Shown: piece after piece, positions 1 to 35,139 of the stretch
Layout of the letters: each line of letters starts with the position of its first letter
Position numbering within the stretch: position 1 is the stretch's first letter
IMG/VR virus record: IMGVR_UViG_3300005288_000101
Span: 1-35,139 of that record
Reading direction: 5' to 3' (one strand)
DNA: 35,139 nucleotides
DNA from: a virus
The notes under the pieces: model-generated
Told to the model about the DNA's origin: nothing
Seen by the model: the letters and a program-made list of their open reading frames with translations, nothing else
Databases searched by the model: none
Program-made: the position numbers and the translations under genes

Positions 1-40
1 GGCATTTCGGGAGGGGCGGGGGAGGGCAATGCCCCCGGGG

Positions 41-367
41 TCATCGTCGGTGCGATGCCTTGCCTGCTGCACTGAGGTTGCACTTGGGGCATTCGGGGCC
101 GCGTGTGATGGTGCGGTCATGGTCGTCGTGCCCGAGGTGGAAGTCAGCGCCGGGGGCGATGGGCTTGAGGCAGCGCCAACAACTGACGACACCTTCCGCT
201 ACCATGCGGACCCACACCTTGCGTTCCGATTGGAACTGCTTGCCGTATCCGCGTTGCGTCTTGGTGCCGCGTGCTCGGTCAGCCTCAGCCCTATGCACTC
301 GGCATCGGCTCTGGTCTGTGATCTCGGGGCAGCCAGGGTTGGCGCATATCTTCTTAGCCCTAGCCAT
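41..367 (-). CDS. Small HNH endonuclease (cos/terminase-associated type)
   Basis: The 108-residue protein has a classical HNH zinc-binding pattern: CxxC at 63-66, HLGHDDHD at 77-84 and CPKCN at 93-97, with an N-terminal Cys cluster (CANPGC at 8-13). The start ATG at 367 overlaps the end of the upstream gene by 8 bases and follows a GGCGG stretch; an upstream extension to 418 would add an unconvincing N-terminus. Small HNH proteins of this form commonly sit next to the small terminase gene and cos site in siphophages and help DNA packaging. Since it is the last gene before the window edge, cos or terminase is probably just beyond position 1 (inference). A homing role is the alternative. Confidence 0.85.
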   Translation of the reverse strand: MARAKKICANPGCPEITDQSRCRVHRAEADRARGTKTQRGYGKQFQSERKVWVRMVAEGVVSCWRCLKPIAPGADFHLGHDDHDRTITRGPECPKCNLSAAGKASHRR

Positions 368-590
368 TCCGCCGGAACCCAATAGGCCGCACCCGGTACA
401 CGCCGCCTTGGTCGTCATCGAGTGACTGCCTGTCGCTGCCTATGTGCAGCTCGGGTGGTGCGCTGTATGAGTGGGCGTGTTCGGCTTGTGCGAAGTTGTT
501 ACCTTCGGGGTGCGGCTCGTGCTCGACGGTTGCGCCCATGGTTGCGGCGTGAGCTTCAAGCCAGGCACAGACGGCGCGGTATAGGAGCAC
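360..590 (-). CDS. Hypothetical protein, 76 aa
   Basis: I do not recognise this protein. It starts at a GTG (590), just after the stop of the upstream gene, and its 3' end overlaps the HNH gene, so it is part of a tightly packed transcript. The protein is soluble and rich in His, Glu and Asp (EHEPHPEG, AEHAH, LDDDQGG), with a basic C-terminus. No known domain or membrane segment is visible. Its place between the phosphoesterase and the HNH gene gives no clear clue to its job. Confidence 0.65.
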   Translation of the reverse strand: MLLYRAVCAWLEAHAATMGATVEHEPHPEGNNFAQAEHAHSYSAPPELHIGSDRQSLDDDQGGVYRVRPIGFRRNG

Positions 591-591
591 G

Positions 592-822
592 CTAACCCCC
601 TAAGCTGTGGTTCATGGTTGCCGCACCGTAGGCCGCTAAGAGCTCGGCATAGTGCGGGCCTTGTTCCCAGCCATCAATGAAGATGAACTGTTCATGTGCA
701 GCACTGCGGTTCCGCATCTGATCTAGTGAAGTAACGAAGACGGCATGGTTCTGCTTGACGCCGTTGCGGCCGCACCATCCGGCGTATGCCTGTCGATGCT
801 CGGCTATTGCGTAGAGCTTCAT
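592..822 (-). CDS. Hypothetical protein, 76 aa
   Basis: The product is unrecognised. ATG at 822 is preferred over the GTG at 825 because a strong AAGGAGG ribosome site lies just upstream and gives better spacing to the ATG. The protein begins MKLYAIAEHRQAYAGW and is aromatic-rich with mixed alpha/beta character (HAVFVTSLDQM, FIFIDGW), so it looks like a folded enzyme-like or binding domain and not a linker. It follows the phosphoesterase by 9 bases and is probably co-transcribed with it. Confidence 0.7.
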   Translation of the reverse strand: MKLYAIAEHRQAYAGWCGRNGVKQNHAVFVTSLDQMRNRSAAHEQFIFIDGWEQGPHYAELLAAYGAATMNHSLGG

Positions 823-831
823 CACGCCTCC

Positions 832-2139
832 TTATGCAGTGAGTATGGTGAGGCTCGACAGGTCGAACCCATCCTCGGTTACATCGAAGACCATGAGGCC
901 GGGGTCACTGTCTCGGCCTTGCACTTGCCGGAACCAGTCGGATCCGTTATCGAGGGTGGGCGCACCTAAGCAGTAGCGTTGACGGCCGCTGCTCGGGTTC
1001 CTGCCTGCGACTGATGCGCTGAATGAGTGATAGTGACCGAAGACTAGGACGTCGGCTGATGCTGCTGCCTGCGCCCCGAAGGCTTGCTTCTGCCACCATG
1101 TGACGGCTTGTCCTGGTGCGAACTGGTTGCCGTGCACCATGCCGATGCTCGTGCCGTAGAAGTCCACGGCGACTGACTCGTCATACTCGGCGGGCTTGAC
1201 CCATGAGACGCCCATACGTGCGGCGTCGGTGACCTTCTGGACTTGCTTGTGCATGAACAGTCCGAGGTCATCGGATGGCTTGCCGAGGTTCTGCTTACCG
1301 CAGCGCCAAGCAGCATGATTGCTGGGAATGCCTGCGACCGTAACGGGCGCGTGTGCATGTGCGAGGTTGATGTACTCGAATAGCTCGGTGCCGTACGTGT
1401 CGAGCTGGCCGGACAGGCTCAAATCGTTAGTGAACATGGGGTTGCCGCCGGACTCGAAACCTTCGATGCCATCGCCAGCGTCGGCGATGAGGATCGCGGA
1501 CGGGTTGCGGTCGGCGAGGAGTGCGTCGAGCTTTGCGCGGATCGCCACAGATCGGGCGATGAGGTCAGCCGTGCCACCTCGGGATCCGGTCTTCCCGATC
1601 TGTGGGTCAGCCCAGACGACGACGGTTGCGCGTTCCTGGTAGGGCGGCGTTGATGGGGGAGTGGCGGCTTTCGCGGCTGCGTAGAGCGCCGGCAGGTCAA
1701 GGCTGGCTCCTGCACTCTTCCGCGTGAACCGTGCCGAGTACGAGTACAGCCAGACGATGTCGCGGTCGCCGTCTTCGGTGCGTTTCGAGGACTGCCATGA
1801 ACTCATGCGGACGGTGTCGTCGGCGATGGTGAACTCGTTGGGGTCGAGGTTGAACCTGGCGAACACTGCTGACCAGTCGCCGCGGATGGGCTCGGTCACT
1901 TCAATGCCGGTGAACGATCCGCCGTCCGAGGTTAGTTCGAGCTTGCCGGTCGTCGCCTCAACGGCAGCCTCAGCGTTGCCCCGGTAGCACATGCACTCTT
2001 TCCGCCGGTGCTCTTTGGTGACGGTCGCCCCGATGTTGAGGTAGCGGGCTGCTGCACTGCCGGACATTGCCCCGAGCTGTTCGAGTTCGTTGTCGTCCAA
2101 CTCGTCGGCCGCGGTTGCGTACTTGCAGACAGCGCTCAT
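832..2139 (-). CDS. Calcineurin-like metallophosphoesterase
   Basis: This 435-residue protein has the ordered motifs of the calcineurin-like phosphoesterase fold: DPQ at 178-180, GDG at 222-224, SNH at 273-275, VHG at 335-337 and GHYH at 368-371. These residues bind two metal ions and hydrolyse phosphodiesters; phage relatives are often called DNA-repair exonucleases. The first motif, usually DxH, has Gln in place of His here. Residues 1-150 are extra: the first 45 look like a helical DNA-binding segment (DELDDNELEQLGAMSG) ending in a Cys/His/basic patch. A good AGGGAGC ribosome site precedes ATG 2139. It leads the transcript that ends with the HNH gene. Substrate is not known; DNA or nucleotides are both possible. 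Confidence 0.85.
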   Translation of the reverse strand: MSAVCKYATAADELDDNELEQLGAMSGSAAARYLNIGATVTKEHRRKECMCYRGNAEAAVEATTGKLELTSDGGSFTGIEVTEPIRGDWSAVFARFNLDPNEFTIADDTVRMSSWQSSKRTEDGDRDIVWLYSYSARFTRKSAGASLDLPALYAAAKAATPPSTPPYQERATVVVWADPQIGKTGSRGGTADLIARSVAIRAKLDALLADRNPSAILIADAGDGIEGFESGGNPMFTNDLSLSGQLDTYGTELFEYINLAHAHAPVTVAGIPSNHAAWRCGKQNLGKPSDDLGLFMHKQVQKVTDAARMGVSWVKPAEYDESVAVDFYGTSIGMVHGNQFAPGQAVTWWQKQAFGAQAAASADVLVFGHYHSFSASVAGRNPSSGRQRYCLGAPTLDNGSDWFRQVQGRDSDPGLMVFDVTEDGFDLSSLTILTA

Positions 2140-2335
2140 GTTTGCTCCCTGCTAGAAGTAGGTGCACTGGTTTTGCTGGCGGTTTGCCTGTGCGTTAGCC
2201 GCCATCGCAACGGAACTAGCCGTTGACGCTATGCCATTTGCCGCACGTCTACGGCTCTCAGGGATGGCTCTCCTGCCCGGTCAACTTGAGCCCCGGCCAT
2301 AGGCGCGTTGGGGCATCAGCGGTTTCGGGAAGTGT

Positions 2336-2375
2336 TTGAGGCCCGCGCACGTATGGGGGTTGGCGCGGGCCTCAA
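2336..2375. repeat. 13-bp perfect inverted repeat
   Basis: Arms 2336-2348 and 2363-2375 (TTGAGGCCCGCGC and its complement) pair perfectly across a 14-base loop. No U-run follows on either strand, so it is not a standard intrinsic terminator. It sits just past the terminator of the replication operon and may protect RNA ends or bind a protein. Confidence 0.6.
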
Positions 2376-2389
2376 GTTCAATTAAATGC

Positions 2390-2418
2390 AAAAAGGCCGA
2401 TCCGCTTGGACCGACCTT
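2390..2418 (-). terminator. Intrinsic terminator after the replication operon
   Basis: On the minus strand AAGGTCGGTCC pairs with GGATCGGCCTT (11 bp with two G-U pairs, four-base loop) and is followed by a run of five T. It lies about 30 bases after the stop of the zinc protein gene ending at 2450. Confidence 0.75.
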
Positions 2419-2449
2419 CGTTTCGTGAGACTCGTGGCCCCATCGAGAT

Positions 2450-3070
2450 TCACACTACAGCAACATCTGCCACTCGCGCAACATCTTTCTTCGGCGTGTC
2501 GTTCGCCTCCCGCAGCCATTTGAGATTGTCCCCGTTCCATTCGGCGCCGCACCCGTCGCAATGAGCAATCCAGAGCGCGGGCGGGGCGATGGTTTCGTTC
2601 TCGTCGTCCCAGTAGTAGACGGCGAGGCATGGTTCGCGCTCGGCCCCGTAGAACCGTTGCGAGCAGGACGGGCATGGCATGGATGGGCGCCACGGTGGAC
2701 GCTTGGCTTCGAGCATGGACTGAATGTCGGTTATCCAATCGAGGGTCACGCGGGCCAGGTAGTCGTGCCACTCGACGGACTGGATCGCGGCCCATGACGT
2801 GATGAGCTCCACGAGATTCCCGCGGTACTCATTGCCAGTCATCTCGAAGTGCTCGTTTAGCGCCTGTTCCTTGATCCCGTTTTCGATCTTCACGGCTTGG
2901 GAGTTGACGACCATTCCCGCCCCACCTCCACCGCCTCGCCCAACCGCGAAGTCCGACGTGCATGCGGCCCTCAGTTCGGCGAGCAGCGGCGGCTTCGATA
3001 CGAGAGCCCCATCATCGGCAATCTTCCAATGCTCCCGAGTAAGCGCCTGGATGTTGTCTGCGAGCGTCAT
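2450..3070 (-). CDS. Zinc-ribbon phage protein of unknown function
   Basis: The protein has 206 residues. The start (ATG 3070, MTLADNIQALTREHW) follows a strong AAAGGAAG site and overlaps the upstream stop as ATGA; an upstream extension in the same frame is rejected. The N-terminal helix resembles a family of short actinophage proteins that begin MTLxxxxxALT. A glycine run (44-51) follows, then a central helical part with several Trp, then a zinc ribbon formed by CPSC (133-136) and CDGC (171-174). I expect a nucleic-acid-binding or structural role in replication or transcription, but the function is unknown. It is the last gene before the terminator at 2390-2418. Confidence 0.75.
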   Translation of the reverse strand: MTLADNIQALTREHWKIADDGALVSKPPLLAELRAACTSDFAVGRGGGGGAGMVVNSQAVKIENGIKEQALNEHFEMTGNEYRGNLVELITSWAAIQSVEWHDYLARVTLDWITDIQSMLEAKRPPWRPSMPCPSCSQRFYGAEREPCLAVYYWDDENETIAPPALWIAHCDGCGAEWNGDNLKWLREANDTPKKDVARVADVAVV

Positions 3071-3273
3071 GGCTTCCTTTCGATTTTGACCGCGTGCTGG
3101 AACCAGAAGTCGGCCCCACCATCTAGGAAGTGGTACTTGTGGATTCGGCGACGGTTCACGATGCGCAGCCATTGCTTGCCGCGGTCAACGGTTTCGACGG
3201 GCCTCCACGCAAACCAGCGGTACCAGTCGCTTACCGGAGATCCGAATCGCGGGCTGAATCGGTCGGCCCTCAC
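3067..3273 (-). CDS. Small basic aromatic-rich phage protein, 68 aa
   Basis: The start is a GTG at 3273 that overlaps the methyltransferase stop (GTGA), with AGGACG upstream; the stop overlaps the next gene's ATG. The protein is dense in Trp, Arg and His (DWYRWFAWRP, KQWLRIVNRRRIHKY). Short proteins of this pattern are common in actinophage early regions and are generally uncharacterised. Direct coupling to the methyltransferase suggests they are made in fixed proportion. Confidence 0.75.
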   Translation of the reverse strand: MRADRFSPRFGSPVSDWYRWFAWRPVETVDRGKQWLRIVNRRRIHKYHFLDGGADFWFQHAVKIERKP

Positions 3274-4313
3274 GCGGCGTCCTGTCGGTCGATTCTTGCT
3301 TGGATCAGGGGCAGGTATTCGGCTTCTTGTTCGATGGCGATGCAGTTGAAACCTTCGAGGATGCACGCCTCAACGGTTGCCCCGGATCCGGCGAACGGTT
3401 CCAGCACGGTCCCGCCTTCCGGGGTGACCAGCTTGACCAGCCACCGCATGAGTGCCAGCGGCTTGACGGTCGGGTGCGTGATGCCGTCCACGATGGGGCG
3501 TTCGGACTTTGGGGCCTTGGCGACATACCTGAACGTGTCGTCAAAATCGCGGGGAAAGTGCGCCGAGATGGCCCCGTGATCGTCAGCCTTCGCAACCTTG
3601 AAGAACCGGGACGCGCCGCCTTCGTCTTGATAAACATCGTCCCGCTCTAACGCGCCCGTTCCGGTACTGAACGGGCCGCGATCAACCCGCTTCGTTCGGC
3701 CGGTCGCAGCTTTCAGTGGCCCACTCTGCCCGTCCAAAATCCCGGCGGTCGCGTCGTCCAGCACCACGTTTGCGGGCCAGCGACCGGCTAGCTCATCGGA
3801 CCTTCCAGAAGACGCCCCCAATCCCTTCGAGTAGATGGCATTGCCCGTTCCCCCTGGTCGTCCGCCGCCAAGCTTGTCGCCCGTAGCTATCCGGCACCCG
3901 TCAATATCAAGCGCGCCCGTCCCGTGAATAGCTTCATTGGCGGTCAGTGATCCCTTGAACGGCTTGCGGGCCATGACGACGGGTTCGAACGCGGGCTTCA
4001 GTGCGGCCCGATGCTTCGGAAATCCCGATCCATAAAGCCATGCGATGCTGTCGCGGATCTCGAAGCCAGCGTCTTCAACCGCGACCGCGAGCCGGTGCCA
4101 GGTGCGCGACCCGCCGAACGCCAGCAGATGCCCGCCCGGCTTCAGGACGCGCAGGCACTCCCGCGCCCACTCCTCGCCCGGGGGCAGGGCATCCCATTTT
4201 TGCCCCATGAAGCCGAGGCCATAAGGCGGATCGGTGACGATGGAGTCCACCGAGTTATCCGGGAGCGTCCGCATGACTTCGATGCAGTCGCCATGGTGGA
4301 TTGTTGCGCTCAT
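3270..4313 (-). CDS. Orphan DNA methyltransferase (N6-adenine/N4-cytosine type)
   Basis: The 347-residue enzyme has the catalytic motif DPPYG at 28-32 near the N-terminus and the S-adenosylmethionine-binding motif EPFAGSG at about 305-311 near the C-terminus. This order (motif IV before motif I) is the beta class. DPPY favours adenine-N6, with cytosine-N4 possible. A long insert in the middle, rich in Gly (KLGGGRPGG), probably holds the target recognition domain. No restriction partner is nearby, so it is likely a phage anti-restriction or regulatory methylase. ATG 4313 overlaps the upstream stop as ATGA; the longer frame is rejected. Confidence 0.9.
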   Translation of the reverse strand: MSATIHHGDCIEVMRTLPDNSVDSIVTDPPYGLGFMGQKWDALPPGEEWARECLRVLKPGGHLLAFGGSRTWHRLAVAVEDAGFEIRDSIAWLYGSGFPKHRAALKPAFEPVVMARKPFKGSLTANEAIHGTGALDIDGCRIATGDKLGGGRPGGTGNAIYSKGLGASSGRSDELAGRWPANVVLDDATAGILDGQSGPLKAATGRTKRVDRGPFSTGTGALERDDVYQDEGGASRFFKVAKADDHGAISAHFPRDFDDTFRYVAKAPKSERPIVDGITHPTVKPLALMRWLVKLVTPEGGTVLEPFAGSGATVEACILEGFNCIAIEQEAEYLPLIQARIDRQDAA

Positions 4314-4594
4314 TCCGCCTCCTCCCACTGTCCGGGCTTCGTGCCTGCGGGTCGCTTGACCAGTCGGGCGTGTTCGCCGCACTTGTGGTGAAGTGCGATG
4401 TTCTGTTCGGCGTCGGCTTGGGTGAGGAATGGGTGCCGTCCCCACTTGCTGCCGACTCCCCATTCGGTTTCCGTTGCGGGTGCCTTGACGTACCCGGCGG
4501 CGAGGATCGCGTCTGCGATGTCGAGCCCTCCCAGTGACGCGGGGCCATCAATGGCTCGGATGACCTCTGCCAGTTCGTCTCGTTCGTTACTCAT
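4310..4594 (-). CDS. Hypothetical protein, 94 aa
   Basis: The start ATG 4594 and the stop both lie in ATGA overlaps with neighbours. The N-terminus (MSNERDELAEVIRAID) is helical; the sequence then has IADAILAAGY and a basic, His-rich C-terminus. The DELAxxI...ADAILAAGY pattern is common in short actinophage proteins, whose function is not known. It sits between a nuclease and a methyltransferase gene. Confidence 0.75.
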   Translation of the reverse strand: MSNERDELAEVIRAIDGPASLGGLDIADAILAAGYVKAPATETEWGVGSKWGRHPFLTQADAEQNIALHHKCGEHARLVKRPAGTKPGQWEEAE

Positions 4595-5031
4595 GCTTCC
4601 CCCTGCGTGTTGTTTCGTTCTCCGGTGAGTAGTGCCGTGAAGTCGGCGAGGGTCATGGTGACCCACTGGTCTTCGGGCTTGCCTTTGCCGTGACGCTTGT
4701 GGATGATGACGCCCGCCAATGCGTCATCGTTGCCGCGTTCGATTTCGGTTTCGGCAGCCCATCCGGCGAGGTTGATTCGGGCGGTGTCCTTGCATTCGAT
4801 GACGACTCGTTCGCCCATGTGCCGGAGCCCTCCAATGTCGCCCCGGTCCTTGGCGCCGGTTTTGACGCGCCTGTCGATCCGGTCATCCACGACGGCGGCG
4901 AGGTAGTCGGCGATGGTCCGCTCAAACCTGGATCCTGCGGCCTTGGCTGATGCTCGGGTGCGTGGCGATTTGCGGCCCTCATTTACCCCTCCATGCCCAC
5001 GAACCCCACCAGCCACTTCTGACGCGCTCAC
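4591..5031 (-). CDS. PD-(D/E)XK nuclease, Holliday-junction-resolvase-like
   Basis: This 146-residue protein has a PD-(D/E)XK nuclease core: a helix with Glu37 (RFERTIADYL), Asp65 in KDRGDIGGL, and ECK at 79-81 on the next strand (RVVIECKD). The following helix and IIHKRHGKG segment fit resolvase-like phage nucleases that trim branched DNA during replication and packaging. The N-terminal 30 residues are basic and flexible. It starts at a GTG (5031) in a GTGA overlap. The exact substrate (Holliday junction, replication fork or double-strand end) cannot be read from the sequence. Confidence 0.8.
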   Translation of the reverse strand: MSASEVAGGVRGHGGVNEGRKSPRTRASAKAAGSRFERTIADYLAAVVDDRIDRRVKTGAKDRGDIGGLRHMGERVVIECKDTARINLAGWAAETEIERGNDDALAGVIIHKRHGKGKPEDQWVTMTLADFTALLTGERNNTQGEA

Positions 5032-5219
5032 GGTGCCACCACGGGACGCTCAGCCAGTACCAGTTCGTGCGGGCCGAACCACAACGGGCCGCCCGAGGAC
5101 GCCAACGCCACCTTGAATGGGTAGCCGGTGCCGTGGTCAATGTCGCTAACCGTGCCCACCTCGTCAAAATGGCCGCGGGCGATAATGCGGACCTGATCCC
5201 CTAAACGAAACTTGGTCAT
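5028..5219 (-). CDS. Small SH3/KOW-like beta-barrel protein, 63 aa
   Basis: The start ATG 5219 (MTKFRLGDQVRII) and the stop are both in four-base overlaps. The pattern of GDQVRI, a central GTVSDIDHGTGYPFKVAL strand pair and FGPHELVL resembles a KOW or SH3-like barrel, seen in small nucleic-acid or protein adaptors. The partner is unknown. The longer frame ending at the same stop has no credible upstream start. Confidence 0.7.
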   Translation of the reverse strand: MTKFRLGDQVRIIARGHFDEVGTVSDIDHGTGYPFKVALASSGGPLWFGPHELVLAERPVVAP

Positions 5220-5440
5220 GAGCGGACCTCCCATTCGAGCCATGATTCTTCGATGAAACTGTTCGCCTTCTTGCCGCCGGCAGTTGCCATCCGAAGCAGC
5301 CGCGTCTCTTGCGACTTTGCGGCAGTGAGTGACGTGTACGGTCCATACGTGCGCTGCAGGTAGTGGTCGGAGGCATCCGCGTAAAGGTGCTCGATGGTTA
5401 CGCGGTACACGTAGTTGGTTGGCTTCGACTCTCTGGTCAT
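5216..5440 (-). CDS. Hypothetical protein, 74 aa
   Basis: The protein is unrecognised and predicted soluble alpha/beta: a strand-rich N-terminal half (YVYRVTIEHLYAD) and a helix starting LTAAKSQETRLLRM, then an acidic Trp-containing end. The ribosome site GGAGGA lies before ATG 5440 and falls inside the preceding 28-codon frame, which ends at this start codon. Confidence 0.75.
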   Translation of the reverse strand: MTRESKPTNYVYRVTIEHLYADASDHYLQRTYGPYTSLTAAKSQETRLLRMATAGGKKANSFIEESWLEWEVRS

Positions 5441-5523
5441 GCGATTCCTCCGGGCATAAGAAAAGCCGCCTCATTCGGGGCGGCTTCGTGGCGGATGGTG
5501 TGGGTGGTGGTCATGCTGCTCAT
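5437..5523 (-). CDS. Candidate 28-aa micro-gene
   Basis: A frame of 28 codons (beginning MSSMTTTHTIRHEAAP, ending MPGGIA) starts at an ATG overlapping the HNH gene stop (ATGA, 5520-5523). It ends in an ATGA overlap with the next gene (5437-5440). Both junctions match the coupling used by neighbouring genes, which makes chance less likely. A hairpin (5463-5486) lies inside the frame. It may be a leader that couples translation between two genes, and the peptide itself may have no function. Confidence 0.45.
   Translation of the reverse strand: MSSMTTTHTIRHEAAPNEAAFLMPGGIA
5463..5486 (-). terminator. Hairpin inside the micro-gene, possible weak terminator
   Basis: AAGCCGCC and GGCGGCTT pair (8 bp, 8-base loop) and are followed on the minus strand by TTTTC. 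The shape is that of a weak terminator or attenuator between the HNH gene and the downstream genes, but the stretch is also open as a reading frame, so translation may decide whether it forms. Confidence 0.4.
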
Positions 5524-6041
5524 AGGACCCAGCCCTCGATGGCTGGCACATGCGATACACCGCATTGCCCGCAGAAGACGAGCTTGTCCACCGGGTAAGG
5601 CAAGAACGCCTCGTCGCTCTCGGAGTGATCCCGGTTCACGCAGTACCAGCATCGGACGACTACTCCGAGGCGTTTTGTATGGACCGCTTCAAAGTTGCTG
5701 CGCCTCTGGTTGCAGTCCCAGCAGGCGGAGTGCAGGTTGTCGGATCGGTCGGCAATCTGAAGTTGATGCACCGGGAATGCTGACCTTGGGATGATGTGGT
5801 CAAGCACCAGCAGCTCGTCAGCAGTTCCGCAGTATCGGCAGATTTTCCCGTCCCGCTCGTGGATGATCGCCCGCTTCTGCGAGTTGATCGGCGTGCGGTC
5901 CTCGTGATTCCTAACCGGCCAACGAACGCGCGGCGCTTCTTCCATGTCGAGGATGTCAGCCAGGCTCCTAAGCTGGAGCCCGTCGCTAACAGGTCGGCTG
6001 TCGTCGTAGTAGCCGGTGATGTCTGCAAATTCGGTGCTCAT
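5520..6041 (-). CDS. HNH endonuclease with extra C-terminal zinc ribbon
   Basis: The protein has 173 residues. The HNH core is CRYC (68-71), LDHIIPRS (80-87, His82), SDNL (100-103) and CWDCN (107-111). A second Cys pair set (CWYC 131-134, CGQC 157-160) adds a separate zinc ribbon. The N-terminal 50 residues (with YYDDSRP) are acidic and not part of the nuclease. It starts in an ATGA overlap with the helicase stop. Free-standing HNH enzymes in replication modules can be homing enzymes, but tight coupling in the operon suggests a role in phage DNA processing. Confidence 0.85.
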   Translation of the reverse strand: MSTEFADITGYYDDSRPVSDGLQLRSLADILDMEEAPRVRWPVRNHEDRTPINSQKRAIIHERDGKICRYCGTADELLVLDHIIPRSAFPVHQLQIADRSDNLHSACWDCNQRRSNFEAVHTKRLGVVVRCWYCVNRDHSESDEAFLPYPVDKLVFCGQCGVSHVPAIEGWVL

Positions 6042-7333
6042 GAGATCCCGTACCTAAAGTCGCCGGCCTCGGAGGCCATGCTGTTGACGGATGCGAAGTG
6101 TGGGCGCCATGCGAGGTTGATCTTGCCCGTCTCGCCGTGCCGGTTCTTCTCGATGATGAATTCGATCTCGCCCTCCATGTCGTCGCTTCGGTGGAGCAGG
6201 ATGATGTTGTCCGCGTGCGCTTCGATGCCGCCGGATTCGCGGAGGTCGGCCATCGTTGGGCGCGGGTCGGCGCGCTGGACTGATCCACGGTTGACCTGAG
6301 CCAATGCCAGGACGTGCGTGTCGAACTCTTTGGCGAGGTGCTTGCAGTCCTCGGCTATCCGGGCGACTTGCCGCTCCCGCTGCTCCCGGGTGTCTGCCGG
6401 CGCGACGAGCTGCAAGTAGTCGATGATGACCAGCGGCACGGGGCCGCGGCGCTTCCACGTCCGCACGGTCGCCCTGATCTGCGCCATCGTGGTCCGTGAC
6501 AGCTCCTCGATGTAGACCGGCCATTCAGCGGACTTGGTCCTGAGTCGTGCCACCTTGGACCAGTCCGCTTCGGAGAGGTTGAACGAGTTCAGGTTGTGCA
6601 AGTCGATGCCCTCGGACGCGGCAGTCATGCGCCCTACGACCTCGTGCTCTTTCATCTCCAGAGAGAAGAACCCGACGCCGTAGCCGGTAGCCGCAACCGC
6701 AGCGCAGCCGGCAACCAGCGACTTGCCGACCGCGGGACGGGCACCGAGGATCGTTAGCTGGCCGGGATGCCACCCGCCGTTGAACTTCCGGTCAAGCTCA
6801 GCCCAGCCAGTCGGATAGGACTTGCCCTTCGGTGACGCCCAAAGGTCCATTGCCGAATCGAGCGCATCCGCGAACGTCCGGACCCTGATCCCGGTCGCCT
6901 CGTTAGCCGTTGCGTCGAGGGTGGCCCTTGCGTCGTCCAGTACAGCCTCGGTGGTGTCCCATGCCGCGTTAGCTGCGGCCTGCTGCAGCTTCATGCCGAC
7001 ATCGGCGAGCCGCCGCAACCTGGCGACACCCGCGACTATCCCGGCGTAGTGCTCAGACATCCCGTATGGCGCCGCGGCCATGCACTCATGCAGGTAGGTG
7101 GGCTCTAGTCCAAGGATCGGTTCGGCTACCAGCTTTTGCGCCAACGCCAGCGCCGTGAATGGCCTCCCCGCCCGGGACTCGGTGAGGATCATGTGCCACA
7201 GGTGGTCATGGGTCGGGAGGAAGAAGTCGTCCGGCTTGAGGTTGATGTTTTCGAGGTTGCGGTGGTCCACCATGACGGCGCCAATCACCGCCCGTTCGGC
7301 GTCCACATCCTGCCGTGGTGTTCTGTCGTTCAT
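6038..7333 (-). CDS. dnaB: Replicative DNA helicase, DnaB family
   Basis: This 431-residue protein has the two-domain layout of DnaB: an N-terminal helical domain (about 8-110, with DAERAVIGAVM) and a RecA-like ATPase. Walker A is GARPAVGKS at 197-205, the H1a segment FFSLEM at 222-227, Walker B VIIDYLQL at 302-309, followed by DLRESGGIEAHAD (363-375) and EKNRHGETG (395-403), which holds the arginine finger. It unwinds DNA at the phage fork as a hexamer. Length is near that of bacterial DnaB, slightly short. It starts at ATG 7333 in an ATGA overlap with the initiator gene, which probably loads it. Confidence 0.95.
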   Translation of the reverse strand: MNDRTPRQDVDAERAVIGAVMVDHRNLENINLKPDDFFLPTHDHLWHMILTESRAGRPFTALALAQKLVAEPILGLEPTYLHECMAAAPYGMSEHYAGIVAGVARLRRLADVGMKLQQAAANAAWDTTEAVLDDARATLDATANEATGIRVRTFADALDSAMDLWASPKGKSYPTGWAELDRKFNGGWHPGQLTILGARPAVGKSLVAGCAAVAATGYGVGFFSLEMKEHEVVGRMTAASEGIDLHNLNSFNLSEADWSKVARLRTKSAEWPVYIEELSRTTMAQIRATVRTWKRRGPVPLVIIDYLQLVAPADTREQRERQVARIAEDCKHLAKEFDTHVLALAQVNRGSVQRADPRPTMADLRESGGIEAHADNIILLHRSDDMEGEIEFIIEKNRHGETGKINLAWRPHFASVNSMASEAGDFRYGIS

Positions 7334-8268
7334 GGTGTCCCCAATTTCCGTTTCGCTTCTTCGAGACGTTCCGCTTGATGTGCGGCCCGTTGCTGCTTCT
7401 TCCATTCGATTTCTTCGCCCACGCTGAGTCCGCTCGGTGGTGTGCCGGGGGTCCATGCGTCCCTGCCCAGGACTGCGTCAATGTCGATCTGCCCGTTGAA
7501 TCCCACCGCGGCGGGCTTGGGGGCCACCCCAGCCTTTGCCTTGAGCTGGTCGAACTTCTCGCGCAGCTTGGACATGGACAGGATGTTGGACCGCCAGAAC
7601 TCGTCGTTAGTGGCCCATCGGATCATCCAAGAAACCTGCTTGACGTCGTACCCGTCCTTGTCCAGCAAGAGCCGCGCCGCATCGGCGTTCTTCTTGGTCC
7701 TCGTGGGCTTCTTGAATCCGTTGAGCGCTATGCAGCTATCGAGAAGATCAAGGAGCTCATCGACGTCAAGTCGGGGAGTTTCGACAGAAACTTCCGACGA
7801 GGAAGAACTCTCTTTCTCTCTCTCTCTCTCTGCATTGCAAACGGGTTCGGTTTGCAATGCATTTTGCATACTGCTTGCATTGCTTTCTGCATCCGCATCC
7901 CACCGAACCTTGGCGGCTGCGGAACGCTTCTGGGAAACCTTCTTCACTTGCGCCGCTTCCCTGTTGTGCTCTAGGAAGTCGTGGACGTAGACCTTGCCTG
8001 CGGGGGGCTCGGGGCATCCGTCGCAGTCATGCCCTGGCGCGTGCCAGAGCCCGGCTGAGATAAGCAACTCAATGTCTGAATCGGCGCCGCCAGCCTTTCG
8101 CTGCATCGCCTTAGCCGCAACGAATCCGTCCGTGAGGTGCTGCGCGCAGTATAAAACGGATGCAACGTGCATAAGAATTGCATTGCAACTTGCATCCAAA
8201 ACGTCGAGCATCTTGGGATTATCGAGGTAGCCAACGTCGAATTTGGCGAAGGCTCGTTTGTCAGCCAC
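7330..8268 (-). CDS. Phage replication initiation protein (initiator/helicase loader)
   Basis: This protein of 312 residues starts at a GTG (8268) that shares one base with the upstream stop and follows AAAGGAGA. Residues 1-105 look like a winged-helix replisome-organiser domain (RAFAKFDVGYLDNPKM..., LISAGLWHAPGHDC, VHDFLEHN), then a QKRSAAAKVRW helix. Residues 125-165 form a low-complexity linker with ERERE and a serine run. The C-terminal part (170-260) is helical and probably contacts the helicase. Placement directly before dnaB fits the initiator-loader pair of lambda and similar phages. The linker is encoded by repeat-rich DNA that may be the origin (see 7808-7900). Confidence 0.8.
   Translation of the reverse strand: MADKRAFAKFDVGYLDNPKMLDVLDASCNAILMHVASVLYCAQHLTDGFVAAKAMQRKAGGADSDIELLISAGLWHAPGHDCDGCPEPPAGKVYVHDFLEHNREAAQVKKVSQKRSAAAKVRWDADAESNASSMQNALQTEPVCNAEREREKESSSSSEVSVETPRLDVDELLDLLDSCIALNGFKKPTRTKKNADAARLLLDKDGYDVKQVSWMIRWATNDEFWRSNILSMSKLREKFDQLKAKAGVAPKPAAVGFNGQIDIDAVLGRDAWTPGTPPSGLSVGEEIEWKKQQRAAHQAERLEEAKRKLGTP
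7808..7900. repeat. Iteron-like repeats inside the initiator gene, candidate origin
   Basis: A pure CT run of eight units (7816-7831) adjoins a perfect 12-bp inverted repeat, TGCATTGCAAAC at 7831-7842 and its complement at 7850-7861. Further copies of the TTGCAT core follow: TTTTGCAT (7862-7869), TTGCATTGC (7875-7883), CTGCATCC (7887-7894) and CGCATCC (7894-7900). This codes for the initiator's linker. Lambda has its origin iterons inside gene O in the same way, so this is a candidate replication origin. Confidence 0.6.
8158..8197. repeat. Second TTGCAT repeat cluster near the initiator start
   Basis: GGATGCAA (8158-8165) and TTGCATCC (8190-8197) form an 8-bp perfect inverted repeat that flanks TTGCATTGCAA (8178-8188). 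The core is the same as in the 7831-7900 cluster, about 300 bases away, and the stretch is AT-richer than its surroundings. Confidence 0.5.
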
Positions 8269-8615
8269 TAGGCAGCTCTCCTTTGCCGGTAGTCGCGCAT
8301 GTAGTCCGCGTTGGCGACCTTGCACGCGGCACACACCGGCACGCCGTGATGCTTGTGCCGCCGGTAGCCTGCGTTCGTTCCGCACGCCGACGGATCAAAC
8401 ACCGCCGCAGGCCGGACACCACGCCGCGCCGCGTACTCCAGCCGGGACTGGTCCCGCTTCGCATCCAGGCAGGGCCGGCACGCCGGGACCCCGTACTTCC
8501 GGTGCCGCTTGTACGCCGCGACCGTGCCGCACCGGGACGTGTCGAACCCCTCGACGGGCTCCAGGATGACCGGCTCGTCCAGGTCGTGGACGGCGCCGCG
8601 GTAAACGTAGGCCAT
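8268..8615 (-). CDS. Tandem Cys/His repeat protein, probably DNA-binding
   Basis: The protein has 115 residues with two copies of one unit: CGTVAAYKRHRKYGVPACRPC (split here as CGTVAAYKRH + RKYGVPACRPC, about 29-49) and CGTNAGYRRH + KHHGVPVCAAC (about 78-98). Each unit supplies three Cys and conserved His, then a basic helix. The pattern looks like a small zinc finger, and a related single unit occurs in the gene at 16467-16760. Short proteins with this unit are widespread in actinophages; their function is unknown. The stop is shared by one base with the initiator start. Confidence 0.75.
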   Translation of the reverse strand: MAYVYRGAVHDLDEPVILEPVEGFDTSRCGTVAAYKRHRKYGVPACRPCLDAKRDQSRLEYAARRGVRPAAVFDPSACGTNAGYRRHKHHGVPVCAACKVANADYMRDYRQRRAA

Positions 8616-8803
8616 TACTTTCCTTTCTGGTTCCTCATGATGTTGTTGACGGCCTGGTCGCCGGTCGGATCTCGATATTGCCGGGTGGCACGGTGGCGGG
8701 ATTCGTCCTGAGCTTCCGCGATGATGTGATGCTCACAGGTGCGACGGGATAGGCAGACGCCTGTTGGGCTACGGCATGCCCAGCAGCACGGGTCCGGGTT
8801 CAT
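8615..8803 (-). CDS. Small Cys-rich protein, 62 aa
   Basis: The N-terminus carries a cluster of Cys (DPCCWACRSPTGVCLSRRTCEHH) that can bind zinc, and the rest is charged and helical (DESRHRATRQYRD). No family is recognised. Start ATG 8803 overlaps the redoxin... stop pattern is TAATG with the next gene, which shows coupling within the operon. Confidence 0.7.
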   Translation of the reverse strand: MNPDPCCWACRSPTGVCLSRRTCEHHIIAEAQDESRHRATRQYRDPTGDQAVNNIMRNQKGK

Positions 8804-9102
8804 GCCGCGTCGTCCTGGCGGTGCGTGATGTGCGCCCGGATCATGGCGGGCTGGAACCCTGACCAGACCTCGTCGCCGTCGGGGGTGGATGCGATGACGA
8901 CGGGCATTTCGCGGCGGCTGAGGGTTTCGGTGACGTAGGCGTATGCGGTCTGGTCTTCTTCGACGTTGACGGCGGTGTACACGATGCCTTCGCGGGTCAA
9001 GGTCTTCTTAGTCATGTCGCACTGACGGCAGTCGTACTTGGTGTATACGCAAACCGCAGTGCCCTCGCGGTCCATTGCCTGCTGAATGTGGATCGGTGTC
9101 AT
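8800..9102 (-). CDS. nrdH: NrdH-type glutaredoxin-like protein
   Basis: This protein of 100 residues has a thioredoxin fold in its small glutaredoxin form: VCVYTKYDC leading into the redox motif CRQC (25-28), then MPVVI (66-70, with the cis-Pro) and WSGF (80-83), the end signature of NrdH redoxins. NrdH reduces class Ib ribonucleotide reductase using thioredoxin reductase. No reductase genes lie in this window, so it probably feeds the host enzyme to raise dNTP supply. It starts in an ATGA overlap with the HNH gene. Confidence 0.85.
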   Translation of the reverse strand: MTPIHIQQAMDREGTAVCVYTKYDCRQCDMTKKTLTREGIVYTAVNVEEDQTAYAYVTETLSRREMPVVIASTPDGDEVWSGFQPAMIRAHITHRQDDAA

Positions 9103-9665
9103 TTTGTCTTTCCATTCGTTCGTTGTTCTCTGAGTCGCATTGCCCTAGTGGCGGCGTAAGCCCGTGCGCAAGTCACGCATTGGCGATCCGGCAGGGATCG
9201 GGTGTAGATGTTGTCGCCGGATAGTGGGTGGCCGTTGATGCAGTGCGTCTTGCGCGCATGCTTAGCCCCGGATCCAATGCCGCGGAGGATGTTCACTGCC
9301 TTGGGCACGGCTTCTAGGTGGCGGGGGTTGACGCACCCGCGATTCCGGCAGAGGTGATCTATTTCTAGGCCGTCTGGGATCGGGCCGTTCGAGAGTTCGT
9401 ATGAAATGCGGTGTGCGTTGACAGATTGGCTGCCTCGCCGGAAGGATCCGTATCCGTCCTTCCTGACGTGCGCTGTCCATTCCCAGCACCCCGACGACTT
9501 GCGGACCTTCGGCCAGAATCGTTCGGCGACGGTCGGCTTGTGTGGTGCGTCGGTGGTTCCGCTGCGCATGACGCGGCGGTAATGGAGGTCGCACATATCA
9601 AGTACCTGAATGCCGCGCTTGCACGCCGGTACGTGACACTTCTCTTCTCTTATTCGATTAGGCAA
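9099..9665 (-). CDS. HNH endonuclease, homing-type (HNH_3-like)
   Basis: The protein of 188 residues starts at a TTG (9665), with GGAAGG 11 bases upstream; no better in-frame start is near. An N-terminal Cys/His finger (C10, C15, C25, H28) precedes a CWEW motif (60-63) and the nuclease core AHRISYELSNG (84-94), IDHLC (102-106), NRGCVNP (108-114) and RHLEAV (115-120). A Cys pair finger follows (C142...H146, C163-C166). This layout is typical of free-standing phage homing endonucleases, which spread by cutting genomes lacking them. It leads the replication operon, behind two hairpins. Confidence 0.88.
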   Translation of the reverse strand: MPNRIREEKCHVPACKRGIQVLDMCDLHYRRVMRSGTTDAPHKPTVAERFWPKVRKSSGCWEWTAHVRKDGYGSFRRGSQSVNAHRISYELSNGPIPDGLEIDHLCRNRGCVNPRHLEAVPKAVNILRGIGSGAKHARKTHCINGHPLSGDNIYTRSLPDRQCVTCARAYAATRAMRLREQRTNGKTK

Positions 9666-9687
9666 GGCGGTGGGTTCCTTCCGGGGT

Positions 9688-9716
9688 GCGGCGCTCGACG
9701 TGATGCCGAGCGCCGC
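9688..9716. repeat. 10-bp perfect inverted repeat upstream of the HNH gene
   Basis: GCGGCGCTCG (9688-9697) pairs with CGAGCGCCGC (9707-9716) across a nine-base loop. On the minus strand it lies in the leader of the HNH gene, just after the SSB terminator. No U-run follows on that strand, so a protein site or an RNA structure controlling the HNH operon are both open. Confidence 0.6.
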
Positions 9717-9724
9717 AAATAGAA

Positions 9725-9746
9725 AAGGCGCCGGTTAGGGCGCCTT
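9725..9746 (-). terminator. Intrinsic terminator after ssb
   Basis: AAGGCGCC and GGCGCCTT pair perfectly with a six-base loop, followed on the minus strand by TTTTCTATTT. It lies about 30 bases after the ssb stop. Confidence 0.8.
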
Positions 9747-9777
9747 GGGGGTGTTATGGCTGGGTCGTGCTAACTGG

Positions 9778-10302
9778 TCAGAACGGCGGCTCGGTCTGGG
9801 TGCCAGCTGGAGCCGAGCCCCACCCGCCGGATGCCTGCGCGGGCTGGTTGCCCCACTGAGCCGCGGCGGGCTGGGGGGTCTGCTGGGTGGGCGCGTACTG
9901 GCCCTGCTGCTGGGCTTGTGCGGGCTGCCCGTTGCCGTTGCGCTGGGTGCGGGTGACCTGCGCCTTGGCGTACTGGAGGGAGGGGCCGATCTCGTCAACC
10001 TCGAACTCGATGACAGTCTTCTTCTCGCCGGCCTTGTCGTAGGACCTGGACTTGAGGCGCCCCTGAGCGATGACGCGCATACCCTTCTGCAAGGATTCGG
10101 CCGTGTTCTCGGCAGCTTCACGCCAGATGGACGAGCGCAGGAAAAGAGTCTCAGAATCCTTCCACTCATTCGTGGTCCTATCGAACGTGCGGGGGGTAGA
10201 AGCGATGGTGAAATTCGCAACCGCCGAACCTGATGGCGTGAACCGCAGCTCGGGGTCGTCGGTCAGATTCCCAATAACGGTGATCGTCGTGTCGTTAGCC
10301 AT
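9778..10302 (-). CDS. ssb: Single-stranded DNA-binding protein
   Basis: This 174-residue SSB has a single OB fold in residues 1-112: [20 protein letters not shown], then VANFTIAS, a conserved Trp60 in [11 protein letters not shown], and [13 protein letters not shown]. The C-terminal tail (about 118-174) is rich in Gln, Pro, Gly and Ala and ends EPPF. Bacterial SSB ends in an acidic tip with DDxPF; here the final PPF is kept but acidic residues are few, so contacts with host partners may be weaker. It protects single strands during replication and recombination. Start ATG 10302 follows the membrane gene by two bases. Confidence 0.95.
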
Positions 10303-10304
10303 GT

Positions 10305-10514
10305 TCAGTTGCTCTTTTCGTTGGTGGTGGTTTTGGCGGCGCGTTTGGCGCCAAGGGTGTAGAAGTGCGCGGAGACGAACACGTAGACGCACAGGGTTCC
10401 AAGCGCGCTCATGGCCCAATGCGCCTCGCCGGGGGTTAGCGCGTCGGCGAGCAGGAGTACCCAGAATCCGGCGAGTGCTACCCGGAAGATTGTGCCGATG
10501 GTTGAGAGTTTCAC
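10305..10514 (-). CDS. Small membrane protein, two transmembrane helices
   Basis: The product has 69 residues and starts at a GTG (10514) in a GTGA overlap. Two hydrophobic stretches, about residues 4-25 (with [17 protein letters not shown]) and 32-53 ([18 protein letters not shown]), are joined by a short loop, with a basic, polar C-terminus. The function is unknown. An early membrane protein beside ssb could act on host envelope or superinfection; this is only a possibility. Confidence 0.75.
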
Positions 10515-10702
10515 TTGCTGTCCTTTGCGATGGTTTCGAGCACGCCAATCCATTGGCGCGCAACTGTTGGGGTGATATGAAGCGCGAACTCCCGCGCGGA
10601 CCCCATGAAGACTTGCTGCCCGATGCGGGTTGGCGGCAGGTCGGACGTGTAGATGTGGCCCGCGGTGATGGACACGCCCACCGTGCCCTCGTGGGTGGTC
10701 AT
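10511..10702 (-). CDS. Hypothetical protein, 63 aa
   Basis: The protein has beta-rich N-terminus ([18 protein letters not shown]) and a C-terminal helix ([18 protein letters not shown]). It starts in an ATGA overlap with the upstream gene and ends in the GTGA overlap with the membrane protein gene. No domain is recognised. Confidence 0.7.
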
Positions 10703-10923
10703 GCCGACTCCAGACGGGCGATCTCTTCCTTCATGAGGAAGATCCGCTCCTTGCCGTTTGTGACGCTGGTCCCGTAGTCGTCAAGCTGGTTCAGCGTCTT
10801 GTTGTAACTGTCGATGTCCGCATAGAGCTGGGCGCTAGTGATTCGCAGGTTCTCGTAAACCCTGCTAATCCGCATCCACTCCGGCTCGTTGTCGAGTGCT
10901 TCGACCTGAATTGGTTTGCTCAT
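10699..10923 (-). CDS. Hypothetical helical protein, 74 aa
   Basis: The N-terminus is acidic (VEALDNEPEWMRISRVYENL) and the remainder is a likely coiled coil (LYADIDSYNKTLNQLDDY, KERIFLMKEEIARLES). It is coupled by ATGA overlaps on both sides to genes of the recombination block. Function not recognised. Confidence 0.7.
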   Translation of the reverse strand: MSKPIQVEALDNEPEWMRISRVYENLRITSAQLYADIDSYNKTLNQLDDYGTSVTNGKERIFLMKEEIARLESA

Positions 10924-11471
10924 TTGCCCTGCTCCTGTACCCAGTCGATGATGTTTTGCGGCGCCTGCTGTTCGGTCAGCCAGGCGATGTATTCCGGCAC
11001 GTTGCCCTCGGTGACCGCCTTGGCCGTGGTGGCGCGGATGTCGTCGGGGATAGTGGGGGTGGTGGGTGCGGGTGCGTCGGGGAGGGGCTGGACGGTGAAT
11101 ATGGCACTCCTGCCCTTCTTGATCAGCAGCGGAACCTTGAGGGGCTTATCAATGCCGCTCATATGGCTGATACGCGAGCCACCCACAGCGGCCCCGCCGA
11201 ACTCCACAGAGTTGTCGCAGTAGAGCGTCACGCGCTGACCCGCGTAGTTAGCTGCATTGGCTCCCCATGCGGCGGCGATCACCCTTCGCATAGACTTGCC
11301 CGGCCTCCACACGCGGGGGAAGTCGGCAAGGTGGAAGTTGAAAGGCTGCTCGGCGTTGTGCCGACTGACCTTCTCGATGGTGAAGGTGCGCGGCCCGCCA
11401 ACCAGGTCCACCGCGTCGAGCTGGTCACTCTTAGGCGCCAAACTCTCGGTCATATCAAGGTCCATCTTCAT
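10920..11471 (-). CDS. Probable recombination-block partner protein, 183 aa
   Basis: ATG 11471 overlaps the upstream stop (ATGA) and is preferred over a longer frame. Residues 1-130 form a compact domain (LVGGPRTFTIEKV, FHLADFPRVWRPGKSMRRVI, YAGQRVTLYCD, VGGSRISHMSGID) that recurs in actinophages next to YqaJ exonuclease genes, usually without a name. A Pro/Thr linker (PAPTTPTIPDD) leads to a C-terminal helical part. Position between the exonuclease and ssb suggests a single-strand-binding or annealing role, but I see no RecT or Erf signature, so this is inference. Confidence 0.7.
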   Translation of the reverse strand: MKMDLDMTESLAPKSDQLDAVDLVGGPRTFTIEKVSRHNAEQPFNFHLADFPRVWRPGKSMRRVIAAAWGANAANYAGQRVTLYCDNSVEFGGAAVGGSRISHMSGIDKPLKVPLLIKKGRSAIFTVQPLPDAPAPTTPTIPDDIRATTAKAVTEGNVPEYIAWLTEQQAPQNIIDWVQEQGK

Positions 11472-11923
11472 TCCTCTTTCTTTGTCGTCGTGTAGCCGCG
11501 GCCGTGACAGGTGGGGCAGAAGTCGGCGCCGCGGTAGCAGTGTTCGGCTCGGCATCGTCCGCCGGATCGATGGCCAGTGCCTTTGCATTTGACGCATTCG
11601 GTTCCGCGTCCGGTCGAGTTACAGGTGGCACATGCGATGCCGTCGGCAAGTACCCGCTTCATTTCGGCGTAGGTGCGCGGCGCGTTCCCATCGGTTCGCG
11701 TGTCCATTTCGTGGCGCAGGAGTTCGGCCAGGTGATCCCACGCGGGTAGCAGGCGGTCCCACTGGATCGAGCGGCCCGTCATGCGGGAGCGTAGAGCGTC
11801 CGCTCCTATGCCGCGACTATCGCAGTAGTCGATGCAGCGGAGTAGGTCACTCGGGTCGTGCGGGTGATGTCCTCCACCGCCAGCAATGGCCTGCGCTGAA
11901 AGCCCCAACTGGTGCGACCACAT
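11468..11923 (-). CDS. DnaJ-type zinc-finger protein
   Basis: The protein of 151 residues ends in a zinc domain with CATC (98-101), CVKCKGTG, C-rich EHC and CPTCHGRGY repeats, like the CxxCxGxG fingers of DnaJ; no J domain is present. Residues 1-90 are helical (LRCIDYCDSRGIG, WDHLAELLRHEMDTR). Such proteins are frequent in phage replication and recombination blocks and may bind DNA or act as adaptors. The start ATG shares one base with the exonuclease stop (TGATG). Confidence 0.75.
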   Translation of the reverse strand: MWSHQLGLSAQAIAGGGGHHPHDPSDLLRCIDYCDSRGIGADALRSRMTGRSIQWDRLLPAWDHLAELLRHEMDTRTDGNAPRTYAEMKRVLADGIACATCNSTGRGTECVKCKGTGHRSGGRCRAEHCYRGADFCPTCHGRGYTTTKKEE

Positions 11924-12603
11924 CAGAAGATCTCCATCTCAGCGAAGTGGTCTAGTCGTTCGGTCGTCGGCAGCCCTTCGGTGGCGTCCAAGTAGCGGGC
12001 TGTCATGTCTTCGGCGGTGGCCTCGAAGAGTTCGACGGCGGCAATAATCGCCCCCTGCCAGTGCGGATCGGGCAGGACGCGCTTCGTCCATAACGGCATC
12101 CCGCTGCAGAAGCTCACGTAGTCCAGCCAGTCACGCCCGGAGACAAGCAGCCCCGCCTGACACTGGGCCATGTTCTCGGCGGGTACTTCGTCGGAGAGGA
12201 TCGTGGCGAGATGCTTCTTAGGTGCACGGGACTTGATTTCGATCAAGCCGTCTGCGCCGACCAAGCCATCAGGTGAGTAGCCCAGCCGGAAGGTGTCGAA
12301 ATCACGGACCATGAACCCAACCTCAGTGGCGGGTGCATGATGCTCGCTGTACGCATCCCGGGCGAACGGCTCGTCAAGGGTGCCTCTGAGCATGTCCGAG
12401 CTTTCACGCATCGGCTCTACATGCCCCGTGATGCGTTCGCCGACGAGTGTCGCCGTGAGTCCGCGCGCCGTGTCATTCATGGCGGGCTTGAAAGTCTTAG
12501 CCGTGACGAGCAGACCAACCACGCTTGCCGTAACTAGACCGCACCGAGCGGCACGCCAGGTGTCGCTTCCTTGCTCCAAATCTTCGTAAATTTTCAGGCT
12601 CAA
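11923..12603 (-). CDS. YqaJ-type (lambda-exonuclease-like) recombination nuclease
   Basis: The 226-residue nuclease has the PD-(D/E)XK signature of the lambda exonuclease/YqaJ family: QGSDTWRAARCGLVTAS (11-27), RGTLDEPFARDAY (73-85), SPDG (110-113, Asp112) and IEIKS (121-125, Glu122 and Lys124), with AQCQ (146-149). It digests one strand of double-stranded ends to prepare annealing. I start it at the TTG 12603 (SLKIYEDLEQG follows), after GGGGAC. A longer frame exists, but it would run through a terminator at 12626-12647 and the family's proteins begin here. Confidence 0.88.
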   Translation of the reverse strand: MSLKIYEDLEQGSDTWRAARCGLVTASVVGLLVTAKTFKPAMNDTARGLTATLVGERITGHVEPMRESSDMLRGTLDEPFARDAYSEHHAPATEVGFMVRDFDTFRLGYSPDGLVGADGLIEIKSRAPKKHLATILSDEVPAENMAQCQAGLLVSGRDWLDYVSFCSGMPLWTKRVLPDPHWQGAIIAAVELFEATAEDMTARYLDATEGLPTTERLDHFAEMEIF

Positions 12604-12625
12604 TTTGTCCCCAATCGTTGGCAAT

Positions 12626-12647
12626 AAAAAAGGACCCTTGCGAGTCC
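12626..12647 (-). terminator. Intrinsic terminator between small-gene operon and exonuclease
   Basis: On the minus strand GGACTC and GGGTCC pair (one T-G pair) around a GCAA tetraloop and are followed by six T. It lies 22 bases after the stop of the 47-codon gene and 23 bases before the exonuclease TTG. Confidence 0.85.
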
Positions 12648-12668
12648 ATATCAGGTGATCTTCTTTAT

Positions 12669-12812
12669 TCAGTCGGTTTCCGTTTTGCATTCGCATTCGG
12701 GGCCGCGGAGTAGTCGCTGTAGTTCGCCGACGTCGATTCGTCCGCAGCCCCATTCGTTTTCGAGGATGTACAGGGCTTGTTTGTTCCGGCGTTCGGCCTC
12801 GCAGTCACTCAT
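12669..12812 (-). CDS. Hypothetical protein, 47 aa
   Basis: A short gene that starts at ATG 12812 in an ATGA overlap and ends just before the terminator. The protein (MSDCEAERRNKQALYILENE at the start) is acidic and helical and ends in a CECK motif. The pattern LENEWGCGRIDVGELQRLL resembles short actinophage proteins with no known function. It is the last gene of the 22-gene early cluster. Confidence 0.7.
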   Translation of the reverse strand: MSDCEAERRNKQALYILENEWGCGRIDVGELQRLLRGPECECKTETD

Positions 12813-13078
12813 GAGCCCAACTCCTCAGCCTTGGCGAGCGCGGCGTGGAATCGGGCCGCTTCTGCGTGATGGAAGACCGCCGTTGCGATGACGTGCTCCT
12901 TGATGACCGCCTCGACAATCTTTACGGCGGGGTGAGCATTGTCCGGCGTCGGGGTTGCGTTGGTGTAGATCGCGTAGACCTGCTCCCGATTGCTCTTGGA
13001 CTCCTGCTCGCGGTGGCGTTCCCGCAGGATGCCCACGGATGCCAACTGGACTGCTTCGTCGCTGATGTTCAGGTTCAT
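12809..13078 (-). CDS. Hypothetical helical protein, 89 aa
   Basis: Start ATG 13078 (MNLNISDEAVQLAS) follows AAAGGAA and overlaps the upstream stop. The protein looks all-helical: EAVQLASVGILRERHRE, then VKIVEAVIKEHVIATAV and a C-terminal HHAEAARFHAALAKAEEL. No family is recognised; there is no membrane segment or Cys motif. Confidence 0.75.
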   Translation of the reverse strand: MNLNISDEAVQLASVGILRERHREQESKSNREQVYAIYTNATPTPDNAHPAVKIVEAVIKEHVIATAVFHHAEAARFHAALAKAEELGS

Positions 13079-13227
13079 TTCTGGTTCCTTTCCTTGATCC
13101 CGCATCGCTGGCAGTCGGCCGTGTGACTTCCTTGGGCGATGCATTTGCGGAGGCGGCGGGTTTGGATCGCGGCGGCTAGTGCGAGCGCGGCCTCGTCGTC
13201 ATACACGGCGGGGATGGGGGTAATCAT
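13075..13227 (-). CDS. Hypothetical protein, 50 aa, Cys pair
   Basis: This 50-codon gene has ATGA overlaps at both ends. After a helix rich in Ala (DDEAALALAAAIQTRRLRKC) comes CIAQGSHTADCQRCG, which together with the His could hold a zinc ion. The end (KERNQK) matches the ends of the gene at 13478, because both stops are built into a ribosome site for the next gene. Confidence 0.65.
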   Translation of the reverse strand: MITPIPAVYDDEAALALAAAIQTRRLRKCIAQGSHTADCQRCGIKERNQK

Positions 13228-13481
13228 GCGATTGCCCGCAATGTCACTGCACGGCGACGAAGCCAGGCCGCGGTGGTATTCGCTTCTGCCGAGTAGGCGC
13301 CATACCGCACGATGTCGTCATGGGTGTAGTCGGGATTGCCTGCCATGTTTTGCATCGTCGCCAGGAACGTCTCGGATCGCACGGCGCGATCATCAGCCGC
13401 CTCTGCCAGCGCCATTGCCCGAGCTTCCCGCAGTGCGTGCTTGAACTCGGTTTCGGTCATCGTCCAAATGCCTTCGCTCAT
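13224..13481 (-). CDS. Hypothetical helical protein, 85 aa
   Basis: This protein is mostly helical (FKHALREARAMALAEAADD, TTAAWLRRRAVTLRAIA) with a short YTHDDIVRYG segment in the middle. It starts at ATG 13481 in an ATGA overlap and ends in another. Not recognised. Confidence 0.7.
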   Translation of the reverse strand: MSEGIWTMTETEFKHALREARAMALAEAADDRAVRSETFLATMQNMAGNPDYTHDDIVRYGAYSAEANTTAAWLRRRAVTLRAIA

Positions 13482-13690
13482 TTCTGGTTCCTTTCCTTTG
13501 GCGCGTAGTAGTCATGGCGTGCACACTCCCGGTCGAATGCTTTGACGGTCCCGGCGTCCCCGATCCGCCAGCCGGACAACTCCATGCCTTCGAGGTCGTC
13601 CACCTGTTCCGGGGTGAGTCGGTGTCGTGCGAGCGAGTGACGGGCCGCGAGAATACCGAAACGGATACGTTGGGCTCGGTATGCGTTCAT
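13478..13690 (-). CDS. Hypothetical basic protein, 70 aa
   Basis: Start ATG 13690 (MNAYRAQRIRFGI) is in an ATGA overlap; a longer frame is rejected. The N-terminal half is basic and His-rich (LAARHSLARHRLTPEQ), then LEGMELSGWRIGD and a C-terminus with ECARHDYYAPKE. It may contact nucleic acid; no family recognised. Confidence 0.65.
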   Translation of the reverse strand: MNAYRAQRIRFGILAARHSLARHRLTPEQVDDLEGMELSGWRIGDAGTVKAFDRECARHDYYAPKERNQK

Positions 13691-13992
13691 GATTCCTCCC
13701 CGTCGTCGTAGTAGGCCGGTGAGAGCCTGTAGACGACGCTCTCGTATTCCGTGCCGATGTCGAGTCCAGCGGTCGGCATCGCAACGCCCGAGCCAGAAGT
13801 GCCGTCCGGGAGGAAATTGCCCCACCGATCGCTCGTCGGGCGCCACCAGCCAGCAGTGCCAGTCGGGTAGATCGTCGGGGGCTGCGGCTCGGTGTACGGG
13901 ATAACAATGTCCTCTTTAGACGTGGCCCGATACCATGTAACGCTGATTGCCCCGCGGCTGAGGATCTGCTCGGGTGCTGTCCATGTGCTCAT
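13687..13992 (-). CDS. Hypothetical protein, 101 aa
   Basis: This protein is Pro, Gly, Tyr and Trp-rich (MSTWTAPEQILSRGAISVTW, YPTGTAGWWRP) with an acidic C-terminus (YYDDGEES), unlike its helical neighbours. It is probably a small beta-domain. Its start and stop are both in four-base overlaps. Function unknown. Confidence 0.7.
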   Translation of the reverse strand: MSTWTAPEQILSRGAISVTWYRATSKEDIVIPYTEPQPPTIYPTGTAGWWRPTSDRWGNFLPDGTSGSGVAMPTAGLDIGTEYESVVYRLSPAYYDDGEES

Positions 13993-14111
13993 TTCTCCTC
14001 CTGTTCAATAAGTTGTTTCAGCCCGCGGACAGCTTCCCGGATCGCCCGGTAGTTCTCGTTCGTTTCCGGGATTGATTCGATGCCGGCGAGGATGGTTGTG
14101 AGGGGGGTCAT
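13989..14111 (-). CDS. Hypothetical 40-aa protein
   Basis: A 40-codon gene with ATGA overlaps at both ends and a GGAGG ribosome site before ATG 14111. The protein is a simple charged helix: MTPLTTILAGIESIPE, then a REAVRGLKQLIEQ segment that could form a short coiled coil. Confidence 0.65.
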   Translation of the reverse strand: MTPLTTILAGIESIPETNENYRAIREAVRGLKQLIEQEEK

Positions 14112-14251
14112 TTGCCTGCCTCCTGCGCGGATCGGACCTGGTGGACGACGGCGTGCGCTACCTGCACCATTGCCCAGTCGCCGTGATTTGATACGGCGGG
14201 CTGGTATGCGGCGGTGTACGCGGCATCAGCGGCTTCGAGGTCGGTGGTCAT
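14108..14251 (-). CDS. Hypothetical 47-aa protein
   Basis: The product is an alanine-rich, likely helical protein (MTTDLEAADAAYTAAYQPAV, VAHAVVHQVRSAQ). It starts at ATG 14251 after GAGGCC and overlaps both neighbours. No family recognised. Confidence 0.65.
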   Translation of the reverse strand: MTTDLEAADAAYTAAYQPAVSNHGDWAMVQVAHAVVHQVRSAQEAGK

Positions 14252-14466
14252 TTGCTGGCCTCTTTCTCGTCTTCATAGCGGCGGCGTAATTCGGCGCCGA
14301 TCATGATGGGCATGGGGTCGTTCAGCATGATGTCCTGCACGTAGAAGCCCTGCTGGCCAAGTTCTTCCTTGAAGTCCCTGACCTGCTTCCAAGGGAGTTT
14401 GGATACGTCAAAGAACTGCTCCATGGGTCCGCTCAATTGCGGGATGGCTCGGATGATCTGACTCAT
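14248..14466 (-). CDS. Hypothetical protein, 72 aa
   Basis: Mixed alpha/beta protein (MSQIIRAIPQLSGPMEQF, LPWKQVRDFKEELGQQGFYV) with a central DPMPIMIG and a charged C-terminal helix (ELRRRYEDEKEASK). It overlaps neighbours at both ends (ATGA). Not recognised. Confidence 0.7.
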   Translation of the reverse strand: MSQIIRAIPQLSGPMEQFFDVSKLPWKQVRDFKEELGQQGFYVQDIMLNDPMPIMIGAELRRRYEDEKEASK

Positions 14467-14951
14467 TTCCCTGCCTCCGTTGCGGTGAGTGCGGCGCGGA
14501 TGCCTCTTGCAACCATCCGAAGTCCGGCCTGCAAATCCTCGCCAACGACAATCTCCGCGAGTTCTTCGGTGGCCACGACTTGCGCTTCTACCCGCCCCAA
14601 CTTGGCGGCCTGTTCCCGCACAAGGGCGAGGAGGTCAACGGCAGCGGTGAACACTGAATCTGGGTGGACCCCGCGACGCTCCTCAACAGTTGAGGCATAC
14701 GGCCGGATGATGGCTTCAATCGCGGCAAGGTCCAATTCCCCGTCCCCGCCGGCCATGCTGATCAGGTGCTCGCTGTAATCGCTCACTGTGGTTCCTTTCT
14801 GGGTGGTGGGTTGCCCGGTGGCTGGCGGCTGTCGCTCCATGTCCAGCCATGCCGCGCATTCAACGCAGTCCGGGTTGCACGCGAATCCATGCTTGTGTGG
14901 TTCCGGGTAGCTGCATTCCCGGTCGCCGCAGCCCTCGGAATAGGCGCTCAT
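14463..14951 (-). CDS. Cys-rich N-terminus joined to a helical domain; possible nested start
   Basis: The frame from ATG 14951 gives 162 residues. Residues 1-35 carry a Cys pattern (C9, C13, C25, C29, C32) that can bind zinc. A Pro/Gln/Thr linker follows, then a helical domain (SVFTAAVDLLALVREQAAKL). Inside the frame a GTG at 14786 follows an AAAGGA site with good spacing, so the helical domain (107 residues, VSDYSEHLISMAGGD) may also be made alone. This may be a fusion of two genes or one gene with two products. No family recognised. Confidence 0.65.
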   Translation of the reverse strand: MSAYSEGCGDRECSYPEPHKHGFACNPDCVECAAWLDMERQPPATGQPTTQKGTTVSDYSEHLISMAGGDGELDLAAIEAIIRPYASTVEERRGVHPDSVFTAAVDLLALVREQAAKLGRVEAQVVATEELAEIVVGEDLQAGLRMVARGIRAALTATEAGK

Positions 14952-15127
14952 GCGACGTACCTCGGCGCGAGTACGTAGTCGCAGCGGTATCCGGTGCGTT
15001 CCTGGTTGGTGAGCGCGGACCATCCGGCGGGCGTGAATCCCCACGCCGACATGACCTTGACCTCGTGGATGTCCGGTCGGGGCGCGGGGGTTGGGCGGGT
15101 GCGGCGGAAGATGCGGGGGAGGATCAT
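14948..15127 (-). CDS. Hypothetical 59-aa protein
   Basis: Start ATG 15127 (MILPRIFRRTRPTPAPRPD) overlaps the upstream stop as ATGA. The first 20 residues are basic and Pro-rich, then HEVKVMSAWGFTPAGW and an end rich in Tyr and Arg. The longer frame from 15331 is rejected. Not recognised. Confidence 0.65.
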   Translation of the reverse strand: MILPRIFRRTRPTPAPRPDIHEVKVMSAWGFTPAGWSALTNQERTGYRCDYVLAPRYVA

Positions 15128-15315
15128 GGCTGCTCCTTGGCGGGGAAGTGGACCGGCTTCGGGGTGTTGGCGTAACCCCCGCCGGACTTGCGGCTGTAGG
15201 TAGCGCCACAGTTGCAGAGGTTCCAGTCGCACGACTGTCCGCCACAGTGCGGCTTGGCAGTGAGTGCGCCGCCGGGACGTTCGCACGACGGGCATGTGGG
15301 CTTCAAGTTGCTCAT
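15124..15315 (-). CDS. Small zinc-ribbon protein, 63 aa
   Basis: Eight conserved-type ligands are visible: CPSC (8-11), C24, C29, C34, C36 and His23, in a GG/Ser-rich context. The spacing fits a small zinc-binding fold. The C-terminus (NTPKPVHFPAKEQP) is extended. Start ATG 15315 and the stop are in ATGA overlaps. Function unknown. Confidence 0.7.
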   Translation of the reverse strand: MSNLKPTCPSCERPGGALTAKPHCGGQSCDWNLCNCGATYSRKSGGGYANTPKPVHFPAKEQP

Positions 15316-15482
15316 GTCGTCCTTCTTTCATTCGCGTTGATGAGTTGCGTTGCTTGGTCGGCGATGGTCTGGAGGTCGGGGATCAGCGGGCTGTCCGGGT
15401 CTTCGGCGATGCGGGCGAGCATGACTTCGCGGCAACGGATAGCGGCCCGGATGATGCACTCGGCCGAGTTGAGGTCAATCAC
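15312..15482 (-). CDS. Hypothetical helical protein, 56 aa
   Basis: I start it at GTG 15482, eight bases inside the upstream gene (VIDLNSAECIIRAAIR), with GCAGG upstream; a longer frame to 15554 would overlap that gene by 80 bases. The product is helical (IIRAAIRCREVMLARIAED, IPDLQTIADQATQLINANER). Not recognised. The start is uncertain. Confidence 0.6.
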   Translation of the reverse strand: MIDLNSAECIIRAAIRCREVMLARIAEDPDSPLIPDLQTIADQATQLINANERRTT

Positions 15483-15669
15483 GTCCGTACCTGCTTTCAA
15501 GGTGGGCTTCTTCGCGTTGGGCTTCGGCGTAGTCCTCGGCTTCAGCTTCGGCACGGTCAGCGAGACAGGTTTCGCACTCGTCGCAGTCGCCGTCCTCGCA
15601 CTCGTCGTCCTCGGGTGGGAGCATCGCCTCGTACTGGCGCTGGGCTGAGAGGAAGCCGGGGAGGTTCAT
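15475..15669 (-). CDS. Acidic Cys-rich protein, 64 aa
   Basis: The middle is extremely acidic and holds a Cys cluster (DDECEDGDCDECETC), then a charged helix (DRAEAEAEDYAEAQREE). It could bind metal or mimic DNA charge; neither is shown. It is coupled to neighbours by overlaps. Confidence 0.65.
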   Translation of the reverse strand: MNLPGFLSAQRQYEAMLPPEDDECEDGDCDECETCLADRAEAEAEDYAEAQREEAHLESRYGRD

Positions 15670-15920
15670 GCGCTCGCCTCATCTTCAAGGCTCGGGTTGC
15701 ACTCTTGGCACACGCTCTCGTGAGACTCCCAGCCCTCGGGGTCGAAGTAGTGGCGGTCGGAGTCGTGCGCGCCGAATAGGTGGCAGGGGTTCGTGGTGAG
15801 GTAGTTATCCTTCGGGCAGCACGACGTCATGCCTAGCGGGGCGGATCGACCTCTCGGCCAAAGCAATTCGCCATGGTCGGGGCACTCGACGGGCGTCCAG
15901 CACTTCTCGGTGCAACTCAT
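15666..15920 (-). CDS. Cys/His-rich protein, 84 aa
   Basis: The protein has many Cys and His ligands: CTEKCW, C13-x2-H, SCCPKDN, CHLFGAHDSDRHYFD and a final CQEC (73-76), so one or two zinc sites are likely. The N-terminal EKCWTPVECPDHG pattern is seen in short actinophage proteins of unknown role. Both ends are in ATGA overlaps. Confidence 0.7.
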   Translation of the reverse strand: MSCTEKCWTPVECPDHGELLWPRGRSAPLGMTSCCPKDNYLTTNPCHLFGAHDSDRHYFDPEGWESHESVCQECNPSLEDEASA

Positions 15921-16183
15921 GCGCTGATCCTTTCTGCGTAGTATTCGCGGCGTATCATGGCGGCTTCACGTTCCCGGCGGCGTGCCAGGAAGCTACGGAG
16001 GCCCGCGATGGTGTGCTCAACTGACGGGCGGTATTCCTCGGGTGCGCTGCTGTTGTAGCAGCGGTCGCACTGATCACCACGGCGCCGATTGACCGTGCCC
16101 GGGTAATCCTTGATCAGGGCGCGCGGTGGACGGGTAGAGCGCTGACACGACGAACACGGGCGGATCTTCGGGCGGTCGGTCAT
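15917..16183 (-). CDS. Basic zinc-finger-like protein, 88 aa
   Basis: Start ATG 16183 (MTDRPKIRPCSSCQR) follows a GAGGAG site; the longer frame is rejected. Cys pairs CSSC (10-13) and CDRC (39-42) frame a basic stretch (RPPRALIKDY, NRRRGDQ), so a zinc-stabilised nucleic-acid-binding fold is likely. A long Arg-rich helix closes the protein (FLARRREREAAMIRREYY). Not recognised further. Confidence 0.7.
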   Translation of the reverse strand: MTDRPKIRPCSSCQRSTRPPRALIKDYPGTVNRRRGDQCDRCYNSSAPEEYRPSVEHTIAGLRSFLARRREREAAMIRREYYAERISA

Positions 16184-16185
16184 GA

Positions 16186-16470
16186 CTACTCCTCGTCGTA
16201 GTGGGGGAGATTGGCAAGGCGTTCGACAATTGCCACGCGCTCGTACGCCTCGAATTTGGAGTGGGGCCAGTTTCCACACGCGTATCGCATGCCATGGAAT
16301 GCCCGCTCGTAGTCATGCTCGGACCGCCAGAACTCCGCGGCCAGCTCGGCATCCGTGAAGCGCTTGTCCGTGGCGACGATGGCGTAAGGCGTGAACGAAC
16401 CGCCGACGCGATACACGGGCGGCTCAGGTTCGGCGTGCTTCTCGAAGACCGTTAGGGTGAGCGGCTTCAC
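16186..16470 (-). CDS. Hypothetical protein, 94 aa
   Basis: Alpha/beta protein (MKPLTLTVFEKHAEPEPP, FTPYAIVATDKRF, then a helix ELAAEFWRSEHDYER). It ends in TAG two bases before the next ATG, one of few junctions in the cluster without an overlap. Function unknown. Confidence 0.7.
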   Translation of the reverse strand: MKPLTLTVFEKHAEPEPPVYRVGGSFTPYAIVATDKRFTDAELAAEFWRSEHDYERAFHGMRYACGNWPHSKFEAYERVAIVERLANLPHYDEE

Positions 16471-16760
16471 TTTGCGGCCTCCTTAGCTGCGATTCGGCGG
16501 GCACGTTGGGCGTAAGTTGCGTTGGTGTGTGCGCGGCGGCACTTGTCGCACCGGCATGAATGGTTGAGGTAGAAGGACGGCTTGCCGTGGCGCGGGTCGT
16601 CCGGCTTGATCTGCTCGGCTCGCTCCTTGCGCCTCCGTAGGCAGTACGCCGTCCAGACCTTGCGGCAGGCGAGGCACTTGCACTTGTGGTTGCTGGTGCC
16701 GCCCGTCGTGCCATGCCAAGACTCGGGGCCGATGAACTCTTCGGCGATAATCACGACCAT
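16467..16760 (-). CDS. Cys/His unit protein related to 8268-8615
   Basis: I use the ATG at 16760 (MVVIIAEEFIGPESW), which follows GGGGGGA; a TTG five codons upstream is the alternative. Two Cys/His units are visible: KCKCLACRKVW and HSCRCDKCRRAH, each followed by a basic helix (RRRKERAEQ, YAQRARRIAAKEAAK). The second unit, with HGKPSFYLNH before it, resembles the repeat in the 115-residue protein at 8268-8615. DNA or RNA binding is likely; HNH activity is not supported because the catalytic His pattern is absent. Confidence 0.7.
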   Translation of the reverse strand: MVVIIAEEFIGPESWHGTTGGTSNHKCKCLACRKVWTAYCLRRRKERAEQIKPDDPRHGKPSFYLNHSCRCDKCRRAHTNATYAQRARRIAAKEAAK

Positions 16761-16903
16761 TCCCCCCGGTTCCAAGCGTCGGCGGCTTCGGTGGCTAGGG
16801 CTTCGTCGTCCAAGGCTTCGAGGGCGGCAAGGTTGTCGTTACGGATGGCCCAGAAGATGCCGACGAAAGCGAACGCGGCGAGGGCTACTACTACGGCGGT
16901 CAT
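16751..16903 (-). CDS. Small single-pass membrane protein, 50 aa
   Basis: Residues 2-20 form one hydrophobic helix (MTAVVVALAAFAFVGIFWAI), followed by an acidic cytoplasmic-type tail (LEALDDEALATEAAD). The stop overlaps the next gene by 10 bases; the start is in an ATGA overlap. Function unknown. Confidence 0.7.
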   Translation of the reverse strand: MTAVVVALAAFAFVGIFWAIRNDNLAALEALDDEALATEAADAWNRGEWS

Positions 16904-17007
16904 GCGCAGCTCACCGCGAACTCTTTAGCCGTGGCGTGAACGGTTACGGGGTGGTGAACCTGGATGTTGCCGGTCCACTCAATGCGGGTTTCCTCGGTGG
17001 CGTTCAT
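16900..17007 (-). CDS. Hypothetical 35-aa protein
   Basis: A 35-codon gene with ATGA overlaps at both ends. The sequence (MNATEETRIEWTGNIQVHH at the start) is beta-prone. No clear ribosome site is visible, so it may rely on coupling to the upstream gene. Confidence 0.55.
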   Translation of the reverse strand: MNATEETRIEWTGNIQVHHPVTVHATAKEFAVSCA

Positions 17008-17252
17008 GCGGACTCACCAACCCAGCGGGCGTAGATGTCGCACTTGTTCTTGTCGTGGCCGATGGTGCTGGACTTGGCCTCGATGCCCGGGCGCTTCTTC
17101 CACCACGCCGTAGCGTTCGGGTACGTGTCTTCCTTGATGAGCGCCCACTGTCCGGGGCGGGCCTTGAGTGCGTCGATGATCGCCGCATTCTCGGCTCCGG
17201 GGCCACGCTTAGAGGCGGCGGATACGGGCGGGTTCTTGAATTCGATGGTCAT
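17004..17252 (-). CDS. Hypothetical protein, 82 aa
   Basis: Soluble basic protein: MTIEFKNPPVSAASKRG, helix IIDALKARPGQWALI, then TAWWKKRPGIEAKSS and an end IYARWVGESA. The ALKARPGQWALIKE...AxxxxxRPGIE pattern occurs in short actinophage proteins and may be a small fold that reads DNA or a host protein; function not known. Coupled on both sides. Confidence 0.7.
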   Translation of the reverse strand: MTIEFKNPPVSAASKRGPGAENAAIIDALKARPGQWALIKEDTYPNATAWWKKRPGIEAKSSTIGHDKNKCDIYARWVGESA

Positions 17253-17473
17253 GCTGCGTTCCTTTGCTCAATGTTGCGGATTGCCTTGTCGGCGGTGGGG
17301 TCGGAGTGACCGAGGATGCGGGACAACCCGAGCGGGTCGAGCTGCATGATGTGTAGGTAATTGCGATCGAAGAAGGACTTTGACTTATCGGGGAATAGGT
17401 TGAGCAGGTGAGCGACGGCGGACTTCTTGTCCATTCCGGCGAGCGCTTCCTGCAAAAGGGCATAGAGCAGCAC
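17249..17473 (-). CDS. Hypothetical helical protein, 74 aa, first of the small-gene cluster
   Basis: It starts at GTG 17473 with GGAGG six bases upstream. The protein is helical (LLYALLQEALAGMDKK, AVAHLLNLFPDKSKSFF) and ends DKAIRNIEQRN. It is the first gene of the 22-gene cluster after an 88-base GC-rich gap in which I see only short GC hairpins. Not recognised. Confidence 0.7.
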   Translation of the reverse strand: MLLYALLQEALAGMDKKSAVAHLLNLFPDKSKSFFDRNYLHIMQLDPLGLSRILGHSDPTADKAIRNIEQRNAA

Positions 17474-17561
17474 GGGAAACCTCCGACTAAAAAGCCAGTA
17501 GGGGATGGGTGGGGGTTGTGCCCGAGTCGGGCGGGGGCCGGCGCTTGGCGCTGCGGCGGGT

Positions 17562-17747
17562 CTAGCGTTTCGGTGCTTCGGTCGGAAGGGCTGCGAGCCA
17601 TTCCTGCAGCTCGGTAGCCAGGATGACCGGCTTCGAGTTGGCGTATCGGGCAGTCATGTCGCTGTTGCGGAGTGCCCGGCGGATGGTGTCCGTGCTGTAG
17701 CCGGTAGCTTCAGCGGCGCCTTCGATGGAGTAGCTGATGGCGCTCAT
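17562..17747 (-). CDS. Excisionase-like helix-turn-helix protein
   Basis: This 61-residue protein has a MerR/Xis-type winged helix: YSIEGAAEATGYSTDTIRRALRNSDM (in two parts, 6-31), then PVILATELQEWLAAL. Such proteins in phage early operons bend DNA at att or act as regulators. Its place one gene from the switch fits a recombination directionality factor that helps the integrase excise the prophage; a pure regulator is the alternative. ATG 17747 is in an ATGA overlap with the Cro-like gene. Confidence 0.75.
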   Translation of the reverse strand: MSAISYSIEGAAEATGYSTDTIRRALRNSDMTARYANSKPVILATELQEWLAALPTEAPKR

Positions 17748-17959
17748 GCTGCTTCCACCGTTACTAGATCCTCGAAGCGGACGGGGAGGTTGGTAAGGAA
17801 TGCTGCGATGAATTCGGGGCCGGGGCGGTTCTCGCCGTGTCGGACCCGAGAGAGGGTGCCTTCGCTGATCCCGGCCTGCTTGGCGAGTGCGCCCCAAGGC
17901 TGTTCGGCGCGGAGACGTTCTAGCGTCTCCAGGTTGATGCAGAGTGTTGGCTTTGACAT
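17744..17959 (-). CDS. Cro-like XRE-family regulator
   Basis: This protein of 71 residues has a helix-turn-helix at about 22-42 (WGALAKQAGISEGTLSRVRHG), the XRE fold of Cro and cI proteins, and a short C-terminal helix. It is the first gene of the leftward early transcript and faces the repressor across an operator-rich gap, so it is the likely lytic-side regulator. Start ATG 17959; the ribosome site is weak. Longer frames are rejected. Confidence 0.8.
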   Translation of the reverse strand: MSKPTLCINLETLERLRAEQPWGALAKQAGISEGTLSRVRHGENRPGPEFIAAFLTNLPVRFEDLVTVEAA

Positions 17960-18034
17960 TGGACTGAGACTCGTTCCATCTAGATTGGTCTGCTGCAAGT
18001 TGTTCTTTCGCAATCCCAAGTTGCTTATGGGAAG

Positions 18035-18063
18035 ACAGTATTCCACTACTTGGATTTGCGCAA
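18035..18063 (-). promoter_or_regulatory. Candidate early lytic promoter
   Basis: On the minus strand TTGCGC (18058-18063) and TACTGT (18035-18040) are 17 bases apart. Transcription would start near 18028 and read the Cro-like gene and the early region. The -35 hexamer overlaps a TTGCGCAA palindrome, so repressor binding would block it. Confidence 0.5.
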
Positions 18064-18111
18064 CTCCAACTTGCGTCGCAACTTAACAAGGTGGTGTTGC
18101 GTGCACGCAAC
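18056..18111. promoter_or_regulatory. Cluster of TTGCG/CGCAA operator-like palindromes
   Basis: Three inverted TTGCG/CGCAA elements stand in a row: TTGCGCAA (18056-18063), TTGCGTCGCAA (18071-18081) and the 16-base perfect palindrome GTTGCGTGCACGCAAC (18096-18111). The last has the same half-sites and four-base spacer as the element in the repressor promoter (18233-18246). They are the likely sites for the repressor or Cro-like protein. Confidence 0.6.
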
Positions 18112-18225
18112 TTCGTCTAGATGTCGCGATTTTTGGGAGCAAGTAGGGGATCTGATTACTACTTGGGATGTCGTCCGCCCGGGCGTGTCGCGTCCGATCT
18201 TGACTATCACTTGCGGCTATCTGCA

Positions 18226-18254
18226 TTGACGGTTGCGCGTACGCAAGGTAAATT
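18226..18254 (+). promoter_or_regulatory. Repressor promoter with operator in the spacer
   Basis: TTGACG (18226-18231) and TAAATT (18249-18254) are exactly 17 bases apart. The spacer contains TTGCG-CGTA-CGCAA (18233-18246), the same inverted element as at 18097-18110. The -10 ends six bases before the repressor ATG (18261), so transcription should begin at or next to the A of the ATG, with no room for a ribosome site. Confidence 0.7.
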
Positions 18255-18260
18255 CTCCCT

Positions 18261-18605
18261 ATGTCAAACTCACAGATAACCAGCCCCCACACCCGCTGGT
18301 ACGACTACATACTCAAGGTTTCAAAGGGCCTCACCGCCAAGGAAACAGCAGACCGCGCCGGCTTCGATCAGTCCGCAATGACGCGCTGGAAGAACGGCGC
18401 CAACGCCGATCCGAAGTTCGTTGTCCAGTTCGCCAGGGCCTTCAACCAGAACGTACTCAAGGCCCTTGCCGAGGCCGAGCTAATCACCGACGACGAAGCA
18501 GGCCTTCACGAGGTCAAAATTGGCGTTACTGAGATGAGCACTCACCAGCTCCTTGAAGAGCTGGCTAGGAGGATCGACAATGGAGCCCCACTGCCCGAGC
18601 CGTAA
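18261..18605 (+). CDS. Immunity repressor (helix-turn-helix)
   Basis: The 114-residue protein has a helix-turn-helix at about 24-46 (LTAKETADRAGFDQSAMTRW), preceded by a helical segment (WYDYILKVSKG) and followed by FVVQFARAFNQNVLKALAEA. The C-terminal 40 residues are acidic and helical and probably dimerise the protein. There is no LexA-like self-cleavage domain, so induction probably does not go through RecA-stimulated cleavage. It is transcribed away from the Cro-like gene and its promoter holds an operator, which suggests self-control. The likely role is to keep the lysogen silent and give immunity. Confidence 0.8.
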   Translation: MSNSQITSPHTRWYDYILKVSKGLTAKETADRAGFDQSAMTRWKNGANADPKFVVQFARAFNQNVLKALAEAELITDDEAGLHEVKIGVTEMSTHQLLEELARRIDNGAPLPEP

Positions 18606-18627
18606 CAGCCCCACCAACGCAAAAAGA

Positions 18628-18657
18628 AAGGCCCCCACCTAAATAGGTGGGGGCCTT
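18628..18657 (+). terminator. Terminator after the repressor
   Basis: AAGGCCCCCACCTA (18628-18641) pairs with its complement at 18644-18657 and is followed by CTTGGTTTTG. The core stem AAGGCCCCCACC is also used in the terminator at 29911-29945. Confidence 0.85.
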
Positions 18658-18691
18658 CTTGGTTTTGCCGTCGCACAATCACGGCTTGCGC

Positions 18692-18700
18692 TGGTACAAT
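18692..18700 (+). promoter_or_regulatory. Extended -10 promoter of the plus-strand HNH gene
   Basis: TGGTACAAT (18692-18700) is an extended -10 (TGN plus TACAAT). No good -35 is visible at 17 bases upstream, as is usual for extended -10 promoters. It would start RNA near 18707, eight bases before the leader hairpin. Confidence 0.45.
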
Positions 18701-18714
18701 TATAGGACTAGAAA

Positions 18715-18744
18715 CCCCCGCGAGTCTTTGGCGGACTCCGGGGG
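18715..18744 (+). repeat. Leader hairpin of the plus-strand HNH gene
   Basis: CCCCCG (18715-18720) pairs with CGGGGG (18739-18744), and GAGTC (18722-18726) with GACTC (18734-18738), with one bulged base and a seven-base loop. It is in the untranslated leader, 15 bases before the AAGGGAG ribosome site (18759-18765). It may control translation or RNA life. Confidence 0.55.
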
Positions 18745-18772
18745 CGTGACCGACACATAAGGGAGTGCCGAT

Positions 18773-19465
18773 ATGACCGATTCTACATGCATCACCGATG
18801 GCTGCGAGCGAAAGATCTACTTCCGCGGCAAGTGCCATGGGCACTATGTCCGCGTCGGGCCGCAGCGCCGAGGCACGTGCAAGATAGAAGGATGCGACCT
18901 TACTGCTACCGCAAAGAGCCTTTGCGACAGGCACTACACCCGCCTCAGGCGACACGGCGACCCGAGCGTTACGCTGCGCACGCCACGCGACGCTGACCTT
19001 GCCGAGCGCTTGGAGTTTACGGGGTGGACAGAGGTGTCACGCCGGTCGGAACTGGGGCCCTGCTGGGAATGGAACGGCGGGCGCTACCCGTCCGGCTACG
19101 GGCAGGTTAGCGTGGGGGAAAATAAGCAGAACCATGCTAGTCGGATTGCGTACATAGCATGGGTTGGACCGCTTGGGGATGGGCAGTTTGCCTGCCACCG
19201 CTGCGACAATCCGCCATGCATAAACCCCGCCCACCTTTTCGCGGGCACACCTAAAGATAACTCCGGAGACTGCGCAACGAAGGATCGCACCGCTCACGGG
19301 GAACGGCAGGGTCGCCACAAGTTGACCGAGGGCGACGTCCGCGCCATCCGCGCCGATTATGCGACGGGGGATTTCTCCCTGCGACAACTAGCGGTCGCAT
19401 ACGGTGTATCTCCATCTAACATGAGCTTTGTTATCCGCAGGAAGACGTGGGCGCGCGTCGCCTAG
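18773..19465 (+). CDS. HNH homing endonuclease with zinc fingers and C-terminal HTH
   Basis: This protein of 230 residues has two N-terminal Cys/His fingers (C6, C11, C21, H24 and C36, C41, C51, H54), each ending in HY-R-R-like text, then CWEWNG (97-102), the HNH core CHRCDNPPCINPAHLF (141-156) and DNSGDC. The C-terminal part (181-225) has a helix-turn-helix (LRQLAVAYGVSPSNMSFVIRR), the DNA-recognition tail of many homing enzymes. It has its own extended -10 promoter, leader hairpin and a downstream hairpin, lying between repressor and integrase. It looks like an inserted, self-standing mobile gene that may be expressed in the lysogen. Confidence 0.88.
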   Translation: MTDSTCITDGCERKIYFRGKCHGHYVRVGPQRRGTCKIEGCDLTATAKSLCDRHYTRLRRHGDPSVTLRTPRDADLAERLEFTGWTEVSRRSELGPCWEWNGGRYPSGYGQVSVGENKQNHASRIAYIAWVGPLGDGQFACHRCDNPPCINPAHLFAGTPKDNSGDCATKDRTAHGERQGRHKLTEGDVRAIRADYATGDFSLRQLAVAYGVSPSNMSFVIRRKTWARVA

Positions 19466-19467
19466 GC

Positions 19468-19495
19468 CTGATGGCCCTAAGTTAAGGGCCATCAG
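19468..19495. terminator. Hairpin between convergent HNH and integrase genes
   Basis: CTGATGGCCCT (19468-19478) pairs perfectly with its complement at 19485-19495 across a six-base loop. It lies between the ends of two converging genes. There is no clear T-run, so as a terminator it would be weak. Confidence 0.55.
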
Positions 19496-19503
19496 GGGTG
19501 CGG

Positions 19504-20844
19504 TCACGCTTCGATCTGCGGCTGCAGTAGGGTACTCAGCGACTCCATGCCAGCCCGTGCCCGTTCGGTGTCTGTGCGCGTCTTGTAGGAGCGTGTCATG
19601 GCGCGTGTGGAGTGGCCGACGATTTCCTGTATCAGGTCCTCGGGGACGCCGGCAGCATAGAGCATGTCGATAACCGTATGCCGCGCCCCGTGCAGCACAA
19701 CATCTTCCGGCAGCTCGGCATCACGCATGAGTTGTTTCCACGCCTTAGTGACCCGGTCAGGATCCCATGGGCGCCCCTCCTCTAGGAACACGAGCCCGTC
19801 CGGTGCGTTCTGCTTGTGCAGTTCCAGGATGGATTTCAACGGTTCCACGAGCGGGATTACGCGCCAACCAGACGATGACTTCGGGCGGGTCATGTAGAGG
19901 CTGGATTTCACTTGCCGGTACTCAAAGTCGTCAGGTACATCCTTGATGTTCGTTATCCGTTGCAACTGCCAACTGAGGTCAAGGTGATCAGTTACGCGGT
20001 CCCATTCCAAGCCGATCACTTCACCGCGGCGCGCACCCGTCAGCATGAACGTGGACCAGAGTGCGCCGTCCGTGCTGCCTAGGACGCGCTGGAGTAGCCC
20101 TATGGACTGCTCAAGACTGAGCGCGGACTGCGCGGCGTTGCGCTTCCGGGGCCTGTTGACCATGTCGCACGGGTTGGCGCTGATCTTCCCCTCTTGCATG
20201 GCGGCGCCGAGGATGACTGAGAGGGCGTTGTGTGCGAGGAGGACGTAGGTGCTGGACAGCATGACGGTATCCTCTGGCAGTTCCCGGCCGTCACGCAGCT
20301 TGGGATCCTTGGGGGTCGCGGCCATGACGTCGTGCAGGCGCCTCACGTCTTGGGCGCTGATCTTGTCCAGCATCTTCTTGCCGAGGACGGGGATGATGTA
20401 GCCGTTCACTACGGTCTTGTATCCGGCGAGCGTCCGGGGCTTGATGTCTTTGGGTGCGATCCGGTCGAGCCAGTGCGTGGCCCACTTGTTTAGCGTGATG
20501 CTGCTGGTGGAGAGGTCGCCTTTCTTTTCCAGCTCTCGCTGCTGGAGACGTAGCTCGCTGACTACCTGGCCTTTGTCCTTGCGGCAGATCACTTTGCGGC
20601 GGCGCTTCCCGTCCAGACCTTCGGGCAGCTCGATGGACGTGCACCACATCCCGTCGGCGCGCTGGTAGACGGCGCCTTCACCTTTGGGCCTGCGCGGCTT
20701 GGCCGCTTTGCGGCGCGCGTTGAGTTCGGCGTATTCCTCCGCCAGCCATGCCGAGGGTTCTTCGCCGCGGTCCTTGAGCTTCTTGAGCACGGTGCGATCC
20801 GCGATGAGGTTTAGCTCGTCCGTTTGTGTCCATTTCACGACCAT
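19504..20844 (-). CDS. int: Tyrosine integrase
   Basis: Using ATG 20844 the protein has 446 residues (GTG 20853 is an alternative). An N-terminal part of about 110 residues is likely to bind the arms (AP2-like, with DGMWCTSIELPEG and basic text), then a core-binding domain (TLNKWATHWLDRI, TLAGYKTVV) and the catalytic domain. The active-site set is Arg272 (TGARRGE), Lys322, His385-x-x-Arg388 (LHGAR), His411 (VGHS) and nucleophile Tyr420 (RSYKTR). It joins attP to a host tRNA gene and excises with the help of a directionality factor. The attP core lies 140 bases upstream, so int is read away from it. Confidence 0.95.
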   Translation of the reverse strand: MVVKWTQTDELNLIADRTVLKKLKDRGEEPSAWLAEEYAELNARRKAAKPRRPKGEGAVYQRADGMWCTSIELPEGLDGKRRRKVICRKDKGQVVSELRLQQRELEKKGDLSTSSITLNKWATHWLDRIAPKDIKPRTLAGYKTVVNGYIIPVLGKKMLDKISAQDVRRLHDVMAATPKDPKLRDGRELPEDTVMLSSTYVLLAHNALSVILGAAMQEGKISANPCDMVNRPRKRNAAQSALSLEQSIGLLQRVLGSTDGALWSTFMLTGARRGEVIGLEWDRVTDHLDLSWQLQRITNIKDVPDDFEYRQVKSSLYMTRPKSSSGWRVIPLVEPLKSILELHKQNAPDGLVFLEEGRPWDPDRVTKAWKQLMRDAELPEDVVLHGARHTVIDMLYAAGVPEDLIQEIVGHSTRAMTRSYKTRTDTERARAGMESLSTLLQPQIEA

Positions 20845-20855
20845 GAGTCTCACTG

Positions 20856-20895
20856 TAGCCTATCTGGTAGCCGATGCCAGCGTCCGCTAGCCTAT
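20856..20895. promoter_or_regulatory. Candidate integrase arm sites (TAGCCKAT repeats)
   Basis: TAGCCTAT (20856-20863), TAGCCGAT (20868-20875) and TAGCCTAT (20888-20895) repeat on the int side of the core; TAGCCTAA (21125-21132) lies on the other side. Such direct repeats on both sides of a core are what arm-type sites of tyrosine integrases look like. They could also affect the int promoter. Confidence 0.45.
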
Positions 20896-20919
20896 TGTGC
20901 TGAATCGTGGGGTCGTCAT

Positions 20920-20945
20920 AAACCCCTAAATTCCGCGGGTTCTAG
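20920..20945 (+). repeat. Partial copy of the terminator sequence at 21043-21069
   Basis: AAACCCCTA, TCCGCG and TTCTAG occur in the same order here and in the hairpin at 21043-21069, with small differences between. The two copies flank the attachment core about 120 bases apart. The meaning is not clear. Confidence 0.45.
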
Positions 20946-20986
20946 CGCTAATTCAGTAGTCCATCGAATGGATTAAATACCCACCG

Positions 20987-21033
20987 CACGACTCATAATC
21001 GTGAGGTCCCGGGATCGAGTCCCGGCGCCGCTA
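20987..21033 (+). other. attP: attP core: 3' half of a tRNA(CAU) gene
   Basis: The stretch folds as an anticodon arm (CACGA, loop CTCATAA, TCGTG; anticodon CAT at 20994-20996), variable region, T arm (CCGGG, ATCGAGT, CCCGG), the seven-base acceptor 3' strand CGCCGCT and discriminator A (21033). No matching 5' half precedes it, so it is a tRNA fragment: tRNA-Met type, with Ile(CAU) as the other reading. Many tyrosine integrases use such a 3' half as the common core so that the host tRNA is rebuilt on integration. CCA is not encoded. Confidence 0.8.
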
Positions 21034-21039
21034 CACCCC

Positions 21040-21078
21040 GAAAAACCCCTAGAATCCGCGAGATTCTAGGGGTTTTTC
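21040..21078 (+). terminator. Strong terminator directly after the attP tRNA half
   Basis: A perfect 17-bp stem (21040-21056 and 21062-21078, core ACCCCTAGAATC) with a five-base loop has five A upstream and five T in its far arm, so it works on both strands. It starts seven bases after the tRNA end and would end the restored host tRNA transcript. Confidence 0.8.
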
Positions 21079-21143
21079 ATTGCCTCAAAAGGTGCCCATC
21101 TAGGCCCAACTACAGCCTGACCTTTAGCCTAAAGCCGAAATGG

Positions 21144-21194
21144 AACACCCGCCCCACCCTCGCGCAGTTCGCGTTGAGGATGGGGCGGGGTGTT
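21144..21194. repeat. Long GC-rich hairpin upstream of membrane gene
   Basis: AACACCC-GCCCCACCCTC (21144-21161) pairs with GAGGATGGGGCGGGGTGTT (21176-21194) with one bulge and one mismatch. It lies 35 bases before the ATG of the plus-strand membrane protein. It may insulate that gene from read-through or be a regulatory structure. Confidence 0.55.
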
Positions 21195-21228
21195 GCGTTA
21201 AGCTGGGGTCAAAACTATTGGGGGAAAC

Positions 21229-21507
21229 ATGGCTGACGTTGTAACTGAATCAAAGCGCCCAACGCTGCGTGGCCGCGGACTGCCGACGTGGGTGAAGGTC
21301 GCCGGTTTCGCGATTCCTTTTGCGTGTGCCGCCGCCGGCGTGAGGCTGCTGACTTATGGCCCGCCGACGAACCACATGCTCACGAGGGCCGGTGTTCTTG
21401 TCCTGGTGATGGCAGCAGGCTGGGCGATCACTTCTTATTGGGCGTTCTTTGGCCGTGCAGCAGGCGCGGAGGGTGACAACGAACTGCCACCCTCCGCGGG
21501 CATCTAG
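21229..21507 (+). CDS. Small membrane protein next to attP, probable lysogenic gene
   Basis: This protein of 92 residues has a basic N-terminus (ESKRPTLRGRG) and two hydrophobic helices, about 22-42 (VKVAGFAIPFACAAAGVRLL) and 53-73 (AGVLVLVMAAGWAITSYWAFF). The C-terminus is polar. A GGGGGAA site precedes ATG 21229. It is on the strand opposite to the tail genes, with a terminator before it, and after integration it would sit at one prophage end. Such morons often alter the lysogen's envelope or block other phages; that is inference. A weak TTGCGT...TATTGG pair may be its promoter. Its stop overlaps that of the convergent hydrolase gene. Confidence 0.75.
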   Translation: MADVVTESKRPTLRGRGLPTWVKVAGFAIPFACAAAGVRLLTYGPPTNHMLTRAGVLVLVMAAGWAITSYWAFFGRAAGAEGDNELPPSAGI

Positions 21508-22898
21508 TCCACGAGGGTAATGGAGCCCCTGCGGACCCGGACGACGCCGTTGAACCCGGATAGCTGGAAGAGGAATTGCAGCGTCACGGCAGCAGCCTTC
21601 ACCGTCGCGTCGGGCGTCCTAAATACTGTCGGCACGGTGAGCCCCGGCAGGTTGGCAAGTTCGTACACGCCAGCGTCTCCGGGGTTCAGGTAGGGTCCAG
21701 ACGTTGACATGATGGTCGCGCCGCCGCCGTCAAGCTGGTTGCACTGAAGTTGCATGTTCGTCAGTGCGGTGACGGTGTCGAGCTTCACTTCAAATGTCGC
21801 AGCGATCTTCTTGCCGATCCACGCGGGAGGGCACGCGATTGTCATTTGCCGCAACTGGACCGTTTCGGCGCCGCTGGTTTCGATCCGCTGCCAATTGCCG
21901 GGAACGAGGTCAGTGGGAGCCACCAGCGACTTCGTGGTGCCGCCGATGGAGCTCCAGCCAGTAGCTACGGTCCCCGCGCCGTCCATGAACGGGTTCGCCA
22001 CGACGTTCTGCGTGTCGCCTGCGTAGACGGGGAGCCGGTCACGGGCGGGGTAGAGCGGTTCCAGAACGTCGGCTATCCGCTTTCCCATGCGGGCGGCGGC
22101 TGTCCGGTTCTGGTGCAGCCCGTCCGCTCCGTTGGTGTATCCGGTTTTCCAGATCATGTCCGTTGCGGTGACGACTGCGGAGGTCACGTCGATGACGATC
22201 ACGCCGCGCCGGCTGAGGTTCAGTAGCCAGCGGTTCACGTCCACGAGGGAGGTCCGCTGCCCTGCGGTGTGCGCGTCTCGGGGGTTGATCGTCAGGATGA
22301 TGGTTGTCGCGCCGATGGAGTCGTTCAGCGCGAAGATCTGCGTGAGTTCGGACTTGATCGTTTCGGTGGGGACGTTGTTCGTGACCGAGTTGACGCCGAT
22401 TCCGATGAGGACGTTCTGAGGCTGGTACGCGAGGACGTCGGTCTGGTAACGGGCGAGCAGATCCGACACCTTGTTCCCGACGATACCCGTCACCTTGAGG
22501 ACGCTGAAGCGCTGGCGAAGAAACAGGTTGGCCCAAGTGAAAATGCCCTGCTGGTCAACCCGATACTCGGTGCCCGCATCGCTGCCCGTCAACTCACCGG
22601 CCATGCGTGAATCTCCGGTAATGACAAGCGTGTTGCCGCGGGGCCGGGCGAGGCCCTCGGTGGCGAGGCCAATAGCGGCATTAAGTGCCACGTCCCCAAG
22701 CCGCGTGGGCAGGCTAGCGTCGGGCACCTTCGAGTCAGCGCCAAGCGGTGCGACACCGGAAGCCGCGCCGACCTTGTTGGCGTCGAGCTTGAGCGCAACA
22801 GCAGCAGCATTCGAAGCGGCGGGAAGGTTGGCGTCCGTGGTCTTCACGGATGCGGGGAGGGTGAAGTCGTCACCAACGGAGATGATGCGGTTGACCAC
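21504..22898 (-). CDS. Tail-appendage SGNH/GDSL hydrolase
   Basis: The protein has 464 residues. After an N-terminal module shared with the beta-helix spike (MVNRIISVGDDFTLP) and a linker typical of tail proteins (VAPLGADSKVPDASLP), an SGNH domain runs about 88-280: GDS at 95-97 (nucleophile Ser97), Gly141, Asn170 (GVNS) and DGLH at 259-262 (Asp259, His262). It probably deacetylates or de-esterifies a host surface glycan during adsorption. Residues 290-464 look like a beta-sandwich carbohydrate-binding domain (NPFMDGAGTVATGW...). It starts at GTG 22898 behind AGGAG. It is the last gene of the tail operon. Confidence 0.85.
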   Translation of the reverse strand: MVNRIISVGDDFTLPASVKTTDANLPAASNAAAVALKLDANKVGAASGVAPLGADSKVPDASLPTRLGDVALNAAIGLATEGLARPRGNTLVITGDSRMAGELTGSDAGTEYRVDQQGIFTWANLFLRQRFSVLKVTGIVGNKVSDLLARYQTDVLAYQPQNVLIGIGVNSVTNNVPTETIKSELTQIFALNDSIGATTIILTINPRDAHTAGQRTSLVDVNRWLLNLSRRGVIVIDVTSAVVTATDMIWKTGYTNGADGLHQNRTAAARMGKRIADVLEPLYPARDRLPVYAGDTQNVVANPFMDGAGTVATGWSSIGGTTKSLVAPTDLVPGNWQRIETSGAETVQLRQMTIACPPAWIGKKIAATFEVKLDTVTALTNMQLQCNQLDGGGATIMSTSGPYLNPGDAGVYELANLPGLTVPTVFRTPDATVKAAAVTLQFLFQLSGFNGVVRVRRGSITLVD

Positions 22899-22945
22899 GG
22901 GTTATGCTCCTGCCAGGTAGAGGCCCGGGTTTGACGGGTCCGGGG
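22875..22945 (-). repeat. Gene-boundary repeat, copy 1
   Basis: This stretch spans the end of the 191-residue protein gene, the ribosome site and the start of the hydrolase gene. It matches 25030-25100 closely (GCGGTTGACCAC, GCTCC, CAGGTAGA, GCCCGGGTT in the same order on the plus strand). Confidence 0.65.
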
Positions 22946-23477
22946 TTAGTGGGTTGTATTCAGAGATGAGGTAGAAGCCGGGGTTGCTGGGGTCCGGGGT
23001 TACGCTGGGTTCGTTGGGGATGAGGGTGGCGAGTTGCTGCGGGGTGATCGCGCCCGTGAGTCCGCCGAATGATGTGACGGTGGGGGTGGGTGCGATGATG
23101 GCGGCGATGGGTGGGCCGTCGATGATGAGCAAAGGGTTGAGTAGGTCCACGCCTTGAGGGATCTGGAAAGTCTTCGTCGTCATGTCGGATTTCCCGGATC
23201 CTTGAATGACGATGGTGACTTTGTAGGACCAGCCGCGGATTTCGTTGCCGCGTTTGTCTACGAAGCCGGGCTGATCGTGGGGGAGGTGGATGATGACGTC
23301 GCCGGATTCGGTGGCCTTGACTTCCCGGTCGATCTTCGCCAGTGCGATGCCGGACTCTTGATGCACGAGCATGTGCGAGGGTTCGACGGTGACGCGGACT
23401 GTCGCGTTCTCGCCGAGGTGGTCGGACGGCTCCGGGATGTGCACCGCGCAGAGGGTTACGCCTGATGGAAAGGGCAT
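22902..23477 (-). CDS. Tail protein with C-terminal PDPSNPG repeats
   Basis: This 191-residue protein is beta-rich in its first 110 residues (VRVTVEPSHMLVHQESG, GWSYKVTIVIQG), like a small immunoglobulin-type or collar domain. The C-terminal part has TPDPSNPGFYL and TPDPSNPGLYL, 20 residues apart. The same end motif closes the 90-residue protein at 25059-25331. It lies between the beta-helix spike and the hydrolase, so it is likely an adaptor or chaperone of the appendage. ATG 23477 follows AAGGAG. Confidence 0.75.
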   Translation of the reverse strand: MPFPSGVTLCAVHIPEPSDHLGENATVRVTVEPSHMLVHQESGIALAKIDREVKATESGDVIIHLPHDQPGFVDKRGNEIRGWSYKVTIVIQGSGKSDMTTKTFQIPQGVDLLNPLLIIDGPPIAAIIAPTPTVTSFGGLTGAITPQQLATLIPNEPSVTPDPSNPGFYLISEYNPLTPDPSNPGLYLAGA

Positions 23478-23513
23478 GATGCTCCTTGGTTGGGTTACGT
23501 CGCGCGCAAAGGA

Positions 23514-25055
23514 CTATGGCGCCGGAACCGTTACGTTGGCCGCGAGAGGGGTGTCGTAGGCGTCGTAGTAGGTGCCGCTGATGTTGTAGTTCTTGTTGAA
23601 CGGGGTAATGAACTGGTTGCCGCGGACCTGCTTGTTGCCGTACGCGTTGATGCCTAGACCATTCGGGGAGCCGGCCACTGTCCGGTTGAACTTGTTTCCG
23701 GTGATGATCGCCTGGGATGCTGCACCTGTGGAGACGCCGCCGATTGCGGAGTCTCGGAAGGTGTTGTTCGCTACCGTCACGTTCGCTGCTGGCCTGTCCC
23801 CGCCCGTGGCTTGGATGTCCCAGTTGCCGGTCGTGAAGCCCTCGAAGTAGCAGCCGGTGAACGTGATGTCCTCGGCCCGGAAGTGCACCAGTGCGTTCGC
23901 GGATCCGGCATAGTTGTAGCCCGGGTCCCCGATGAAGTGGCAGCCGATGAACTCAAGCCCGCGGTACGCCCCGACTGCGGCGTTGTTGTACTCGGCGCCT
24001 TCCGGAGTCTGGTCGTCCGCTACGTCCCCGTCCCCGGCCGTGGTGCCGCCGAAGAACACGCGGCGCGGGTGCTTGAACGTGCACCCGATGACCTGGACGT
24101 GTTTGGCTGTGAGGCTCAGCGGATCTCCCGCCGAGTGGTGGCCGATGTGCCGGGCGGAGAAGTTGACTTCGTTCTTCTCTCCGAAGCAGCCGATGAACTG
24201 CACGTTGGTGCCGGCGCTCTGGTCGCCGTGGGCCTTGACCTCGAAGCCGTGCGCATTGCCGGTGGAGTAGCAGTTCACCAGCTTGGTGTCGTAGCTGTAG
24301 TCGTCAATTTCGAAGCCGTTGGAGTTGGTGTAGGACACGTCCTGCGCGTACCGGGTGCCGAGGGCGTGGCAGTTGTCGAACAACACCTTGCCGGATCCGT
24401 GCGTGGTGAACCCGTCGTCTCCGTATTTGTCGGCGATGCAGTCGCGGAAGGTGATCCGCTCGGACGGGTTGGGGATGATCGCCCCGTCTCCAGCCTGCCC
24501 GTAATACGGGGTGGTCACGTCAAACCCGTGCTGTACGGAGTTGATGGCCTTGACCTTTTCCACCAGGATCCCGGTGGAGTTGATGACGGAGATGTTCGTG
24601 CCGTAGATCCCGCCGAGCCCGTCCGTCTGGATTCGGTTCGCTTGGTTCCCGTCGCTGGTAAGGTTCGACAGGCCCGCCTCGGTCGTCCCAGCTGGGAAGT
24701 AGAAGCTTCGGGGGTTCCATCCCAGCCCTGCAGCGACCTTGAAGTTCGTCGCGCCGACTCCCTGACCGGTGAAATATGAGTGCGTCTTGATGGCAATGTC
24801 GCCGTTGTGCGTGCAGAATCCAGCGGGCATGGGGTAGAAGCCCGGGGTTTCACCAGCGAGCTTTAGGCCGGCCGTGTTCGACGCAATAATCCCGGCGGTC
24901 AGGATCGGCGGATCGAATACGACATTGAATGGTGGCCTCGTAATGTCAGTGAAGATCTGCCACGCCGCGAGCCCTCCGGCGATGTTCGCATCCGCAACAA
25001 GGACGGTTGACGGGAGGTAACTGTCATCCCCGACAGAGACTAGGCGGTTGACCAC
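23514..25055 (-). CDS. Right-handed beta-helix tail spike (probable depolymerase)
   Basis: This protein has 513 residues. The first 30 match the hydrolase N-terminus (MVNRLVSVGDDSYLPSTVL), probably the part that attaches to the tail. Residues about 140-480 show the spaced repeats of a pectate-lyase-like right-handed beta-helix (ITFRDCIADKYGDDGF, VQVIGCTFKHPRRVFF, ITFTGCYFEGFTTGNW, VTVANNTFRDSAIGGV). Such spikes bind and often cleave surface polysaccharide and fix host range. Acidic residues for catalysis are likely (KYGDDGF), but the activity is not shown. It starts at GTG 25055 behind GGAG. Confidence 0.85.
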   Translation of the reverse strand: MVNRLVSVGDDSYLPSTVLVADANIAGGLAAWQIFTDITRPPFNVVFDPPILTAGIIASNTAGLKLAGETPGFYPMPAGFCTHNGDIAIKTHSYFTGQGVGATNFKVAAGLGWNPRSFYFPAGTTEAGLSNLTSDGNQANRIQTDGLGGIYGTNISVINSTGILVEKVKAINSVQHGFDVTTPYYGQAGDGAIIPNPSERITFRDCIADKYGDDGFTTHGSGKVLFDNCHALGTRYAQDVSYTNSNGFEIDDYSYDTKLVNCYSTGNAHGFEVKAHGDQSAGTNVQFIGCFGEKNEVNFSARHIGHHSAGDPLSLTAKHVQVIGCTFKHPRRVFFGGTTAGDGDVADDQTPEGAEYNNAAVGAYRGLEFIGCHFIGDPGYNYAGSANALVHFRAEDITFTGCYFEGFTTGNWDIQATGGDRPAANVTVANNTFRDSAIGGVSTGAASQAIITGNKFNRTVAGSPNGLGINAYGNKQVRGNQFITPFNKNYNISGTYYDAYDTPLAANVTVPAP

Positions 25056-25100
25056 TGGTCACGCTCCGATCAGGTAGAAGCCCGGGTTAGCGGGGTCGGG
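25030..25100 (-). repeat. Gene-boundary repeat, copy 2
   Basis: Spans the end of the 90-residue protein gene, its downstream ribosome site and the start of the spike gene. It matches 22875-22945. Together the two copies enclose the spike and the 191-residue protein genes. Confidence 0.65.
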
Positions 25101-25331
25101 TTGGATGGGGGAATCGGAGGCAATGAAATAGGTGCCGGGCCGGGTTAGGTCTTCCGTGAGTCCGTGTGTGACGCCGCCCGCGTTGGCCTCTGCCTGCCCG
25201 ATCCTGCCGAGCGCGTACGCAAGGACGTCCTCGGCCTTCTGCGCGTTGTCGGCGATGACGTTGTCCCCGTTGCGGACAGCCTCTTTCCCGTCCGGCTTCT
25301 TGAACCCGAGCGGGGTGATCTCTACAGCCAT
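25059..25331 (-). CDS. Small tail protein with PDPANPG end motif, 90 aa
   Basis: Begins MAVEITPLGFKKPDGKEAVR, a form seen in small tail proteins, then a helix (VIADNAQKAEDVLAYALGRI) and an end with QPDPANPGFYLIGA, which is shared with the 191-residue protein. It follows the holin terminator and has its own AGGAGAGG site. It is probably the first gene of the appendage module and may help attach or trimerise the spike. Confidence 0.75.
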   Translation of the reverse strand: MAVEITPLGFKKPDGKEAVRNGDNVIADNAQKAEDVLAYALGRIGQAEANAGGVTHGLTEDLTRPGTYFIASDSPIQPDPANPGFYLIGA

Positions 25332-25356
25332 TAGCGGCCTCTCCTTGAATGCGAAA

Positions 25357-25375
25357 GGCCCTCACAAGGAGGGCC
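25357..25375 (-). terminator. Hairpin after the holin gene
   Basis: GGCCCTC and GAGGGCC pair across a five-base loop, followed on the minus strand by TTTCG. It is a weak terminator or a partial stop between the lysis genes and the appendage module. Confidence 0.6.
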
Positions 25376-25391
25376 GCTGATGGGGGTAGGG

Positions 25392-25586
25392 CTAGGCCGA
25401 GTGCTTGCCAGTGTTGGGCGTGTTAGCGAGTGCAAGGCCGTTGGAGAGGCCCAGCGCGGCGCCCGCCAGTGCCAGCCACACGCCGAGCTGCTCGACGTTC
25501 ACGAGGCCGTACACGAGCGCGACAGCACCCGCCGCCACGAGGATGCCGTAGATGTAGGCGCGGACCTTGGGATCTTGGATGTTCAT
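25392..25586 (-). CDS. Holin
   Basis: This 64-residue protein has two hydrophobic helices, about 12-29 (IYGILVAAGAVALVYGLV) and 34-52 (LGVWLALAGAALGLSNGLA), a short N-terminus and a basic, polar C-terminus. Size, topology and place directly after the endolysin gene fit a small class II holin (r1t-like) that forms membrane holes at lysis. ATG 25586 follows the endolysin stop by one base, with GGAGAA upstream. A longer frame is rejected. Confidence 0.8.
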   Translation of the reverse strand: MNIQDPKVRAYIYGILVAAGAVALVYGLVNVEQLGVWLALAGAALGLSNGLALANTPNTGKHSA

Positions 25587-25587
25587 G

Positions 25588-26430
25588 TCAGTTCTCCTTC
25601 GGGAGTGCGTTGATGATGTCCTGCGGGAGTGTGCGGTAACCCTGCCCGGTCGCCTGCCACTCAACGAGCGTGATGCCCCGGAGCTTGCCGCTGACGAACT
25701 CGTACAGGGTCGCGTCCTGGTCGCCCTTCAAATACTTGGCGGCGCTGGTTGCGGTGCGGTCGTCTATGGCGATGATGCGCTCACGGATCCTGTCACCCTC
25801 CTGGGCCTCAAGGATCTGGAGTACCCGGGCGATCTGGTCTTCTGCTTGCTTGGACAATTCATCCTCCTCGGATGCTGGTGTAGTGGATCCTTGCGGTGCG
25901 ATTGCCGCGGATCCGAAGAATGGTTCGGGGCTGGTGCGCCCGTAGATGAGTCCGCCGCCCGTCCGGTAGGTCATGTCCACTAGCGCCTCAACGTGGAGGT
26001 GCGGGGCGACGCCACCCGTGCCGCCTGAGAGGCCGATAACCTGGCCCTCTGTGACTCTGTCGCCTGCGTTCATCTGCGCCCGCGAGAGGTGCGCGTAGAC
26101 GCCGACCCAGCCCGCGTGTTGAATGACGGTGACGATGCCCGGGAAACCCTTGTACAGGTACCAGCGTTTCCTGTATCCGGCGTTGGACTCGTCGCCCGGC
26201 AGGTTCGTTCCCCAGTCCGCCCACAGGACGGTGCCCGCCGCGATGGCATGGACCGGCGTACCCTCGGGGCATTTGAAGTCCGCGCCCGCGTGCCCGAATG
26301 GCTGGTAGTTGCCGTACAGGGCCACGTAGTAGGCGTCGGTACCAACGGCCTTGATGTTGCCGACGACGCCCTGAGTCTTCATGGACCCGAACGGCTGGTT
26401 GATTGGAAATGCTGCGCTTACTGGCCTCAC
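25588..26430 (-). CDS. M23-family endopeptidase endolysin
   Basis: The 280-residue enzyme has the zinc site of M23 (LytM-type) peptidases: His47 and Asp51 (HAGAD), His114 (YAHLS) and His144-x-His146 (PHLH). These enzymes cut peptide cross-bridges of the cell wall. Residues 1-165 are catalytic, with an insert carrying basic and Trp-rich text (AGYRKRWYLYKG). After a Ser/Thr/Pro linker (about 172-185), the C-terminal 95 residues are helical and acidic (ELSKQAEDQIARVLQILEAQ), perhaps a wall-binding or oligomerising part. There is no signal peptide, so it needs the holin. It starts at GTG 26430 in a GTGA overlap, behind GGAGG. Confidence 0.9.
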   Translation of the reverse strand: MRPVSAAFPINQPFGSMKTQGVVGNIKAVGTDAYYVALYGNYQPFGHAGADFKCPEGTPVHAIAAGTVLWADWGTNLPGDESNAGYRKRWYLYKGFPGIVTVIQHAGWVGVYAHLSRAQMNAGDRVTEGQVIGLSGGTGGVAPHLHVEALVDMTYRTGGGLIYGRTSPEPFFGSAAIAPQGSTTPASEEDELSKQAEDQIARVLQILEAQEGDRIRERIIAIDDRTATSAAKYLKGDQDATLYEFVSGKLRGITLVEWQATGQGYRTLPQDIINALPKEN

Positions 26431-26819
26431 TGATTACCTCCGTTCGCATTGACGATGATCTGCGGCGAGCAGACGGCGAGGTGCGCGTCCAGCTTCTGGC
26501 CCATGTCAATGCCCTGCGCCTCGGTGCGGGTGATCGCGTCCTTCACGGAGGATCCGTTATTGAACTCGACTTCATGGCGGATCGTTTCCAGAACGACGGA
26601 CTGTTCCGCTAGCTGCTGGTCTTGGTGGTCCATGCGCTCGAACAGGCCCAAGAGTTGCCGCTGTCCGGTCGCCGGGTCCGCTGGCACGCCGCTGATGCGG
26701 TCAATGAACCGCGCCCATTTGCGGAGCGCCGGGGCGACTTTCCAGATGATGAATCCGGCAAGCATGAGGGCGCCCAGCCAGGGCGCCACGGATATGACGT
26801 CGCTAATCCACTGGGGCAT
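26427..26819 (-). CDS. Membrane-anchored coiled-coil protein in the lysis cluster
   Basis: This 130-residue protein has one hydrophobic helix at about 12-28 (APWLGALMLAGFIIWKV), a basic stop-transfer stretch, then a long helical region (LLGLFERMDHQDQQLAEQSV) with coiled-coil character. The layout resembles actinophage lysis-cassette membrane proteins often noted beside endolysins. It may assist or time holin action. ATG 26819 shares its A with the stop of a 21-codon frame; GTG 26822 is the alternative start. Confidence 0.75.
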   Translation of the reverse strand: MPQWISDVISVAPWLGALMLAGFIIWKVAPALRKWARFIDRISGVPADPATGQRQLLGLFERMDHQDQQLAEQSVVLETIRHEVEFNNGSSVKDAITRTEAQGIDMGQKLDAHLAVCSPQIIVNANGGNQ

Positions 26820-26884
26820 CACAGGGCATCCCTTCGACTTTGGTAATGGCTAAGGCGTCGTGGGGGTATGGTTAGTGCACCCAT
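26819..26884 (-). CDS. Candidate 21-aa leader gene
   Basis: A 21-codon frame (MGALTIPPRRLSHYQSRRDA, then L) starts at ATG 26884 behind TAGGAGG nine bases upstream, and its TGA overlaps the ATG of the membrane protein gene (TGATG). The strong ribosome site has no other gene to serve, which suggests a translated leader that feeds ribosomes to the lysis genes. Confidence 0.45.
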   Translation of the reverse strand: MGALTIPPRRLSHYQSRRDAL

Positions 26885-26963
26885 GCGGGCGTGCCTCCTA
26901 TTTAGGCGTAAGCGTGTGGGGTTTCGTGTGGTCCCGGAGGTCTAAGCCCGGGACCGCATGGGG

Positions 26964-27560
26964 TTAAGGGTTCTCGCTGACGGCGAGGGAGAAGATGACG
27001 TTACGGACTGCCCCGGCAGCACTGGCCCTGGTCTGCAGCGCGATGGTGTGAGTACCTGCGCCGATGGTCAGTTCGCGTTCCATGACCACCGAGATCGGCG
27101 GGGAGTTGACGCCGGACACGAGTGGCACGTTGTACGTAACGCCGCCGAAATCCGTGGTGCCGTCGATGCGCCACTGCACATCCGCTGTGCGATTCAGACC
27201 CGAGTTCGCGTTCTCAACGACACCCGTATAGGCGAGTTTCAGCTTGCCGCCAAGGCTCGTGAACGTGGTTGATGCGACGGTCGCATACGCAACGCCTGCG
27301 ATAGTTGACGGCGTCGTGTAGTCCCGGCCCCGTTCGGTCGTCGCGGGAACAGCCCAGCGTGACCCGTTCCACGCCTCATGCTTAGCGACGTCGAGCCGGT
27401 AGACAGTAAGCCCCGGATACTTCGCCAGTGCGTCACGAGCCGCGGCATTAGCGACGGGGATAATCACGTTCGCCGTGTTGCCCATGCCCGCGAGGTGCTG
27501 GGTAAGCGCGTACTCGTCGCTGTTCGTTGGTACCTGGATACCGTTTTGTAGGGTCTGCAT
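26964..27560 (-). CDS. Minor tail protein, beta-sandwich type
   Basis: This protein of 198 residues starts in a one-base overlap with the upstream gene (TAATG). The N-terminus (MQTLQNGIQVPTNSDEYALT) and a LAKYPGLTVYRLDVAKHEAWNG segment are typical of phage tail proteins that pack against other tail parts. The C-terminal half (about 80-198) is a beta-sandwich (VASTTFTSLGGKLKLAYTG, HTIALQTRASAAGAV) with a likely carbohydrate-binding or jelly-roll fold. It is probably part of the adsorption apparatus. Confidence 0.75.
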   Translation of the reverse strand: MQTLQNGIQVPTNSDEYALTQHLAGMGNTANVIIPVANAAARDALAKYPGLTVYRLDVAKHEAWNGSRWAVPATTERGRDYTTPSTIAGVAYATVASTTFTSLGGKLKLAYTGVVENANSGLNRTADVQWRIDGTTDFGGVTYNVPLVSGVNSPPISVVMERELTIGAGTHTIALQTRASAAGAVRNVIFSLAVSENP

Positions 27561-28534
27561 TAGCTACTCCAGTTCAAAAGGGTCTTGCCCGACTCGGGGT
27601 TATCTAGGCGTGATTCGAATGCGGCGTAGGATCCGCCGGCGATGCTGATTCCGCCGCCTGCAACGAGGTGCGGGGCGAACGTGCCGGGGTCTAGGTCCAC
27701 GTAGCCGCCCTTGGATCCGGGCTGCACTGTGACGGGGAACGGGCCAGCAACACGCGACACGTCACCGCCCGGACGCGAGCCCGAGTTGTGCGCGTAGAGG
27801 TTGATCGTCACCGCCGCGTTGGATGCGCCGACACTGAGTCGCGCCGGGATCTTGAAGCGAACCCGCGTTATGGTCTTCCCTGCAAGCTCGGGTTTAGGTG
27901 CGCCGTAGAACCAGGCGCCCGTCACCGCGTACCCGCCTTGTGTGCCGGTGTACAGGTCTTCCCCGCCGCGCTGTGATGTGGCCCAGCGACCCCACCCGCC
28001 AACCCCGTACGTATCCGTTGCCGTGGCGATCAGTGCAGTCTCACCCGACGCTGTCCCGGTAGGTGCCATCGGTGCGGCCGTGTGGACGGTTGCAACTGCG
28101 GGGATGATGCCGATGATCGTTGGCATTGCGGCGTCCCATGTGAGGTACACCTGATCGCCGGGCGCGTAGGTCAGCCTCGGTGGTGCGCCGTCTACGTAGG
28201 GGTTTACAAAACGGCTGGTCGAATATGAGCCGCCGTCTTCACCCGTGAAAACAATTTCGGTCACGCCCACTGCCAGAACGGCGCCCGTGCTGGGCCTAGG
28301 CTGATCCGCATAACTGCCAGCGACGTACGCGCTCGACTGCCCCAGCCCGTCGCTGGTGATGTCAATGATGATCTTGCCGCCCTGTAGTGGCTGCATGGGG
28401 TCGGCCCATCTGGCATCCAGCAGACTGTCACCGATGCGGGCGTACCAGCGCGAACCGTCCCAGTGCGCCGTCCCGTACGTGCGGCGCGTATTGCCACCCG
28501 GGATCGCCGCCATGGTGTGTTTGAATCCCGACAT
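27560..28534 (-). CDS. Minor tail protein, 324 aa
   Basis: N-terminal GGNTRRTYGTAHWDGSRWYA and ITSDGLGQSSAYV suggest a tail collar or OB-like domain; a middle region PRLTYAPGDQVYLTWDAAMP has the OB-like RxxYAPGDxV motif. The C-terminal half (about 170-324) is a beta-sandwich (VRFKIPARLSVGASNAAVTI, VAGGGISIAGGSY), probably a host-binding module. It starts with ATG 28534 behind AATAGGAG and stands directly beside the plus-strand cassette. Confidence 0.75.
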   Translation of the reverse strand: MSGFKHTMAAIPGGNTRRTYGTAHWDGSRWYARIGDSLLDARWADPMQPLQGGKIIIDITSDGLGQSSAYVAGSYADQPRPSTGAVLAVGVTEIVFTGEDGGSYSTSRFVNPYVDGAPPRLTYAPGDQVYLTWDAAMPTIIGIIPAVATVHTAAPMAPTGTASGETALIATATDTYGVGGWGRWATSQRGGEDLYTGTQGGYAVTGAWFYGAPKPELAGKTITRVRFKIPARLSVGASNAAVTINLYAHNSGSRPGGDVSRVAGPFPVTVQPGSKGGYVDLDPGTFAPHLVAGGGISIAGGSYAAFESRLDNPESGKTLLNWSS

Positions 28535-28557
28535 GGCGGCTCCTATTTAATTTGGGG

Positions 28558-28586
28558 TTGCGGTGGATATCCACCGGTGTTATAGT
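28558..28586 (+). promoter_or_regulatory. Cassette promoter with a 16-base palindromic operator
   Basis: TTGCGG (28558-28563) and TATAGT (28581-28586) are 17 bases apart. The spacer contains CGGTGGATATCCACCG (28561-28576), a perfect 16-base palindrome that partly covers the -35. Transcription should start near 28593 and read the six-gene plus-strand cassette. A palindrome here is a natural repressor site; the ribbon-helix-helix protein at 29373-29534 is a candidate binder. Confidence 0.65.
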
Positions 28587-28624
28587 TAGTACATCGGAAC
28601 AAGCCGAAGACGGAAGGCAAGACA

Positions 28625-28831
28625 ATGAACGCAGTGAAGATGGCAAACACTCGCAATGGCTGGGCTATCGCGATCATGAAGACCGCGAACCGCAAAAAGG
28701 CGGGTGCTGAAATCTTCTCCGTGGTCCGCGTCAGCCCCAAGAACCAGTACGTCACCCTCACTGACCACAACAACGAAGCCGCAGCGCGGAAGTCGGCCAA
28801 CCACTACTGGGCGCAGGACGTGGCGGCGTGA
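28625..28831 (+). CDS. Cassette gene 1: small basic protein, 68 aa
   Basis: This protein begins MNAVKMANTRNGWAIAIMKT and has a basic first half and two short strands (EIFSVVRVSPKNQ, YVTLTDHNNEA). It may be a small nucleic-acid-binding fold. ATG 28625 follows GGAAGG (28612-28617). The stop overlaps the next gene's GTG. Not recognised. Confidence 0.7.
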   Translation: MNAVKMANTRNGWAIAIMKTANRKKAGAEIFSVVRVSPKNQYVTLTDHNNEAAARKSANHYWAQDVAA

Positions 28832-29079
28832 TCCCGGATGCGGCGGTAGAGGCGGCGGCGCCATGGATAGCAGGCTTCCTGAAGCGGCGCGGACTTGAGC
28901 TGCGCGGGAAGGAGGCCTCGGCGTTGGCAGGGTATGTCCTGGAAGCCGCAGCCCCGCACATGCTGGCCGAGGCGTGGGATGAAGGGTTTGACCGAGGCTT
29001 CTATGATCCGCTCGCAGGTAGCAGTAAAGACGCGAGCGAGTCAGTAGTGGCGAACCCCTACGAGAGGACCGCCAAGTGA
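28828..29079 (+). CDS. Cassette gene 2: IPDAA-type protein, 83 aa
   Basis: Starts at GTG in a GTGA overlap. It begins IPDAAVEAAAPWIAGFLKRRG and holds a helix ending YVLEAAAPHMLAEAWDEGFD. The IPDAAxEAA...LEAAAPH layout is repeated in the last cassette gene (29531-29899), so the two are paralogous at their N-termini. The family occurs in many actinophages without a known function. C-terminal part is polar and probably loose. Confidence 0.7.
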   Translation: MIPDAAVEAAAPWIAGFLKRRGLELRGKEASALAGYVLEAAAPHMLAEAWDEGFDRGFYDPLAGSSKDASESVVANPYERTAK

Positions 29080-29231
29080 GCCCGGAGGGGGCGGTTGAAG
29101 CGGCGCATTTCGCCATCCTGCGAGACGACGGCCGCTGGGGCTGCCTCCGCTGCGACTGGACCGGCGCGACCATAGATGACTACTGGGCCGCACACGAGAC
29201 GAGGCGCGACAATGACAACATCCCCTTCTAA
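29076..29231 (+). CDS. Cassette gene 3: 51-aa zinc-finger-like protein
   Basis: It starts at GTG 29076 in a GTGA overlap and has a GVEAAH-like start (SPEGAVEAAHFAILRDDGR), then CLRC at about 24-27 and WAAHETRR; C, C, and His can form a small zinc site. It is short, with a stop at 29229-29231 that overlaps the next gene by 20 bases. Confidence 0.6.
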   Translation: MSPEGAVEAAHFAILRDDGRWGCLRCDWTGATIDDYWAAHETRRDNDNIPF

Positions 29232-29376
29232 CATCCCGGAAGCCGCGGAGGTGGTTTTGATCGACCACCAGCGCCAGAGCTCAAGTAGCTGCCTCTGCGG
29301 ATGGTCCGAACTTGGCAAGTCCCACCCGTGCCACCAAGCCGCGATGCTGTCCGCCGCCGGGTTGCTGCGACAATGA
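29212..29376 (+). CDS. Cassette gene 4: 54-aa Cys/His protein
   Basis: ATG 29212 lies 20 bases inside the previous gene with GAGGC upstream. After a polar N-terminus come CLCGW (27-31) and HPCH (38-41), giving three Cys and two His, enough for one zinc. The helix AAMLSAAGLLRQ ends the protein. A longer frame to 29176 is rejected. Confidence 0.6.
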   Translation: MTTSPSNIPEAAEVVLIDHQRQSSSSCLCGWSELGKSHPCHQAAMLSAAGLLRQ

Positions 29377-29534
29377 GCCGCGGCACCCCGCACCGGCCTA
29401 TCCGCATCAGTGACGACCTGTGGGCCCGGGCGCAAGCCAAGGCCGCACAGGAAGGCACTACGGCATCCGCCAAGGCCCGCGAACTACTCGAAGCGTGGGC
29501 GGAAGAACCAGCCGAAACAGAGGAGCAAGAATGA
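29373..29534 (+). CDS. Cassette gene 5: ribbon-helix-helix DNA-binding protein
   Basis: This protein of 53 residues (start ATG 29373, ATGA overlap) has the ribbon-helix-helix layout: basic ribbon PHRPIRISD, helix 1 DLWARAQAKAAQEG, turn and helix 2 TASAKARELLEAW, then an acidic tail (EEPAETEEQE). Proteins of the Arc/MetJ/CopG type bind inverted repeats as dimers. The promoter of this operon has a perfect 16-base palindrome, so self-control is a natural hypothesis. It is not an antitoxin by any visible sign, since no toxin-like partner is seen. Confidence 0.8.
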   Translation: MSRGTPHRPIRISDDLWARAQAKAAQEGTTASAKARELLEAWAEEPAETEEQE

Positions 29535-29899
29535 CCAATCAAGTGATCCCGGACGCTGCGTTAGAAGCGGCGCTGCGTGAGTGGGCTATCCGCGGAGGGT
29601 TGTCGCCTGAGGGGATAGTTCGGAACATCCTCGAAGCCGCAGCCCCGCACCTCATGGAACCAAGGCAGACCGCTATCTCATCCGTGCTTGCGCTTCATCG
29701 TGAGGTGGAGTGCCGCGACGAAGACGGCGAACCTACGGGCGGCTCTTGCTGCGAGGAGTGCAAGGACTTGGATGACCATAGCGGCGAACGAGTCCACGAG
29801 GTCTACCCATGCTTGACCGTCCGCGAAATCACAGCCGCACTAGCTGGCAAGGAAACGTACACCGCGATGCGCGACAGGATAGAAGCGCAGGTCATCTAG
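29531..29899 (+). CDS. Cassette gene 6: IPDAA-type protein with Cys cluster, 122 aa
   Basis: Starts at ATG 29531 (ATGA overlap). Residues 5-40 (VIPDAALEAALREWAIRGG, IVRNILEAAAPHL) match gene 2 of the cassette. A middle segment carries C58 and the CCEECKD cluster (about 72-78) and a likely zinc site, then CLTVREITAALAG and a C-terminal helix. Paralogy within one operon suggests duplication. Function unknown. Confidence 0.7.
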   Translation: MTNQVIPDAALEAALREWAIRGGLSPEGIVRNILEAAAPHLMEPRQTAISSVLALHREVECRDEDGEPTGGSCCEECKDLDDHSGERVHEVYPCLTVREITAALAGKETYTAMRDRIEAQVI

Positions 29900-29910
29900 C
29901 CCTCCGCAAC

Positions 29911-29945
29911 CCAAGGCCCCCACCGCGACCCGGTGGGGGCCTTGG
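29911..29945 (+). terminator. Terminator at the end of the plus-strand cassette
   Basis: CCAAGGCCCCCACCG (29911-29925) and its complement (29931-29945) form a perfect 15-bp stem with a five-base loop, followed by TTGTTAC. It lies between the cassette and the stop of the convergent tail gene (29949). Core stem equals that of 18628-18657. Confidence 0.85.
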
Positions 29946-29948
29946 TTG

Positions 29949-31244
29949 TTACAGCAGTGAGTCCCAGATGATCGCGGGGAGTTGGCCCCAGTTCGCGGGC
30001 ATCCGGTCCCATGTGAGTTCGGGCTTACCGGCGGTGATGTGCTTAGCCCATTCGGTACGGGTCAGGGCGGTAACAACATCCGAGTAGGAGCAGGAGACGG
30101 TCAGTGACGTACCGCTGGGGACTGTTGAGCCGCCGCGGGACAGTGACGTGATCAGCCCCGGAAGGTACGCGACCCGGCCGTCAACAGGGCAGCCAACCTC
30201 GATCCGGTCACCAGCCTGCAACTCCGGTCGCGGCGTCGTCTCCACCCGCAGCTCAATCGCCAGGGAAGTGAGGAACGTGTCCCGCAACTCCGCCGCATAC
30301 GCGATGGCGTCCGAATACGTTTCGATCATTTCCGAGGAGTAGAAGAACGGGGCTTTGCGATGAGGACCACCCCACCGCAGCGGGCCCGTCTCGATGGACG
30401 CCACAGCCCGGACAGGCTGCCCGTCGCCCGAGTCCTTGCCCTCTACAACCCAGCGGTTATAGAGGCCGTCAATGGACTGTTTGCGGGACACTGAGACAAG
30501 GCCCGCGGTCGGTTCAACGCGCCACACTGAGGGGCGGTCAAGGCTGTACAGGTGACACTCACCATCGCCGCCCATCCGGTAACGTGCCGACACCAGAGAG
30601 AGAATGTCCTGGCACGCTTCCAAACGCTCACGGTCCCACACTGTTTTGCGGCTGACACTACGATCCCTTACGCCCTCATCAACGACCGTCGGAAAGTAAT
30701 CCTTCGTCAGCCGGCGGAACTCAGACACAACCGTTGCACCAGCGCCGGGGGACTGCGGAACCTCGAAGCGGTCCCGGTCCACATCGAACGTGAGATCCAC
30801 GGCCTCAAGCTTCACGACACCCGCAGAGACGTACACGCGGCGTTCGTGCGGGGAATCCAATGAGTCCGGGACAGCCAGCCCATACTCCGCGATCAGACGC
30901 GAATCAACGACCTCCGTGGGCTCGTTGCCCGTCACGCGGAACCAGCCATAATTCACAGCACCAGCACCGCCGACACGGTAGACGACCTGCAGCATCGTGC
31001 CAGCCACGCCGAGCGGATCATCGAACCGCCACGCTCCGAGAGTGCCGTCAGGATCCGCAATGAGCAGCTTGAACTTCTGCCCAACCTTTACCGAATCCCC
31101 GGCCTCATCATCAGCCGACCAGCTAATAACATCCAGCGGCTCAGGGATGACCAGCGAACCGTCACGCCACGCCCACACCGTCAGCGAGTCAGCCGGGCGC
31201 GAACCTTCAAGGGCCTCCAACGAAGCCTCATCAATCAAACGCAC
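29949..31244 (-). CDS. Minor tail protein (tail tip/hub type), 431 aa
   Basis: This long protein follows the distal tail and spacer genes, the usual place for the tail hub or tail-tip (Tal-like) component. N-terminal residues 1-120 (LVIPEPLDVISWSADDEAG, KFKLLIADPDGTLGAW) are a beta-rich adaptor typical of actinophage minor tail proteins; the middle has helix-rich text, and the last 120 residues a barrel-like domain (LQAGDRIEVGCPVDGRVAYL). It starts at GTG 31244 behind AGGAG. Peptidase activity is not visible. Confidence 0.8.
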   Translation of the reverse strand: MRLIDEASLEALEGSRPADSLTVWAWRDGSLVIPEPLDVISWSADDEAGDSVKVGQKFKLLIADPDGTLGAWRFDDPLGVAGTMLQVVYRVGGAGAVNYGWFRVTGNEPTEVVDSRLIAEYGLAVPDSLDSPHERRVYVSAGVVKLEAVDLTFDVDRDRFEVPQSPGAGATVVSEFRRLTKDYFPTVVDEGVRDRSVSRKTVWDRERLEACQDILSLVSARYRMGGDGECHLYSLDRPSVWRVEPTAGLVSVSRKQSIDGLYNRWVVEGKDSGDGQPVRAVASIETGPLRWGGPHRKAPFFYSSEMIETYSDAIAYAAELRDTFLTSLAIELRVETTPRPELQAGDRIEVGCPVDGRVAYLPGLITSLSRGGSTVPSGTSLTVSCSYSDVVTALTRTEWAKHITAGKPELTWDRMPANWGQLPAIIWDSLL

Positions 31245-31253
31245 GACGGGCTC

Positions 31254-31499
31254 CTAGTTGGCTGGGATGAAAGTGACTCTTGGGACGTCGGTGACATTCT
31301 CCGGCCACGCCTCGCCACCCTCTGGATAGTGGTCATATCCGGGCGGGTAGACCGGATCTTCATGCGTCACTTCGCTGCTAAAGTCGCGCATCCATTGGCG
31401 GCGCTCCTGATTGCGGAGTGCTCGCTTGTCCTTGCCGAAGTCGCAGCACCCGCACGTGCGGTCGCCATAAGCGCCGATACGCCCATACATAGCTGCCAT
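31254..31499 (-). CDS. Small protein within tail operon, CGCC motif, 81 aa
   Basis: The protein has CGCCDFGKDKRALRNQERR, a Cys cluster followed by a basic helix, then a Pro/Tyr-rich polar end (YPPGYDHYPEGGEAW). Short proteins of this pattern sit between tail genes in several actinophages; they may help assembly or be regulatory. Start ATG 31499 is behind GGAGG. Confidence 0.75.
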   Translation of the reverse strand: MAAMYGRIGAYGDRTCGCCDFGKDKRALRNQERRQWMRDFSSEVTHEDPVYPPGYDHYPEGGEAWPENVTDVPRVTFIPAN

Positions 31500-31502
31500 T
31501 GC

Positions 31503-32339
31503 CTAGCCTCCGATTGGGTTCTTCAGGTCTGCGAGGTAATCCTTGCCAGCCATGAGATCCTGCTTCTGCTGATACGTGCTCATCAGGATCTCCACGTCGC
31601 CATAAGTGAACGTCGCCGTTAGAACCTTGATCGTCGGGGCTGCGACGACATCAGACTTCAAGCCCCACCATGTGAGTTCGCCGCCCCACGAAACATCCAC
31701 CGGCAACTGCGTGGCCGTCGCGTTCGCCAGGAACAATGTGCCCGACAAATCGAACGCACCCCACGACGGGTCCGGCTTGAACAACAGTTGCGCCGAAGAC
31801 CTCAGCAGATTCTTCAACTGCGTGTTAGCCTCAGCCGAACGGGTGCCCATCGACGTATCCACGCCACGCTCAGCCATCCGCTGACCAAACAAGGCGAGCG
31901 GCTTACTAGAGCCCATGATGTTGAAGACTGAGACATCCGCCGTGTACTCCAGATCAGACAGCGCCGACGCCCGCAAATAAGGCCCGTCGCCATCCTTGCC
32001 ACCCGTCACACGAACCGCAGACTGCGGAACCAGCGGGTCAAGGATCCAGCCCGTACCGGAATACACCGTCACCGCTGAACTGGTGACGCGGCTAGCCCCG
32101 CTTGGGCCAGACAGCACCTCAACCTCATACGACACCGGGCGTCCGACCGGGCAATCAAAATCCACGACGTAGGCCGCGTCGTTCATGGTGACGCGACGTG
32201 CACCGCGGACAGGGTTACGTTCCCCGTCCGCGGTGCGCCACACGCTGACGATGGACTCGCCAACACCCAGACCGGTAATCGTGATACCTGCCCGATCAAC
32301 CGGCGCATCCGTCAAGGGATCGACACTTACAGCAACCAT
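31503..32339 (-). CDS. Distal tail protein-like, 278 aa
   Basis: Its ATG directly follows the tape measure stop (TAG then ATG). The first 100 residues are immunoglobulin-like (GITITGLGVGESIVSVWRT, PVSYEVEVLSGPSGASRVT) and the rest mixed alpha/beta with LKNLLRSSAQLLFKPDPSWG. Place between the tape measure and the hub fits a distal tail (Dit) type component that caps the tube and joins the baseplate. Assignment is by position and general form. Confidence 0.75.
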   Translation of the reverse strand: MVAVSVDPLTDAPVDRAGITITGLGVGESIVSVWRTADGERNPVRGARRVTMNDAAYVVDFDCPVGRPVSYEVEVLSGPSGASRVTSSAVTVYSGTGWILDPLVPQSAVRVTGGKDGDGPYLRASALSDLEYTADVSVFNIMGSSKPLALFGQRMAERGVDTSMGTRSAEANTQLKNLLRSSAQLLFKPDPSWGAFDLSGTLFLANATATQLPVDVSWGGELTWWGLKSDVVAAPTIKVLTATFTYGDVEILMSTYQQKQDLMAGKDYLADLKNPIGG

Positions 32340-35138
32340 CTAGCGGCCCCTCCTCGAAAATTGGGACTGCGCATCAGCAGCCGAAACAGTCGCCGAAGCA
32401 ACCTTGAACATGCGGGCGTCCAACTGCTCGTTACCGATCATTACGGTTACAGCCGGGGCTGAGACGGTGACGCCTCCAGCCTGTGCGTGGCCGAATGACT
32501 GCGCCGCATACAAGCCGCCCGAGGAGTACCCTGGCAGCTTCGGGAACGTGCCCGCGTTGATAGCCGCAAGCTCCCGGCTGTAGCGGTCGGACGAGCGCCC
32601 GTTGACGATCCACTCATTAGCGTCCAGCCTTGCGACTGGGACGCCGGCCGAATCGACGCCGAGGAAGCCGTCAGTTACGCCAGTGCCCGGCCCGGTGGAT
32701 GGGAGTTGCCCGCCATCCGAATAGCCGCGCAGGATGCCGCCCGTAGACTTCTTAGGCGCCAGCACAGTGCCAGTGCCGACAGGGTCAGGCGCCCCTTCCT
32801 CGCGGAATTGCTTGATGACCTTCTGGAACGTGGTCTCCGTCGTGGTGACGTTGATCTTCACATCTTTCGGGATGTTTTCCAGCGCAGTCTTGGTCTGCTC
32901 CGCCATGCGCTTAGCTTCGCTATCCATCCACGTCTTGATGTCAACGCCCGGCGGAACCTTTAGGACATCCCGGGCAAGGTCAATTGCGGCTTGCCCCGTG
33001 ATTCCGAACTGCCCCGCGCCTGCTATGAGCTTGTCGTAAGTGGTGCTCAGGTTGCCCTGCAGCACCTCCTCGCTCGCTCCGGCCTTGGCGTTGGCCGCCA
33101 CTAGGCCATACCCTGCCCCCGCGATGCCATCAAGTGCCGCCTGGTTATTGCGGCCCTTCTCGGTGTTGATGTCCATCGTGGTGCCGTTGGCCTTGATCGA
33201 CTCGGTTACGCCGTCGATAGCGGCCTCGAAGTTTCTGGCGGCGTCACGCGCGCTCAGGTTCAGCAGCCCCGCACGCATGAGCGCCTCGGTGAACTTGTCA
33301 AGGTCGGCGCGACTGCCGTCTGCGTTCAATCCGACTTCCCCGAGCGCTTCCGCCAGTTCTGCGGCGGGCGAGGCCGCGCCCTGAGCGGCACCGCCAGCGC
33401 CCTCAATGCCCTTGGTCGCAGCGTCCCCGCCCTTGCCCGCAGCCTTAGCGTCAGCCTCGGCCTGCTTCAAAGCGTCCGCGTACGCCGGGAACTTGGTAAC
33501 AAGCTCCTCGATGCTTACGCCCTGATCTTGGGCAGCCTTCTTGATCTGCTCAAAGGACTTGGCCGCGTCCGTAGCCTTGCCACTGCCAACCAGATCGGCG
33601 AGGCCCGTATCCAGCCGGTCAAACGCGCCGCTCAGATCTTGGCTGTAGCCCTTGATTCCGAACATGCCATTCATGATGCCGTCTGCCCAGTCCTCGAAAC
33701 CCTGCGTACCTTCCTTGCGGAAGGTGCGCTTGATCGCACTACCTAGATCATCGACGCCCCGAACTAATCCGCCGCCGTCACGGTCCTTGAACAGGCCGTC
33801 AAGGGCGGTCGCTGCGGCGGGACTGTTGTTTGCGATCTCCGTAAGGGCAAGCGCAATCTTGCCCATGCCCGTGTCGATCTTGGACATGCGGTCGCCCTCG
33901 GCGATCTTCGCAATGATCACACCAACGGTGCCGAGCGCGGCGGCAATGCCAGCAGCCTTGCCCACGCCGACCAGCGCGCCGCGCGCACGCCCACCGGCTG
34001 GAGCCAGCCGGTTGAATGCCGTCATTGTGGCAAGGATCCGGGGCGTCAGCGACAGGAACGCGCCAGCACCAAGCGCTGCAATACCAACCACGCCGCCAAG
34101 TACTGACAGCGCGCTCTTGACGGGGCCGGGGAGGTTCCCGAATGCCTGCGCCATACCGGAAACAGTCTCGGCAACGCCCGCGATAATGGGGAGTAGTACG
34201 GCGCCCGCATCAATCGCAGCGTCCGTGATGTTGTTCCAAGCGATCTGTACTTTCGCCTCAGTTGTTTCATATCGCTTAGCGGCTTCTTCCGCGAGTGCCG
34301 AGTTTGACTTCCACGCCTCATCGCCAAGCTTCAGCGAGTCCGACAGCAGGTCGCCTGCGCCGGCTAGGCGGAGGATCACAGATGTTTCCTCGGTGCCCTT
34401 GATGCCGATGCCTGACATGGTGTCGATGACGTTTCCGCCCTCGTCCTTGATCCGCCCAAGGCCCTTCACCATCATGTCCACGGCGCGGACGGGATCAGTC
34501 TCGAATGCGGTGGCGAACTCCTTAGATGAGACGCCTGCGACCTTGGCTAGCTCCTCCAGCCCCTCGCCGCCAGTTTTTACGTCGCCATACATGCGCTGCA
34601 TGACACGGGACATGACGCCGCCGCCAAGTTGCGCCTCGATGCCCACGGACGCCATAGCGTTAGCTAGTGCCAGCACGTCGGACTCGGAAGCGCCGATAAG
34701 CTTGCCTGCGCCAGCGAGGCGCTGCGCCATGCTGACAATCTCCGCCTCAGTTGATGCGCCCGCGTTACCAAGGGCCACCAGCGTGGCGCTAAACCGCTCC
34801 ACACCCTCGGACCCTTCGCGCTCCATCGTGCCCATGACGTTTGAAATCTGAGCAATGGCAGTAGCGGCTTCGTCGGCGGAGAGGTTCGTCGTCTCGCCAA
34901 GTGCAATCATCGTCTCCGTGAAGCCGACTACATCTGCACGCTTCACGCCAAGCTGGCCCGCGGCCTCGGCAACGCCGGCTATCTCCTCATGCGTTGCCGG
35001 GAGAGTTTTAGCCAGCCCACGCAAGGACGCTTCAAGCTCGTCCATCTGTGCCGGTGTACCGTCAACGGTCTTGGTTACGCCAGCCCATGCCGACTCCCAG
35101 TCCATCGCAGCCTTGCCAGCCAGGCCTAAGCCAGCCAC
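32340..35138 (-). CDS. Tail tape measure protein (5' end beyond the window)
   Basis: 932 residues are present; the frame stays open at the window edge and the true N-terminus is missing. The first part has the TP901 tape-measure domain (LRGLAKTLPATHEEIAGVA, ALGETTNLSADEAATAIAQI, GVMSRVMQRMYGDVKTGGEG). Hydrophobic stretches follow near 335-400 (VLGGVVGIAALGAGAFLSL and AAGIAALGTVGVIIAKIAEG), then long helical repeats. The C-terminus (STGGILRGYSDGGQLPSTGP, VARLDANEWIVNGRSSDRYS) is the typical end of actinophage tape measures. It sets tail length and is ejected with DNA. No cell-wall hydrolase motif is seen in this part. Confidence 0.95.
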   Translation of the reverse strand: MAGLGLAGKAAMDWESAWAGVTKTVDGTPAQMDELEASLRGLAKTLPATHEEIAGVAEAAGQLGVKRADVVGFTETMIALGETTNLSADEAATAIAQISNVMGTMEREGSEGVERFSATLVALGNAGASTEAEIVSMAQRLAGAGKLIGASESDVLALANAMASVGIEAQLGGGVMSRVMQRMYGDVKTGGEGLEELAKVAGVSSKEFATAFETDPVRAVDMMVKGLGRIKDEGGNVIDTMSGIGIKGTEETSVILRLAGAGDLLSDSLKLGDEAWKSNSALAEEAAKRYETTEAKVQIAWNNITDAAIDAGAVLLPIIAGVAETVSGMAQAFGNLPGPVKSALSVLGGVVGIAALGAGAFLSLTPRILATMTAFNRLAPAGGRARGALVGVGKAAGIAAALGTVGVIIAKIAEGDRMSKIDTGMGKIALALTEIANNSPAAATALDGLFKDRDGGGLVRGVDDLGSAIKRTFRKEGTQGFEDWADGIMNGMFGIKGYSQDLSGAFDRLDTGLADLVGSGKATDAAKSFEQIKKAAQDQGVSIEELVTKFPAYADALKQAEADAKAAGKGGDAATKGIEGAGGAAQGAASPAAELAEALGEVGLNADGSRADLDKFTEALMRAGLLNLSARDAARNFEAAIDGVTESIKANGTTMDINTEKGRNNQAALDGIAGAGYGLVAANAKAGASEEVLQGNLSTTYDKLIAGAGQFGITGQAAIDLARDVLKVPPGVDIKTWMDSEAKRMAEQTKTALENIPKDVKINVTTTETTFQKVIKQFREEGAPDPVGTGTVLAPKKSTGGILRGYSDGGQLPSTGPGTGVTDGFLGVDSAGVPVARLDANEWIVNGRSSDRYSRELAAINAGTFPKLPGYSSGGLYAAQSFGHAQAGGVTVSAPAVTVMIGNEQLDARMFKVASATVSAADAQSQFSRRGR

Positions 35139-35139
35139 C

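Follow-up and report, generated by a model that had tools for sequence, protein, structure and literature searches.

A reverse-oriented small-gene cassette with a candidate ribbon-helix-helix autorepressor in the tail operon of an Arthrobacter-type phage

The window, i.e. the whole stretch of 35,139 bp that was analyzed, is a viral record and represents a temperate Arthrobacter-type siphophage, i.e. a phage of soil-dwelling bacteria. Replication and early genes occupy its left half, the minus strand encodes tail, lysis and lipase genes as well as an integrase, and a gene for an HTH repressor-like protein lies on the plus strand (18261-18605). Within the tail operon, six small genes (28625-29899) are located on the plus strand between two minus-strand minor tail genes, and the closest sequenced kin of both flanking genes are found in Arthrobacter phages (about 48-56% protein identity). 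Neighboring genes of this cassette overlap by four base pairs at stop and start codons, and only the overlap of g3 and g4 is 20 bp long. A preliminary description of this DNA had proposed six coupled genes that interrupt the tail genes, and this arrangement was confirmed by the ORFs and their overlaps. The features are compiled in Table 1.

Table 1. Features of the cassette and of the two adjacent tail genes (positions refer to the window)
Feature	Position	Strand	Description
Minor tail gene, downstream in tail operon	27560-28534	-	homologues annotated as minor tail protein; ribosome site kept
Predicted promoter	28558-28586	+	-35 TTGCGG (28558-28563), 17-nt spacer, -10 TATAGT (28581-28586)
Operator-like perfect palindrome, 16 bp	28561-28576		CGGTGGATATCCACCG; overlaps -35 and spacer
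Conserved 5' leader	28593-28624	+	SD-like GGAAGG; ends with AAGGCAAGACA ahead of ATG
g1	28625-28831	+	68 aa; predicted beta-beta-beta-alpha fold, pLDDT 77
g2	28828-29079	+	83 aa; IPDxAVEAA...LEAAAPH...NPY family
g3	29076-29231	+	51 aa; CxxC...H protein; ORF coupled to g2
g4	29212-29376	+	54 aa; CxCG...H..CH protein; ORF coupled to g5
g5	29373-29534	+	53 aa; predicted RHH DNA-binding protein, proposed autorepressor
g6	29531-29899	+	122 aa; N-half IPDAALEAA...LEAAAPH, C-half CCxxC...H...C
Terminator-like hairpin	29911-29945	+	15-bp perfect stem, -38.4 kcal/mol
Minor tail gene, upstream in tail operon	29949-31244	-	PHROG 1887, tail

The arguments for coding on the plus strand differ between the six genes. 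For g5 and g6, dN/dS values of about 0.38 and 0.28, respectively, and a third-position bias in comparison with homologues support purifying selection on plus-frame proteins. Coding of g1 and g2 is supported by homologues. A g1 homologue in L088 (42%, E 3e-7) lies directly behind the same leader end as in the window; a palindrome does not accompany this leader end, after which the contig continues for only 196 bp. Homologues of g2 are present in L157 (78% over 49 aa) and as gp37 in phage Bridgette, and each of them adjoins an integrase. For g3 and g4, coding is suggested by two features, their coupling and their C/H motifs. The protein g5 matches the Arc-like repressor family PHROG 6506 (E 1.4e-9), its family matches ribbon-helix-helix (RHH) chains of known structure, and homologues were found in L057, L151 and L153 (73-80%) and in the Arthrobacter phage MrSmee (gp27), where the gene adjoins an integrase. 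The g6 homologue in L049 (60%) adjoins a DUF6221 gene and an integrase. The RHH gene and the three proteins with Cys/His clusters (g3, g4 and g6) that had been noticed earlier are present.

Searches for known functions were negative. None of the cassette proteins had a PADLOC match (E 0.1), an NCBIfam match, or a Pfam match above the cut-off, and no membrane segment was found in them. A fold search with the g1 model did not yield a significant match, the g6 model (pLDDT 44) was too poor for use, and protein searches with g6 and g1 in annotated phages as well as a nucleotide search with the cassette DNA in phage records and an Rfam search gave no match. A known anti-phage defence system was rejected because of the PADLOC result. 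Base composition was likewise rejected as evidence of a foreign origin, because the G+C content of the cassette (62.6%) does not differ from that of its neighbors (62.4% and 64.4%); in morons, a deviating composition is common but not required. At a guess, g1 to g4 and g6 might have host-directed or exclusion functions.

The -35 element of the predicted promoter is weak, and a generic promoter and terminator scan of the window missed both the promoter and the hairpin. However, the promoter-like site that had been seen in the preliminary description is supported because the whole unit of promoter, palindrome and leader is conserved in 15 further operons. The position of the transcript start was deduced from the -10 element. 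A possible stem-loop, UCGG-AACAAG-CCGA (28593-28608), lies close to where the mRNA probably begins, and a possible UCGG-N6-CCGA stem-loop also opens the leaders of L117, L144, L148, L151 and L154. At the other end of the cassette, the hairpin has a z score of -5.1, and in 0 of 200 shuffles an equally stable structure was obtained. Its U-tract is weak (UUGGUUGUU); therefore, of the previously claimed strong terminator the very stable hairpin was verified, while its strength as a terminator is likely, but not certain.

The window contains only two perfect palindromes of at least 14 bp, the one in the cassette promoter and GTTGCGTGCACGCAAC (18096-18111). The latter has a divergent HTH gene on either side and probably serves as an operator of the main immunity region. 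The cassette palindrome exists as a single copy in the window, even when three mismatches are allowed, and it differs from the palindrome of the immunity region; for these reasons, the idea that the main repressor of the phage acts at this palindrome was rejected.

Relatives that lack the cassette were compared with the window, a check that had been suggested earlier. The gap between the two tail genes spans 1414 bp in the window versus 6-19 bp in about 60 relatives (viral contigs containing both tail genes), and in these it contains little besides the ribosome site TAGGAGG. Among the matches listed, none of the 56 phage records with a match spanning both genes had an insert at this junction. 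At this junction, small genes in reverse orientation were also found in L003 (670 bp), L009 (310 bp), L010 (856 bp) and L057, where the insert reaches the end of the contig and is at least 231 bp long. Their cargo differs: L003 encodes an IPDEA-type protein and a C/H peptide, L009 and L010 a DUF6221 protein, and L057 an RHH protein; the inserts of L003, L009 and L010 are devoid of the RHH/palindrome unit. L057 and the empty L058 are 99.91% identical across the 5573 bp up to the junction. A tree of the tail proteins requires four changes of state, at least three of which are enforced by well-supported branches. The empty sites in relatives, the near-identical pair with and without insert, and the hot spot with varied cargo strongly support the view that the cassette is a moron that was inserted, in reverse orientation, where the tail operon tolerates additional DNA between two genes.

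Inserts longer than 60 bp occurred at junctions 19|20 (6 of 73) and 20|21. None were found at TMP|19 (0 of 47) and 21|22 (0 of 52), where the median gap is -1, i.e. the genes overlap. The second hot spot, 19|20, lies one gene upstream (L038 5468-5955, L039 5708-5983, L052 5674-5955, L025 1120-1323). The genes inserted there in L025, L038, L039 and L052/L053 look reversed, and no RHH gene was seen among the inserts of L038, L039, L052 and L025. At the same junction, where relatives have about 6 bp, the window itself contains a gene for an 81-aa protein with a CGCC cluster (31254-31499), which is the only forward-oriented insert seen. A third junction is used in phage Anekin (PQ362682.1; L046 10652-10843), in which gp17, a reverse gene for a small membrane protein, sits between the tail chaperone and the tape measure genes. 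The insert of L003 (7291-7963) is flanked, as seen in comparison with L006, by an 18-bp direct repeat, CGACCTRCCCTAGGAGGC, in which the stop codon from upstream and the ribosome site from downstream are duplicated. L007 contains a gene-free insert of 72 bp (2193-2267) with a terminator-like hairpin that is oriented in the tail direction (GGGGTTTTT).

The hot spot had escaped the preliminary description, as had the palindrome/RHH system and the wider promoter family. Among 50,697 phage records, a close RHH relative is present in MrSmee alone, and no other cultured phage was found to contain the unit. In both MrSmee and the window, the spacer of the promoter pattern TTG.../17 nt/TA...T contains a perfect palindrome, and the two also have in common a leader of 27 nt and an identical 15-nt sequence at the first start codon, AAGGCAAGACAATGA. 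The cassette of MrSmee (PV089521, genes 33-27) encodes three IPDxA-type proteins, a CxxCGW protein, a DUF6221-like protein and an RHH protein, is followed by a terminator-like hairpin, and is transcribed against the late genes. A blastn search with the promoter in phage records returned nothing useful, probably because the sequence is short and the cassettes are rare in cultured phages. Further copies came from scans of viral contigs (with the leader end and with palindrome plus leader core) and of Micrococcaceae genomes. In total, the promoter unit together with an RHH gene was found in the window and in 15 other operons of various phages and prophages.

The association of palindrome and RHH gene was quantified for all leader matches in the fetched loci. 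When the match was accompanied by a palindrome of at least 12 bp, an RHH gene followed on the same strand at a distance of 232-1569 bp in 11 of 11 cases, among which L115 and L127 represent the same operon. Leader matches lacking a palindrome had an RHH gene downstream in 2 of 57 cases, and for two AT-rich 10-mer palindromes among the leader matches an RHH gene was absent. Conversely, retrieval by RHH protein revealed a palindromic promoter upstream at all six new loci examined, with a profile that was partly built from genes first spotted near these promoters. With block-shuffled loci, about three palindrome-in-promoter matches are expected by chance. Thus, the palindrome alone is not significant, whereas its place and its association with RHH genes are. 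One candidate, L149, was discarded as a chance pattern match. In the open-access literature we found no paper that describes the RHH/palindrome unit and none on DUF6221; an earlier description elsewhere is possible.

The units are found in two kinds of surroundings. Within structural gene clusters, they lie next to minor tail genes in the window, between two minor tail genes in L144, between minor head and connector genes in L115/L127, in the head-tail region of L151, between minor tail and holin-endolysin genes in L153, and between scaffold and protease genes in L154; the RHH gene of L057 occupies the same tail junction as the window cassette. PHROGs confirmed the structural flanks for L144, L115, L153 and L154 and gave a weak adaptor match for L151. 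All of these cassettes, including the L057 gene, run opposite to the structural genes. As transcription in the tail direction would run towards the lysis genes, reverse insertion would be expected if the unit were active in the lysogen. Integrase-side units, as read from ORFs, are present in MrSmee, L141, L147, L148, L157 and L158. Together, these comparisons place the window cassette in a family of small-gene cassettes that is mainly known here from uncultivated actinophages.

In 15 operons, the center of the palindrome follows RHH ribbon residues 7 and 9 (p = 5e-6 in a permutation test that ignores kinship). The ribbon HRP is paired with the center GTGGATATCCAC (window, L151, L153), (H/V)RT with GTGTATATACAC (nine operons), and RRT with GTGTCATGACAC (L115, L150), and the divergent ribbon LRA of L135 with CTGTATATACAG. 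Because operons and operators are inherited together, the covariation partly reflects kinship. However, L115 and L150 have different leader types despite their shared operator and ribbon type, which argues against pure co-inheritance. An RHH gene of a bacterial chromosome (L163, ribbon PRRS), found independently by protein profile, is preceded by GGTGTCATGACACC 56 bp ahead of its start, and its palindrome TGTCATGACA is the one that the code predicts for arginine at ribbon position 7 (RR).

Taken as a whole, the sequence comparisons make it probable that the cassette is a moron whose g5 product represses its own promoter at the spacer palindrome, in an Arc-like manner. Host RNA polymerase of the sigma-70 type would start at the cassette promoter and produce a single mRNA for g1 to g6. 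The g5 protein would bind the palindrome between the -35 and -10 elements and shut off its own synthesis. Upon entry into a cell free of g5, the promoter would thus become active immediately before being turned down, and in the lysogen it would be kept at a low steady level. The cassette of an incoming phage of the same operator type would be silenced, and the reverse orientation together with the terminator would keep cassette transcription away from the lysis genes. A separately timed or lysogeny-related module, as proposed before, is suggested by the integrase-side homologues of g2, g5 and g6 and by the operator-like palindrome. It had also been asked whether the tail transcript crosses the cassette or restarts at 28534. 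Read-through is likelier, because the gap in the empty relatives is too short for a promoter and because the generic scan, which also missed the cassette promoter, detected none on the minus strand at the cassette. More tentatively, and with somewhat greater doubt than confidence, we propose that mobile, reverse-oriented, RHH-autoregulated cassettes have spread among unrelated actinophages, at structural gene junctions as well as in integrase-side regions, and that the repressor/operator specificity types with the centers GGATATCC, GTATATAC and GTCATGAC might provide phages that share a type with a second immunity against each other at the level of the cassette.

Other explanations were weighed against autorepression by g5. 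The cassette might be a plain lysogeny-expressed moron, with a promoter that is on in the prophage, another regulator, of host or phage origin, at the palindrome, and targets of g5 elsewhere; this would agree with the homologues that adjoin integrases and with an orientation away from the lysis genes. However, every palindromic unit has an RHH gene, the types of ribbon and operator covary, and the window has a single copy of the palindrome and none at its other promoters, which renders this explanation unlikely. RHH antitoxins autoregulate via palindromes, and g5 has a weak match to FitA-like_RHH below the cut-off, as would be expected if g5 were the FitA/VapB-like antitoxin of a type II system and a neighbor the toxin. 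Yet no toxin family was detected in Pfam, NCBIfam or PADLOC. In addition, the cassettes of MrSmee, L144, L147 and L148 end with the RHH gene, and the neighbors of this gene vary between cassettes, so that there is no constant toxin partner; the toxin-antitoxin module was therefore rejected as highly improbable.

We likewise give very little credit to the idea that the transcript acts mainly as an antisense RNA or roadblock and thereby reduces the expression of tail and lysis genes located downstream. The convergent arrangement in seven structural clusters would be in line with it, and a comparable moron of phage P22 is thought to affect the tailspike level through read-through (PMC2629481), but purifying selection acts on the proteins encoded by g5 and g6, and similar cassettes adjoin integrases. 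Finally, displaced early genes devoid of special regulation or role, left as debris of recent recombination, could account for the rapid gain or loss seen in the near-identical pair, but hardly for a conserved promoter unit, a reverse orientation that recurs, coupled genes and purifying selection, and we regard this as extremely improbable.

Autorepression by g5 has a precedent in phage P22. The small repressors of its immI region, such as Arc, are RHH proteins. The 'ant moron' or immunity I region of P22 (mnt, arc, ant, sieA) lies inside the late structural operon, has highly variable cargo, is lacking in some relatives, and encodes Arc as a small, autogenously regulated repressor (PMC2629481, PMC8022706). 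Similarly, the window cassette is located in a structural operon, is absent from relatives and contains an RHH repressor-like gene. However, no antirepressor family was found among the cassette matches in Pfam or PHROGs, and no sieA homologue was recognized; because of the missing antirepressor, the cassette would work like the ant moron without being a member of this group. Further differences are that the actinophage cassettes have a single RHH gene and a palindrome in the promoter spacer, and that, unlike the single site in P22, several junctions in unrelated phages as well as integrase sides are used. With lambdoid morons, as defined in PMC2629481, the cassette shares the presumably independent expression of an insert between genes that adjoin each other in relatives, but it differs by its six genes, its neighbor-like base composition and a promoter-operator-leader unit common to unrelated phages. 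The MrSmee cassette resembles that of the window in promoter unit, palindrome, start site, IPDxA proteins, Cys/His protein, RHH gene and hairpin. It differs in adjoining an integrase outside the tail operon, in encoding DUF6221-like and membrane proteins, and in the operator center (TATATA versus GATATC in the window). Prophage-encoded defence genes of mycobacteriophages and a Gordonia phage (PMC7542560, PMC6426596, PMC6426606) are likewise accessory genes of temperate actinophages and are reported to be expressed from the prophage.

Most small genes of actinophages have no role or regulation assigned. For one class of them, the results provide a recognizable promoter-operator-leader signature, a candidate repressor, and the places and direction of cassette insertion. 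They also offer a testable specificity code that relates RHH ribbon residues to the operator center; should the types exclude each other, a second layer of immunity would exist outside the main repressor. In the low-G+C contigs L099 and L137, the same leader end, AAGGCAAGACAATG, is followed by a distant RHH gene downstream, and in L099 an inverted repeat (CTTGAC-N6-GTCAAG) extends across the -35 element.
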